A stretch of 64,000 nucleotides of DNA from Adineta ricciae (Eukaryota > Rotifera > Eurotatoria > Adinetida > Adinetidae): the NCBI GenBank assembly GCA_905250025.1, contig CAJNOJ010000298.1, positions 21,647 to 85,646 of the forward strand, in the 5' to 3' direction. Below the pieces are notes generated by a model. That model saw nothing but the letters and a program-made list of their open reading frames with translations. It was not told the origin of the DNA and made no database searches. Both the position numbers and the translations under genes were made by a program. Shown here piece after piece: positions 1 to 64,000 of the stretch (position 1 is the first letter of the stretch; each line of letters opens with the position of its first letter).

Positions 1-525
1 AAACCTTGGGATCTTTATTTAAAACTATTTGTTACAGCTCTTGAAAAATTACCATCGACTTCTCAAACAATCTATCGAGGTGTGAAAATGGATTTGAGTG
101 CTCAGTATCCTCAAGGGAAAACGTTTGTTTGGTGGGCATTTTCGTCATGTACAAGATCAATGCAAGTACTTCAATCAGAACAATTTCTTGGAAAGACCGG
201 AGCAAGAACTTTATTTGCTATTGAATGTAAAGGTGGTAAAGATATTCAACAGCATTCATTATTTCCAGCAGAAGATGAAGTTCTACTTATTGCGGTTAGA
301 AAGTTACAAGTAGTTTCTCGTCTGGATTCAGGAAATGGACTTTTTATTATTCAATTGAAAGAAGTGGATTCAGATAATCCTCTTCTTGGAACTTCAACGA
401 GTGCAAATTCATCGATTTCATCAGAATCTCACGAGCAATCGAGCGCTTCATCTCAGAAATCGAATCAAAATGCATCAATACCATTTGGAATTCCCATTCT
501 TCACAAACCAAAATTTCTGCATTGA
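1..525 (+). CDS. NAD:protein ADP-ribosyltransferase (R-S-E class), C-terminal part
   Basis: The frame is open from base 1, so the gene begins before the window. The visible 174 residues cover the catalytic half of an arginine-type ART. The Arg motif is Y-R-G (residues 25-27), the second strand reads F-S-S-C-T, and the E-x-E loop is E-D-E in PAEDEVLL. These three correspond to the R-S-E triad that binds NAD and transfers ADP-ribose to proteins. After the fold there is a Ser/Gln-rich low-complexity tail of about 55 residues. A polyadenylation-like AATAAA lies near 604. All three catalytic positions look intact, so the enzyme is probably active; substrate and localisation cannot be told. The 5' exons and any partner domains (for example TPRs) are outside the window. 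Confidence 0.8.
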   Translation, partial: KPWDLYLKLFVTALEKLPSTSQTIYRGVKMDLSAQYPQGKTFVWWAFSSCTRSMQVLQSEQFLGKTGARTLFAIECKGGKDIQQHSLFPAEDEVLLIAVRKLQVVSRLDSGNGLFIIQLKEVDSDNPLLGTSTSANSSISSESHEQSSASSQKSNQNASIPFGIPILHKPKFLH

Positions 526-1477
526 TTATTTACAAAAACGATTTATTATAAATTTAACTTTTTCTCTAAATTCACATCTTACTCGAGCTCCAAAAATATT
601 AATGAATAAAATTAGCTTATCATATAAATCGTTGTATGCGTCTTGTGAATGAAGGTACAAGAAAATTTTCGCTAGATGAAAAACTAATATAACCTAATCT
701 GTACCGAATCAAACACATAGCTTCGTATGATTTCACCAGTTACACTACGTGAAGACGAAAATGTGTACCGATTATACTTAAGCTTACTTTAGAGGTTTTT
801 TTAAGCAGAAAGAAAAGAAGAATTTTGAAACGACTCAAGCGCTGATGATGCATCACACTTCAACAGTTGCCAGATATACGTTTTTTGAAGTCGATGGTCG
901 TATTTCTTAATTTGATCATAAAAGGATAGAATTTCATGAAGACATGATCATTTTATACTAATATCTACCTCGTCTTTAAAAAAAGATCATACTTCTTTAT
1001 TTGTTTCTATTCTCAAAATTTAGTTGCTAGCTTTAAAATGCTTCGAAGCACATTAATCGAACGAATAAACCAATAGTTTCCCGTGATTGGTGTCGTAAAG
1101 TTCATCAGTCGATCTGATATTCCATTCTTCATTCCAATCATTCTTTACAGTTGTTTTTTATGTTTTCTTGGGTTTGAAGTATATGAAATGAAGTTCGTGA
1201 GACGTGAGAATCTTTGGCCATATCTTTTTACTATTTTCTCCTGTTGTTCTTCCAATGACATTGGCTTGTTCATCTTTTCCAATCAGTACAGCTTTTACCT
1301 ATTCGAAATAAATCATATCATTTAGAATGCGATAATCGTTCATATTCAATACCCTTTGCTCAATGATCTTTGCATTTTCATTGCCATCTTCGAATCCTAT
1401 GAAGTCTTGTGACAATCCATTTGTTTTCGAACTCATGCATGCATATCCAAAGGTATCATGCAATTAAGTAATTAATG
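526..1477. other. intergenic, no gene recognised
   Basis: AT-rich. A plus-strand 80-codon opening at 1083-1325 has no recognisable motif. A minus-strand opening between about 1190 and 1430 gives locally protein-like sequence (for example KIWPKILTSHELHF) but contains a stop, so it may be residual coding sequence. Confidence 0.3.
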
Positions 1478-1606
1478 TATTCGGAATGGATTGACAGAAT
1501 CGTCGGCCGAGTTCAAAGCAAAGATCCTTTCAATTACTCCGAATATGAACAAGTAAATCTCCTCCTTTGTGATGTTCGATCATTAACTATTTCAAAATAC
1601 AATTGA
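1478..1606 (+). pseudogene. coding-like C-terminal fragment, family unknown
   Basis: An open stretch of 42 codons before a TGA reads like ordinary protein, rich in charged residues and ending LLLCDVRSLTISKYN. It has no start codon. The upstream frame (1393-1451, ending HAYPK) could join it through a short intron, but the phase is not proven. I do not recognise the family. It could be a terminal exon or a decayed remnant. Confidence 0.25.
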
Positions 1607-2499
1607 TTTTGTTTTTTTCTCATTATCTGTACTTGGCATAACTTTTCCCGTAGGACCTTCTTCTCTTGTAAATTTCAATAAAGCTTTTGGAAGACGCAGA
1701 TTTGTTCGAGTCTTCGAGCATCCAAAACCTGACGTTGCATCCAATTGACAAGGTTGATGTGCTTGCGAAAGCTTTTCTCGAAGTTCTGACAGATTTCGAC
1801 AAGCTTTCATCACCTTGCTATCATCGTCATTATGAGAGAGAGATGTACTAAAACGAATGAATGTACTTGGAAATCGACAAAGTGAGTAGGAAATATACTG
1901 ATGATGTAAAGTGCATATTCGAAAAGGTCATATGGTGTCAAAACTCCCGTTTGACAATGATAAACCTTCGAAAGATCGATACTCAGCTTTTGGATATTTT
2001 CTGCATTTGATGAAATTTGAATGTTCTGATCAGCTACCAAAAAATAAATCGATGAGAATAATCATTATTTTCTTCAACGCTTGTTTTTACCTTGGTTAAG
2101 ATTTGACATTGATGTGGTCGTTGTATTTTAAAAAACACGTTGAATCTAGTAATGTGATAGAAGTTACGCAAAAGGTTCGATCGTATAAGATCTTCGACAT
2201 TCTCGCCAGCAGACAAATGATCATTTCAGACGAGAAGTAAACGGTTGAAAAAAAACGCACTCACATTGGTTTATCTGTAGAAAGAAAAAGCGCGTTTATC
2301 ATTAACGCTTCTTGCGTTCTATGTTCGTATACTGAAAAATATGATTGCAATAGATAGCTGCTTCACATCTAGATTACGCATAACTTCTAACATGTATCAG
2401 ATATCAAACTAACCAATGAATAAAAGTGCAATTCAAATACTGATTTTTTTAAAATATTTTTAATCAATTAGAATCTGTAATGACATGAAAGTCAAATGA
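1607..2499. other. intergenic; possible decayed minus-strand coding
   Basis: Three adjacent minus-strand openings (1592-1813, 1810-2040, 2034-2216) shift frame from one to the next and match no family I know. They may be remains of one gene. Nothing else is visible. Confidence 0.25.
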
Positions 2500-4254
2500 T
2501 TAGACTTGAGTTGGCATAATTTTGATTGATGCCAAAACATTTTTCTTCCCTTGTTCAACGGGTTCAACTAAAATAACGTTCGAGTTCGTTGGATCAACTT
2601 TCCATCGAATATATTCGTTTACACTAACATTGTAGCTAGATTTTGGATAGACTAACGATGGAACGAAGATTTCTGTTGCCTGTTTAATTGATGTATCGAT
2701 CGTGTATGTAAGAAGAAAGGTTTTCGTGTTAGGTTCATATTGCATTGTATTTGGTTCACCAGCAATAGCGCGAGCATAAGGTCGAGTTATTCGTTTACTT
2801 GCATCTTGATCATTATAGACAATACCCCAGTATGCCCATGACTGAAAATACTTGTCTGCATATGTCAGAGCCCATTCGAGTTGTTCATCACATGTTGGTG
2901 AACCATCACACCCACCAAACTCAGTTAAAAATGATGAACCACCAAGTTGTTTCACATCAATCTGAAATAAAATCGAAAGCATTATTTTGTCATCGAGTAA
3001 CTTCGAACGAACCATCGTTGAAGCAAACAAAGCTGGTCCTTCGACATCATCACATAGGATTCGATCAAAACTTGGAATCGTTTCATTGCCCGGAACCGGC
3101 TGAATTTGTAAAATTGAACAATAATAATGATAAGAGAACACACTTCGATTTCGATAATTGTTTCCACCGGGAACATGACTGAAACCACTACCAAAATACT
3201 TTCCATTCAATCGAACTATATGAGAAGAACTCGATTCGTATCATGTATTTCTTATTGTTCAACAAACCTCCCCATGTGACAGGCTCATAAAAAATCAATG
3301 TTTCGTTGTCAACAGATCGAATGACTTTCGACAGTTTATCATAAAATGGTTGAAGATTCACCGACCCGGCAATGCCAGGTAGAAGAATGAATGGATTGGC
3401 GAAATAGTTTCCAGCCCATGGTTCATTTATTAACTCGTATCTAAATATGAATGATAGTTTTCAAAAGAGAAGAAAAAAACAATCATCACACCCTAAGACA
3501 TTTGAATATGAGTTGAAAGTTGTTGCGACCAAACGCCAAAAATTCGCCATGGATTCAGTTGCACCAGCAACATTGTCATATAAACATTGAAAACCATGTG
3601 AACATGCTTCTGTCAAATAACTAGAAAAAGCCTCATTAATACATCATTAGACTTCGTTTTGACTTACTTAAGAAACCAACTTGAAATATTTTTGAATGGC
3701 CATGGATCTATAAAGAACAAAGAATGATGTTGACAAAATATTGAGTCGATAAGAAACGCACATGGATGGTCAGGTGGTGGAAATTTATCATAAATATGGG
3801 GAGGGATACCGTCGTACAAGCCTGTTCGACTGCTCAGTCCATCTTGATGCATATCCAGCAAGACATAGATTTGATTTTTCTGAAGTAACTCAACGATTTG
3901 TTTCATCACATTGAGATATGTGTAATTATATTTCTCTGGTGTTGGTTCAACTCCGGTCCACATCATTCTTGAATTGAATTGTTAAATATGAGAGAGAGAG
4001 AAAGATTTATTTGTTTAAACATACCCAAGTCGAACGAAATTCAAACCCCACGACGACATATTTGTAACAAAAGCTGCGTCGAGCAGTTCAGAAGGATACC
4101 ATGGAAATCCTTTGTTAACAAAATTAGCACCATGATAAAGGCGAATTCGATTGTAATTATCTTTGATGTAGATTTCATCGGTATAAACATTAGCTGAACC
4201 CGAACAGAGCTTAACAATGATAAAGAGAATAAAGACTACTATTCTAGATTTCAT
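2500..4254 (-). CDS. GH5 endoglycoceramidase-like secreted glycoside hydrolase, six exons
   Basis: Retaining GH5 hydrolase, most like endoglycoceramidases, which cut the glycan-ceramide bond of glycosphingolipids. Exons (minus strand): 4254-4025, 3967-3762, 3707-3668, 3620-3492, 3440-3268, 3215-2500. All junctions are GT-AG and the phases join to 497 residues. A signal peptide occupies about residues 1-20. Family landmarks in order: F-V-R-L-G-M-M-W spanning exons 1-2, L-L-D-M-H-Q-D-G, the acid/base Glu of I-N-E-P-W (E208) and the nucleophile Glu of L-T-E-F-G-G (E358). A Ser/Thr-rich beta domain follows. Both catalytic Glu are present, so activity is expected, probably extracellular or lysosomal. 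Exon 6 might hide one more short intron in its middle. The next gene upstream is over 1.3 kb away. Confidence 0.85.
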
Positions 4255-5617
4255 TTTTAAAACTAGATGAAAATTGTGGATGTGTGCAGAAAGATATGTA
4301 GGTATCTGTTGGTTAAGATAACGCTAAGTAAATGTTCTGGTTATTTTTCGAACGCGACATGACATACTTTTTTTTTTATTAAAATAGAAAGTGCGACCTG
4401 ATTTTCAAAAAATTCACAATTTTAACAAAGTTTCAATACAACAACGCCAGACTATGCCATTTCGTATAGCAAAGTCGCATTGTTGACTGACTTTGCGTTT
4501 GTAATTTTGATATTCCATAGATTCTGCTTTCTCTAAATGATGCGATTTAGAATATAGCACTACTGTCATCTTTTTGATGTATGGTGTTCGATCCTGAACT
4601 ACAATTCTTTTCCCTTCATCCAGTCGTGTTGTCAAAACTGATGGATTTTTAGTTAATTATAAAAATTTAGTGATTATTAATCGCTGCTGAGGGTGAAGGT
4701 GGACCACTGCAGACTTTCAATTTGCTTTTAATATGCGATTTTTTTTTCTAAAGGTCAATACATCTTGAGGGTATATTGACTCAGGCATATTATTCAATTC
4801 TTTTTGATATGATGTAACATATCTTTTTAAAATTAAAACAAAATTAGATCTCGAAGATATGCAGATCTTGAACGGTGCGAGTGGTATAAATGTTCACGTG
4901 GTAAAACGTACTACTACTGTGAAGATTGTTTCACAGTATTTTTAATCAACTAGTAACACCATCAGTCCGGTTATCACATGCCGTCGGGCACGAGTGAACA
5001 AAAAACGAAAATTCCAGAGGGTGTACTCGGCTTCTCTTCTTATGATTGCATTGAGAGAGATATCAAGAAATATGTGTACAGTCTAATTAACTATTAAGGT
5101 CAATTTTATTCTGCCTCTTGTCATTTTACTTTCGCGACACTATTCAAGAAAACTTCACATCTTTAGCACCCTTTCTGCTATTGAATTCGTCTCTTCCGTG
5201 TATAGTTCAACTGTTTGTACTATAATAGTACACTGAATGACCGACAACAGCAGAAAAATATATGCTTATTGAGTGTCAGAACATGTGTTGTGCAATTATT
5301 TGATTTTATTCTTTGCTTGTAACAATGTGATCGAACTTTGTCGTACTTTGTCGTTCTCAATTTGTTTTTTTTTTTGGCAAACAGAACAATCATCATGGAG
5401 GGTGTATTTACCTTTCAGCAAATGTACTTTTTTTTTCAAAAGGTCGCACGTTTGTATAGCCCTGTTAACTTATTGTGCGTTCTACTTCCATAAAGTTATT
5501 TTTATAATTACTAATGAAAGAAAAGGTAGTTGTGAGAAAAACATTCCTTCATTGAATATATTAGGCGATCGTGTAGAGTAACAATCTACCATTAACAACA
5601 AACTACTCGACCTGATC
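4255..5617. other. intergenic, no gene recognised
   Basis: Only short spurious openings (for example a 73-codon minus frame at 4414-4635 and a Phe-rich plus frame at 5273-5581). T-runs near 4370 and 4740 are consistent with non-coding DNA. The part just before 5618 must hold the promoter of the next gene, but no clear TATA element stands out. Confidence 0.4.
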
Positions 5618-6256
5618 ATGAACTACACTGGAAATGTTGAAAGTCCAACTTCCACGACAATTCCTGAAACTGGTAAGGAACAGAGAATTCAACGTCTGGA
5701 CAAAGCAATCGCTTACTATGGTTCAAGAAAACATGTTATATTTACTGTCCTTGGTCTCGTGTTTGGAATTATCGAACTTTGCTATGGTATACGATATTTA
5801 GGACAATGTCCTATTCAGCCAATGATTGCATACTTTTTGACTGTTCATGGAGCTATAATGCTCTTCGAAGTACTAATAGGTATTCTCGCATATATTATTT
5901 CTCGTGTAATCTATAATCAATACGATCAAGTAATAGCACGACGATTAATTTTAATTGTAATTGGTCTTTTGATTTTGATCAATCTATTCTGCTTTGCTTG
6001 GTTCGTTGCTGGAAATGTATGGGTATTCGGTTCATTAGCGAATGGTAAACAGAGTGATGATAGCACAAATCTAAATACTTACTGTCAATCGGATTTATTT
6101 CGAGCTGCTCTTGGAATTATAATATCCAGATATGTTCTGACAGGAGTTATTATTATTATCGCTATCTGCATTAACCGCCGTAAGATCATGCGATGTTGTA
6201 CACAGGAGAACATATCTTCAAGGAACAACGTCGCGTCAACACCAACAAAAGCATAG
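5618..6256 (+). CDS. four-TM TMEM272-like membrane protein
   Basis: Single-exon protein of 212 residues. Hydrophobic segments lie at about residues 40-60, 67-92, 106-130 and 162-184, with a short polar N-terminus and a basic Cys-containing C-tail. The first loop has C-P-I-Q-P-M-I, and the last ectoloop has an N-x-Y-C element before TM4. Both are features I associate with the TMEM272-like four-TM family common in invertebrates. Function is unknown; a plasma-membrane or vesicle location is inferred from topology only. The start is the only ATG near the frame opening and lies 36 nt after the preceding in-frame stop. A polyadenylation AATAAA sits near 6306. Confidence 0.7.
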   Translation: MNYTGNVESPTSTTIPETGKEQRIQRLDKAIAYYGSRKHVIFTVLGLVFGIIELCYGIRYLGQCPIQPMIAYFLTVHGAIMLFEVLIGILAYIISRVIYNQYDQVIARRLILIVIGLLILINLFCFAWFVAGNVWVFGSLANGKQSDDSTNLNTYCQSDLFRAALGIIISRYVLTGVIIIIAICINRRKIMRCCTQENISSRNNVASTPTKA

Positions 6257-6537
6257 TTCTCAAAGAATACACTACTGTTTATGTTTTCCTGCTTACTTGT
6301 GATTGAATAAAGTATTGATTTCTCAACCAAAATGATTAGACTGTTGACTAATCTCTCACAAATCATAATAAAACTTTATGAGTCGAGGAGCTCAGTCCTA
6401 TATGAATGAAATTTTGAAAGTTTGCGAACATGGATCTTCATCCGCACCCTCAATGTATTCATACATTCGAAAGAATTCTTTCCCAGATTTATTCATTTAT
6501 CGATAGAAAAATAACTTGTACATCATTTATTCTTGCT
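6257..6537. other. convergent intergenic region
   Basis: Short 3'-to-3' spacer between the four-TM gene (+) and the small heat-shock gene (-). Contains AATAAA-type signals near 6306 and little else. Confidence 0.4.
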
Positions 6538-7473
6538 TTATTTGTTCGAAAGTGGTATATGAACTTTTAATTGTCCATCTTTGTCTAATTCTTTTTTCAT
6601 TTTGTCAATTATTGCGCCATCGGGCAATGTTGTTAATCGATAAAATCTTGCGCGCTTGGAACGACCGTCCTCTTTACGTATATGTTCACCTTGAACAGTT
6701 AATTCGTTGTTCTCTGTTGAAATTTTGATTTCTTCCAATGGACATTTTTTCACATCAATTGTCATCTCTAGTGCTTTTCCATTGCCATCTATATCAACGA
6801 GACATGGATGAAAATCTGCATTCATTAAACGCTTGATATAATCAGCTAACGAATCTTCTGGTGTTTGATTCGATTCTGCTGGGCGTTGAGTTTTATCTTC
6901 TGGTGTTTGATTCGATTCTGCTGGGCGTTGAGTTTTATCTTTTTTTGTTTCTTCAAAAGCAACTGCTTTCGATGAACTACCATAGGGTACTTCAATAAGA
7001 AGGATCTTGTCTGATATCATCTGTGATGTCATACGTGTTGCATCTAAATATTTACCGGATTGAAAAATGGACAGTTAAAAAAAGGTTCTGTTTTACTAAC
7101 CGGCTTGTTTAGGTAATGAATAGGAATTTTTAACTTTTTGAATGCCACATCCATAATGTTGCTTTTTGTCACCTTGATTAGCTTCGACGGTTATTCTTCC
7201 ATTTTCAGCTTTTACTTTCACATTCTTTTGATCGAATCCGGCAATATTCACTCGAACAGAAAACTTGTCTGGTTTTTTGCGAGCTGTTGTTGGCTCGAGA
7301 CACTTTTTATCCTTATCTGCGTCTATATTTGCTCCTGCTGCTGGTTCACTGTCAGGTGCTTTCCTTTTTGATGGTTGAGACTTACTTCTACAACATCGAT
7401 AACCCATTGGCAGCATACAACAGTCCCACGGACTTTTACAAGCAGATGGAGAACATTTTTTATAACATGCCAT
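6538..7473 (-). CDS. small heat-shock protein with two alpha-crystallin domains
   Basis: Two exons (7473-7101 and 7043-6538; intron 57 nt, GT-AG) join in phase to 292 residues. The N-terminus is Cys-rich (about residues 1-30). The first alpha-crystallin domain (about 67-145) has F-S-V-R-V-N-I-A-G-F, V-K-V-K-A-E-N-G-R-I-T-V, N-S-Y-S-L-P and a closing I-L-L-I-E-V-P-Y. The second (about 205-290) has I-D-V-K-K-C-P-L-E-E-I, F-Y-R-L-T-T-L-P-D-G-A and L-K-V-H-I-P-L. Small HSPs are ATP-independent holdases of the cytosol; tandem domains are known in flatworm-type HSPs. The linker carries a 14-residue unit (KTQRPAESNQTPED) repeated twice. The second domain is better conserved at its strand 8-9 element than the first. 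Holdase function is inferred. Confidence 0.85.
6854..6937 (-). repeat. 42-bp perfect tandem duplication inside the sHSP linker
   Basis: Two identical 42-bp copies, in frame, each encoding 14 residues. Perfect identity suggests recent slippage or unequal exchange. It lengthens the linker between the alpha-crystallin domains without disturbing the frame. Confidence 0.9.
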
Positions 7474-8372
7474 TCTGAAAATAAATTAATTGAAAATGAA
7501 TGCTGAGTTTGTTTCTAACACAAAAATATATACATAAATGTGTACACATATATACAATGATACAGGTTAGAAATAATGAAGTGTAACGTTTCTCATCTGA
7601 AACACCGATGCCTGTCACACTTATTTTATTTTGCACATATTTTCCATTCTGTTTTCCTCCTACTGTTGAGAAACAAATTGAAAATATTAGAGGAAAAATT
7701 GCATTTCATTTTGCTTCTTGGAATAATCGAAAATGTTGTGCTGGTTTCAATATTGGTACAGCCGGACTGGCACAAATGGAGCACAATCATGTACTCATAC
7801 TTTCGTTTAGAAAGTTTCACGTAGTCATTACGTAACACCATGTTTTTTTCTAATTACTTGAACTGCTAGTTTTTCAGAGTAGAAACCAGTCTTCTGTATA
7901 TCTACTGAAATTCATAGAAATTGTCTGATCTGAAAGTGACTTCTACAGAAGGTAACAAGGAATCAACTCTCGTACCCGACCGGAAATTCATGAACACCAA
8001 TGAAAAGTTAATGAGAACAGTTATTTTTGGAATGCAACATAAAGCCGAGTAAAAGTTCCTGTTTATATTTAGACGATTTTTTATTTTGAACGTTGATAAT
8101 TCCAACGTTAGTTTTAATACACAAGAGAGGCGGACTTCTTCGCCTTTTCATGCAGAAATTTTGAAGTTATAATTATCAGTAGTCTAATTCTACACTTAAT
8201 CTCATTAATGATATCTAAGTATAACGCTTGAGATATCGATGCACTTTTCTTTCACTGAGCAGTCCTGCATAAAGCAACGAAACAAGAAATTTAATAAGCA
8301 CTTTGTCACGATTTCTGTTACTGACAGAGTGTCAATTAGAAACTATTTGTAGACGATCTTTTCTCTTCTATT
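7474..8372. other. intergenic; divergent promoter region
   Basis: Lies between the heat-shock gene (-) and a GPCR gene (+), so it should contain both promoters. Overlapping short openings at 7576-7841 on both strands show no motif. I could not identify a convincing heat-shock element array by eye. Confidence 0.35.
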
Positions 8373-9384
8373 TTGAAATTTTTCTTCGCAATGGAACACG
8401 GAACTACTGGTTTTATCTTAACATTGATTTCTCTTATTCATGGTTCATTCGCAACTATCGTTTCCTTCATAGTTTTCCTAGTTCTTTTGCATCATCAATA
8501 TACAAATCGAATGAAACGGGATGAACACATTAATTTATTTCTCTTCACCATCATTTATTCATATTTATTCATTTACATTCTCACATTGCTTTCATTCAAT
8601 GTTCAAACAATCTTAGGTGATCTCTATGACATAAATTTCACTTCATCTTGGTGTACATTTCGAGGATATCTCATTTCTGTCATGTGCTCGGACATCTATC
8701 AAATATTTGGCATTCAGGTAATTCGTAACTTGTAAAATGTTTAAATAAAAATCGAAATTTTCTTAGGCATTCTTTCGTCTTTGTCGAATTATTTATCCCC
8801 GTCGACGAATGTTTCGAAGCTTTTGGTTTTACTTTGTCTTGGTCTTCGTTCAATTAGCCAAAACGTTTGTTATATTGTGTCCGATTTTAGTTTGGCAAGA
8901 TATTGATTATCTCTCCAATGAACACTATTGTTATGTGACATTTGACAAGCCTCGAGGAATGATTTACGTTATTTTTACAACATACGGAATTCCTCTTTCT
9001 ATTTTATTTTCACACTATGTTCGTATCACCATATTTCTTCATCGTTTACCGAATAATCAAACCATGATCATCAGAAGTCAACAAAAGCGAGACTTGATTG
9101 CTATTCGGCGAATTTTCATTCATGTTACTTTGCTTCTCACACTTGTTGTACCAGGAACGATTTTGACGTTGATCAGGTTTATTACTGGACAAGATTATCC
9201 GCTGACTTTTCGTATTTTATGGTTGGGAAGTGAAGTGTCGATTGCGATATTGACAATCGAAATGATATTGGCAACACCACAGTTGAAAAATCTTTTTCTA
9301 AAACCATGGAGACAAAATCGTGTTTCGATGATTGCCCAAACAGTTCAACGAGGAAATGCGACAACAATGCATTTATCTGCTTAG
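8373..9384 (+). CDS. rhodopsin-like seven-TM receptor
   Basis: Two exons, 8373-8717 and 8767-9384, with a 49-nt GT-AG intron in phase 0; 320 residues, or 314 from the second ATG at 8391, which has the better context. Seven hydrophobic segments can be traced: TM1 after H-G-T-T-G-F; TM3 ends I-F-G-I-Q-A-F-F-R-L-C-R, the position of the DRY box; TM6 follows R-R-I-F-I-H-V-T-L-L-L-T-L-V-V-P-G. The E2 loop has a paired Cys (H-Y-C-Y-V) for the Cys in W-C-T-F-R before TM3. This matches the expanded orphan GPCR sets of rotifers. The ligand is unknown. The cytoplasmic tail is short. Confidence 0.75.
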
Positions 9385-9645
9385 ATACAAAGTCTTTCTA
9401 TCATCGTTTCGGATCGTCACTATAAAGCTAATAAAAAGAAATTTCTGATTTGAGAATGTGTTCTTGTCACAAATCCAAAGGGAGCTTTTCTATCTGTATC
9501 TGTCATCAGATGTGATTTAAGGAATGAGGGTGAGCAGAATATTTAAACATCTGACAGTTGAAGAACAGAAAAGTTCAACTATTCAAGATATAGATTTATT
9601 GAAATATTCGAAGAACAAAATATAATTATATAAGAAACACTAAAT

Positions 9646-10377
9646 TCACTGGTTCCGGTGTTGTTGAGCTTCTAACCATTCATTGTATTCATTCTCTAAT
9701 TGAGGATCAGTATTATTTTGCGGTGGACGACGAGGAATTGTTAATGACGATTGATTAGAGTTGGTTGTTCGAAGAAGTGCAAGTTCAATTGATTGATTTT
9801 GTACGAATCTTTGTTGATGTGGATGGGATCGCTCCGTATCGTCATACCAATTGCAAGTCAAACCTGTTGTTGTTAAAATCGGAATAATACAAAGAGAAAG
9901 AAATAGTTTACAATTGGAACACCAATCTCGCGTATAAGTATAGATAAATGCTGTTATAAAAAGTAGTAAGGCATATATTAAATGCAAAATAGTTCGAAAA
10001 ATGAGTTGGCTTCGTGTAAGCATTCGAATCATTGTAACTGAATTGTAGATGAAAAGAGTAATAGCAAGAAGAAAAGCTACAGCCAAGAAAAAGGTGGATA
10101 CTGGCTCAACAGCTATATCACAAATGGGTAAATAGTTTCCGCTAGAGTTTTGTTTATATGAACAATTAGCATAGAGTTCCAACCATGTTTGACTATTTTG
10201 AGAAGTGGAATTAACAGGAGGAGATGAGTCATTACGATGCGGTCGTAATCGAACATATAGAAATAAGAATGGAAAGAAATCAGCAAAAGAAATAATAGCA
10301 GGTAAACAACACCAATGAATGTCTTCCAATTCTGATGATCTTGTATGAGTTCGCTGATGGATATTTGTACGAGACAT
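9646..10377 (-). CDS. four-TM protein with N-glycosylated loop, family unknown
   Basis: Intronless, 243 residues from the first true ATG at 10377. One hydrophobic segment follows W-C-C-L-P; then comes a loop with several N-x-S/T sites and three Cys (about residues 60-95). Three more hydrophobic segments span about residues 97-170, and a polar Gln/Asn-rich tail with R-R-P-P-Q-N follows. Topology suggests a plasma-membrane protein. No family recognised. It sits between two GPCR genes in a small membrane-protein cluster. Confidence 0.55.
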   Translation of the reverse strand: MSRTNIHQRTHTRSSELEDIHWCCLPAIISFADFFPFLFLYVRLRPHRNDSSPPVNSTSQNSQTWLELYANCSYKQNSSGNYLPICDIAVEPVSTFFLAVAFLLAITLFIYNSVTMIRMLTRSQLIFRTILHLIYALLLFITAFIYTYTRDWCSNCKLFLSLCIIPILTTTGLTCNWYDDTERSHPHQQRFVQNQSIELALLRTTNSNQSSLTIPRRPPQNNTDPQLENEYNEWLEAQQHRNQ

Positions 10378-10711
10378 CAGATTATTTAAAAACAATCAAA
10401 ATGAAATCATTTTCATGTTAATGCATTGATAGGAAAGCAAATAAGAGGAGATTTGGTTCGATTATACAGTTAACCTTTGCTATATATGATACATGTACGA
10501 TGTACATTCGTACTGAACGTATATCTTGACCTGATGACCGATGTAGAATCAAGAGAGTGTGCGGTTGATGTTAAGGGAACAACGACCAAGTGAGGATGAG
10601 AGAAATATCTGAATAACAGAATTCAACTTTCAAGTTTAACACTGCTGTCAATTTATTGAGAACGTATGCACAAACAACAATTATGATTATATATATAGAC
10701 TTGTTTCTAGT
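10378..10711. other. intergenic spacer between two minus-strand membrane genes
   Basis: About 330 bp, AT-rich with TATATA near 10690. It should hold the promoter of the four-TM gene. No ORF of note. Confidence 0.35.
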
Positions 10712-11626
10712 TTATGTTATAGACATAACTCGTGTTGTTTGCCATTGTAATTTTAACACTCGTGTCATTCTAGTTTTCAATTCTGGCAATGTCAATGCAC
10801 ATACAAACGGATATAACAGAATTACAAAATAAGTAAAGAAATTAATATAAAGATAAAAGGCACCGATGAAATAACTTGATATGCCATAAATATACCGTAT
10901 GATATACACTACTGTAAAGGGCAGTAGAATGATAACATACAAAAAAGCAATTGATAATGCTTGAATGATCATTTTGCGATGTTGCTGCCAATTAAGTGCA
11001 CGACGCATTCGACGCTTTTGCAAGAAAACACGTAGAATCAAACCACTGCTAAATACTGTAATGATAGCAATTGGAACTATTTGATGTGCGATAAAATCCC
11101 ACATGGAAAGTGTATAGTTGTCGTATAAACATGGATAAATACAAATAAGTGACCAAGGACGAAAACGGTTTTCACAAGGTGGAAAGAAATACACAACAAA
11201 ATAAAAGACAAACCAATAGAGAAGAAGTGCTATGAGAGGAACATAATGAACTAAGAACCGCTTTCTCCTTGTTGATATCCATGATTCATGAAATATCAAA
11301 ATATGCCTTTCAATCATTGCCCATGCAAAGACCATTGTATGGACAATATAAAGTGACCAATCAATGAATCCAATGAAGAGACAGAACATGTATGATCGTT
11401 GCCAATCAGTTTCATGTGTAAAATAATAAAGCATCCACGGATAAAACGTTACTTCGTCAATCAAACAAATGACGAGAAGAACGATAATGACATGATTATG
11501 AAGACCACGACGCAGAGCTCGATCGAATAGAAGATGATACAAAACAAAGATTGAACAGATTAATGATGGGACAAGAGCGGCAAGAATAACCCAAAATTTT
11601 ACCATATCCGGTAATACTACTACCAT
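10712..11626 (-). CDS. rhodopsin-like seven-TM receptor
   Basis: Intronless, 304 residues, true ATG at 11626. Seven TM segments are clear. TM1 begins near W-V-I-L-A-A-L-V-P and TM3 carries W-A-M-I-E-R-H-I-L-I-F, an E-R-H variant of the DRY box. The E2 loop has C-I-Y-P-C-L-Y. TM5 is followed by a basic loop (R-R-M-R-R-A), and TM7 ends in I-L-L-Y-P-F-V-C-A-L-T-L-P-E-L. The P-x-x-x-x-L-P-E-L end of TM7 is typical of the bdelloid orphan receptor groups. Ligand and G-protein coupling are unknown. It is not a close copy of the receptor at 8.4-9.4 kb, which has one intron. Confidence 0.8.
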   Translation of the reverse strand: MVVVLPDMVKFWVILAALVPSLICSIFVLYHLLFDRALRRGLHNHVIIVLLVICLIDEVTFYPWMLYYFTHETDWQRSYMFCLFIGFIDWSLYIVHTMVFAWAMIERHILIFHESWISTRRKRFLVHYVPLIALLLYWFVFYFVVYFFPPCENRFRPWSLICIYPCLYDNYTLSMWDFIAHQIVPIAIITVFSSGLILRVFLQKRRMRRALNWQQHRKMIIQALSIAFLYVIILLPFTVVYIIRYIYGISSYFIGAFYLYINFFTYFVILLYPFVCALTLPELKTRMTRVLKLQWQTTRVMSIT

Positions 11627-12460
11627 TGTTTCTGTCAGAAACTTTTCTTATCCTATGTTTAATATAGAAGGAAAATATGAAAATGAGTATGTGTTGAGAG
11701 GAAGGTGGAAGTTTATAATGATAAATCTTTTTCTACATCTCCTATCGGTTCACTGATAATACGGGAATTGTTTTTGTTTTATATTCAGCTGTCACTTTAT
11801 AATGAATGCCGTCTGGGCTTTTTTTTATTGACGAAACTATAGGAATATAAAGCATTAGTGTTGCAATATAAGTGCCTTTTTCTGCTCAGTCGGCTTAATC
11901 TGGCATCTTAGTTGTTCTAAGATACGTTTCACCTCACTTATCATGCCAATATGCTTCTACGACTTCGTTAATATTTTAGATTGTAAGATAATGGAACGTT
12001 TCATCATTGACGGATAAGAGAAACAGCAAAATATTTATCCACGTCATAATATACCTAAAGAACGTATATATTTTCAGATTCATAAATATGGACACCGAGT
12101 TGGTGGATCTGAATCATGTTCAAACTGATAGGACGTGTACGTGTCAGATTCAATTTCTATGCATATCTTGTCGAATGAAGCGGTGGTCAGACAAATAGCT
12201 GTTGATTAGTAAATAAGAAATTCTTCATGATACAACTACTTTATCTTCCGATAACTCAATTCAAATTCATAGAATTACTTCATGAAGTCTTTTCTTATGT
12301 TATAACATGAGTTTCCGCATCTGGGTGTTAGTACAGCGACATTACGCATGAAATGGGTGATGATATTTATGCCTCGTTTGCTTTCCAAATAAAGAGAATT
12401 TTCATTCTATTATGAAGAACGATGGTTTTATATAGGTCAAATTTATTGATGCTGTATAAC
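11627..12460. other. intergenic, no gene recognised
   Basis: AT-rich, with only a spurious 63-codon plus opening at 12007-12198. Confidence 0.4.
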
Positions 12461-13990
12461 GACGATTCAGCGGGACATCTGATTGTTTATGTTCTTCTCA
12501 GCTTTCCCAATAGCAGAATACGCACGTGTTTTATTGAAATAGCATCTGATTAGCCAACAGATCATGGGAATAATGCAAATTTGGAAGATAGGAAAAGTAA
12601 AACCAAATAACTCGATGACAGCTATAGTGAATAAGATATTATGAAAAGCCATTTCGTCTTCTTGAACAATTGAGTATTGTCGATTAAGAATAAAAAAAAC
12701 TGTGTTTCACTCAAATCAATCGTCAGAGAAACATATATGAACAGAAGTAGCTCATATTCACCTAGCAAATCTTAGAGAAATTCATCCGACATTCCTTTAG
12801 TTGTAATAGTATAGAAATGAACAGGCCAAAATATAGAAGCAGAATCTCATGAGAACCGGATTTCAATGTAATCTTTACATCAGAACATGTTTGTTCGCTG
12901 AGTAGTCTTGTACTAAATTTAGCGTTACGTATATCTTTGTCATATGTCATCGGACGAGGTTTCGATTGGATAACAATGAACGTAGGTGCCGCGCTACAAG
13001 AAAAATAGCGACGATGATCATAACTAATGCATAGAACAATAGTAAACTCTCAATCCACATTTTTCCTTGACCAATTAAGTCTTTTGTTCTGGAGATTTTG
13101 TATTACTAATAAATAATGTTGCATACTTTTCGGAAGTCACCGAAATACTCCTGCCAAAGTTATTACAAACATAATAATGGAGAGACAAATATACATTGTA
13201 CAGAGCCGGTATGTAATCGTAACATGGTCCAATCGATGTTACCTGTTTAAATATTCCAGCAAAACGGACACGCGACATATTGGCATCTGTAGAAAAGTGT
13301 CAGAATACTATTGAACTTCAATCGTACGGCTGTTGTGTACATACCTGGTGGTTTGAATGGGACCGGTGTTCGAGGTGTAAAGTCGAATAAATGTTGGTCA
13401 TTGTTCCGAAGATGTGTCCAAAGTTTGTTGGCTGTTCTAAAGATGAACTTATCACAAAACGTGTTGAACACAAGCATTTGAGCTGAATGGACTAGAACAG
13501 CAAACGAAGTACTATCAAGTCAAACAACTGATGTACCGAACATGCCATCTGTTATTCAAGATATATTCGAATTAGCAAGCTTCACAATAACATTAGTCGC
13601 TGTTCTCAATAGAGATCTTCGTAAAACAAGGTTGTACATTGGAATACCAACAAGTATTTGATTTTGAAGATTGACACTAATCACAATATCATTACGAATC
13701 AATGTAAGATTGAAACAGTCAACAAAATGCCAATGTTCGATTCATATTTTCACCTGTATATATAAAGAACGAAGAGTTTCCTGGTGACACAACAATATTT
13801 TGTACATAATCATCTGAATTTCGATCATTTGTATGACAACGTTATAAGGTTGTTAATGATGAGATCGAAAATGTATTGAAACCAATGAAAAATTGTCGAA
13901 GATCATTCCGTACAATAGCCGTGAATAAATTCTCATTAATATTCATTCGATTCTCAAAAATATCGAACTCATTCACATCTATTTTAATAA
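12461..13990 (-). pseudogene. decayed multi-exon gene, family unknown
   Basis: Minus-strand reading gives a chain of protein-like blocks interrupted by stops and frame changes. Examples are DVNEFDIFENRMNINENLF (about 13980-13925), NSDDYVQNIVVSPGNSSFF (about 13830-13770), LIRNDIVISVNLQNQILVG (about 13710-13650), a Cys-containing block S-I-G-P-C-Y-D-Y (about 13230), and two strongly hydrophobic segments near 12800 and 12600. Extracellular-type sequence with two flanking hydrophobic segments suggests a membrane receptor or channel, but I cannot assign the family. No continuous coding path could be built, so I call it decayed rather than expressed. Confidence 0.4.
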
Positions 13991-14723
13991 TCAATATAAT
14001 GAAGAATATTTCAAGCATTGTAAATCTTTTTCTATTTGAAATAACATGTAGAAATGAATATGTTAAATGATGCTCTAGTTTACATAAGCGTAAATCATTT
14101 CAAGGTGTATAATTATCCAATTGATTCGCAATTTAATCATAAATACGTTAGTTCTATCTAATATCAAAATAAAGTCAGATAATTCATCGAATCCTCATTT
14201 TTTTTTTGCAAATTATCCATTAGAGATGCTGATGGAAACATCGTAGGTACGATAAGTATCCCCAAAACATTATTTTATAAGAGAGCGTATAATTTCCAGT
14301 ACACATTTTCCTGCGAGAGATTTTGAAGTTGATCGTCTAACAAAAATGAAGGAGAACTTTCTGTAAAATTTTGCATTGGAAAGAAGAAGATTTACAACGA
14401 TCTGTTCTCTTTATCGGATCGTAAAAACACATTAGGTGCTCGATGATGAGATCGGCTTCATAATGCACATTGATATTTATCATCATCAGCGGAAATCAGT
14501 ATTTTGGAGAAACTCGTTAATAACAATAAATTCCACCTTTCCTTCAAATAAACGGAAAGATTCTATGCGTTTGTTCACCCTCTGAGTATACGACAAAACA
14601 GCAAGGAGAAAGATTTTCTTTGTTTGTGTAATTGAAGGAAAAGAAAAGAGAAAAAAAAACCGTTTGATATAACTCGTTGATTTCCATGACAATGTTCTAA
14701 TTTTCTTTCAATATTGTTTTGCA
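13991..14723. other. intergenic, upstream of the TIR gene
   Basis: AT-rich, no coding signal. The 5' region of the plus-strand TIR/SAM gene must lie here. Confidence 0.4.
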
Positions 14724-17224
14724 ATGGGTGGTTGTGCAACCCGTCGTTCAGCAGTTGAAATTTATCCAATTCATCGTCGTATTTCGATTATCTCAAATGA
14801 ATCGAAAAATGAAAAGATGTCAATCGATACAAAAAACATCGTTGAGTTATTTGATCAACTTACTGGAGATATAAAAAACTTTCGTATTCGTTTAAATGAA
14901 AATCATATTCAAATCAATGAATTAATTCATATGGATCTACTAAATCATAAGTTAATATTCTTATTGAAAGAAACTCTTCTGAATATTTTAATAAAATGGA
15001 CATCATTTTCATTAACTGACGATGAAATGAATCTTTTTCGAAATATTTCCATGTTTTTCTTTGAAATCAGTCAATGTTTTAATCGGCACACACCAATGAA
15101 TGTTTATCAAAGTTTTTTATCCACGATGCCATTTATTGATTTGCTCAATGAATGTCTAATCAAAATGTTATTAAATGGCAAGCATTTCGATGATAAACAT
15201 AATTTGAAAAGTTTCACTTATCTTCTGAATACGTTTCGAAATTTTCAAACAAATTCAAGTCATTCAATCGATGAAATTCCTTCATTATTTCCGCTGATTC
15301 TATCAGTTAATAATCTTCTTCGTTCGAATTACTATTTCGAAACATTTCTTCACTTATCATCCGATATATCCGAACTGACCGAATTCGAAGATTTCATTTT
15401 AGACAAATGTTCAATGTTCATCATTTCTTACAAAGGTAAATCTTCGACGGAGGTTCACGACGATCTACTTGAACAAACATTTGATCAATACATTCAAATC
15501 TTCGAACATTTTCTACCTCATATTCAATCCTGGTCAACATCATTCATTCTTATTTTCACACATATGGTCGATATCATGATCAATGCATCAACCACAACAC
15601 AAACTCATATCTTTCAACAACCGAAACTCATTGATTATGCTTTAGTCATCGTTAGCAATGATCAACTTTGTTCAAATTTGGATTCTTTCACTCTTACGCC
15701 GCAGATCTGTTTGATGAATTCGATTCTAACAGGTTTACATAATATGATTTATGAGCCGAAACTTTTAGCAATGTTAAAACGGAAAACCATGACTAAGATT
15801 TTCTTGAAGATCGCAAATACCGCGTCATACGATCGCATACAAATTCATTCATATTTGATTTTAGCCGGAATTTTAAGTGAAGATGAAATACAAAAATTGA
15901 ACAATGCTAAAGAAATTACGAAAATTTTCTACAAATATTTACGTAAAGCGATCAAATCAGAAGAGAAAACGTTCAAAGGTGTGACGGTAATGGCAATACT
16001 TTCAGGATTGAAGACACTTGTTCAACATGAAGAAATTAAAGAAGCAATTCGAAATGAGGATCAAGAGTTGCAATTACTTTCCGAAATGGTTTTTACGAGT
16101 AATGAACAAGAATTAACTGAAGTCTTGAGCATTTTGTGGACATTATCATTTAATGAAAATGTCGCATTGATTATCCGAAAGAATCAGCGATTAATCAATC
16201 AAATTCGAATGTTAGCTACGAGATCAAACAGGTAAGTGATCGAACAAGCTCAAGTTTTCAACCAAGTTCATCTTTTAGTGAATCGATAAAAATGAACAAT
16301 ATCATTTGCAGTGCAGCTGAAGGAATTTTATGGCAAGTTGAAGATGAAGTTACTCTTCTCGAATGTAAAAAAGAAGTTCAAGATGATCAACTTCATCATA
16401 GTTCAATACCCGAATTATCACTAAGAAAGAAAAAATACGATATAATGATTAGTTATTCTCACGATGACAAACAAATTTGTCATAGAATCGCTGATTCTCT
16501 TGTTAATGATGGATTTCTTGTTTGGATTGATAAAAATAACATCACCGGTTCCACAGCCGTTGCAATTGCCGATGGAATTGAAAATAGTGAAATAGTTTTA
16601 ATCGGAATGACTTTTAGTTATAAAATAAGTCCATGGTGTCAAAGAGAAAGTAATTATGCATTTCAAAGACAAGCGAAGATCATTCCATTGAAACTACCGC
16701 CTTCATATACTCCCGATGGATGGCTTGGATTACTCTTAACTAATTTGAAATATATCAACTTTGTTAAATTAGATTTCGATATCGCCTATGAACAATTGAA
16801 ACGAGAAATTGAATCATGTAAACAACAAATAAATGTTTCTCATGTCAATGCACCAAATGTGACAGTTATTCAGGCAATGATCGACTCTAAACAAGGAGAA
16901 TATGTTTATCCACCTGAATCGAATGGTTTGTACAAAGCAATTCCAATGGAAAATTGGACTAGTGAAAATGTGAAGGATTTTCTGAATGATAAAAAGTTGT
17001 ATCCGTTTAATTTACTCTGTAAAGATATGAATGGTTCGGCACTCATCCAATTATACAAATTATCAAATGAAAATTCAACATTAGCTTTTGAATCTTTACA
17101 GAAACAACTATCGAATCAATTTAATCATCATCATTTATCTCCAATTGATTATTCAAGATTTATCGGTGAAATAAAATCATTCAATGCACCGTCAACACAA
17201 TCACATCTTTGTGTAGTTATGTGA
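14724..17224 (+). CDS. helical-repeat/TIR/SAM protein with N-myristoyl and C-prenyl signals
   Basis: Two exons, 14724-16231 and 16312-17224 (80-nt GT-AG intron), join in phase to 806 residues. Residues about 30-500 are all-helical with armadillo/HEAT-like spacing. The TIR domain (about 544-680) starts K-Y-D-I-M-I-S-Y-S and has W-C-Q-R-E-S, whose Glu (E615) matches the catalytic Glu of NAD-cleaving TIR domains such as SARM1. A SAM domain (about 714-790) starts M-E-N-W-T-S-E-N-V. Compared with SARM1 (ARM-SAM-SAM-TIR), the TIR and SAM order is swapped. The N-terminus M-G-G-C is a myristoylation plus palmitoylation type signal, and the C-terminus C-V-V-M is a CaaX box of the farnesyl type. A membrane-tethered NADase-like innate-immune or cell-death adaptor is inferred. 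Confidence 0.85.
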
Positions 17225-17974
17225 TTAATTATGTGAAGTGTGTGTCATATCGAGATTATAACTACGAAAATCTTTTTCTTTCAATTGAAAATAAAAAATA
17301 CTAGTTTTACGAGCGACAGATCTTGGGTGAGAATATGAGTATAAGTCCGTTTCATTCTCAAGATATTCATCTGACTATTGTTAGAACAATAAATGTTTCC
17401 CAACGTTTTCTCATAATTAGAAACTGAAATATTCAGTGGTTTTTAATTTTCTTTTGATGCCAATCACAAATGAATTCAGTTATTGTTCCTCATTTTTCTT
17501 AATCTACTTGACTTAAATTAGAAATTATTTCAAAGTCTTTCTTTTATTTTTCTAGTCTACGTACTACTATAACAAAAAGTTCTAAGTTTGTACAAAGTTT
17601 ACTGAAATGATTAGTAATTGTCCAAAATATTTTCAGGTAAATTATATTGCGAATATTATTATAATCTTTCCAAAGATCACCTATATTTTATTCTTCTTTA
17701 TGAGAGTTGAAATATACGCGCAAGAAAAATCTATTCCGATTATACTGTAACGATGAAAAAAAAACGAGCATCAGCTTATAATGGGTAGGAAGACAAAAAA
17801 AACTTGCTTTATGTTCTCGTTACCTAACTGTCGATGACTCGTTTCATATGATAGAACGAGAAGAAAAAAAATCCTTCGTTTTTACTGTTTGCATTGAAAC
17901 AAGGCCGTGAAAAAAGAGGAATATCGACATCATATAGAGTCTCTGTTTACCATGTGTGAAAGTTACTTTTAACA
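17225..17974. other. intergenic, no gene recognised
   Basis: AT-rich; no coding signal. Polyadenylation-like AATAAA near 17291. Confidence 0.4.
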
Positions 17975-18872
17975 ATGCTTCCCAACAGAAAAAACCAATC
18001 CAACTGTTTATCTCGATGGTGGAATCAAAACTACCATCATCAAAAACGTCTCGAATCATTTCTTGAACATGCACTTTTTCATCTTTTTATCATCATACTA
18101 GTCGTTGCAGAATGTGCATCTGTTATAACCGAAATTCTTCTTTATAGTGTTAAACGTCAGTATGAATGTCACAATCCTCAGTATTCTTATTCAAGGGCTG
18201 ATATAGAGAAGAAAACGCATCATCTTGACCATGGAATTGAAATATGTCACTATGTGTCATTGAGCATCTTATCGATATTTATGATCGAATTGCTTTCAAA
18301 AATATATGCACTCGGTTTTCATTACTGGAATTGCAAAGAAAATCATAAATTAGATTATTTTGATGCATTTTTGGCAGTTGTTTCATTTTCAACAGAAGTT
18401 TATTTTCTGATTGTTGACAAAGAATCTATTATTGCGCACTCAGCTGCTCTTATTGTGATACTTCGTTTGTGGCATCTTTTAAGAATTGCTAACGGTTTGT
18501 GAATATTTAAGTATTATCTATACTAAGCGAGAAAGATTTTATGTTTCAGCTGTAGCGCGATGTCTTCAGAAAGGTGAAGAATTTAAAACAATTCGTCGAC
18601 AACGTCGTTTGTCAAAAACTTCGGAGACCTTACTCATTCCGTCAAGTATTCAAGCAATACTTGATTTAATGCAAGAAAAAACTGAATGTTTACGACGTGA
18701 TATTAGTGTGGAACAATCGTTAGTAGATCGTTGTGAGTTTATTGATCAAAAATGTCAAGATGCTTTTGACAATTATTATGGTGATGAGACAAAACTTGTT
18801 GAAGAAATTCAAAAGCTCCATCTGATTACTAGACGAACACAATTAAAACAAACAAACGAAACCAACATTTGA
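17975..18872 (+). CDS. HVCN1: Hv1-type voltage-gated proton channel
   Basis: Two exons, 17975-18494 and 18550-18872 (55-nt GT-AG intron), give 280 residues. The four TM segments are an isolated voltage-sensor domain without a pore domain, followed by a C-terminal coiled coil (about 205-270) expected to dimerise the channel. Aligned to human Hv1 from memory: S1 has E46 at the selectivity Asp112 position; S2 has H92, E105 and K109 (human H140, E153, K157); S3 has D130 and E141 (D174, D185). H155 sits near the human H193 position. S4 reads R164-L-W-H167-L-L-R170-I-A-N173. The second S4 gating arginine is therefore His. Role: voltage- and pH-gated H+ efflux at the plasma or phagosome membrane. 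Confidence 0.85.
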
Positions 18873-19453
18873 ATTTATATGACAGTATACTTCGCAGGAT
18901 TCGCTAATAGATTCTTAGAAAGCGATTTGCATATCGGGCGTATGGAACGTAGACAGTATGTGATCATCATGCAGAGACAAGACGAATAAAAATAGTTTTA
19001 CTCCATTATAATTATTTAAACATCAAGTTAGAAGATACAGAATTTAATCCAGAATTGGTATGCTTGTTGACAAAACCTCTATAGAGTGAAATTTCGTGAT
19101 ATTGGAACCTGTCGAATGCCTTCCGTCGCACTGTATGGACAAGAGTCGAAGGAATTTGTATTGTATAGTCTGAATATTCCAACAAAGAGTCTTTTTATAA
19201 ATTGAAAGCAAAGACTTTTTCACAGTTTACACGAGAGCTGCGCAAAGGCTCCTATAGTAAATCATTGGTTAAATCGTGTGCTTCTTTTCATAAACTTTGA
19301 ACTGGATATCGATAGACCATTATATCATCATTTGTACCATACTTTTAGGCATAGTGTGATGACTGCGCTTAACCCTTTCCGCCATCGTGAGCTTATGCCT
19401 CCATCATAGTCAGTATGTAAAACGAAACAGCTGTCGGTATTTTAAAGCACAAA
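18873..19453. other. intergenic, upstream of the TPR-ART gene
   Basis: No coding signal. AATAAA near 18986. The sequence becomes less AT-rich towards 19400, where the next gene starts. Confidence 0.4.
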
Positions 19454-22219
19454 ATGTGTCATGCTTTTTTTCCAATTCCAAGCAGAATCTCAGCTCGAAG
19501 CAAAATAAAAAGAAATAAGCTTTTATCTTTCTCAATTGTGTTTCAAATGTGCTTGGCTGCCGATTTTCTCTCGTGTGCATTCGATTATACTAGTGCAAAG
19601 TTTATCACATACAGTGAAATTCCAGAAAATCAATCGTACTTGAACTGGACAACGCTAATGCGATACCGATCTGATGTTGAAGACAACGAAATTCCAGTAA
19701 TCGAGTCCACTGAACAGCAACTGACCACACTGGATAACGATGATATGAGATTCGTCAATAGAGAAAGTATTGCTTTGATATGGTGTGATGTCCAAGTAGA
19801 CGAACGAAATGAAGCGTTTGTTAATGATGTTCAGCAAACGAAAGCAATTCTTCGTGAACTAAATGATTTCGTTCATTTTTGCTCCAACGAAACTGACTGC
19901 GTCGCTCACGTCAAGACATTTAAGACTGAAACAATCATTTTGATCATATCCGGCTCATATGCATCGGAAAAACTACTCGATGACATGCACACGCTTCGAC
20001 ATGTAGATACTATTTTCATCTTTTATATGGAAAAGAGCAAATACGAAGCGTCGCCCGTATTGCAGAACCCAAAGTATACCAAGATTGGAGGTATCTTCGA
20101 TGAGCAAGAAAGTTTAAAACGAAACATCATCAAAGCAGTGCGAGCAATTGAAAGGCAATCAGCCATTTTTGCACTCTACGATTCAAAGAAACAGAAAACA
20201 GCGCGTAATATCGATCGTGAGAATGGTTCATTTCTATGGCTACAGCTGATCAAGGAAGTGATTCAACAAATGTCTATTACCATTGAGACACCCGGAAGTG
20301 CTAACGTAAGAGATTCTACTAGCAAGCAGGAAATGCTCAACATATGTCGTGCTTATTATCGAGGTAATAAGCGAGAGATGAAAAATATCGATGAATTTGA
20401 GCAAACATACACGGCTAACCAGGCGATTCACTGGTATACGAGAAACAGTTTCATTTTCAAATTAATCAACAAAGCACTCCGCACGGAAGATGTGGAAGCG
20501 CTTTACAATTACCGTTTCTACGTGGTCGATCTATGTGCTTGTTTGGCAGAAAACTGTGACTTGTTACGCGAGTATGCTTGTTCATCACCAAGTGATAAGC
20601 TGAAACTATATTCGGGCCGCAAGCTGTCTCGAGAGGAGATTCAACGCTTGAAGGATAGCGAAGGACAACTGATCTCCATGAACGCGTTTTTTTCTACAAG
20701 CCGTAATAAGAACGTAGCTGAAGTGTTTGCTGGCATCGGCAACGTTAGCGTTGCATTGCAAGAGCTAGAATCAGTCATTTTCGAAATCGAGGTCGACTTA
20801 GTCAGTGACCAACATGTTGTACTAGCAGACATATCTTTCTACAGCGCATTCAAAGACGAAGAAGAAATTTTATTCGATCTGGCAACGGTATTCGAGATTG
20901 AGGCAATGACTTGCATAGATACTGATGTTCCCTCTGACAGAGTATGGACGTGTCGTATGAAAACGTCCAGCAGGAGCAGCGTAGTTGCTCAAGATTATAT
21001 TCAGTTTCAACGGGAACAGATAAAAAAACACAACGATATTGTTATAGTTTTCGGATCTCTCCTGTACGATATGGGTGCATGGAGCAAAGCCAAAGCATAT
21101 TGTCAAAGATTGCTAAGTCAGATGCCGTGTAACGCCCATGTTCTCTTCGAGCTCGGCCGGGCTCACTATGGATTATGCGAATTTGAACAAGCACTTGAAT
21201 GCTTTGCACAAGCCTTCACTCTTTCAATGGCCGATAAACCGCCCAGCTTGGCCCATGCTGCAACGATACAATGCTATATAGGGCATGTCCGACGTCTTCA
21301 ATCTACCTACCATTCAGCGTTGATTAGCTATGAAGATTCTTTGGAGAAATACAAGCAAGCAGGTATGGATAATCAAGTACCTATTGCTAATGTATTAAGC
21401 GGCATTGGATGTGTGCACGATAACCTTGGTGACAGTGCTCTTGCACTGCAATACTTTCGTGAGGCGTTTGAGATTACCATACAATTAACACCTGCCGACC
21501 ATCAAGATGTCATTGTATGTTACGCACGAATCTCGCTTGCTCTATCACATATGGGTGAATATGATGAAGCCCTGCGCTCAGCAGAAATAGCATTAGACAT
21601 CGGTAAACGCATACTACCAAAGAAGAGCGCTACGTTCAGTACTATACTCAACAACATTGGCAAGCTTTTATATAAAAAAGGCGACTACAAACAAGCTCTA
21701 GCACGACATCTCGAAGATCTTGACATAGATCGCGACGTATTGACACACGGAAACATGTACGATTTAGCCATTCGCTATAACAACATTGGCAAAATCTTCT
21801 ATCGAACAGGGAAATATAGCGAGGCTTACGAACAGTATGAAAAAGCATTAATCATCCACCAGAAAACACTTCCAAATGATCACGTCTATATCGCATATAC
21901 GCTGAAAAACATGGGCGAATTATTCTTGGCTCAAGATAAACTTGACCAATCAACCGATTATCTTCATCATGCATTGGAAATGTACGAACGTATCTTTTCT
22001 GATAATCTTCTGCATCCAGAAAAAGCCAAGTGCATATATCTGATTGGTCAACTGTACGAGGCACGTCTTGATCACCAAACGGCCATTTCCTTCTATCGTC
22101 AAGCTCATAGCATATGGAAATCAGTATTGGTGGCTCAACATCCTGACTTGACTTTAAGTCCCAGAAAAATGTCTCAACTTTTCTGGAAACTACTTCGTCG
22201 ATCGATAAGACAGAAATGA
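19454..22219 (+). CDS. ADP-ribosyltransferase fused to kinesin-light-chain-type TPRs
   Basis: Intronless, 921 residues, noticeably less AT-rich than its neighbours. Order: variable N-terminus; conserved alpha/beta region (about 110-270) seen in rotifer TPR-ART proteins; ART fold (about 300-490); then TPRs to the end (about 525-910), with repeating A-x-x-Y-N-N-I-G-K and Y-x-x-A-L units. ART landmarks: L-Y-S387-G-R-K-L-S, F-F-S414-T-S and D-E469-E-E471-I. The canonical Y-R-G arginine position holds Ser387, with an Arg two residues later (R389), so the R-S-E triad is atypical. TPRs should recruit protein partners. The start could be a downstream ATG because the first about 80 residues look unconserved. 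Confidence 0.85.
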   Translation: MCHAFFPIPSRISARSKIKRNKLLSFSIVFQMCLAADFLSCAFDYTSAKFITYSEIPENQSYLNWTTLMRYRSDVEDNEIPVIESTEQQLTTLDNDDMRFVNRESIALIWCDVQVDERNEAFVNDVQQTKAILRELNDFVHFCSNETDCVAHVKTFKTETIILIISGSYASEKLLDDMHTLRHVDTIFIFYMEKSKYEASPVLQNPKYTKIGGIFDEQESLKRNIIKAVRAIERQSAIFALYDSKKQKTARNIDRENGSFLWLQLIKEVIQQMSITIETPGSANVRDSTSKQEMLNICRAYYRGNKREMKNIDEFEQTYTANQAIHWYTRNSFIFKLINKALRTEDVEALYNYRFYVVDLCACLAENCDLLREYACSSPSDKLKLYSGRKLSREEIQRLKDSEGQLISMNAFFSTSRNKNVAEVFAGIGNVSVALQELESVIFEIEVDLVSDQHVVLADISFYSAFKDEEEILFDLATVFEIEAMTCIDTDVPSDRVWTCRMKTSSRSSVVAQDYIQFQREQIKKHNDIVIVFGSLLYDMGAWSKAKAYCQRLLSQMPCNAHVLFELGRAHYGLCEFEQALECFAQAFTLSMADKPPSLAHAATIQCYIGHVRRLQSTYHSALISYEDSLEKYKQAGMDNQVPIANVLSGIGCVHDNLGDSALALQYFREAFEITIQLTPADHQDVIVCYARISLALSHMGEYDEALRSAEIALDIGKRILPKKSATFSTILNNIGKLLYKKGDYKQALARHLEDLDIDRDVLTHGNMYDLAIRYNNIGKIFYRTGKYSEAYEQYEKALIIHQKTLPNDHVYIAYTLKNMGELFLAQDKLDQSTDYLHHALEMYERIFSDNLLHPEKAKCIYLIGQLYEARLDHQTAISFYRQAHSIWKSVLVAQHPDLTLSPRKMSQLFWKLLRRSIRQK

Positions 22220-22486
22220 CGTTGCATGGCAGTTTAAACATTAAAAAAATTGATTCTACAAGACTTTCTTCATGTTCGACTACATTTATTCATATTTCAC
22301 GATGAAAAATAAAAGCAAAAAAATTCCAAAATATGACTTCATCGTTCTTATCGTAGCAACTAAATATTAGTTGTTTTATTCTTCTTTGTTACGTCAAATT
22401 ACCTCATTCGTTGACGAAACACGTGTGTGAGTCATAAAGAATATATAAAAACATGTTTTTTTCATTTTATTTTATTACAGCTGTAA

Positions 22487-23896
22487 ATGGATGCCTCTAC
22501 TATTCAAACCATCTTAGGAATACTTCAATTAAAAGAAGACGATGTAACCAATATTTACCACCATGGTTCATGGGTTTATGGTACCAATTCGACGAAATCT
22601 GACCGTGACCTTCTCATCGTAACTCGTTTATCGAATAGTCAAACATTCAAATACTGGAATGACTTCGACTATTTTCATGAAGTATTTCGACATTATAAAA
22701 TCTTGGATAGATACGATGTTTGTGTTTACACAGCTGACGAACTTGAAGTTTTATTAGAAAAAAATTATTTGTTGGTTGTACAATGTCTTTTCGTACCTGA
22801 TGAATTTCAATTGAAAAATGAAGTTGATTTTCGAAAAATTTATTTGGACAAATATTATGATAAAATGAAAATTAAACGAGCAGGATTCTACGAAATGTAT
22901 CGTGATTGGAAATTGTATAGACGACAGGACGACTTATCACACGATTCAACGCTCAATGAAAGATATTTATCAAGACGAGATTATATTCTGAAACATTTCT
23001 TTCATGGTCTAAGATATTTAGATTTCGCCGATCAATTAATTCGAACACGTTCAATCTATGATTACCGACGTGTTACCAATATTTTTCATCAAATGAAAGA
23101 AATTCTTGCGAATTCAACGAATTTGGAAAGGTAAGAGACAACTCGTAAAACCATTCGTCATAGAATGAAATTTATCTTTAAATATTTGTTTTCTAGCGTA
23201 GCAGCGTTTACTGATTCGAAAAGAATGGAATTTCAATCACGACTGGATGAACTTGTACCAACAAACAACATCAAAGGATCATTTGAAGTATCTGTTACAT
23301 TCAATTGTTACGAAAATATTGAAAATTTGAAGAAAATTTGTGACGAAAATAATCGTTTTAAATTTCATGTAGAACAAATGATTATCTCAGCTGAATATGA
23401 AGGACAATGTCCATTCATAATTCAACAAATTGAAAGACAAATCTATGAAACTTTCCGAGAAGTGAATGTTGAACATATTAAAATTGAATCATTAATCACT
23501 AATGATGGTTTACCTGATACATCAATCGATACAAAATTATTTTGGAATCGACCATTTCATTTCACATTTTATTATCAAATACCATTTGACAAAGATCGAA
23601 AAGGAATGCTAATGACAAAAGCGGTCAATATTTGTCGATCGAAATTTGAATTGAATCCAAATGATTTGGATTTATTAGAGAAGCAATGGAATATCATTAC
23701 AGATGACAAAACTTATTATGTCAATGTTGTTAAAATATTCAATGTTTATCGAGAGAAAGCAATGCAAATCAATGATGGAATTATAAAACATGCAGCCGAG
23801 AATCATTTATTACTGACACCAATCAAACAGATGTTTATGGTTTATGAGAAAAATAATCATTCGGACGGTATTTTTACGCGAAGAACATTGATATAG
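22487..23896 (+). CDS. nucleotidyltransferase-fold protein (Pol-beta superfamily)
   Basis: Two exons, 22487-23130 and 23197-23896 (66-nt GT-AG intron), join in phase to 447 residues. The N-terminal part has H-H-G-S-W-V-Y-G followed by S-D-R-D-L-L-I-V, that is the G-S(x~10)D-x-D signature of nucleotidyltransferases, with both metal-binding Asp present. A helical region with Y-R-R-x-D and R-D-Y-I-L-K-H-F-F-H-G-L-R-Y follows. Exon 2 gives an alpha/beta domain of unknown type. Such enzymes add nucleotides to proteins, antibiotics or RNA; the substrate cannot be told. I recognise the fold, not the family. Confidence 0.65.
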
Positions 23897-24380
23897 AATC
23901 AATTATTGACCTTTTTGCGCTATTTGTCTTCTTACAATCTGATTCAGAACGTTCAAAATTATCCAGAATATGAGAACAATCGTAAAGATAAATTCCCTTA
24001 AGAATCCAAATGGATTATGAGGTCACTGTTTTTTCAGTTTGATGGAGAGAAATATCGAAAAGCTACTGATTGGTGTTTAGTTGTCATCCCATGTAGTAAG
24101 AAAATAATTTTAATAAATATGTTTATCTCTCCATTCTGAATGGAATCGGTAGCGTCACATGCTCATGAAAATACCGGATGGTTCAATGCTATATACTCTG
24201 TCGTAGTTCAAAAGACGTTCATTGAAGTCTATACTTTATAATATTACGTGAACGAAAAAACGATGAGTAATGCATCATCTCGCTCTACACATGTACATGA
24301 TGTATTTACTGCCGTTGTTCTTCTCTTTGAGCTATGGCAATACTTTTGATGACTGATGTTACTCTATCAGTTATACTTGC
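23897..24380. other. intergenic, no gene recognised
   Basis: AT-rich with no coding signal before the P450 remnant. Confidence 0.4.
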
Positions 24381-25353
24381 TTAAAACGACAACTAAATCA
24401 AGAAACGAATGGTCTACCTGGTACAAAACCTCAATTACTGTTTGGTAATTCATTACATTCAGGTGTTATAACCGGAAAAAGAACTTTCTCTGAAGTTATG
24501 CACGATTATCAACAAAAACATGGTGATAAGTTGTATTTCTATGGCTGGGTGTCCATCCACTTCTTGTATTCTGTTTATTTGAACAAGCTAAAACTCTATT
24601 AACTGACCGACAGATTTTCGAACGATCATCTGTATTTTTATCAAACTTTGACAATGGTCGTTATCGGATTCGTTGCATTTGATTATGATTAAGCGAGCGA
24701 AATGAATTCGAAGACGAAAATTATGTTTGAAGATTTTGTTTCTGTCGTAGTAGAGGTCATGTACCTTGCAAGTTTACCTCAATGAGTGGCGAAATTGTAT
24801 TTGAAATATCACAGAACGAATCGTCTTCTTCGAGAATTGATGGAGAATATTGTTGAATAAGAACGTCCGACAAATTCGATCTCGTCATTAAATAAAGAAA
24901 CCGGTGATGAACAGATTTCCTCAGGTTTAACACGATCGGAAACGTTTGCTGAAGTGTTAACAGCATTAGTCGCAGAATTTGAGACAACAGCAACAGGTAC
25001 AGCGTGGCCTATATTTTATCTAAGTAAAAATCCTTATGTGGAACAAAGAATGATCTTTTACTGTCAAACGATGTTCAATCCTTATCGATATTAACGAAAG
25101 AGAAACTCGACGCATTAACATATTGTGAACTTCTTACAAAAGAAGTTTTTCGTTTGGCTCCAGTTGCTAGTGTCACAACACGTCTTGCTTGTCTTGGACG
25201 AGATTTAGTATGGTTAGAATTAAAAATTGTTAGTGTTCGATTAATGCAACGTGGGATAACATTTGAAGGCACTCCTGAAACTATCGGTGGTTACGAAGAA
25301 CGGTTAACCTGTTTTCCAAAGAAAATGGCTGTTCGAATTCGTATTCTATCATA
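24381..25353 (+). pseudogene. cytochrome P450 pseudogene
   Basis: Scattered frames still spell P450 landmarks in order. N-terminal N-G-L-P-G-T-K-P-Q-L-L-F-G-N (about 24410) is followed after a frameshift by G-V-H-P-L-L-V-F-C-L-F-E-Q-A and L-L-T-D-R-Q-I-F-E. The I-helix region reads F-E-T-T-A-T (about 24980), the K-helix reads E-V-F-R-L-A-P-V-A (ExxR, about 25145), and the C-terminal strand reads M-A-V-R-I-R-I-L (about 25330). The heme-binding F-x-x-G-x-x-x-C segment is missing, deleted between the RDLV and WLELKIV blocks. Several frameshifts and stops make it non-functional. The CYP3/CYP4-like clan is a guess. Confidence 0.75.
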
Positions 25354-25731
25354 AAACTATCGAGAAGTTTCTTTTTAGCAAAGTAGATAAAACAAGCAAG
25401 CAAGTTCGTTGTTCACTTATTCCATCATTGTGTTTGTTTTTATATGTAAAGTGTTCATTCGATCTAGCGTAAAGCTTTTTAGCGCAGTGGTTCTGAATTG
25501 AATCTCCACTAAACTAAAAAAGAGCGTCTCATATTTTAGTGTTGTAAAGGTAAACGATCAGTCTGCATTTATGATATTATTTAGTAAAATATTAAAGAAT
25601 TTCCAGTCGGTAGAGTATAATTTTACTGTCTCTAATCTGTTACAGCTGCTGGTTCGCATGAGAAATCTCTTCGTCAATGGAGAAAAAATTGTTACTCATC
25701 GTGTACATTTATTTGTGAAAGCAACTCTCGT
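25354..25731. other. intergenic, no gene recognised
   Basis: No coding signal; spacer between the P450 remnant (+) and the minus-strand gene. Confidence 0.4.
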
Positions 25732-26238
25732 TTACAGCGCTAAAAGATGGTCAACATTATTTGAAGCGTAGAAATATGCGACATTTTCACTACTGGTTGT
25801 ATCTGATTCATCATCATCATCATCGCCCATCACTCGACCATTTGATATAGTCATTTTCAAAGATGGAAATAAATATGTTCCACCTTCATCTAAAATCGTC
25901 GGTTCAATACGAAGCTTTTGAGTCACTGTTGTCATCTCGTCACCAAATTTGATTACGACGCCATTTATTTCAATATCAATTCCATGATGAATTTCAAGTT
26001 CTTTCAAACAATTTGATGATATATCATAACTTAAAACAAAAAACACTTCATTATTATGATAAATATCTCGTTTTTGGCTAAGTTCCACTTCGTCATAAAG
26101 TCGATCATCTTTCTTGTAAGAATATTCTTTTAATATTGTTTTACGAATATGTTTGCGTTGATCATTCCATGTGATTGTTCTCTGTCCCAAATGATCATCA
26201 ATAGTAAAGCCAACGTCCGGTATATAAATCAATTTCAT
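25732..26238 (-). CDS. 168-residue protein, family unknown, acidic C-terminal stretch
   Basis: Intronless; true ATG at 26238. Balanced charged/hydrophobic composition reads as a soluble alpha/beta protein. Notable parts are the start M-K-L-I-Y-I-P-D-V-G-F, a central F-F-V-L-S-Y-D-I and I-E-I-N-G-V-V-I-K-F-G, a run of five Asp (about residues 139-143, encoded by GAT repeats), and the end Y-F-Y-A-S-N-N-V-D-H-L-L. The style resembles small bacterial uncharacterised proteins, so horizontal origin is possible, but that is an impression only. No signal peptide or TM. Confidence 0.5.
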   Translation of the reverse strand: MKLIYIPDVGFTIDDHLGQRTITWNDQRKHIRKTILKEYSYKKDDRLYDEVELSQKRDIYHNNEVFFVLSYDISSNCLKELEIHHGIDIEINGVVIKFGDEMTTVTQKLRIEPTILDEGGTYLFPSLKMTISNGRVMGDDDDDESDTTSSENVAYFYASNNVDHLLAL

Positions 26239-27202
26239 TTTATTTCAAATGTAAAAAGCGTCGACATCTTTTATACCTTGTACTTGCATCACAATGGCGC
26301 AATTCACACGAAAGATAATACACAGATAAACAATTCTTTTCTGATGAGCGTGTGTCTCAATACACAATAAAGTATAAGTACACCTAAGAATAATATTCTT
26401 CCTTCTAATCATCAATACTGGATTAACATACTTCATGAGAAAAACATGAATGATGAGCTATGAATTTTGATTGTTTTTTATGGCCAAGAATTTGCCAATT
26501 TTAACATTTAGTGAAATTTTGTATCGTGGTAGCTTTATGTTATACACAAACTTCATTTATCGCACAGACTGAAATACGTTACATAGGTTGTGACCAAGAT
26601 CAACAAGAACAAATGACGCAAATTATGAGGAGAAATCCTCATGATACATATATATATATATACGTATATACGTCAGCAGTTCCAAAAGTTATTGATTGGC
26701 AAATGTACTTATGTTCTACAGTTTTTGCTATTCGCTTGGATCATCATTGAAAGACATATTCTCATTTTTTGTGATCATTTATCATCAACTTGAAAGAAGC
26801 GAATATGTTTTCATTATCTCCCACCATTTATAATAATTCTTTACTGCTTGATCTATTATACTTTAAATTTTTTTGCTTCACAATGCGTTAATAATTTCCA
26901 TAATCTGAAACGATCTGTTTTTTTTCCTGGTGCATTTAACAATACCACACTCTTTCTGTATGATATAGTAATTCACAGAAGAAAAAGTAAACCAAAACTT
27001 GCTTTACATCAGACGTTCTGCTTTTATCACCATCACCCTTATCCTGCTGGCTATCTTTAATTATATGAAAAGAACATAAATACGAATCAAGATTGTATTT
27101 AGTTGGAATAGAAGGAAGCGTCTTCCACTTTAATTCGTGTTTAAAACCGTGCGAATATCGAGAGAATAAAAAAATAGAGGGAGTTATAAGATAATGTGAT
27201 AT
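26239..27202. other. intergenic, with TA microsatellite
   Basis: A run of alternating TA lies near 26648-26672. Short openings (26511-26750, 26848-27060) run through low-complexity DNA and show no motif. Confidence 0.35.
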
Positions 27203-28174
27203 TCAAAGTTTCTTTATGCAAATACCATATGGACGAACATCTTTGTCACTAGGATTTACCCAGTATTCATCGACATTAGTTTGATTATTTGATACTTTTA
27301 ATAATGTCTTAGGATTCACACGGTTTTGTAATATAATTAAATATTGAATATTGCCATGTGAGAATTTGACAGCATACCGTTCGGCTACTTCTAAATCTGG
27401 TGTTGAATATACACCGTATTGAAATGCAAATGTTTTGCCTTTGGTTAATTCAAAGCCGTCTATAGCAATCGTTCGAGCTTGATGAAAGCCAGTTCCATGA
27501 TATGATACAGGCCATTCACCATTTTTATCACTATCACCCAACCAAACCATATTTTCAAATTTGTCAGATACTTTAATCGCGAAGCGTTTCCATCCACAAG
27601 GTCGAACATAAGGCATTGATCCCCTTGTGAATACTCTATTGTTATCTTTTATCCTTGTAAAGTCGTGATCATATTGTGGATCCATGCTGGCAGGGTCCAA
27701 GACTAGTTGAGCTCCATCTCGCGTGCGAGTTAATACATGAAGAGTACATCTATCTTGTATTCCATACTCATGTAATCGTTTTTCATTCGTCAATGTCTTG
27801 CCGGCAAAAACGACGCGTCCTTCATTAGACAGTACCTCATTCGTGTTCTGTAACGCGTTTGTTACATGCTCAACAGTTACATTTGGATCTACATTAACTG
27901 TTATTTCCTTTCCAGACGACATTTTCGCATAGATTTCTATCTGGCGCACCGCAGTATTCAAATCTTTTTTTGTATTTGTTGCCTGATTCGCGGATCCATC
28001 ACCCACTTGACCATACGAATATGTTTTATCGTGATAATCTAATAGTGAAACATTCTCCTGGTCTACTGATGATCTTCGAGTAGATAATCGTAATTGTAGA
28101 GGAACGCCCATAATCGCAGATATACCGGCAACTAATACATCCTGATCGGTCGTGGTACGTTTTGCTGAAGACAT
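27203..28174 (-). CDS. ubiquitin-like domain fused to ART-like domain
   Basis: Intronless, 323 residues, ATG confirmed at 28174. Order: unconserved N-terminus (1-75); ubiquitin-like fold (about 78-150) with I-T-V-N-V-D-P-N-V-T-V, R-V-V-F-A-G-K-T-L-T and L-H-E-Y-G-I-Q-D-R-C-T-L-H-V-L; then a C-terminal domain (about 155-323). The latter has M-P-Y-x-R-P-C-G-W-K-R-F-A, W-P-V-S-Y-H-G-T and Y-G-V-Y-S-T-P-D-L-E-V-A-E-R-Y, ending R-P-Y-G-I-C-I. The YHGT and GVYSTP elements correspond to the His and Tyr strands of diphtheria/PARP-type ART folds. I know this domain pair as a family shared by rotifers and some fungi. It lacks a C-terminal Gly-Gly, so the ubiquitin-like part probably acts as a recognition module. 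Activity is unproven. Confidence 0.75.
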   Translation of the reverse strand: MSSAKRTTTDQDVLVAGISAIMGVPLQLRLSTRRSSVDQENVSLLDYHDKTYSYGQVGDGSANQATNTKKDLNTAVRQIEIYAKMSSGKEITVNVDPNVTVEHVTNALQNTNEVLSNEGRVVFAGKTLTNEKRLHEYGIQDRCTLHVLTRTRDGAQLVLDPASMDPQYDHDFTRIKDNNRVFTRGSMPYVRPCGWKRFAIKVSDKFENMVWLGDSDKNGEWPVSYHGTGFHQARTIAIDGFELTKGKTFAFQYGVYSTPDLEVAERYAVKFSHGNIQYLIILQNRVNPKTLLKVSNNQTNVDEYWVNPSDKDVRPYGICIKKL

Positions 28175-28606
28175 AGATGATACAAACCGATTATCTATTT
28201 TTAAAAAACATAATATTAGCTATTGGTTAGAAGGATGATACATTATATTCCCTAATGTTGCAAAATCATGCTTTCACTCTCACAACGACAAAAAATAAAA
28301 GTGTGGAGATAGTCAAGACTTTGTGTAAAAGAATAAGAAGAAAACAAGTCGTGAGATTTGATGATGAATCTTATCTGTTGTAATGATAAGAAATGCAAAA
28401 TTACCAACAAAGGCATTCTTCGAAAAGAAAAGTTCTGTAGTATATTGCATACACAGTTACTGAGACACTTCGAATTGAGAATAAATTTTCGGACAAATTC
28501 AGTTGATCCTTCATATGGTTGACGTTGGTGTAAGGAAGTGAAGGCAGCCATCATCACACTCTTCACATCTACCCATTTTAAAGTACACACATTTATATCT
28601 TAAACT
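28175..28606. promoter_or_regulatory. head-to-head promoter region between two ART-fold genes
   Basis: 432 bp between the divergent starts of the ubiquitin-like/ART gene (-) and the membrane PARP gene (+). Both promoters must lie here, which allows shared control. No TATA or known operator could be picked out with confidence. Confidence 0.4.
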
Positions 28607-29947
28607 ATGAAGTATCTTTCTCGAGCACTGTATTGCATGCAATTTGCATTCTCTGCTGCATGGCCTATGTCTGCTCTAGTTCCAATTAACTTGAGGGATA
28701 TCACGTTTACAGTAAGAGATCACCAATGGACTAACGGTAAGCCAAAGATCTTGTTATTATTAGCTTGAAAAGCTCAAAAAGTGAGCCCGAAAAGTTTATT
28801 GAAACACTGACACTCTATACGTACATGCCATAACGTCATCGAAATAATAATTAATTCTTCGCTTTGATTGGCTTACTCAACATTCATTATGTTTTCTGTT
28901 ATTATGCCTTAGACACTACGACAATTCGTCCAGAGTTGCATTTGAAACACCACTTACCGGTTATAATTGGAATAATAATTGGAGCTATTCTTGTTGCTAC
29001 AATATCGTCTGTCCTCTGTTGCTGTTACAAACGACGCCGCGACATAAAGCGCTGGAAAAAAGAGGAAGATCGACAGAGTAAGTTTTATTCCAACAAAAAC
29101 TAACTCGAATGTAATAAAAACTTGATCTTCGATATATCGTTTTCTCAACGGAGTCTCTCAAGTCATTTCTACGAGTATTCGTATACGTACAATAGTCTAA
29201 TATGTTATGGTAACTGCGTCACTATTCAAGGCACGATATACATTTTGATCCACGTGATCGTAACAGACATGACACTCTTGTTCGGAAACCTATTTTATGT
29301 GTTCTTTTTTTGTAGCACTGATTGAACTACAAAGTTATAAAATACCATCTACATGGGACATGACAGAAAATGGCACGCGTGCCGTAGTGCCATTTACATC
29401 AGATGAATACATGTCAATTTATACCAGATTCGATAAAGTGATGAAGAAGAACTATACGCAAATCATACAAATCGAACGAGTGCAGAACGAGCGATGGTAT
29501 AAGCAATATACAGCACATAGTGAAGATTTTCAAAAACGCCTTGGCAGAAATACTGAAAAACAACTTTATCATGGATGTACTCAGGAAGCAGCCAACTCAA
29601 TTATCGACAGTTGCTTCAACCGAAGTTTTGCCGGAGTGAATGGTAAGTTTGATTGATAGCTTGCTACAAGTTTTTATACGCTTTTGCTTCTTTATGTAGG
29701 AGTTGTTTATGGGGTAGGTGTATATTTTTCAACGGATGCAACTTATAGCCATAACTACGCTATACCAAATCCAAACGGAGAAAGATGCATGTTTGTAGCA
29801 CGTGTCTTGGTTGGCAATACTATTTTTGGTAATAGTTCGATGAAAACACCACCCGACAACTATGATTCAACCACGGATAATAAGCACATATTTGTTACCT
29901 ATCATGATGCTCAGGCGTTAGCGGAATATTTAATTACGTACAAGTAG
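28607..29947 (+). CDS. single-pass membrane PARP (mono-ART class)
   Basis: Four exons, 28607-28736, 28913-29077, 29316-29642 and 29700-29947, all GT-AG, join in phase to 289 residues. Order: possible signal peptide (1-25), short ectodomain, TM helix (about 59-81) followed by C-C-C-Y-K-R-R-R, then a cytoplasmic PARP catalytic domain (about 100-289). Landmarks: L-Y-H184-G, G-V-Y216-F-S, and I271 where PARP1 has its catalytic Glu (strand H-I-F-V-T-Y-H-D-A-Q). H-Y-I is the pattern of mono-ADP-ribosylating PARPs. The domain most resembles the PARP14/15 group. The juxtamembrane Cys cluster may be palmitoylated. A plasma-membrane or ER type I orientation is inferred from the positive-inside rule. 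Confidence 0.8.
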
Positions 29948-30282
29948 AAATTGACCAGTATTTGAGTGGGATTTGATGTCATTCGTGCAGGAGATCAATT
30001 AAAGTTCCTTAAAAATCGTTTGTTCTTACAAATTATAGAGAGTGAGGGTGAGGATGGATGTCAATGAATACGAGATATACATCGCACTTACACCAGCTTA
30101 ACCTCACTCGAGATAGAATAGTGACTATGGATACAAAGATGAACATCAATTAAATTGATAGAATGGATGAAATAATTACAAATAGAGATGAAGCTACTGT
30201 CTCCACACCAGTATTTATCGAACGAACATAATCGTTCATTGTAATTAAAATTCGACAGCAAAATGTCCGATCTATATAATAT
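29948..30282. other. intergenic, no gene recognised
   Basis: Follows the PARP stop; AT-rich without coding signal. Confidence 0.4.
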
Positions 30283-30481
30283 CTACTCGAAAACGATCAG
30301 CGGCATACAGGGTGTTTCGACAACGGAATTCATATACATCGCATTCATTAAACACTAGTACATCATAATCTGCTGTATCGGGTCTATCAAATCACTGTTG
30401 CCGATCGTTACATATATTTCGCTAGCCGAGACAAAATAGAGTGTACTTGCGTTCTAATCTGTCATAGCGTAACGTATCTTC
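30283..30481 (-). pseudogene. decayed coding fragment with two in-frame stops
   Basis: A single minus frame of about 66 codons reads like extracellular protein. It includes RLERKYTLFCLG, then a stop, and a Cys-containing block DYDVLVFNECDVYEFRCRN. The spacing of E-C-x-V-Y-E-F-R-C-R-N recalls LDL-receptor class A modules, which are common in bdelloid receptors. Two internal stops and no flanking exons mean it is a remnant. Family assignment is a guess. Confidence 0.3.
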
Positions 30482-31719
30482 ATGTTCTTGACTTCTATAC
30501 TAGAGTTCTATGTTCCCGGAAGAAATTATCTTGTAATTGCATCTGTTAATCTTTTGTTGAAGATGCGGAATCGATATACCTGCATTTTTTCGAAAGCTCT
30601 GACACAAACGTGGAACACCGAGATTCTTCAAGAATTTAGTTTTCAAATCCGTGCCCGCCTAAGTGCAGTATGATGAGCGTCTGAACGGAAATAATACACT
30701 TTGTAAATATATGAAAGCAAATAGTAACTTGAAATGATAGTTTCAGTGAGAATGTAGAACAAATAACCATATTAATTGTGTTTTTCACTGTAGAGAAGAA
30801 TTCTCTAACATCTATCCCATGATCACATATTAGAACGAGAGTACGTTTGATGCTCGTAAGAAACAACGAAATAATAAAAGAATGGTTGCTTTTCATCATC
30901 CGGAGTATAATGTTGTGATTGATCCATTCTTTTCAATTGTTATTGGTTTGTTAGACTATACTTCGTCTTGTGCTCGGTTAAACTCATGAAGGCAAACATC
31001 ATTGAGCTTAGTCGTGATGCATCTAACAAGAATGTGGTAACTATAGTTGACAAACTTAGTTCATATCGACGGTAATGTTAAAAGTGTGCGCATATTACCT
31101 ATAGTTGATGAAGGAAGTCGTGCAGACTAAAATGGATAAAAAATATTCTATTTTGTTTGTTATGAATGGTAGTTTACAGTACTGATATAACTATATGTTC
31201 ATCATTGAGAAGGAAAGAAGCGTGACAGTTTCAACCATAACGAATCATTAGCGTACGTGTTTGGTGTATTTTGGATTACCTTCAAGATTGTGAAAACATT
31301 GCTAAGTTTACACATATAAAATACTCAACTTCACTTTGCTTTGATATTTGTGCCATGATCTACACCAGAAATGGGACTTTCAAAATAGAAAACATAAATT
31401 TAGACACGAAGTGCATAGTTCTCGACAGAGGGAGCATTCATTGTAATACATTTCTTGAAGACATGCACAGCACTTTCTTTTACTGAAAAGTTTTCAAAAG
31501 AATAGACAATATATCTGTGCTACGTGTATTAAACTATAAGTTGAAGTGCTTACTACCACATGCACACAGTTATTTCACTCAAAGAATTAAGAAAAATCAA
31601 AAAAGTTAATGCAACAATTATAGTCCATTGTAAATTGACTGTATTTCAATTTTCTATAATTCACTTATAATAATATATTCATATGTCTTAAAAATTCTCG
31701 TTTATGATTTCGCCAGGGA
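30482..31719. other. intergenic, no gene recognised
   Basis: Only short openings (30636-30899 minus, 31271-31486 plus) with no motif. Confidence 0.35.
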
Positions 31720-32500
31720 GTGGATAAGACTAGTCGCTCCACTTGCATTTGATACATCTATTGTTAACTGTTCGAAAAACTTTGAAGAAGATTTTCTCTG
31801 CAAGCCTTTCTGTATCTTCGACCTCATCCTCAAAATTCAGTGAAATTGTCATCGTTACACTTGCTAAGTCAGGTATTAAATCCTTTGCTTCGAAACAACA
31901 ATTGTATGAAGCATTGAAAAAGCAAACTCATTGTCGATTTCTCAAATCTCATTTACCTACTGATACACTGGTTTGTTCAAGAAAAACGAAGTACATATTA
32001 GTTATTCGAGATGAGCGTGATGTTGCATGTATTTAATACCATCACCTTAACAATCTTATACATAGCATAGCGGCTTTGAAAAACCACAATCAATTAATAG
32101 AATATTCTAAAACCGTATACTGAATCAATCGAAGCTTCATTGTTTGCCTATATATGCTCATACTGAAACACATACCAATTACTTAATGTCTCACTATGGT
32201 CCATTATAATGAATTTAGGAGAGATTTGTTAAGTAATTCTTTTTATCACATGAAAGATAATACTAAACATTTTATTCAAGATGATTATTTTCTTGATGTG
32301 AAGATACAACTAATCAATGGACAGATATTTTAACCAAAGACGAATTGCAAAGTTATAAAACACGAGTTGTAGAAGAACTCGGTGAACAGTGCAATCAATG
32401 GCGTCACACTAGACAACTATCGAATATCAGTTATGAAATTTACTGTTTATTGATTCGAGAATTGTATAACATTGCTGTTCTTCATCTGCATTGAAATTCT
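31720..32500 (+). pseudogene. sulfotransferase pseudogene
   Basis: A plus-strand frame to 32036 has V-T-L-A-K-S-G (degenerate PAPS-binding P-x-S-G-T loop), R-F-L-K-S-H-L-P and [12 protein letters not shown], which is the core of cytosolic sulfotransferases. After stops, a block near 32320-32440 reads L-T-K-D-E-L-Q-S-Y-K-T-R-V-V-E-E-L-G-E-Q-C-N-Q-W, the usual C-terminal helix. The N-terminus and the catalytic His region are missing or scrambled. Non-functional. Confidence 0.65.
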
Positions 32501-33307
32501 CGATTTGCGAGTGAAAATATTTGCATTTGAAAGATTTTGTGAGATAAGCATACCTACCAACACAAAGAATGTTGGTGAGGATTGTCAATTTCAGGTTAAA
32601 TCTGCTTAAAATACGTTAATGAACTGAACAGTAATTTCATACTTATTTATTCTCAGACTCACATCTTCATTCTCACACATTTCCAAATTTACTTTTTTCT
32701 CTCTCGTCATGGTGATGACTAACAAAAAAACAAAATCATAACTTCAGTTTTACTCTTCCAGCGTAACTTATTTGTTCGGAAAACATAGTCAAAATCATAA
32801 AACTATTTATTGAAGTTGTTCGCCAATTTCACATTTACCGGAAAAGAAAATCACTCCAATGTTTCGGCATCGCTCATTGTCCTGATTTCATATTCAGTTC
32901 CTTTCATTTTTATGTTGTAACTCATCGCTTGCAAATGACATCGGACAAATTGCACTGATTTCGATTGTTTTGGAACAATACAAATAGCTGTCAGTTTTCT
33001 TATGCAAGAGCTAAATAACAAATGAATCATTTGTTGATTTCATGATTTCAATGCCTGATAAGAAGAAAAACAGTATTCCGCTTTTTTTGTAAAATAAGAA
33101 ATATGAAACAAACGGAAATGATGATTCGATTTCTACTACTCAACATTCGCCGGTTTACGCATGAGAGTGGAAAGATGATTTTGCAAAAAAAAACTTCATT
33201 TCCCGCAATAAACATCATCACTAAAAGGATACGAATGTTTTTCTCAAAATATTTTCAAACATTATTGTTAGATTCTTAAAAGAATAAAAGATGTCTTTTT
33301 AGGTCAT
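32501..33307. other. intergenic, upstream of the DUF616 gene
   Basis: No coding signal. T-rich just before the next ATG. Confidence 0.4.
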
Positions 33308-35143
33308 ATGAATTTAATTGCTATTGGTCGACGGTTTTGTGGATTTATGATAATCATAGCGTTGAATTTTATTCTGATCGTCTACTTGACGCTCATTGTC
33401 ACACATTCCCATGTGAATATCATCTCGTATTTTAACAATTTCCAATTGGAAACATCACACGGGGAATTACTAAATACATCTTTTCGGCAGATAGGCAATG
33501 TTATTTGGACTCATGATGGTTCCGGCTTGATGAAATATATTCAATGGATTGTTAGTCGAAAATTAAGTAATGTGAAAATTCTTCGTCTGAATATCAATTG
33601 TTACATCACTAATCAATCGTATTTCTCATTGGCTTCAACGAGTGAAAAACTTCTTCAGATACACATTGTTTCACTTACAACTGATTCGAAATGTTCAGCA
33701 GAAATTAGCCATATGATAGATGTTCATCACAGTATTTATTTTATAAGAAAATCTATTTTAGCAATGCTTTTATATCAAGATTTAGACTCGACGGGAAATT
33801 CGAATGTTTTAAATTTACATGAACGAATTGAACAAGCGAGAAAAGTCATAAAAACTATTTCGAATCACACAGAATTGAAAGTGATTTATGCAGAAGACTT
33901 GATTCATGTGAATTTGACTAACTGCGAGAGTCTACTGAAGACTTTTCTCTCAATATTAGGCTATCAAACGTCCACAAATCAGTTGAAATCTATCATAGAA
34001 TATGATTCTCATCAGTTTATCCAAGATGCAACATGGTGGGATCAATCTGAAGTTGCTGAACGTCTTCTTACTAATTCAATTCCGTCTCGCTCATCAAATC
34101 TCACATATTCAACCGATTTTTATCATCTACACGGTAATCGTACATTTGCCGAATATTTATTAGATAATCGCAAATGCTACAACGATGGTACATTTGCTCA
34201 AATGCAATCAGAAACAATGAACAATCGGTCTTCGGTCGACAAACCTGACCGTTGTTTATCAAAGTCATTTGATTGTAAATTTAGTGATATTTATTCATTT
34301 GATGACAGAGAACAACTGTACAAACGTAATAATCGAAACCCAGTCAAATGTGGTTTTGCGATTCCATCAATATTTGATACAATTAGAAAGCGGTATGGTC
34401 GGAATGAAAAGTGTCATGTAATTATTTTCACAGTTATCACTAACTGCTATGATCATTTACCGGAAATACACGGAAGGATCTTAGCTTCATTTTGTTGTGT
34501 CGCTCTGCTAGATGCACAGACTATTCGGGTACACAGAAATCTTACTCGGACTAAATCTGCTTATATTTGGAATATAATCGATTTAGGGAATGAAGCAACA
34601 CCCTTCGTTGTGTCTGCGAAGTCAACAGAAACGTTGAAAACTCTTGGACAACGAATGTTTCCATTAGCAAAATGGATTATCTGGTTGGACGGGAAAGCAC
34701 ATATTAAAAATATTCAGGAATTATTAACACAAGCACGATCTCCGATGATTGGCGCTCGTCATCCTGATGAAAGACGTACGTCGGCCTCTGAAGTCGAGCC
34801 GACCATAATTCATTTACGTGGAAGAGAAAAATTGTTATCAAATCGTCTTAACGAGACTTTGTTTGACATAAAACTTCAAGAAAACGAGTATCAACGTGAA
34901 GGGTTTTATTCTCGCTTGGATCTTCTCAAATTGAAAATGTTTGACATCGCGGTATTTTTACATCGAAATAATCATCCATGTACTTTTCGACAGCTGTGTG
35001 AATGGCATAATGAGGTGAATTATTTTTCATTTCGAGGACAATTATCCACCTTTTATCCAGCTGTTCGACTACATCTAACGCAATATTTACAGTTTTTACC
35101 AGAAGAGTTCTATTCAACTTTTGGGCATCGATCTGTTTGCTGA
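33308..35143 (+). CDS. type II membrane protein with DUF616 (TOD1/MUCI70) glycosyltransferase-like domain
   Basis: Intronless, 611 residues. A short basic N-terminus is followed by a signal anchor (about residues 12-33), giving a Golgi-type type II topology. Residues 35-280 form a poorly conserved lumenal stem. The C-terminal half carries DUF616 landmarks: V-K-C-G-F-A, I-I-F-T-V-I-T-N-C-Y-D-H-L-P-E, C-C-V-A-L-L-D, L-G-Q-R-M-F-P-L-A-K-W-I-I-W-L-D-G-K, and a His/Glu-rich C-terminal helix region with L-C-E-W-H-N-E-V. The domain is best known from plant TOD1/MUCI70 and bacteria. A Golgi glycan-modifying role is inferred. Several N-x-S/T sites fit a lumenal position. Intronless, unlike most neighbours. 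Confidence 0.7.
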   Translation: MNLIAIGRRFCGFMIIIALNFILIVYLTLIVTHSHVNIISYFNNFQLETSHGELLNTSFRQIGNVIWTHDGSGLMKYIQWIVSRKLSNVKILRLNINCYITNQSYFSLASTSEKLLQIHIVSLTTDSKCSAEISHMIDVHHSIYFIRKSILAMLLYQDLDSTGNSNVLNLHERIEQARKVIKTISNHTELKVIYAEDLIHVNLTNCESLLKTFLSILGYQTSTNQLKSIIEYDSHQFIQDATWWDQSEVAERLLTNSIPSRSSNLTYSTDFYHLHGNRTFAEYLLDNRKCYNDGTFAQMQSETMNNRSSVDKPDRCLSKSFDCKFSDIYSFDDREQLYKRNNRNPVKCGFAIPSIFDTIRKRYGRNEKCHVIIFTVITNCYDHLPEIHGRILASFCCVALLDAQTIRVHRNLTRTKSAYIWNIIDLGNEATPFVVSAKSTETLKTLGQRMFPLAKWIIWLDGKAHIKNIQELLTQARSPMIGARHPDERRTSASEVEPTIIHLRGREKLLSNRLNETLFDIKLQENEYQREGFYSRLDLLKLKMFDIAVFLHRNNHPCTFRQLCEWHNEVNYFSFRGQLSTFYPAVRLHLTQYLQFLPEEFYSTFGHRSVC

Positions 35144-35325
35144 AGTTTTACAACTCTCGACTTGTTAATTCATAGACGTTCCAGAAAATGTTTGAGAAAA
35201 TAATGCAAATATGTCATTCAAAATGCTTCCTGTGCGTTTTTGTTGTAAATTCTTAAATGGTCAATGAATTTTAGAAGAAAAAACAATTAATGAGCTCTTT
35301 TCGAAATCAAGAGTAGATATATAAC
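35144..35325. other. spacer
   Basis: No coding signal between the DUF616 gene and the foldback repeat. Confidence 0.4.
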
Positions 35326-35519
35326 ATGTAGGATATCTTGGACACGGATTCGCACACGAGTGTATTTCAACTCTGATCACGTTTGTTCCAGGTGAAACTC
35401 GGTGAGTTCCATCTATTCCAATCATAAAAAAATTGAGGGTAATGTGATCAAAGTTGGAATACAGTCGTGTGCAAATCTGTTCAAGAAAAGGTCGAATCCG
35501 TGTCCAAGATATCCTACAT
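35326..35519. repeat. imperfect inverted repeat (foldback, about 194 bp)
   Basis: The left arm (35326-35380) and right arm (35444-35519) are reverse complements. The outer 27 bases (starting atgtaggatatcttggacac) match perfectly. Inside, the right arm has an insertion of about 21 nt, after which the arms match again to GTGATCA. The loop is about 63 nt. It could be a small foldback transposon or a hairpin-RNA source. Confidence 0.8.
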
Positions 35520-36068
35520 AATATTCATTCGTATATTTTATTAAAGAAGCACAAAAAATGTCTGTTTGATGAAATTTTTCGTATGAATTTTAAAATTCAC
35601 TTATGTGTTTTTTCCATTGAGGATGAAGTTTCATATGTCATGTCTAATCTAGGAAGAAAGAAAACTCTGTTATATTCAACCAAAGATTTATTATGAGTAT
35701 GTCTGTCGGGCTCTGGAGTGATATACATAAAAAAGAACCAAGAGAAGAAATCATCCCCGTACACTGTATCGAACGCACACATCGAAAAAAGAATAAGCAA
35801 AAGAGAAAGAGGAATGCATACAGACGCGATATGATAGAGAGAAGCGAGCAAAACAATAGCGACGACGCTCGTCATCGTTAACATTTAGCAAACATCATAA
35901 AAATTTGTGTACAAAGTGAGTCAAGAGACATCATATCTCATAGACTACAATATATTTTCGATGACATGCATTCATTGTTCATATACATATATAATATGGA
36001 TGTGTATATTGTTTTCGATTACAAGCACACTCTCAACATATCAATATATCATTGCGTTCATGATCATT
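35520..36068. other. intergenic, no gene recognised
   Basis: Overlapping short openings on both strands at 35597-35884 are probably spurious. Confidence 0.35.
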
Positions 36069-36314
36069 TTAAAGCTCTTCAGAAGTATCGATCTGTTCAT
36101 TGTATTCTTTTGATTTTGAATAATACTTCCGTTTGTTGAGATCATTCTCTTTTCCATATCGTATTTTAAGAAATGTATTCGCATCAGCAGCATTCAATAG
36201 CCAATTTTCGTTTGAGATAATTTTCGAATTCGATTTCTTTTGATCAACAAATGATTGACTAAATCCACTTAGAACACATATAATTAAAAGGAATTGGCTA
36301 AATGATAATGTCAT
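36069..36314 (-). CDS. small secreted protein, possible peptide precursor
   Basis: 81 residues, true ATG at 36314. A good signal peptide (M-T-L-S-F-S-Q-F-L-L-I-I-C-V-L-S-G-F-S-Q-S) is followed by a short polar Lys/Asn-rich part with no Cys. It contains a dibasic K-K (about residue 26) and F-L-K-I-R-Y-G-K (about 49-56), where G-K could serve as a C-terminal amidation and cleavage site giving a KIRY-amide end. A second basic site is N-K-R-K. This is the layout of a neuropeptide prohormone, but only one candidate peptide is present and no family is certain. It may simply be a small secreted protein. Confidence 0.4.
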   Translation of the reverse strand: MTLSFSQFLLIICVLSGFSQSFVDQKKSNSKIISNENWLLNAADANTFLKIRYGKENDLNKRKYYSKSKEYNEQIDTSEEL

Positions 36315-37193
36315 GATTAGAAATATTGAAATTTATAATGATATATATAATCACTACAGGATAGTTGCTCTTGTTAACTATGTTACTTTTATGTTATATC
36401 TTAATACAAGACGTTGTTCGATAAAAACACTTATTACGTAAAAATATGTGCAGGCTGCAAATAGGTCATATGTTTTATATGAGTGTTTTATCACGATAAA
36501 ATGATTACTCATACTATTCGAAAGATTGTTTTTATGAATGTGAAGATTCGGCAGAATTTTCTCGAAGAAAATCCTCTACCTGAATAGTATAGACTCTATG
36601 CAGGAAAAAAAACTATGCTTCATATACATATTTTCATCACGTGTTGCATTTTGTTACATAGTGACATCATTTCATCTATACTTTCTTACGTTATACAGAC
36701 GTACAATAGTTCACATATAATTCAAAGGCTTTTCTTTCTTTTTCTTATTCTTTCCATGTGTCATCTTTGTTACGTTGGTAACATTTCTTTACTCACCCTT
36801 ATAAACTGACTATTTGCAAATAATAAAGGACATCCTTTCAGTTCGTGATTTTCTTTAAAAAATATTTCGGATAATGTTATATCTTATACACATGGAATGA
36901 TTAAAATCTCAGTTTTAATTAAAAACCAAAATAAAACAACATATTTGATTCTATCTCCATGATTTGAACTTATGATTAAAACACAGGTGTAACGATAATG
37001 ATATCGTTCATCTCTTTCTGTTCTTTATCCTCTCACCTCTATATCATACTATCTCCGGGTCATATCTCTTTTTCCTCTTCTCTATATAAGCGCGTGTCTT
37101 ATTGTGAAAGAGATACATTCTGGTCATGTAGAGTAGTCAATAAACATCGATACCGTGAGAAGCGGTCAGCTACTCAACCAGTTTGTCATTACA
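36315..37193. other. intergenic, no gene recognised
   Basis: Very AT-rich; spurious openings only. Confidence 0.4.
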
Positions 37194-37291
37194 NNNNNNN
37201 NNNNNNNNNNNNNNNNNNNNNNNNNNNNNNNNNNNNNNNNNNNNNNNNNNNNNNNNNNNNNNNNNNNNNNNNNNNNNNNNNNNNNNNNNNN
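37194..37291. other. assembly gap (run of N)
   Basis: 98 unknown bases, 135 bp downstream of the PrimPol stop codon. Openings that cross it are meaningless. Confidence 0.99.
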
Positions 37292-37426
37292 TCAACTGAA
37301 TATCATTAATTGTTTTTGAGATTGTATAGACATCTGTATGGATATGTATGAATCGAATGAACGAGAAGAGAAAACTTATCATTGATTGATGTAACAGTGA
37401 AAGTCTGTTTGGTCTGAAGTAACTAT

Positions 37427-39189
37427 TTATTTGATTGGAGTCCAAGTCAGTTTTGTATTGTTGCATTCAGAATCTTTACACCGAATTGTATAGTCATTGC
37501 TTCGCGTATCGATTATTATTGTAACGGAATTGCGTTTATGATGATCACCTTTTCTTGGACAATATCGAAAATTACCGGTAATATTGAAAAACAAAAGATT
37601 TCTATTGTAATCACCTGAAACGCATGAATAAATATATCCTGAATGATTAGGATCAGAGGTGATTAGTTTTTGAACAAACGCTCGATATTGATCAGGTTCT
37701 AAATTCGTGCTTGTTGAACGATTGTTGAATTTTTTGCAATGAAATTGCGATTCGTTCGATGACGATGGTCTTTTAGAGTTTGTGTTATGAGAAAAATAGG
37801 TGATGAAATGGTAATTCATAAGTTGCAACATCTCGACAATATTTTCGGATTTCAAAATGATATGAGATGAATTGTTGTGTTCCAAATGAAACTGATTGTT
37901 AATAAATGAAATTTGTGGCAAATGAAGTAAATCAGGATTATACGTGGTCAACGATTTTGTCAGTATGTCCCGATAAGCGATTTCAGATTGATTACAAAAT
38001 GGATAAATAGTTGACTGATGAAGAACATTATGCTTTCCCATTTTAATACAATCGAATAATCGAAATTGTTGATTTTTTGAATAAACGCTCAAGTCGATCG
38101 CTAAAGTCCATGTATTGGTTTTATTCATCACTACAAGATGTGCAATCTGTGAAACACTTATGTGACAAATTGGTAGATAACATTGAACACATTGCGAACG
38201 TAGTGTAGCGATATGTGGAGAGATTATTTTGATCAAGTCAGATATAGAAGACTTGGGTAAGCCATCATCTATATTTACAAATGTGCATTTATGTTGAATA
38301 ACAGCTAACAAGAGTAAATGAATGAAATTTTTAATGAAAACGCCGAGCATAATATTATTTTCAAATAATAATGTAGGATTTGCATGAATTACGTGGTACG
38401 ATGTTTTGTCGGGCGTCGATCTACAATTTGAAAACACAACGAGTATTAAAAGAATGGTTGTTGGAATGAATTCTCAACATTAAAAAGAACGAGAACTACG
38501 AACACCTAGATCAATTTGAAGGAGTGATGATGATGGAACAGAATAGATAAGGAAAGATTTATATAGATTTTTTTTTGTCGAAACAGAAATGCATCTCGAT
38601 TTTCTTATTTTGTTAATTCGTGAAGATATTCAATCTAGGTATGATAAAAGTCAGATTCGAATCTCAGCCGGTTTCATTCAATCTCTAGCCTGGATATGAC
38701 GTCGAACCGTTTGAAATTTGAGTTGAAAAATATTTAAATGAGAGCAAATTCATAGACTCACGCTTCTAAGACAAGAAATTGATTTAAAATACTTTCCAAC
38801 AACCTATCATTTTGGAATGATGCATGATCAGAAAAATTTAAAATAGAATAGAATATCTCCAGACAACACATGATTCCAATATGATGATTTTGTATATCCG
38901 AGTTGTTCTCTATGCCATATTCGAAATCTATGTATGTTTTAGTCGTGCTCGTTGGAAAGATGATTTCATACAAAGCCCGTTCGTTTGCTGGAGATTTTTC
39001 ATAAAGTAATATCAATTCATCTAAACTAAAATAACAGAATTGTCGATTTCCATTGTTTTTTTCAATTGCAATGGCGATATGTGTTTCATCGTTATTTGTT
39101 TTTGATAATTGTGCAGTTAAATCAGAGATACGATACACGAGTGTTTTGTGCGGAAAGAACTGCCGAAGTATTTGGTAAATCGTGTTCAT
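37427..39189 (-). CDS. PRIMPOL: PrimPol-type primase-polymerase (archaeo-eukaryotic primase family)
   Basis: Exon 1 is 39189-38762 and exon 2 is 38420-37427; the 341-nt intron is long for this locus. Phases join to 473 residues. Catalytic motifs follow the animal PrimPol pattern: motif I Y-I-D88-F-E90-Y; motif II S150-Y-H152 in T-P-D-K-T-S-Y-H-V-I-H; motif III I-D252-L-S-V-Y-S-K-N-Q-Q-F-R-L. The C-terminal zinc knuckle has C430, His at about 436/437, C457 and C462. All metal and nucleotide ligands look intact, so priming and repriming of stalled forks in nucleus or mitochondria is expected. It is shorter than human PrimPol (560), mainly by lacking the acidic RPA-binding C-terminal tail. Confidence 0.85.
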
Positions 39190-39360
39190 GATACAATCTA
39201 GAACACAATTGGTTTTCCTTTTTTAATAAATATAATACACGAATGAATGTTTAATAGTCTGATCTGAGATTCTGCAAACTAGATTATTTAAAAAAAAAAA
39301 AACCGAAAAGGCATGGTTTGTGATGCATCGCACCTTTAATACGTGTTTTATTTTATCTGT
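39190..39360. other. spacer between PrimPol and MULE
   Basis: Contains an A-run near 39292-39302. No coding signal. Confidence 0.4.
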
Positions 39361-41363
39361 TCAATCAGTATCACTATTTTCTGGTGTATTTTCAAATACA
39401 TCAATGTATGCATAAGCAATACATCTCATCTTTGATTGATAAATTCCTATGTCGATCAATTTTTGTTCATACAAAGTCTTTAAGCCAGACAAGCAAATAT
39501 CACGAACAATATTCTTTCTTTTTCGAGGTCTTGTTGATCTGTTTTGTTTCTTTTCCTGTTCGAGTCGAATGATTGTTTGCTCATCATCTTTTCGAATTTG
39601 CATAATCCATTTCCAGATATTTGGTTTGGCAATTAACCGACTAAGAACAATCATCAACCAATATGCAATTTTTTTCAAATGAAAAAGAAGACAATTAACT
39701 GCAACGAAAGGGCAAATAAAAAAAACTACCTGTTTACGTATCTATGATATCCCTCGATACTAATCAAAGAGACAACGATGTCAAAACAAGCATATCTAGC
39801 GTGAATAATTCAAAATATTACTGGTTATTTGTTCGTGGTCTATCAGTCAGAGTAGAATAATGATTCCAATTCGAGGAATTAAATCTCGCATTGACGATGT
39901 ACGTTTTCTTTACATATTTGAAAAATGGAAGAAAATCAACATTGACCGATAAAAGCATATCGTATGATTCTTTGAATGCCCTATTGATTTCATTCGGTGG
40001 CAATAATGGTAATGATAAAATATTTGCCACTTGGCGTTTGATATCTTCTTTTTTCAAATCTTCGACCAAATCTATGCACATAAAATACTTCGATAAAAAA
40101 AAACGGTTTGATTTGAAACCAAACACAACAATAAAAGTCAATAACTATCGAACTCATAACAATTCAGCAAACATGAAAGAGTAGTTCTTAGTTGCAAACA
40201 AATCCATTTTCTTTTAACGATAAAGAAGTGTGCAAATGTGATTCAGGCGCATTTAGGTCTGGATGCTTTAACTCACGCATTTTTTTCAAATGTTTCATGA
40301 TATTTTTCGCGAAATGGAAATGACAAAATAGTATTTTCGATTGAGGAAAAGTTATCCGGAAGGCATTGTATGCCGCCATCTCGAAATCAATTAATATAGA
40401 TGAAGGAGATAGTGCGAATCCATTTGAATCTGCATATTGAACTAACGATCGAAGAAGACATACGTAAGTCGTTTCATTTTTGTCTTCCAACGCCGCAAAC
40501 AATACAGGCTTCATGGAAAACTCGTTATGCACGTGTATTGTATAAGATTGACCAAATAGTTTCGGTGCAGTTTTAAACGTACCATCTGCATTCCAAATAC
40601 GAGATTGAGCTATTGTTTTGAAAGGAAAACAAAGAATCAAAGATACTTTAGGTAATCCAAATCATCTGCAACTGAACAGCGTGTTCCTTCAGAAAAGATG
40701 TGAACGTTTCATTCCTCAGCACCCCTCAGATCTTAGTCAAGGATAATTATTCATTAGGAGAATATCATTTTTTTGACACATACCGAGTTCTTTTAAAGCA
40801 CTCAACGAACAAAAAGCCAATATTCGTGTCGGTATTCTCTGATCACAGAACAGCATCATTTCGTCATATAGATTTTTCATGAAGTAATCCGGCACAATGA
40901 GATCTCGAATACATCTTGGATGTTTCGGCAAAACAGTTGATCGATCTCGATACAATGTCGATCTTATTGTATCAAATATCGGTACTGATTCAGCAGTGCC
41001 ATTGATGTGTCTCTAAATTGATCAAACGGAATCAAATGGCAACTCTATATTCATTTTATGTACGTATTCCGAAACAAATTCTGTGTAAATCTGAGTAACT
41101 GGCTTGCCAACATCATTCCGAACCTCTTGTCTCATATGTTTGAAAGCGTTCATAATAGATGCCGAACGTTTAACTTTATCATGATTGTGTTGTCCTCTTT
41201 GATTTTCAATCGTTTGATTTCTTATTGTGATGGATGATGAACAATATCGATTCGTACAAATCCATCTAATACTGCCATTCTTGTTATGTTTTTGTAATCG
41301 ATAGAGATTGTCTTGGAAACGGATCACCTTCGAGCCTTTCTGACTATCAACAATCGAATACAT
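39361..41363 (-). mobile_element. Mutator-like (MULE) transposase with FLYWCH finger
   Basis: The minus-strand coding path starts at ATG 41363 with a FLYWCH zinc finger (L-Y-R-L-Q-K-H, W-I-C-T-N-R-Y-C, H-N-H). It continues through probable introns (about 41075-41025, 51 nt; about 40785-40612; about 40200-40090) into the MULE domain. That domain has W-N-A-D-G-T-F-K-T-A-P (first Asp), I-D-F-E-M-A-A (second Asp), F-C-H-F-H-F-A-K, and a C-terminal N-R-L-I-A-K-P-N-I-W-K-W-I type end. Most joints keep phase, so the copy may be young, but the E-G-W-H stretch before RLIAKPN is not recognisable. Terminal inverted repeats were not found by eye. It lies between PrimPol and the DUF3987 gene. Confidence 0.75.
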
Positions 41364-41833
41364 CTTTTGATCGATAAAGCTGATTAATCAAAACAAAAAA
41401 AAACGTGAATTTCGTGAGCAATCAATCGATCTGTTTAATTCAATCAAAATATAAATACATTGAATCGGAGAAAATGTCGAAATCGTTAAATATTACAGCT
41501 CCAATCCGTCTGTATAGAATAGAAAAAGGATCAATATGAGTTGCTTTCGCTCGATCGTAGACCATAAGAACATTTGTTACTAAGAGGACTCCTTGAATGC
41601 TTATTAACATCTTTTTTAATGAACGTTATCTATTGGTTAGACAATCATTCAATTGCTGTATCGTATTGAAATAATAACAACGTGTCAAATTTTTTCTTTA
41701 TTGATTCGATTTGAAATATATATTTAAAAAAAGAATCTCATGTCTGTATTGATTTCATGAACGAGCATTTATTGATATTATGTTATGAGTTGATTCAAAC
41801 GATTGACAATGAAAACAATTATTCCTGTTCATT
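41364..41833. other. spacer, no gene recognised
   Basis: 470 bp AT-rich; might contain the end of the MULE. Nothing clear. Confidence 0.35.
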
Positions 41834-44257
41834 TCAGTTATCAATTGTAGAAATAGAATCATTAGCTGATGAGCTCCGATCATTGCTCGATGATTTCATG
41901 TCTGTATTTGTTGAATAGGAATCATTTGTTGTCGTAATCAAAGTTTCTGATTCGCTTTCTAAACAATTGTGATAGTCTTCAAGTGTAATATCGAATTCTT
42001 TAAGGAAATTGACCATCGTTTTGTATTTTTCTGATTCTTGATCATCTGGTAGAGGATCTTTTGTGAATGACAATCGAGGTTTTCCGTGTTTTTTCTGCTT
42101 TTGTAATAAATGCGTTCCAATTTGGCAACTGCCCAAAAATATGAAAACTTTCTTGATATTTTCGACGTTGACACCAGGAATCTAATCAGAAAGTCATCTA
42201 TTATCATCAATGATATTGATAAATTGTTTACTCGTAAAATTTGAGCAAGTCGCGTACTTGTAATTGTTTGCTTTCGATATTGTAAAATTTTCCTGATGAT
42301 CGCATCGATTGTAGATACATCAAGTTGACCTTTATCCGAGGACGATGATGATAGCAAACTTGAAAATCCTGAATATTGACTGACAACACTTTTTCGTGAA
42401 ATGTCAGGATTAAATGAACTTGTGTGATCAACATTCGAATCCAAACGTTGATCGATTGAATTGTTTTGTTGAGATACTGAAGGTCCAACATTGATATCTT
42501 GTGATGGCGGTATAGTTATCAATGGGAAACCGTACAGAAGTTTCTTTGTATCGACATAAAATTTCATTAGTTCAACGGCTGTAAGTGCTACATCAGCTGA
42601 AATGGTGAGATAATCATCCATATTTTCTTTGGCTAGAGCAGCCATTTTCTGTATTGATTCAGCCGTTGAATCGTCGAACAACAAGTATTGTAACGGTGGT
42701 TCGATCTGTATGAACCAAAATTCATTAGTTCAGTTATGAAATAGATTAATTTACTTTCAAAATGTAACTACAAGCTTTGTGCAAAAGATGGAATAAGCCG
42801 CAAATTCGATACAAATGATCTCTTGACTTGGAGAAGATCGTACATAAAATATCCTGGTATCCTTGAAAACCTATCACCATGTTATTGTATTCGTTATGCG
42901 TATACGTTAATATGTCGTTTGCTCCAGGAGACATTTTCAGAGTTAAGAATTGATCATGGTGCATTAAATAGATGAAATACATAATATGACTAAGACTTGG
43001 ATATGTAGAAGCCGTAGTATCATACTCGCTGTTCGATGGATCAAAATCCCGTTTACTTCGCTTATGAACATCTTCTGGTGATATTCGAGCAGAAAAAATA
43101 AATCTTAGAATATAGATCACATTGATTTTCAATAAAAAAAATAGTTTGATTTTATCAAACTACTTACCTCGCGAATAATCCATCTGCACCTGATTGATTA
43201 TTTTCATCTTTCAGAATATTGATGATTGTACTGGGATGAGCAGCCGCAACTATCGATAACCATGGATTCTCACATTTGATGTCACCTTTTACTAATTGCC
43301 GAAAGTACGATTTCGGTCCATTCCACAGCGTATTCAATACAGATCGATGATAAACAGCTTTGTCTGCTCGATAGAGACCAAACGACGATGCAAATGTATT
43401 GAATTCATCAAATGCCCTGATAAAAAGTTTTCATAAGAAAGAAATTCTTTCAACAATATTCCTATTCAACGAAATAAATGATGAGCATAAGCAACTGATA
43501 GTTTTATTATATATTAGCAAGAGAAGAGGCCATAATGAACGATAGACTTTCTCGACTACTCAGATTTCCATAGGAAGGTTTTCAATCTTTCACAAATTAT
43601 CAAAGTCAAATGACTTGTTGAGATTCTTTCAAGTTTCATTTCTGTTGTTTTTCCTTGCTAAGTACATTGATCTTTTACATACTGAACGATCGATCTTTTC
43701 TTTTCTAATTCATGTAATAAACTTTCAATTGTCACTGATCCATTTATTCGACTATCTTCAATCTTTATCTGCAGATATTCTTCAACTTCTCGTGTTGCCT
43801 TCTCAATCAAATTGATAGCGGTTGACTTGTTCGATCCTGTCAAATCAAGAAAACACAACGTTCATCCTTGTTTTCTTGTTATGCAAATACCTGGATATCC
43901 TATGATTACCCCATAAAATACTAAAGGGATGTTCCAATCTAGATCAATGTTTAAAACTGTTCTCGAACACCAATGAGCAATTCCAGCGAAAATCACAATC
44001 AACAAGTGCATTATTGGAACTTTCTTCAAATTCACAATGTTTTCTAACACCGCTCGAATTTCATAAGGAAATACATCGTTTGCGGGCGTCACTTTAGTAC
44101 ATTCGTACATGATTGAACGGCATTTATGATTAGACATAGTCAATCTATAATGCAAGTCATCGTATAAAGGAGAGAACGTCACACGAATTTTACTTCGTTT
44201 GAATAATTGATTTGTGTCGAAGTTAATTTCTTCGAATAATCTATGCTTTCTTATCAA
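41834..44257 (-). CDS. DUF3987-family P-loop ATPase/helicase-like protein (5' end unresolved)
   Basis: Exons (minus): about 44257-43891, 43836-43683, 43416-43168, 43103-42755, 42705-42232, 42181-41834, all GT-AG and in phase; at least 646 residues. The Walker-A region spans the first junction as G-Y-P-G-S-N-K-S-T, a variant with Asn before Lys. A Walker-B/sensor region follows: F-D-E-F-N-T-F and R-S-V-L-N-T-L-W-N-G, then N-P-W-L-S-I-V-A-A-A-H-P and D-G-L-F-A-R-F-I-F-S-A. This is the DUF3987 core, a superfamily-3-like module usually found in prokaryotes, phages and mobile DNA next to primase domains. A low-complexity Ser linker and a winged-helix-like C-terminal block end in an acidic Ser/Thr tail. 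No ATG is seen in the first exon, so an upstream exon is missing. Confidence 0.7.
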
Positions 44258-44485
44258 GACAGATGGAGCAGATTAGTTCACTACTTATAGCAGTTTGCAC
44301 AATGAAAGATCTAGAAATCAAGAACACTTCTGCTGATTCTCTTCATATTGAATACTGGGAATGACAATAAAACAATATACATATGCAAACACACGTATTG
44401 TCGTGAAAAACAAACAAACAAATGTTTTGGCGAAAAAAAAGATACAATTCGATCAACGACATTTGTACTGTTTCTTTTGTCGATT

Positions 44486-45673
44486 TCAAACAACTTCGAT
44501 GATTGATGAATCGGATATGTTAATCGAAACTGAATCTAAATGAAAATCGACCCTTACTTGTTGATTTCGGTCAGAACAATGAAACTTACCATTAAAATAA
44601 TTGACTTTTCCTTTTCGTACACGAATTGTTTTATTGATGACCTGATCTTGTATTTCATTGATCTAAATGCTCAACCAATCATGAAAAATCATTCCTGATT
44701 CGATTAGACGCAATTACTTTTTGATTCCATACTACGATATTGATCGAACCACTTTCATCTTCGATTTTAAGACAACGACGTCGAATTTCTGCCCGAGTGA
44801 TTTCAGATGTTGTTGTAGATGTACCACGATCCAAGATGATTTTCCCTTCAACGTCTACCAACAAGGAAACGACAAGTTGCAACATGGTCGATTCAATCAC
44901 TTACCAACATAAGCATTATGAGCTAATTGTTGAGCATCACGAATTGTTTTTTTCATTATTTTGAACAATGGATTGAAGCCATTCGATTCGTATGGTTCGA
45001 TTCGAGTAGTTGCGGCCACTCGAATTTCGTAAATCGAATAATGTGTACGATAGCGTTCATCCGTTTTTTTTATCTGTCCATTTTCAATAACCACCTTCTA
45101 AAAGTAATTACGTTGTTTTTCTTTATATTTCTTTGTTTTTTGTTCTTACTCGATTCAATTCCATGAGAGGATGCGTTCGATCGATATCATCATTGAAAAC
45201 AACCACCTTGATTTCACCATTTCGGTCGCAAACGATTGCATCAAACACACGACCACTTGTTCCATAATGCCGAATAGAACTTCGGAAGATAGTTTTGCCA
45301 CGTATTCGAAATCTAAAATATGAACTGATAGTTAATCAATCAGTTTCATCACATCATTACCGCAAACTATCTTCATTCAAAGTATCGATTTCATCGAAGT
45401 TACTATTTTCTCGAGGAAAATATTGTTCAATCGTTTCTACAAAAAGAAATTTCTTTCTTCTGACATCACCAAATCCATCAACTCACTTTGCGTACTAACT
45501 GTTTCACCAGGAACAGATCTCATCGGTGTAGTTGATGCCGATTCAGTTTCATCATTCAATACGCGTACTGATGAATCTGATGATGATGATGGTGATGGTG
45601 ATGGTGATAGTGATGATGATGATGACGATGATGATGACTGTTGACCTTCAACAGAAACAGAAATTGCTCTCAT
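44486..45673 (-). CDS. RPA1-like single-strand DNA-binding protein with two OB folds
   Basis: Seven exons (minus): 45673-45487, 45436-45361, 45312-45150, 45097-44905, 44854-44718, 44662-44590, 44535-44486. Phases join to 292 residues ending at TGA. The N-terminus is a Ser/Pro-rich disordered tract. OB1 reads I-R-G-K-T-I-F-R-S-S-I-R, then V-F-D-A-I-V-C-D-R-N-G-E-I-K-V-V-V-F-N-D and H-P-L-M-E-L-N, closely following RPA1 DBD-A. OB2 reads A-Y-V-D-V-E-G-K-I-I, then R-R-C-L-K-I-E-D-E-S-G-S-I-N-I-V-V-W-N as in DBD-B. The zinc-bearing DBD-C and the N-terminal protein-interaction OB of true RPA1 are absent. ssDNA binding is expected. It lies just upstream of the DUF3987 gene on the same strand. Confidence 0.8.
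45570..45642 (-). repeat. TGATGA/TGATGG microsatellite coding a Ser/Pro tract
   Basis: Three-base repeats read on the minus strand as TCA/TCG/CCA codons, giving nine or more Ser followed by alternating Ser-Pro in the N-terminus of the RPA-like protein. It is in frame. Confidence 0.9.
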
Positions 45674-46030
45674 TATTTCTGATTTTTTTATTCAATTATG
45701 CGCTGAAAACCATACTTTGTTCTATCAATTTGTTGACTACCTAATAATCTCATACGAGCTCATCGATACAAGTGAAAATCTATCTCATATATTATCATTG
45801 ATCGTTCCTTTTCTTTTCACAGTAAAACAAATCTGAACTAAGTCCTTGTTGATTAACACGAATTAGAATTCATGCTTGTCGATACAATAGAAGCAGAGAG
45901 TTCAACATGTGAACATTTGTATGAGCAATCCTAATTATGTTCAAACAATTTCTTGTCACAGATGAATGTCAACTCATCAATATTCAAATCGCTCATATGA
46001 GATACGCTGTAAAAATGACTCAAACAATTT

Positions 46031-46382
46031 TCAATCAATTCTTTTTTTCTTGCCAAGACCAATGAAAATGAAATCAAATGCAAAGCAGAAAAAAAATGCG
46101 TATACAAAAATCATAAAGCGCATACGACTTTCATCAACTTCTTGAATCAAACCGTTGAGGTCATCCAATAAATCCGATGCAGATGTGTTGTTCAAGTTTA
46201 ATCTATCGTTATCAGCACTCTCAACATGAGCACCCTCAGTATTTCTTGCTCGTGGATTTTCATTTTCAGATTGATCTGAATCAGATGATAGCACTAGTGA
46301 AATCGAACAAATCTAGATTTCATTTTCAAAGCGATCAAAGATACTCACTGACACAATGACTTCTTTTGCTTTGTCGTGACAT
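46031..46382 (-). CDS. small tail-anchored membrane protein, family unknown
   Basis: Two exons, 46382-46349 and 46293-46031 (55-nt GT-AG intron), join in phase to 98 residues. The first exon gives M-S-R-Q-S-K-R-S-H-C-V. An acidic Ser/Asn-rich region and an amphipathic stretch (L-L-D-D-L-N-G-L-I-Q-E-V) follow. One hydrophobic segment (F-M-I-F-V-Y-A-F-F-F-C-F-A-F-D-F-I-F-I) is followed by G-L-G-K-K-K-R-I-D. The layout is that of a tail-anchored protein. Function unknown. It heads the minus-strand series that includes the RPA-like and DUF3987 genes, 357 bp upstream of the former. Confidence 0.45.
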
Positions 46383-46816
46383 TTTCTTTAGACAACTATT
46401 TCAATCTCTTCTTTTTCAGTGAATCCCTTTGTGCAACAATGCTAAATTAGCATTCTAATCAAAGCGCGAAAAACGAAAAGATACTCGACATCGGCGACTT
46501 AATTGATCTCATTAACAAATTCTATCTCAGATCTCGCTTCATTAGTAAACAAAAATTAAAAAAAGACACCAGTTTGAGTATCTCTCAAAGAACTATTTTT
46601 CAATCGTATAAACTTAGAGAAAAGTTTGCTAACCGAAACATTCATCAACTTGATGTTTTCATCAAGAACTATAGAGAAATCTGTAACTGTTAACACAATT
46701 CATTCACATGTATTTCCATTTCTCGACCTACTTCACCAACAACTTCACAGTCACCGACATGCAATACGAGATATTATTCTTTTACTAACTGTTTTTCGAG
46801 CAGGGGTTGGATGAAG
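46383..46816. other. intergenic, no gene recognised
   Basis: AT-rich, no coding signal. Confidence 0.35.
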
Positions 46817-46943
46817 TGGAAAGTGTTTGCGTTGTTGATGAAATTCGGTATCAGAAATAAACCAATCCATCATTGTTCATATGTGCCATTGATTGTTCTG
46901 TATGCTGCCGATGAATACATATCCGTTCTTCAGAATGACGAGC
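46817..46943. repeat. direct repeat, copy A (about 127 bp)
   Basis: By eye about 85 % identical to 47971-48097, in the same orientation. The shared core includes cattgattgttctdtatgct. It flanks decayed minus-strand coding. Not matched to any known element. Confidence 0.85.
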
Positions 46944-47939
46944 ACTTTTGTTTGTGAAGTTCAATTCAGGGTCTTTTTCGAAGAGATCGATAGGAAAGTA
47001 AGTGAAGACGTTCTTGTCAAAATTAGTTGTAGTAAACATGGTTCAATCAATCGTTCAAAACCTTATTCAAATCGATTGTATCATGAAACAGTTTTAGAAA
47101 TCTTTGTTTTGTCGAAAGAGGTGAAAATATTCGAGAATTCTCAACAGAAAGTATTGCGCATGCGTGTATTGGATGGAAGCTATCTTTAGTTGGAACTGAG
47201 CTTCTTCTTCTTTCGTAAATTTAGATTTAATCGTCGATGTCGCCGTAGAATTCGATGTCGTACCTAATCGTTCACGGACTATTTGATCAATGATCGTTTG
47301 ATCCCGTATAGATATAGAATCGAGATGGCTGTGAATCAACCATCCAGAAGCAGATTGTTTAAGAAGTTTGGATATTGGATAGTGAAGCGTTGTAGATCGA
47401 TGGTCATAAGTAAGAACTACTCACCTTAAAACCAACAAGAAATCGATTTAGCGAGAAAGAAGGTTTTGATTAAACCGCTTTCAAACAGAACATTTGCTTT
47501 CCTTCTTTGTTCGACATCCTGTGGATGACTAAAGAATCCGATGAATTCTAGTAAGAACGTCCACGTCGACTTGATGAGCCTGATATCAGTTTGGTCCAGT
47601 TGCATATCGAGCAGCTCATATTCGATTTCGATCGGTGAAAAGCAGACTTCGATAGACGTAGGGAATGTCAACGCGATGAGTAGTGGATCAACATTCTTTA
47701 GACGATTTTAAATTGCAAATGAATTGAATATAAGGAGTATGCTCTTTTTTACAATTGCAGTCCAGTTCATAAGTTGTGTGACATTGATCCAGCAGGAGTT
47801 TAGATAGGATATTCACGTCGGTGCTACGATCAGTTAGGAAAACGATAAGCATTTGCATTGAATGCAATCGAAAGATGGATTTAGTGGAGGAGGATGTTCG
47901 ATTAACAGGAAGAATCATTCGCAAGTTTAGTGAAAACAA
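46944..47939 (-). pseudogene. decayed or multi-exon minus-strand gene, family unknown
   Basis: Blocks of protein-like sequence follow each other on the minus strand. One at 47939-47690 contains S-M-Q-M-L-I-V-F-L-T-D and C-H-T-T-Y-E-L-D-C-N-C. It shifts frame by one base into a block at about 47690-47430 (I-E-I-E-Y-E-L-L-D-M-Q-L-D). A further block at 47339-47190 has a run of Thr/Ser and T-K-E-E-E-A-Q-F. The frame change at about 47695 has no splice signals, which suggests a disabled gene. The family is not recognised. Confidence 0.35.
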
Positions 47940-47970
47940 TCAAATTCGACCATGAATAAGATTATATGGA

Positions 47971-48097
47971 GTGGAGTGTTTACATTGTTGATGAAATTCC
48001 GTATCAGAAATAAATCAATCCATCGTGGTTCATATGTGCCATTGATTGTTCTTTATGCTGCCGATGAACACATGCCTATTCTTCGGAACAACGAATA
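47971..48097. repeat. direct repeat, copy B (about 127 bp)
   Basis: Partner of 46817-46943, offset about 1154 bp. The two copies bracket the decayed minus-strand gene. Confidence 0.85.
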
Positions 48098-48098
48098 A

Positions 48099-48530
48099 AG
48101 AAAAGCTGAGATACGTAAATACAAAATTGATTATGGTGATTATCACAAATCACAGCATTTTTCTGATGCATGTGCACCATCTGAAGAATATGCCGCTCAT
48201 GTTGACCGAAAACAGCACGGAATTGAAGAAGAAGACGATGATGGCGATCAATATGAAGATGATGATGAAGAGGAAAATATAAATGAGAAATTCATGGCTC
48301 GTTTTAATCTGCTGTCAGTTGAATTTGAACGTAAAACGACAAACGAAATTGCAATTTTGAATCTTGCTGCACAAGATTCTGATTTCAGAATTTGTTGGCA
48401 TCCTAATGTCATTACAGTACTTGATGACGATGAATTCGATTATGATAACGATGAGAATACTTCAAGCAATTTTTTTTTGTTAACAACTAATGGAACTAAG
48501 CTCCTCGACGAAAACAAATGTGATATCTGA
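48099..48530 (+). CDS. acidic protein fragment, family unknown
   Basis: The frame is open for 143 codons after a TAA at 48096, with the first ATG only at 48294. It opens R-K-A-E-I-R-K-Y-K-I-D-Y-G-D-Y, has a highly acidic stretch (E-E-E-D-D-D-G-D-Q-Y-E-D-D-D-E-E-E), then M-A-R-F-N-L-L-S-V-E-F-E-R-K and N-E-I-A-I-L-N-L-A-A-Q-D. It reads as real protein and may be a terminal exon or a transposon-derived fragment. It begins inside direct repeat copy B, so the 5' part may have been lost. Confidence 0.35.
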   Translation, partial: RKAEIRKYKIDYGDYHKSQHFSDACAPSEEYAAHVDRKQHGIEEEDDDGDQYEDDDEEENINEKFMARFNLLSVEFERKTTNEIAILNLAAQDSDFRICWHPNVITVLDDDEFDYDNDENTSSNFFLLTTNGTKLLDENKCDI

Positions 48531-49660
48531 TGAGTGCGAGAATGTGTATCCTTTACGTTATTCGGTTTCAAAAATAATCATTAACCAACTAATGTATTTT
48601 TCTCTGACAACTATATACATAAATTTAGAAGTTTGAACAGAATTCGTCCAAAACGATTAGAAAATAAAGCCATGATGCAAATGTAAAAACGTAATGTAAT
48701 CGCATGTCACAGACATTTGAAGAAATACTGGATTTTTTGTATTTGCTTTAATGAAACAAATCCGAAAGCTCTGCTGTTCAAATGACTAGCGAAATCGCGC
48801 GTGTGGTACTAATCAAGTACGAAATGTTCTTTGTTATCATGAAAATTGAATCCTCTGACGTACGAAACATTGTTTAGCGTTTCTTCCTTTTCTGTTTCCT
48901 CAAACGTTCTGATGGAAAAATGAAGTCCTAAAGATGAAATTATGAGGCGTCGTACATAAAATAATGTTGAACGACCTCAATCGTTGGAATCAAATGATGT
49001 GGTCATTTTATTCCCTCAAGATTCAAGCATTGATAGATGAGTACAGATTGAGAAACATCGTCATCTTCTGTTTTACCGGGAGAATGAATCTGAAGACATG
49101 GTCATATGATTAACAAAGCCTGTAAACTAAACTCATGTCTTAAAGATATTTGTCTGGTAATCAAAAAAAAAAAAAAAAAGAATCTTTTTGTTTATGACAT
49201 GAATGTTTCGCCACTAAAAAAAGCAGGTTGTTTTTCAACCTTTCTTTGCAAATGCATGCGAAAAGACGTTGATATGAGATGTGATTGGCTTAGATTGTAA
49301 TTGTGCAAGAATCGTCGGTAATCCAAAGAGCGTCAGAGTGTACGTTTTGAAGGCTTAGACTGTCTTCTCTTTCGTATTTATTCTTTGAAATTGTTGTTTT
49401 CAATTAATAAAAGAAAAAGTAAAAATATCCGTTGAATTCTTGACATCGAGGATTTGTTTTTTTCTTGTCATCATCATTTGTTCATTAGGACGAGAAAAAA
49501 AACAGCTCAATGAAATTGATTAAATAGATATGCATTATTTAAATAGCCAGATCTCATTAGAAAGTATCTCTTTCGATACATTTAAATAGGCAATGCTTTG
49601 TTTAAATAGCGAACGATTTAATTAAAAAGTATCTCTTTTGAGAAGCTACGCAAAATGATG
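48531..49660. other. intergenic with poly-A run and short AT-rich repeats
   Basis: A run of 17 A lies near 49163-49179. At about 49538-49640 a unit of roughly 40 bp (ttaaatagc ... aaagtatctcttt) occurs twice. No gene. Confidence 0.4.
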
Positions 49661-51039
49661 TTTTTCTTCAGGCAAATGGTGAATATAATCACTTAGTCGA
49701 GCCTGAAATGCTCAAAGTTCAACGATTCCGACGAATTCTCAAAGATCGTGTCGTCAACGAAACAGCTCCTATTCCAAAGATTTTCGATTAAGAAATGACT
49801 AAAGCACAATTCTCACCTGAAACACTTGTCAGTGTTCCATTGATTCGCCAGATTCGTAAGAGTTTTACTTCTCAATTCACATGTTCAGTCATGTTTGCCT
49901 AGAGCCGGTTTTGAACCAAGCAAGACAGAAATTAACACCTCCGCTTCTGGAGTCGATCTCATTTGACATCCCTGAGTCATATCAAACCACTGCTCAGGGT
50001 GGAGGTTTTTTGGTTTGCGACATATCAACGCGTCGTAGGCAAAGAATGGTGATCTTTGCTAGCCAAAAACAGCTCGAATTGTTATTCAACAGTGCCACTC
50101 TATTGATGGATGGGACGTTTTCGGCCACTCCACCGTTCTTTAATCAAGTGTTCACGATCCACGGGCATAAGTACGACAGCAGTGAGATGAACTAATTGGA
50201 ACCATGCAACATCCAGATTGAATTTTTCCAGATTTGCCGTGTTGCTTTTGCCTCTTAACCGATCGAAAAAAGCGACATATCAAGATTTGTTTCAAGAGTT
50301 GAAAGATGTGGCTGCACGGAAGAATCTGGTTTGGAAACCTGAACGAATCATTAAAGATTTCGAAGGTGGTCTTGTTTCTGCAATCTCTGTCGAAGTAAAT
50401 CAAACCAATCGTCTTAACTAACAGCGCACGTTTTTTCATAGTTTCTTGAAACGATCCACCAAGGGTGTTTCTTTCATTACAATCAGGTTATTTACCGGCG
50501 CATTCAAACCTTCGGTTTATCTACATCTTACGCCGAAGACGAAGACACCAGGAGCTGCTGCCGGTCGCTGAAGTCGATACTTCTTTCTATCACTCACGTG
50601 CCACACAGAATACCAAGATGAAACAAGACTTGCGGCAGCTATTTCTGTATTTCTAGACATAGATTCTGCATGTACTCGTTTAGGTTTTCACAACAGATTG
50701 AACCGTCGTCTCGAACGAGCTCACGCCAACATCTGGTCGTTCATTCGTTGCGTCGTTAGTGAAGAAACTCGCTTCCAGCACGTGTTTGTTCGCTTACAAA
50801 CAGGCAATCAACGACGACCAAAAGCAAATTCTTCTGATCTTATTGAAAAACGAGTGAATACTCTCAACGAATGGTACAACAATCAAGAGATAGATGCAGA
50901 TGAGTTATTGGACGAACTCTCCTTTTTGATTGGAAAGAAAAAATTAATTCGATGTTCAAACAGTTTTCTCGCAACATTTGAAATTATTTGTATTTTAGTG
51001 GATTTTAATAATTGTCGTATTTCATCGTCTTCTCAATGA
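49661..51039 (+). pseudogene. second MULE transposase, decayed
   Basis: Plus-strand blocks in several frames spell a MULE transposase of a different lineage from the one at 39-41 kb. They are: a post-FLYWCH region (F-R-R-I-L-K-D-R-V-V-N-E-T-A-P-I-P); L-L-M-D-G-T-F-S-A-T-P-P-F-F-N-Q-V-F-T-I-H-G (first Asp, about 50110); L-T-D-R-K-K-A-T-Y-Q-D-L-F-Q-E-L; I-I-K-D-F-E-G-G (second Asp, about 50350); G-C-F-F-H-Y-N-Q; and the end F-H-N-R-L-N-R-R-L-E-R-A-H-A-N-I-W (about 50690). Frameshifts and in-frame stops (for example TAA in the segment near 49790) disable it. No FLYWCH finger remains upstream. Confidence 0.75.
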
Positions 51040-51327
51040 CTTCAATAAAAAAATCTCTAACAATCTCGAATCATTTCTGACTTTTCGATATTTTTATCTT
51101 CGATATCGTTGCGCGTCGATATTAATTACTTCGACATTTTATTGTCGATCTTTTTTCTATCGACATCCGTTTTTCGATGTTTCACCTTCGACCTTTTCCT
51201 CTTCGACGTCATTTCTCCCTACGTTATTAATGCATACCACGAAAGTTACTTTAATCACTTCTTTTTCTTCTGTTTTAGTGATAAATATTCCTGAAAAACT
51301 ATCGATACTTTTGCAAAAATCAAAATT
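51040..51327. other. low-complexity TCGA-rich spacer
   Basis: From 51080 to 51220 the motif TCGAC/TCGAT recurs every 10-20 bases in T-rich DNA. No coding signal. Confidence 0.5.
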
Positions 51328-52119
51328 TTTCTGCAAAATCTTAATTCGACTGATATACATCAACTTCGAAATGAAATCATTGCAACACGATTATTCATCT
51401 TCTTATTATATATTTCTTTAACTATTCTTATTCTATACGCGTCATTAATTAACATTATTAAAACTATTAATATTGAAAACCCTTCTTATCATGATTATTT
51501 ACAATTATATTCTAAACATTCGCAAACACTAGCATGTCCTTGTCAAAGAATTTCAATTAATTATGAAAAAATAATTTCCATTGTTTATACATTACATCAA
51601 GTATGTGATAATAAATTTATAAGTGATCAATGGATTAATTATCTTGATACGTTATCCAAGGGTTTCTTGTGACAGGAACATATTCATTTCAAGCATTACG
51701 TGGATTTTGTAAATTAATCAGTCAAGCAATATCGGGAAGTATAGTTCGATTTAATTCAAGTCAAGATGTTAGTGGATCTGTAACACGTAAAGATTTACTT
51801 AAATCATCAATGATAAATAATTTTTTATTTTCTCTTAATACGATTCGAAAAACAACTCAAGCTAATGCTTTAGTCTCTGCTTTACAAACAAACTATTTAT
51901 TGAAACTTTCAAATGCTCCGATTCCTGTTATATCAATTTGGTTAACATATTCGAATTGTAGTTGTTCTTTTACACCGACATGTATTCTTCCACCATTTAC
52001 ATATCTATCTGCTGATTTGAAAAGATTCTTCTTTATTCCAGGTTTCTATCGGGGATGTTATATAATTGAATCATTATTGCAATCTGATCTTCGATGTTTT
52101 TATGATGACATTTGTCTTA
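51328..52119 (+). pseudogene. bdelloid-type membrane protein pseudogene
   Basis: The plus frame from 51328 gives a single TM segment (T-R-L-F-I-F-L-L-Y-I-S-L-T-I-L-I-L-Y-A-S-L). It is followed by L-Y-S-K-H-S-Q-T-L-A-C-P-C-Q-R-I-S-I-N-Y and Q-V-C-D-N-K-F-I-S-D-Q-W-I-N-Y-L. A stop/frameshift near 51668 breaks it, and the next frame continues with T-T-Q-A-N-A-L-V-S-A-L-Q-T-N and C-S-F-T-P-T-C and F-I-P-G-F-Y-R-G-C-Y-I-I-E-S-L-L-Q-S. I recall this as a repeated, uncharacterised extracellular family in bdelloids. It is then cut by the foldback element at 52120; a short remnant may continue after 52740. Confidence 0.6.
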
Positions 52120-52740
52120 CGAGAGAACCGTTCGAGGTGATTAACAGGTTTAGGTCTCATCTTTTGGTGGTAGATAGTCCTCGATGAGGTATGAAAAACC
52201 TCAAGAGGATTCGAGCCCATGGGCCTTTTATCTAGAGTTATAGATGTTTTACTGAAGTTTTTGCATAGAGCTAGGTATCTAACAACAGATCGAATATTCG
52301 TATCTAGAACTGAAACTTTGGTTACAGACAGGTCTATAGACAAGGGTAATACCCTGAAAATTTCAGCTCTAAAGAAGGCTTCCTTCCCAAGATACTAAAA
52401 CTTCAAAAAATCACCCGTATTTTAGGAAAGATGCTAGAGCTCTTCTTTGTTTCAAGCTTTAATATTTTGGGAAGGAAGCCTTCTTTAGAGCTGAAATTTT
52501 CAGGGTATTACCCTTGTCTACAGACCTGTCTGTAACCAAAGTTTCAGTTCTAAATACTGATATTCGATCTGTTGGTAGATACCTAGCTCTATGCAAAAAC
52601 TTCAGTAAAACATCTATAACTCTAGATAAAAGGCCCATGGGCCCGAATCCTCTTGAGGTTTTTCATACCTCATCGAGGGCTATCTACCATCAAAAGATGA
52701 GACCTAAACCTGTTAATCACCTCGAACGGTTCCCTCGTTA
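52117..52740. mobile_element. foldback MITE with TTA target-site duplications
   Basis: The element spans 52120-52737 (618 bp), flanked by TTA at 52117-52119 and 52738-52740. The two halves are near-perfect reverse complements with no net indel: position i pairs with 104857-i. Ends start CGAGAGAACCG on the left and, read inward, CGAGGGAACCG on the right. Arms extend to about 52413 and 52444, with a loop of about 30 bp. It encodes no transposase; the openings inside it are mirror images of each other. A 3-bp TTA duplication is typical of PIF/Harbinger-type insertion, so mobilisation by such a transposase is inferred. Confidence 0.85.
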
Positions 52741-52940
52741 GTCGATGTTTTACAAAGATTTTCTTCGATTTCACTGTGTTCAACTCATTTGAAATGTTTC
52801 CAGGTGAAACCCAAAGATTCTTTAATTATGAAAGAGATGATCGTTGTCTTGGACATACGAAATCAAGAAAACAAATTGTGCACAACGTACAAACTATCGA
52901 TTTTATTCGAACACAAAAAAAAAGTAATAAACAATCAAAT

Positions 52941-55900
52941 TCAGTTTAAACTAAGAGTAGACGACGATGAAGTTGAATTACAAAGTTCATTGAACAACAA
53001 ATTCAATTGTTGTCTTGCTTCGTGCGCTTTTTTGAAATATTCTTGTGCTTTTGAGTTGTCACCCATTCTTTCGTACGTTAAACCAATATGATCACATGTC
53101 TCGGCTATATCAAGATAATTCGGTGGTTGATATTTTTCTCGGATTTCAAGTGCTTTTTGGTAGTTTTCCAGAGCTTTTGAATGTTCATCCATATTTAAAT
53201 ACACTCCACCGATGTTGTTATAAACTTTGGCGAGATTTGGGTCTGTAGATGGTGAATTTTTACGTAGAATTTCCAGTGCCTTATACAAGTACTGAAGAGC
53301 GCTAGGATAGTCGCTTTTATGAGAATATATAGGACCAATGTTGTTGTATCTCATAGCTTGACTGAGATAAGTAGATGGCAAAGACTTAGGAAAACTTTCG
53401 AGAACTTTATCGTAATTTTCAAGAGCTTTTGACTGATTATCCATATGAGAATACACTAAACCGATGTTGTTTCGAGTGTTGGCTAAATTGAGATGAGTCA
53501 AGTGGGAGTTTTTCTCGAGAATTTCATAGGCCTTGTTATAGTTTTCGAGAGCTTTTGACTCATCACCCATACGAGAATACACTGAACCTATATTGTTGTA
53601 ACTTTTTGCTAAATCTGGATGTGTCGACGGCAGAACTCTGCGTCGAATTTCGAGAGTCTTGTTGTAATTTTCGAGAGCAATTGTGTATTTTCCCATAGAA
53701 GAATATATCCAACCTATATTGTTGTAGCTCATGGCTATATCTGCATGGATTCGTGGCAATACTTTCTCTTGAATTTCAAGGGCTTTCTTCTGATTTTGAA
53801 GGGCTTTTGAATAATCACCAACACGAAAATGCACTAGAGCTAAATTGTTGTAGCTTGTGGCTAAGCTCCGATGGCTTGATGGTAAGATTTTCCGTTTGAT
53901 TTCAAGTGCTTTCTTTTGACTTTCCAAAGCTCTTAAATAATCACCCATTTCAGCATACACTAAACCTATATTGCTGTAGCTTGCAGCCAAATCTCCATGG
54001 ATTGATGGCAATACTTTCTCTTGAATTGCAAGTGCCTTCTTGTAATATTCCAGAGCCCTTGATTGTTGGCCAATACCAGAGTACAGCGAACCAATATTAT
54101 TATAGGTTGTGGCCAAACTTGGATCAGTCAGCGACAGTACTTTCTGTTGAATCCCAAGTGCCTTGTTGTAGTTTTCAAGTGCTGTTAAATAATCACCCAT
54201 ATCAGAATACACTGAACCTATATTGTTATAGGTTGTGGCCAAATCTGGATGAGAGAGAGACAATACTTTCTGTTGAATTTCGAGTGCCTTGTTGTAATTT
54301 TCGAGAGCTCTTGAATAATCACCCATCCGGGAATACACTAAACCTATGTTATTGTAGGTTGTTGCGAAATTTGGATGAGCAGATTGCAAAATCTTTCGAT
54401 AAATTTCAAGTGCCTTATTGTAATATATGAAAATTTTTGAATGATCACCCATGCGAGAATATATTGAACCTAGCTCCATGTAGCTTGTGGCTAAATCTGC
54501 ATGGATTGGTGGCAGTACTCTCTCTTGAATATCAAGTGCCTTCTTCTGATTCTCCAGAGCTCTTGAATGATTACCCATACGAGAATAGGTTAAAGCTATG
54601 TTGCTATAGCTGCGGGCTAAATCGGTATGAGTCGGCGGTAATATTTCCTCTTGAATCTGAAGTGCTTTGTTTTGATTTTCCAGAGCTTTTGGATGATCGC
54701 CCATACGAGAATATATCGAACCTATATTCGTGTAACTTATGGCTAAATCCGGATGAACCGATGATAACACTTTCTGTCGAATTGCAAGTGCTTTTCTTTG
54801 ATTTTCCAGAGCTTTTGAATCATCACCAATATAAGAATACAATAAACCCATATTACCATAGGTTCTAGCTAAATCTGCAGATCTGGATGGCAGAATTTTG
54901 AGTTGAATTTTGATAGCCTTTTTGTAGTATTCGAGAGCTTTTGTGGATTCCCCCATATCAGTATATACCGAACCAATATTGTTGTAGCTCATGGCTAAAT
55001 CGGGATGTGTCGGTGGTAATACTCTCTGTCGAATTTTAATTGCTTTCTTTTGATTTTCCAGAGCTTTTAAATGATCACTCATGCTCGAATACACACCAGC
55101 GATGTTGTTGTAAGCCGATGCTAAATAAGGATGAGTCGGTGGCAAAGTTTTTCTATATATTCTCAGTGCCATTTTGTAGACTTCAAGAGCTCTAGAATAA
55201 TTGCCCATATGATCATAAACACCAGCGATGTTGTTGAAAATGCTGACTGAATCTGGATGATCAGGAGACAAAGATTGTTGTTGAATCGCTACTGCTTTAT
55301 TGCAGTTTTCAACAGCTTTCGAGTATTCGCCCATACGCAAGTACTCTAAGCCTATGCTGCTGTAAGTCTTGGCGGTATTGGAATGAGTGGGTGACAACGA
55401 TTTGGTATAAATCTCGAGTGTTTTATAGTAGTTCTCGAGAGCTCTTGAATGCTCACCCATACTGGAATACACGGAACCTATGTTGTTATAAGTGGGGGCT
55501 AAACATAGATCATTCGACGATGCAGACCTCTGACAAATTTCCAAAGCTTTGTTGTAGTTTTCAAGAGCTCTGAATTGTTCTCCCATATGTGAATACGCTA
55601 CACCTATATTATTATAACTTCTGGCCAAATCTGATTCGATCGACGACTTGAGCAAAATGTCAAGAGCCTTATTGTGGTTTTCAAGAGCTCTTGAATATTC
55701 GCCAGTATCAATGTATACTGAACCTATGTTGTTGTAAGTTGTAGCGAAGTCTGAATGAGCGGATGGTAAAGCTTTCTGCTGTATTTCAAACGCTTTATTG
55801 TAATTTTCAAGAGCAGTCGCGTATTCACCCATGCCAGAATATGCTGAGCCAATATCGTTATATGTCTTAGCTAAATCTGGATGAGGTTGGGAAAAGACTT

Positions 55901-55961
55901 CTGTTTGAATATTAATCGCTTTTTCATAGTTTTGAACAGCTTTGGAATATTGTGCAACCAT
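52941..55961 (-). CDS. giant kinesin-light-chain-type TPR protein
   Basis: 1006 residues, no introns within the array, ATG at 55961. Almost the whole protein is about 22-23 tandem 42-residue TPRs. The consensus is Y-N-N-I-G-x-V-Y-S-x-M-G-x-Y-S-x-A-L-E-N-Y-x-K-A-L-E-I-Q, then K-x-L-P-x-x-H-P-D-L-A. TPR solenoids are protein-binding scaffolds; here no catalytic domain is attached. The frame is open upstream of the ATG and reads A-T-Q-F-I-N-I-G-R-N-H-H after a possible acceptor (near 55998), so a 5' exon may exist. The C-terminus ends in a short Ser-rich tail. The similarity of the repeats implies recent repeat expansion. Cytoplasmic; partner unknown. Confidence 0.85.
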   Translation of the reverse strand: MVAQYSKAVQNYEKAINIQTEVFSQPHPDLAKTYNDIGSAYSGMGEYATALENYNKAFEIQQKALPSAHSDFATTYNNIGSVYIDTGEYSRALENHNKALDILLKSSIESDLARSYNNIGVAYSHMGEQFRALENYNKALEICQRSASSNDLCLAPTYNNIGSVYSSMGEHSRALENYYKTLEIYTKSLSPTHSNTAKTYSSIGLEYLRMGEYSKAVENCNKAVAIQQQSLSPDHPDSVSIFNNIAGVYDHMGNYSRALEVYKMALRIYRKTLPPTHPYLASAYNNIAGVYSSMSDHLKALENQKKAIKIRQRVLPPTHPDLAMSYNNIGSVYTDMGESTKALEYYKKAIKIQLKILPSRSADLARTYGNMGLLYSYIGDDSKALENQRKALAIRQKVLSSVHPDLAISYTNIGSIYSRMGDHPKALENQNKALQIQEEILPPTHTDLARSYSNIALTYSRMGNHSRALENQKKALDIQERVLPPIHADLATSYMELGSIYSRMGDHSKIFIYYNKALEIYRKILQSAHPNFATTYNNIGLVYSRMGDYSRALENYNKALEIQQKVLSLSHPDLATTYNNIGSVYSDMGDYLTALENYNKALGIQQKVLSLTDPSLATTYNNIGSLYSGIGQQSRALEYYKKALAIQEKVLPSIHGDLAASYSNIGLVYAEMGDYLRALESQKKALEIKRKILPSSHRSLATSYNNLALVHFRVGDYSKALQNQKKALEIQEKVLPRIHADIAMSYNNIGWIYSSMGKYTIALENYNKTLEIRRRVLPSTHPDLAKSYNNIGSVYSRMGDESKALENYNKAYEILEKNSHLTHLNLANTRNNIGLVYSHMDNQSKALENYDKVLESFPKSLPSTYLSQAMRYNNIGPIYSHKSDYPSALQYLYKALEILRKNSPSTDPNLAKVYNNIGGVYLNMDEHSKALENYQKALEIREKYQPPNYLDIAETCDHIGLTYERMGDNSKAQEYFKKAHEARQQLNLLFNELCNSTSSSSTLSLN

Positions 55962-56261
55962 GTGGTGGTTTCGACCGATGTTGATGAATTGAGTAGCTAA
56001 AGGGATGTGAAGAGTAGAAAATTATTAAGATTGGTTTAGGATATAAGATATCAAATGACAAAAACTAATTATAAATATTGATACTGATGAAGTCAAGAGA
56101 TTCTATGAAATTTACAGAGTTAATTGTTGTTCTGTGAATGTCTGAAATGAGAGACATGCCGACTACACTGAGTTGGAATGATATATAATCGTGAAAACTA
56201 AATATTCAATTCTTCAGTTGTTGTGATTTTTCTGCTCATTTCTTTCTGAATCTTGGTGTAT
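55962..56261. other. spacer between TPR and DED-like genes
   Basis: The first about 35 bp next to the TPR gene may be coding (possible 5' exon of the TPR gene). The remainder is AT-rich without a clear exon. Confidence 0.4.
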
Positions 56262-56842
56262 CTAATCTTCTTTGGTGGGTAGCGTGATCTGACCTTGTTT
56301 AAGTTTTGAAGTTCGTTCGATATAATTCCACGATCGAATAATCGCAAATGAAAGACTAAGAATACCGAAAATAACCACGACGATGAAAATCCATTGACGA
56401 ATTCGATTTCTCCAAATGAACGAATGCGGCTTGCATTTCTTTTCATTTTCTGGCAATGCTGATGAGTTTGAGATTTTCGTTTCAGTTGTGACATGGAGAA
56501 AAGGTTTTGAAATAGCTTCACTGGGTATCAGTAGAATTTCTCGAATTGACATCTATTGTTGAAAGAAGAATTTAAAGAAAGCTCACCTTGGAATCGTTTG
56601 GCAGCGTCGTGACAATGAATATTCGTGAAAGTTTCGATGAGAAGATCACAACTGTGAGGATCTATGATTTCTTTTTCAAGTAAAGACTCGACTACATGAA
56701 ATGCTTCTTTTATTGAAGAATTTTCTCTAGAGATTCTCGAGAAGTCATCACCAACAAGAAAATTTAATCGTTCACGATCTTTTTTTGAAAGAAGATTTTG
56801 TATTTCGATAAAAACATCTCGAAATTCAATTGATTTAACCAT
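56262..56842 (-). CDS. death-effector-domain-like protein with C-terminal TM segment
   Basis: Two exons, 56842-56587 and 56539-56262 (47-nt GT-AG intron), give 177 residues. Residues about 3-85 form a six-helix pattern. It contains I-E-F-R-D-V-F-I-E-I-Q-N-L-L, then R-E-R-L-N-F-L-V-G-D-D, A-F-H-V-V-E-S-L-L-E-K, D-L-L-I-E-T-F and H-D-A-A-K-R-F, matching death effector domains (caspase-8, FADD, DEDD type). A polar linker precedes a single TM helix (W-I-F-I-V-V-V-I-F-G-I-L-S-L-S-F-A-I-I) and a basic tail. Membrane-anchored DED proteins can nucleate death or immune signalling; that role is inferred. It sits upstream of the TPR gene on the same strand. Start ATG at 56842; the codon before it is TTG. 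Confidence 0.6.
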
Positions 56843-57851
56843 CAAACAAAACGAAACAGATTGAAAACGATTACAACCAAATGTGAAATGAGGTCAAAGA
56901 GCAAAACATCAAATAACGAATCTCATAGAGAAATGTTTTTCTCTCTCAATTCAATCCATAAATGGCACGAGGAGAACCAGTTCTGATTAAATAACATTTC
57001 ATGAAAAACATTGATGACTTTTTCGGTGATAATTCGGTGAAATGGATCAACGAAGGTTTTTTGTTTTTCTCTTTCATTTCACATCATTTTGGATATTTGA
57101 AACTAAGAGCAAAGAGAGATTTTTTCATATCCGACATGATTAAGTTATGAAATTTTTCTTTTTCATTTCTTGAGTACGAACAATTTCACCAAATCAACAG
57201 ATTTTCATCTGTTAGTTGAAAAGAATCAAATGATAACGAGCGAAAATGTAAACAAAATCTATTTTTATCCTTAAAGTTCAAATACCGAGAAAATGTCTCG
57301 AGTCGTTCTTCACCTTCACTTTGTTCGCTCTACTGAAAGGAGGGTTATGGGTCAAGCAGATATTACAGAAAAAACGAGTTGATGTTCTTCGGTCTTTCCA
57401 TCCGTTTTACTTGAAAATGATCTAAATATAAATACTAGTTGAAAGCATAAAGGGTTGACCGAAAGGTAATCGGGGTCGCGGATCTCGAATCCGGTGTTAG
57501 TTTTTTAATGAACACTTTCTGGCCCGTTTTTTACGACAAAGAATCAATTTTTTAGACGATAATGTTTTAAGCGGCAATATGTAGAACAAAATGTTACAGC
57601 TGACTGACGTTCGATCACTAGATATCCATAGTCATCAGCATATTAATGAGATCACACACTTATATAAACAGCTATACTATACGAATATCATCTGATACCA
57701 GTCATTCAAAATAATGTTTCGCTTGTCAGGTGTTGTCTTCGACAGTTACAGTAGCACAAAGAGGGTGACTTTTAAAGAAGGAATAGAGGAGAATGAATGA
57801 ATTAGTTTCAAAAGTGACTCTAGACTAAATGGAAGAGTGAAAATGTACATG
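56843..57851. other. intergenic, no gene recognised
   Basis: AT-rich. A short GC-richer patch at 57450-57500 (ggtcgcggatctcgaatccg) looks unlike its surroundings, but I could not fold it as a tRNA. Confidence 0.35.
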
Positions 57852-57907
57852 TAACGGCTAGCCGCGAGTGGCCGACCGGAGGGAGGCCGACAAACGACTA
57901 GGCGTTA
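57852..57907. repeat. short GC-rich hairpin
   Basis: The ends taacggctag and ctaggcgtta are inverted repeats with one mismatch. Between them is a GC-rich stretch with two GGCCGA-type copies. The 56-bp island stands out in AT-rich DNA. It could be an end of a small transposon. Confidence 0.6.
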
Positions 57908-59749
57908 TAATTTCAGAAGATTTCAGGAAGCGCAATTGGTTTAAGTAAAACATTCTGACAACTTATCAAATGATTCGATAGAAAATTAAATTGCACATCT
58001 AGCACAACCTTCCTCAAAGCCAGCACAAGTTCACAGGCGAATCGAGACAAGAAATACTTCAATATGGTGCTAACTTTTCTCATGTGTGCTATGTTGACTT
58101 ATAGGGTGAGAATGTAGTGATGTGGGTGATCTTCGACCGTAGAGGAACTGATGTCGCCCCATGTCGATTAATATTTCATAGCAACGCCGTTACAGCGCCA
58201 AAACGGTATATTGCATCGTTAGTGAGCACGATATTGGCATTAATCACCGCGATATACGCAAACGATCTGTGCGTCGCAGTCACGCGCACTAGCGTCACTC
58301 ACTTCGCTGTTTTTATGTGTAATAAAAGTAACTGCAGTATGCAATCGTGTCACCAGCTATTCGACGATTTGATTGGTCATAATGTCATACCATTTGTAAG
58401 CTTTCACTATCGTTTGTTTCTATTCTTCACGATATTTTGACTATTATCTTTTGCATTTCAAACTTTCACTGGAATAACATTAATGTTTCTGAATTTATTA
58501 TCCAGAAAAAAAAACAGAGTTCAATACTATTATATATCATTTCGTAGAGAACCTCACGGGGTATTCAAACGTACATTTACTTTTCTCTTCGTGTCAATTT
58601 ATTGTCACAAAAATATAGAAACTACCGAGTGTAACTATTCGATTCCAGATATATATATATACAATAAAGTATTAATACTAACTGAAAAGGTGGTCTATCG
58701 GAAAAATTATGATTGCGATCTGATCCCGTTTTGATAAGAGAAACGTCTCAAATTCCACTTACAAAAAGCAATACATTTTAATATAAAGAAATGAATATTT
58801 AGTAAATAAAGCATTATAAAAACCATGAACGTGCTCGTGGATTATTCTCTCAGAGTCAAAGAGTAGTCAAACTTCTATGTGATCTATCGCACTGACAACC
58901 ATTTAATAGGACAAAGAGAATGAAACTTTCTTCGATGCGCAATGCATTAATATTTTACTTCTGAGACTTTCAACTCTATTTTACTTTTTGAAAGTTTGAT
59001 AATATGTTATCTTATATCGTTTGAATTTGTCCAGATTTTTTGCTGGAGATACCATCAGAATACTACGTTTCTCTTCATATTACTCAAAGCATTGTTGACG
59101 AAAATGTAGTTTTTGTATTAATTAAATTGCATATGTAGCTATGTCAATCAGTAACAGATCATTTTTCAATATAAATCAATTATAGTATGCATGTGCGATG
59201 AATTGTCTATGTGCAGAACAATTACGCATTTCATTTTGGAGATTTGCCCATTGCAATTTTCTTTTTCAAAATTGCTTATTTACTTTTGAATTAGATAGTA
59301 ATCATCTTACCAACGCTTACCATCGATAGCATTTTTGATTAAAAAAATCTGGTTTCTTTTTTAAAATTTTTTCTGCACTGTCATTGCTTTGTTGGGTTAA
59401 CCATTTGTGTCTATCAACAAAAAATTTTTCCTGTTACTCTTTTTGAACACAATAGTTTTCGAGAATCTTTCCAGATACTGCCCAGACAGACAAGCACCAG
59501 AAAAAATCCGTAAAAGCTTCAAGATTTTAACGAAAATAAAATGTGGAGAAACGCACAAGTTCAAGAATTAATACTTGCTCAATTTCTCAAGTAACTTTAA
59601 AATGCTTTGACCTCCGCCACTTCACGAGTAATATCATGCGAAATTTCACAGACTAATGTCTTATTACGAAGAAAACTTGAACGCTTCAAATATTCATTAA
59701 AACGATGATTTTAGTATTTACAAACTGTTGAGTCGCCGTTTTAACGCTA
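57908..59749. other. intergenic, no gene recognised
   Basis: A 107-codon plus opening (58117-58440) has less AT but no motif. TA microsatellite near 58650-58664. Otherwise AT-rich and featureless. Confidence 0.35.
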
Positions 59750-60052
59750 TTTCAAGAACCAGATGAAGCAAGCAACCAAGAATTATTAAAGAAATTCTTT
59801 CCTGGCGAATTACCAAAACATTCATAAAATCTTGAAACACTTGCAAAATTATACGGCAAAGATAGTCCATTCTGCGTCGGTAACCAATTAATCTGGGTAG
59901 ATTTGTTCTTTCATTCGTTCGCTAAAACACTTCTCGGAATGAATAAAAAGGCCCTAGACAACGATCAATGGTTGAAACAAAACCGTGCCGAGATGAAAAA
60001 AAATCCTAAAATCACCAAATATCTCAAAACTCCACCAAAAATAAAACGTTGA
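59750..60052 (+). pseudogene. glutathione S-transferase pseudogene (C-terminal domain)
   Basis: A plus frame reads F-Q-E-P-D-E-A-S-N-Q-E-L-L-K-K-F-F-P-G-E-L-P. After an in-frame TAA it continues N-L-E-T-L-A-K-L-Y-G-K-D-S-P-F-C-V-G-N-Q-L-I-W-V-D-L-F-F, ending L-K-Q-N-R-A-E-M-K-K-N-P-K-I-T-K-Y-L-K. This is the all-helical C-terminal domain of sigma-like GSTs. The thioredoxin-like N-terminal domain is absent, so the copy is a dead fragment. Confidence 0.7.
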
Positions 60053-60119
60053 TTTTGAAACAAAACACATTTCTAACGAACTCTGTAAAAAAACGGATTA
60101 TAGGGAACTATTTAAGATT

Positions 60120-60345
60120 TTATTTGTTTACCAATAAACCATCAAAAGGTTTTAGGCAATTTTAAAAAGCATACGAAAAACCAAATGGTTCCGTATACAA
60201 AAAATAGTGTTAGTTTGCGCTACTTTTTAAAATACGAAACCTTTACGAACGAAAAATAGTTCCAGATACGAAAAATGGTTTTATATTGCACCATATGTTT
60301 TTCATCCAGAACCATGATTAAGAGAAAATGGTTCTGTCTAACATC
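60120..60345. repeat. degenerate GGTTC/GAACC repeat cluster
   Basis: Variants of aaccaaatggttccgtatac and cgaaaaatggtt recur several times in both orientations. Similar words occur at 61380-61520 and 63770-63990, so it is a dispersed degenerate repeat. Confidence 0.45.
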
Positions 60346-61750
60346 CTCGACCTCCATAACGGTCGCCCGTCAATCTGAAAGGTTGTATCATTAGATTAAG
60401 ACAGTTCAAACCATATAAAAAAGCTTTACATCGTACCACCTTTGATGCTGACATTTGTCGGCAATCTTAACAACTTCCTTACAAGTAGTCTTGAAATTAT
60501 CATTCATGTTACTTAATATTCCTACTGCCCAAATGACAATACCAGATAATTAGAATACGTATCCGTCGATATGGGAAAACATAAGACTTCTCCTTTAATT
60601 AGATGAACTGTAATGAAAATGCCAACAATATTTCCAAATTTACAAAACAATTTATAATGTGATATTTCTTTGCTACTTGTAAGCATGTATTGAGCTTTGC
60701 AAGAATCTGTGCATATTTCGATTGTTGAATATACTATTTCGCAAGAGATTAATGCAGATGTCTTCGCAAAAATAAGTTGACTAACACCGTGCCAAAACTC
60801 GACAATTAAAAATATTGTTTTCAATCCTGCATTACAATCAGGGGAAAATCATTTTCTATATCTGAACTTGTGTTCAATTTATTTAATAGTGACTTCAAAA
60901 TGTATTTCTATGAATAGAATTTTTATAAACTTTCGTATTATTTGAAAGCAAATTAGCTTATGCATTTATAAATACATTCAAAAATTTTAACTTACGATTT
61001 TTGAAAAGCTTGAGCGTGAGTGTTGTCATGATTTTGAGATCAGACTCCTATCATATCCCTATCATAATTAGATTTTTCCGTCGAAAGTGCAAATGGCCCT
61101 CAGATGAAACTCTTCGAATTACTGATAATCTGATTTCGAAGATATCAATGTTTCACTAATCACAGTAGGTACCAAGAATAAGATATGGCGTAAAAGTAAA
61201 GATAGATGTAGGAGAATTCCGTTGAAGATAAAGTTAAAATTAAGAATAGAAGTAGAAAGTATAGAATATGCTTAGATATAGGTAGCTGAGGATAGGGTAA
61301 GGGTAGAATTGACAGATAAAAGACAAAGATAAGTAATCAAGTATAGAACCAACAGAGAGTGGAAGGTAAAGCGACTAAAATGCATTGTTCTCTGGAAGGC
61401 TAGAACCATTTTTAGAGAAATTGAAAAGAGTTTGAGATAAAACCAAATTTTGCTCGACCCCTGAAGGGTTCTGAAAATGGTACCGAAATCTGAAACATTT
61501 TATGGTTTAGTATGACGCTTTTTTACACAGAGAATACAATAGACAATACAATATACACATGATTGATATCTTTTCTCGCCCTCTTGCTTGTAATCAGATC
61601 TGCAAGCGTTTGCTTCATCGCCTAATCTCTTCATTTAATGATGTACCCGTTGTTTTTCGCATCCGAGAACGATCTTGATTTTGCTACAATGGGAGCATCC
61701 AAAAATAGATTAGAGGGATAAAGAGCCAGGTGCCTTCTCTCGTTCGATGC
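60346..61750. other. intergenic, no gene recognised
   Basis: A minus opening (60522-60824) shows no family. From 61180 to 61370 the plus strand is purine-rich with repeated GATAG/GAAGTA-like words. No gene. Confidence 0.35.
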
Positions 61751-61758
61751 ATATATAA
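61751..61758 (+). promoter_or_regulatory. TATA box of the small secreted protein gene
   Basis: ATATATAA lies 85 bp before the ATG at 61836. The interval contains a pyrimidine/CA-rich leader (caatcagttaccaatcaact), as expected for a core promoter with a short 5' UTR. Confidence 0.6.
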
Positions 61759-61835
61759 ACGTTCGAGCAGGAACATCAATCAAATCAGTTACCAATCAAC
61801 TCATTCAACAAGCAACACTCGCTCAGTGAATATTC

Positions 61836-62123
61836 ATGGCCGGTTTAATGCAAGTAACCTGTCTCTTAGTGCTCATTGCCATAGCACACAGTTGGACGAT
61901 TCCTTCGGTTGATACAGAAGATCGAAAGCTACTTGATGCTGTCGATCCTGTTTGTACCAAAACCGTTGGCACGCCATCTGATGAAAAACTGACAACAACT
62001 GTCTGCACCAAAGAACTAGTTGCCAACGGAAAGAAACAAACTCTCAAAACAACGGAAGTCACAAATGAAAACGGCGTTGTGGTATCCCGCGGCGAATCTT
62101 ATTCAATCAACACCATCAATTAA
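61836..62123 (+). CDS. small secreted protein with two cysteines
   Basis: 95 residues, intronless. The signal peptide is about residues 1-20 (ending A-I-A-H-S-W). The mature part has V-C-T-K-T-V-G-T-P-S-D-E-K-L-T-T-T-V-C-T-K-E, in which the two C-T-K units could form a disulfide, then a Lys/Thr-rich end. Strong TATA upstream and AATAAA at 62201 make it a compact, probably well-expressed gene. Codon use is richer in GC than neighbours. Family not recognised; the size suits a secreted small-molecule or protease-binding protein, but that is speculation. Confidence 0.65.
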   Translation: MAGLMQVTCLLVLIAIAHSWTIPSVDTEDRKLLDAVDPVCTKTVGTPSDEKLTTTVCTKELVANGKKQTLKTTEVTNENGVVVSRGESYSINTIN

Positions 62124-62200
62124 ACCCTCCCAGCAGACATTATCACATATTAACGTATTTTGGTTCCACATTGTAATTGTCATTTGTTTGAAAAAAACTC

Positions 62201-62206
62201 AATAAA
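62201..62206 (+). terminator. polyadenylation signal AATAAA
   Basis: 78 bp after the stop of the small secreted protein gene. Confidence 0.6.
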
Positions 62207-62267
62207 AATGGCAAAACAATGAGATCAAGAAAAAATAATAGAATGTCCTAAAGTTCATTTTCAAATT

Positions 62268-62564
62268 TCATATTTCTTCATGTAATGCTTTTTCGATTTC
62301 ATTCGATGACAACAAGTTACCTGAAGGTGAATCATCCATCTTGCAATACAATTCATTGATTTGGTAGCTTATATGAACGCGATTCAATGGATCGTATGCG
62401 TGCTAAAGGAAAAAGGGGCGTTGATTTCAAGTTCGAAATGCTTCGACTTACTAACAGTCCATCATTTGTCTGAGTTCCATTGTGATATTCGTTTCTGTGT
62501 TCTTCTAACGAACGCTCGTTCATTTTCATCCATTCTTGGCTCCCGCCGTATCCTAAGACACTCG
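62268..62564 (-). CDS. last two exons of an unidentified gene
   Basis: Minus-strand exons 62564-62452 and 62402-62268 are joined by a 49-nt intron with a GTAAGT donor. They read in one frame V-L-G-Y-G-G-S-Q-E-W-M-K-M-N ... T-N-D-G-L-L, then H-A-Y-D-P-L-N-R-V-H-I-S-Y-Q-I-N-E-L-Y-C-K-M-D-D, ending at TGA. An acceptor (TTTTCAG) precedes the first exon. Upstream exons were not found, unless the block at 63008-63295 belongs. Family not recognised. The 3' end faces the small secreted gene, 145 bp away. Confidence 0.4.
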
Positions 62565-62603
62565 CTGAAAACGAGAGATATTTCCCTATGGCCATTCTCG
62601 GCT

Positions 62604-63007
62604 TGATTGACTCAATAAAACGAAAAGAAAAAGTAGATAGTTATGTACTTTGACAAGAATAACTATTAGTCTCTTCTCAAATAGAAAACAATACTCAACT
62701 CAAACTCGAGAAAAAATAATTTTAAATTCAAACTAAATTTGAAAAATTTGTTGTATCTTATTGACTAGTTTCTATCAAGTTACTACTGGACGTCATCAGC
62801 ATCTAGAAGAGAAAAAAGAGGGTTTTTAATGGCAGGCTAGAGCTCAAAACTAGTTTTAATAAAGTATACTGGATTACACAAGATGGCCGAATGGACCTCT
62901 CAAACAATAAATAAAAGAGGAAGAGAAAGACTGCAGGGCCTCATGTCTCCATCAAGACTCCTTATCGGAGAGATTGAGGGTGGCCATTTGTGGCGTTGCC
63001 TGGCCAC
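62604..63007. other. intergenic or intron, no gene recognised
   Basis: AT-rich to 62880, then GC-richer into the next block. No clear exon. Confidence 0.35.
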
Positions 63008-63295
63008 CTATGTTACCACCCTTATTGCTGTTGTAAATGATCTTGGTTGACTGTGGTGTGTTGAGTGACCCATCATCCTCTCCTTCGATGTTGCTGTTGG
63101 TGGTGCCTCAGGATAATGGGCCCTCAATCTCTCCCGTCGTTCTCTCCGGGGTACCGTCCTCCTTCTATCGGACAAAATGTTGTCCATCAGACTACCACTT
63201 GCTTGACTTCCTAGTGGCCGATTTGCCATAAAACTATCGCCAACAGGCACCCACATTACTCGTCGATTGTGTATTAGTGATCTCAAATAAACCAA
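63008..63295 (-). CDS. GC-richer coding-like block, family unknown
   Basis: 95 codons open on the minus strand without an ATG. It contains W-V-P-V-G-D-S-F-M-A-N-R-P-L-G-S-Q and an Arg-rich stretch (R-R-R-T-V-P-R-R-E-R-R-E-R-L-R), ending H-S-Q-P-R-S-F-T-T-A-I. Base composition is clearly less AT-rich than surroundings. It could be an exon of the gene ending at 62268, or an isolated relic. Not recognised. Confidence 0.3.
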   Translation of the reverse strand: MVYLRSLIHNRRVMWVPVGDSFMANRPLGSQASGSLMDNILSDRRRTVPRRERRERLRAHYPEAPPTATSKERMMGHSTHHSQPRSFTTAIRVVT

Positions 63296-63509
63296 AAAGT
63301 TTACAATCGTATATGCATCAATATAAAATTATCAAATTTTATACTACAAGATCGGCTTCTTTTTACAAGAACGCTAGACATTAACGGTTGTCGAAGAATA
63401 AATGAGCCTCTCCGTATTTTCCATATATTTCACTCATGTCTCAATGCTTAAAAAACACTTTTTTATCAAAAGATTCGTCGTTCAATTCTCTACAAAACCT
63501 ATATCTTCT
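63296..63509. other. spacer
   Basis: AT-rich, no gene. Confidence 0.35.
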
Positions 63510-63790
63510 TATTATCTTAAATAATCTCCACCATGTTGAGACATACGATACAATCGATTCGTCCAAGAGTTGCAACTTTCAAATGCAACATCTTTTCGAT
63601 TTTTTTACTGCTTTTTCTAATTCTTGGATAAGTATTCCTTTAGATGTCACTTTGTTCCAGTTGCTGACCTTCCCAAATTCATTCCAAATACTGTAAACCA
63701 ACGGGTTAAGATCTGGACTGTTGGGTGGCCAATGGTCTTTATCGATAAACGTTGCACTCAAAAAAAGAAGGAGTTTTACCGAACCTAAAA
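63510..63790 (-). pseudogene. mariner/Tc1-type transposase relic
   Basis: The minus strand reads F-I-D-K-D-H-W-P-P-N-S-P-D-L-N-P-L-V-Y-S-I-W-N-E-F, the second-Asp region of Tc1/mariner transposases, then V-T-S-K-G-I-L-I-Q-E-L-E-K-A-V-K-K. After a frameshift it continues S-C-N-S-W-T-N-R-L-Y-R-M-S-Q-H-G-G-D-Y, the usual C-terminus. The N-terminal two thirds are missing, being replaced by repeat-like DNA above 63790. Inactive. Confidence 0.75.
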
Positions 63791-63990
63791 GGTTTCCTAT
63801 ACTTCGACTGAACCATTTTAAGTTCAGAAAAACGAAAAATGTTCCGTGCTTGAACTGCCGAACTATTTTAAGCTCCGTAGCGTCGAGAAGGTTCGGCAAT
63901 TGGTAGCAAAAACCATCCACAGGTTTTTAATGCGGTATGCGAAACCATTCGTAGTTCTGTAACATGTCTACAGAACCATCAGCGGTTTAG
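63770..63990. repeat. degenerate GAACC/GGTTC repeat block
   Basis: Repeated variants of gaaccattttaagttc, cgaaaaatgttccg and gaaccatc match the style of 60120-60345. It abuts the mariner relic and may be an unrelated element inserted in it. Confidence 0.45.
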
Positions 63991-64000
63991 GAGTGTGATG

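What the first reader, a model, noticed from the sequence alone, without database searches (positions are those of the whole stretch)
14724..17224. TIR/SAM protein with lipid-anchor signals at both ends
The protein starts M-G-G-C (N-myristoylation and palmitoylation type) and ends C-V-V-M (CaaX, farnesyl type), with helical repeats, a TIR domain keeping the NADase Glu (E615), and a SAM domain after it. SARM1 has SAM domains before TIR. Double-ended membrane tethering of a TIR NADase would be a new layout that could control oligomerisation by bringing both termini to the membrane.
Basis: partly seen in the sequence, partly recalled or inferred. Interest (0 to 1): 0.8.

Follow-up and report, generated by a model that had tools for sequence, protein, structure and literature searches.

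The report
Lipid-anchored TIR-SAM family, probably rotifer
This gene encodes a TIR enzyme-like protein with a lipid-anchor signal at each end; the tail signal recurs in about half of the related genes examined in the same animal genome, while the front signal is shared only with its two closest relatives, which lack the tail signal.

Summary
A two-exon gene (14724-17224; 47-nt intron preferred, 817 aa) starts MGGCATRR and ends CVVM. It has a helical N-terminal half, a TIR domain with the NADase-position Glu, and a SAM-like domain after the TIR. I compared it with paralogues in its own 130-Mb genome (probably a bdelloid rotifer; not confirmed). The C-terminal CaaX is a family trait: 21 of 45 distinct genes with a readable end carry it, against 6 of 426 opposite-strand control ORFs. 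The Glu is kept in 56 of 56 aligned TIR rows. The N-terminal MG..GC motif occurs otherwise only in the closest relatives, a near-identical pair: 2 of 29 paralogue rows with an ATG start MG, both of that pair. That pair lacks CaaX, and no alternative last exon supplying one was found. Of the genes seen, only this one has both signals, so double tethering is not a conserved layout; a lipid-anchor signal at one end or the other is. Best reading: a membrane-tethered, SARM1-like (but not SARM1) TIR NADase family, this member carrying both anchors. Lipidation, NAD cleavage and transcripts were not testable here.

The parts
14724..16231 (+). Exon 1: N-terminal half, all-helical by prediction, no Pfam family
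   Evidence: low-confidence fold, mean pLDDT 50.7, Foldseek hits mainly armadillo-type and other repeat proteins with TM-scores of 0.15-0.37
14724..14747 (+). N-terminal MGGCATRR: myristoylation/palmitoylation-type motif
   Evidence: sequence; aligned with MGFGCSK of L009; in-frame stop at 14670
16232..16278 (+). Intron, GTAAGT...TTTTAG, 47 nt (alternative acceptor ends at 16311, 80 nt)
   Evidence: linker length of intron-free L009/L010
16279..17224 (+). Exon 2 with stop codon: TIR, SAM-like domain, CaaX
16442..16798 (+). TIR domain (Pfam TIR_2)
   Evidence: E 7.4e-20, residues 51-169 of the exon-2 ORF
16646..16648 (+). Codon of the NADase-position Glu (E626 in the 817-aa model, E615 in the 806-aa model)
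   Evidence: Glu in 56 of 56 aligned TIR rows
16940..17185 (+). SAM-like domain after the TIR
   Evidence: not found by Pfam here; family alignment and profile match to solved SAM domains
17210..17221 (+). CaaX box CVVM at the extreme C-terminus
   Evidence: CaaX in 21 of 45 family genes

Best explanation
The gene belongs to a large animal family of helical (ARM-like)-TIR-SAM proteins that work like SARM1 but are held on membranes by lipids. Shown from sequence: the NADase-position Glu in every TIR row aligned; a SAM-like domain after the TIR; a recurrent C-terminal CaaX in about half of the genes examined; an N-terminal MG..GC motif in this gene and its nearest pair. Inferred: CaaX is farnesylated (X = M or S) or geranylgeranylated (X = L or I); MG..GC is myristoylated and palmitoylated; the helical half restrains the TIR until a signal comes; the SAM domains assemble complexes on the membrane; the TIRs pair and cleave NAD+ in an innate-immune or cell-death response. 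Probable history: CaaX is old in the window's clade, the window lineage gained an N-terminal anchor, the sister pair then lost CaaX, and the window gene keeps both. Its tail has no second Cys or basic patch beside the box, so N-terminal acyl groups could serve as the second membrane signal that Ras-type anchors need (Ras rule recalled).
For: CaaX in 21 of 45 distinct genes; Cys at -4 in 21 genes and in 0 to 4 at each other position from -1 to -18; X = M 10, L 6, S 4, I 1. Controls: 6 of 426 opposite-strand ORFs of 60 aa or more, 3 of 92 of 100 aa or more, 1 of 21 of 150 aa or more; 1 of 253 window ORFs, the gene itself. Glu in 56 of 56 TIR rows; in the two printed profile alignments Cat1, a CRISPR-associated TIR, has Glu at that column and the adaptor MyD88 has Gln. 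Window + L009/L010 clade 100/100; 9 of 13 rows of the surrounding clade have CaaX. MG-GCAT aligns with MGFGCSK. The pair is under purifying selection (pN 0.022/pS 0.093 in exon 1, 0.038/0.147 in exon 2). SAM profile.
Against: 24 of 45 genes lack CaaX, the nearest pair among them. MG..GC is in one clade only, and the pair's Phe3 is disfavoured by the recalled myristoylation pattern. Four of the 21 boxes have a charged residue after the Cys (CELM, CRLM, CRMM, CDIM). ARM likeness rests on a poor model, and sequence and profile searches gave no significant match for the N-terminal half. The TIR profile also matches non-enzymatic TIRs such as MyD88 and TLRs. No lipidation, activity, expression or localisation data.
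Confidence: 0.6

Rival explanations
1. Only the C-terminal anchor is used in the window protein. CaaX is inherited and functional, while MGGC is not lipidated or the protein starts at a later Met, so there is no double-ended tether.
For: Among 29 paralogue rows with an ATG, 27 do not start MG; the N-terminal motif differs by an indel from that of the pair; one gene is the only case of both ends.
Against: Gly2, Gly-Cys and a following I.R.SI.SN pattern are kept in L009 over about 53% identity; L009 and L010 differ at 6 amino acids in the 63-codon stretch compared, none within MGFGCSKI; the window start has an in-frame stop 54 nt upstream.
Confidence: 0.25
2. The proteins are membrane-bound TIR scaffolds (adaptors) rather than NADases; the Glu is kept for structure.
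For: The TIR profile matches MyD88 and Toll-like receptors better (2.9e-9 and 2.2e-8) than C. elegans tir-1 (9.3e-6) or AbTIR (7.3e-5); lipid-anchored TIR adaptors exist (TRAM; passages of PMC10014160).
Against: The best solved relative is Cat1 (9.2e-15), with the Glu aligned, and MyD88 has Gln there; Glu is invariant in 56 of 56 rows of a very divergent family.
Confidence: 0.2
3. The end motifs are chance short matches.
For: Such motifs arise by chance: 6 of 426 control ORFs end in CaaX, 3 of 92 among those of 100 aa or more.
Against: 21 of 45 family genes against about 0.6 expected (about 1.5 with the 3-of-92 rate). The genes are related, so the nominal binomial P of 4e-27 overstates it, yet the linkers before the box differ in length and sequence while the box stays, and well-supported branches force at least 6 changes of the label on the tree.
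Confidence: 0.03

Closest known systems
SARM1 / C. elegans TIR-1 (ARM-SAM-SAM-TIR NADase)
   Same: TIR with Glu at the NADase position; SAM-type domain; helical N-terminal half; Drosophila SARM1 ARM appears at rank 42 of a weak Foldseek list; tir-1 is matched by the TIR profile at 9.3e-6
   Different: SAM-like domain after, not before, the TIR (SARM1 order recalled); a SARM1 SAM is matched only at E 0.24; CaaX and MG..GC ends
ARM-TIR proteins of the oyster (class named in a figure legend of PMC4346834; passages seen)
   Same: Invertebrate ARM + TIR class within expanded immune gene sets
   Different: No SAM or lipid anchor mentioned in the passages seen; sequences not compared
TRAM/TICAM2 (myristoylated TIR adaptor; passages of PMC10014160)
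   Same: TIR protein with N-terminal myristoylation
   Different: Adaptor without the helical half, SAM or CaaX (architecture partly recalled)
Cat1 (CRISPR-associated TIR)
   Same: Best solved relative of the TIR profile, E 9.2e-15, Glu aligned
   Different: Bacterial (recalled), other partner domains, not known to be lipid-anchored (recalled)

Membership tests
TIR NADases | TIR domain | tested here: met
   TIR_2 E 7.4e-20
TIR NADases | Catalytic-position Glu | tested here: met
   56 of 56 rows; aligned with Glu of Cat1
TIR NADases | NAD+ cleavage | not testable with these tools
   no activity data
SARM1 | SAM domains before the TIR | tested here: not met
   the SAM-like domain lies at 16940-17185, after the TIR; Pfam finds no SAM in exon 1
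SARM1 | ARM repeats at the N-terminus | tested here: inconclusive
   all-helical low-confidence model, armadillo-type hits with low TM-scores; no significant sequence match
SARM1 | Allosteric NMN/NAD+ site in the ARM domain (recalled) | not tested
   no reliable model of the N-terminal half
SAM domains | Sequence match to SAM families | tested here: inconclusive
   Pfam: 4 of 10 family sequences show sub-threshold SAM_PNT or SAM_2, the window's does not. Profile of 18: ETV6 fusions 1.8e-4, SMS1 0.0015, liprin-beta 0.0022, neurabin 0.0028, Shank2 0.0082, mostly over the first half of the domain
CaaX (prenylated) proteins | C-a-a-X at the extreme C-terminus, kept in the family | tested here: met
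   CVVM; 21 of 45 genes
CaaX (prenylated) proteins | Actual prenylation | not testable with these tools
   needs labelling or mass spectrometry
N-myristoylated proteins | Met-Gly start with a small residue at position 6 (recalled pattern) | tested here: met
   MGGCATRR fits; 1 of 99 window ORFs. L009/L010 (MGFGCSK) break the pattern at Phe3
N-myristoylated proteins | Actual myristoylation | not testable with these tools
   needs labelling

The most novel reading that the evidence does not exclude
An animal lineage has built a large family of prenylated, membrane-bound TIR-SAM NADases in which the lipid anchor has moved from one protein end to the other. The window protein is the stage with both ends lipidated, so that both termini of a SAM-assembled TIR complex are pinned to one membrane and its activation geometry is set by the membrane.
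Probability: 0.4. Interest if true: 0.75.

Novelty: new variant of a known kind. Interest (0 to 1): 0.6.

Why it matters
SARM1-type TIR enzymes are controlled by autoinhibition and oligomerisation (recalled). A family with a selected lipid-anchor signal would add membrane tethering as a control layer, with natural variants (anchor signal at the C end, the N end, both, neither) in one genome to test it. The listings of ten literature searches (open-access papers only, capped lists, mostly titles and abstract starts) showed me no report of CaaX-bearing TIR proteins or of this family in rotifers.

Tried and rejected
Structure: exon 2 as a single sequence failed (mean pLDDT 32.6) and was not used; exon 1 reached 50.7, so its Foldseek list (6 matches at E 0.001 or better, TM-scores low) is only a hint. 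PDB search with exon 1 found nothing up to E 5; a profile of 13 N-terminal regions found 2 matches, E 0.41 and 0.64, neither meaningful. A hidden last exon that would give CaaX to L009/L010 was sought (donors from 60 nt before to 3 nt after the stop's start, acceptors up to about 450 nt on) and not found. The 80-nt intron and E615 were set aside for the 47-nt intron and E626. 'Bdelloid rotifer' stays an inference from recalled likeness (genome size, short introns, near-identical gene pairs with more distant copies). Searches of the genome for a recalled rotifer spliced leader and for the Pfam families PF01233 (NMT), PF01239 (prenyltransferase alpha) and PF00536 (SAM_1) did not complete. Whether the genome has a canonical SARM1 was not tested. 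Literature hits on dual lipidation were seen as a listing only.

Full report
What is there. The window is part of contig C298 of a 130-Mb assembly, clearly eukaryotic by its introns and gene content, probably a bdelloid rotifer (inference from recall, not confirmed). The gene has two exons joined by a GTAAGT...AG intron. The protein starts MGGCATRR, with an in-frame stop 54 nt upstream, and ends CVVM. Pfam finds TIR_2 at 7.4e-20 in exon 2 and nothing in exon 1.

Relatives. A genome search with exon 2 gave 128 matching places, a lower bound with several per gene; exon 1 gave 33. The nearest relatives are a near-identical pair, L009 and L010: 61% identical to the window in TIR-SAM, L009 53% in exon 1. 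With the window gene they form a 100/100 clade in a 56-row TIR tree.

C-terminus. Of 45 distinct genes whose end I could read, 21 end in CaaX (pattern C-x-[ILVMF]-[ACFILMNQSTV]). Ends come; for L014, L033 and L045 the last exon lies beyond the first stop. Left out before the count: near-identical partners or the same gene seen twice (L010, L017, L022, L027b, L028, L032, L033b, L034, L044, L046, L049, L053, L058, L060), a partial copy whose tail runs on (L020), and loci without a complete end (L035, L061, L062); the pairing was by eye. Cys stands at -4 in 21 genes and in 0 to 4 genes at each other position from -1 to -18; no Cys at -4 falls outside a box; X is M 10, L 6, S 4, I 1. Controls: opposite-strand ORFs in the same loci give 6 of 426 (60 aa or more), 3 of 92 (100 or more) and 1 of 21 (150 or more), so about 0.6 (or 1.5 with the second rate) would be expected among 45. 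The nominal P of 4e-27 treats paralogues as independent, which they are not. On the tree the label needs 10 changes, at least 6 forced by well-supported branches, against a mean of 18.4 for shuffled labels: it is clustered, but has been gained or lost repeatedly. Three genes have CC before the aaX (L018b, L023b, L041), a Ras-like second signal (recalled). In L025 the box follows the TIR with no SAM-like domain seen between them.

Against this, 24 of 45 genes lack CaaX, the nearest pair among them (ends LTLFV and LTILV); no donor near their stop and acceptor downstream gives a CaaX end. In the 13-row clade around the window gene 9 rows have CaaX and 4, two near-identical pairs, do not, so loss in the pair is the simpler reading; gain in the window gene is not excluded.

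N-terminus. Of 36 paralogue rows examined, 29 have an ATG in the exon before the first matched residue, and 2 start MG: L009 and L010. The first ATG need not be the true start in all (L026 and L028, near-identical, give different ones). Of 12 CaaX-bearing rows among the 29 none starts MG. MAFFT aligns MG-GCAT with MGFGCSK, followed by a shared I.R.SI.SN pattern. The pair's Phe3 is disfavoured by the recalled PROSITE-type pattern. Over 63 codons around the start L009 and L010 differ at 9 codons, 6 of them amino-acid changes, none within MGFGCSKI. Overall the pair is under purifying selection (pN 0.022, pS 0.093 over 430 codons of exon 1; pN 0.038, pS 0.147 over 300 codons of exon 2).

Domains. 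The NADase-position Glu is in 56 of 56 TIR rows. A profile of 18 TIRs matches 40 distinct PDB sequences at E 0.001 or better: Cat1 first (9.2e-15), then MyD88 (2.9e-9), Toll-like receptors, RPS4, C. elegans tir-1 (9.3e-6) and AbTIR (7.3e-5) among others; of the two printed alignments Cat1 has Glu at the column and MyD88 Gln. The domain after the TIR has invariant W and G in 18 sequences. Its profile finds SAM domains of ETV6 (1.8e-4 in fusions with several copies), SMS1 (0.0015), liprin-beta, neurabin and Shank2 (0.0082), mostly over the first half of the domain; a SARM1 SAM is at 0.24, not significant. Exon 1 is predicted all helical at low confidence, with armadillo-type and other repeat proteins heading a Foldseek list with low TM-scores.

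Reading. Both signals together are seen in one gene. A TIR atlas (outline, abstract, section 5 and passages of PMC13142454) reports uncharacterised eukaryotic TIR clades, some common in animals, and its main text holds no 'rotifer', 'CaaX' or 'myristoyl'; whether this family falls in one of those clades was not tested. Rotifer lamins lack CaaX (passages of PMC10125929), so, if the host is a rotifer, CaaX is not kept there out of habit in every old substrate.

Noticed in passing
19454-22219 (+); L009, L010, L033: An ART-TPR gene (NAD:arginine ADP-ribosyltransferase domain, PF01129 E 4.6e-7, plus TPR repeats) lies about 2.2 kb downstream of the TIR gene; ART-TPR-like relatives also lie beside the TIR genes of L009/L010 and L033. 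Two kinds of NAD-consuming gene may be recurrent neighbours; both may simply be large families.
   Followed up: partly
14724-17224; L009, L010: The pair's matches split near residue 432, as in several other paralogues, which suggests a shared intron that the window gene lacks; the window gene has a short intron at about residue 503 that the pair lacks.
   Followed up: partly
17975-18502 (+): ORF with an Ion_trans match (E 3.1e-7), resembling a voltage-sensor-only protein such as a proton channel (recalled likeness).
   Followed up: no
L020 (C79:265700-271700): Partial third copy close to the L010 gene on the same contig, with a shortened TIR and a tail that runs past the position of the L010 stop.
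   Followed up: no
52941-55961 (-): A 1006-aa ORF made largely of TPR repeats (TPR_12 in 14 and TPR_10 in 18 stretches).
   Followed up: no
10712-11626 (-); L038, L046: ORF with a sub-threshold 7tm_1 match (E 3.6e-6, 27.1 bits against a cut-off of 30.5); similar coding sequence lies in L038 and L046, which hold another pair of TIR-SAM genes.
   Followed up: no
2500-3210 (-); 27203-28174 (-); 33308-35143 (+): Other Pfam matches in the window: Glyco_hydro_5_C (2.8e-17), ubiquitin (2.1e-13), TOD1_MUCI70 glycosyltransferase-like (6.6e-19).
   Followed up: no
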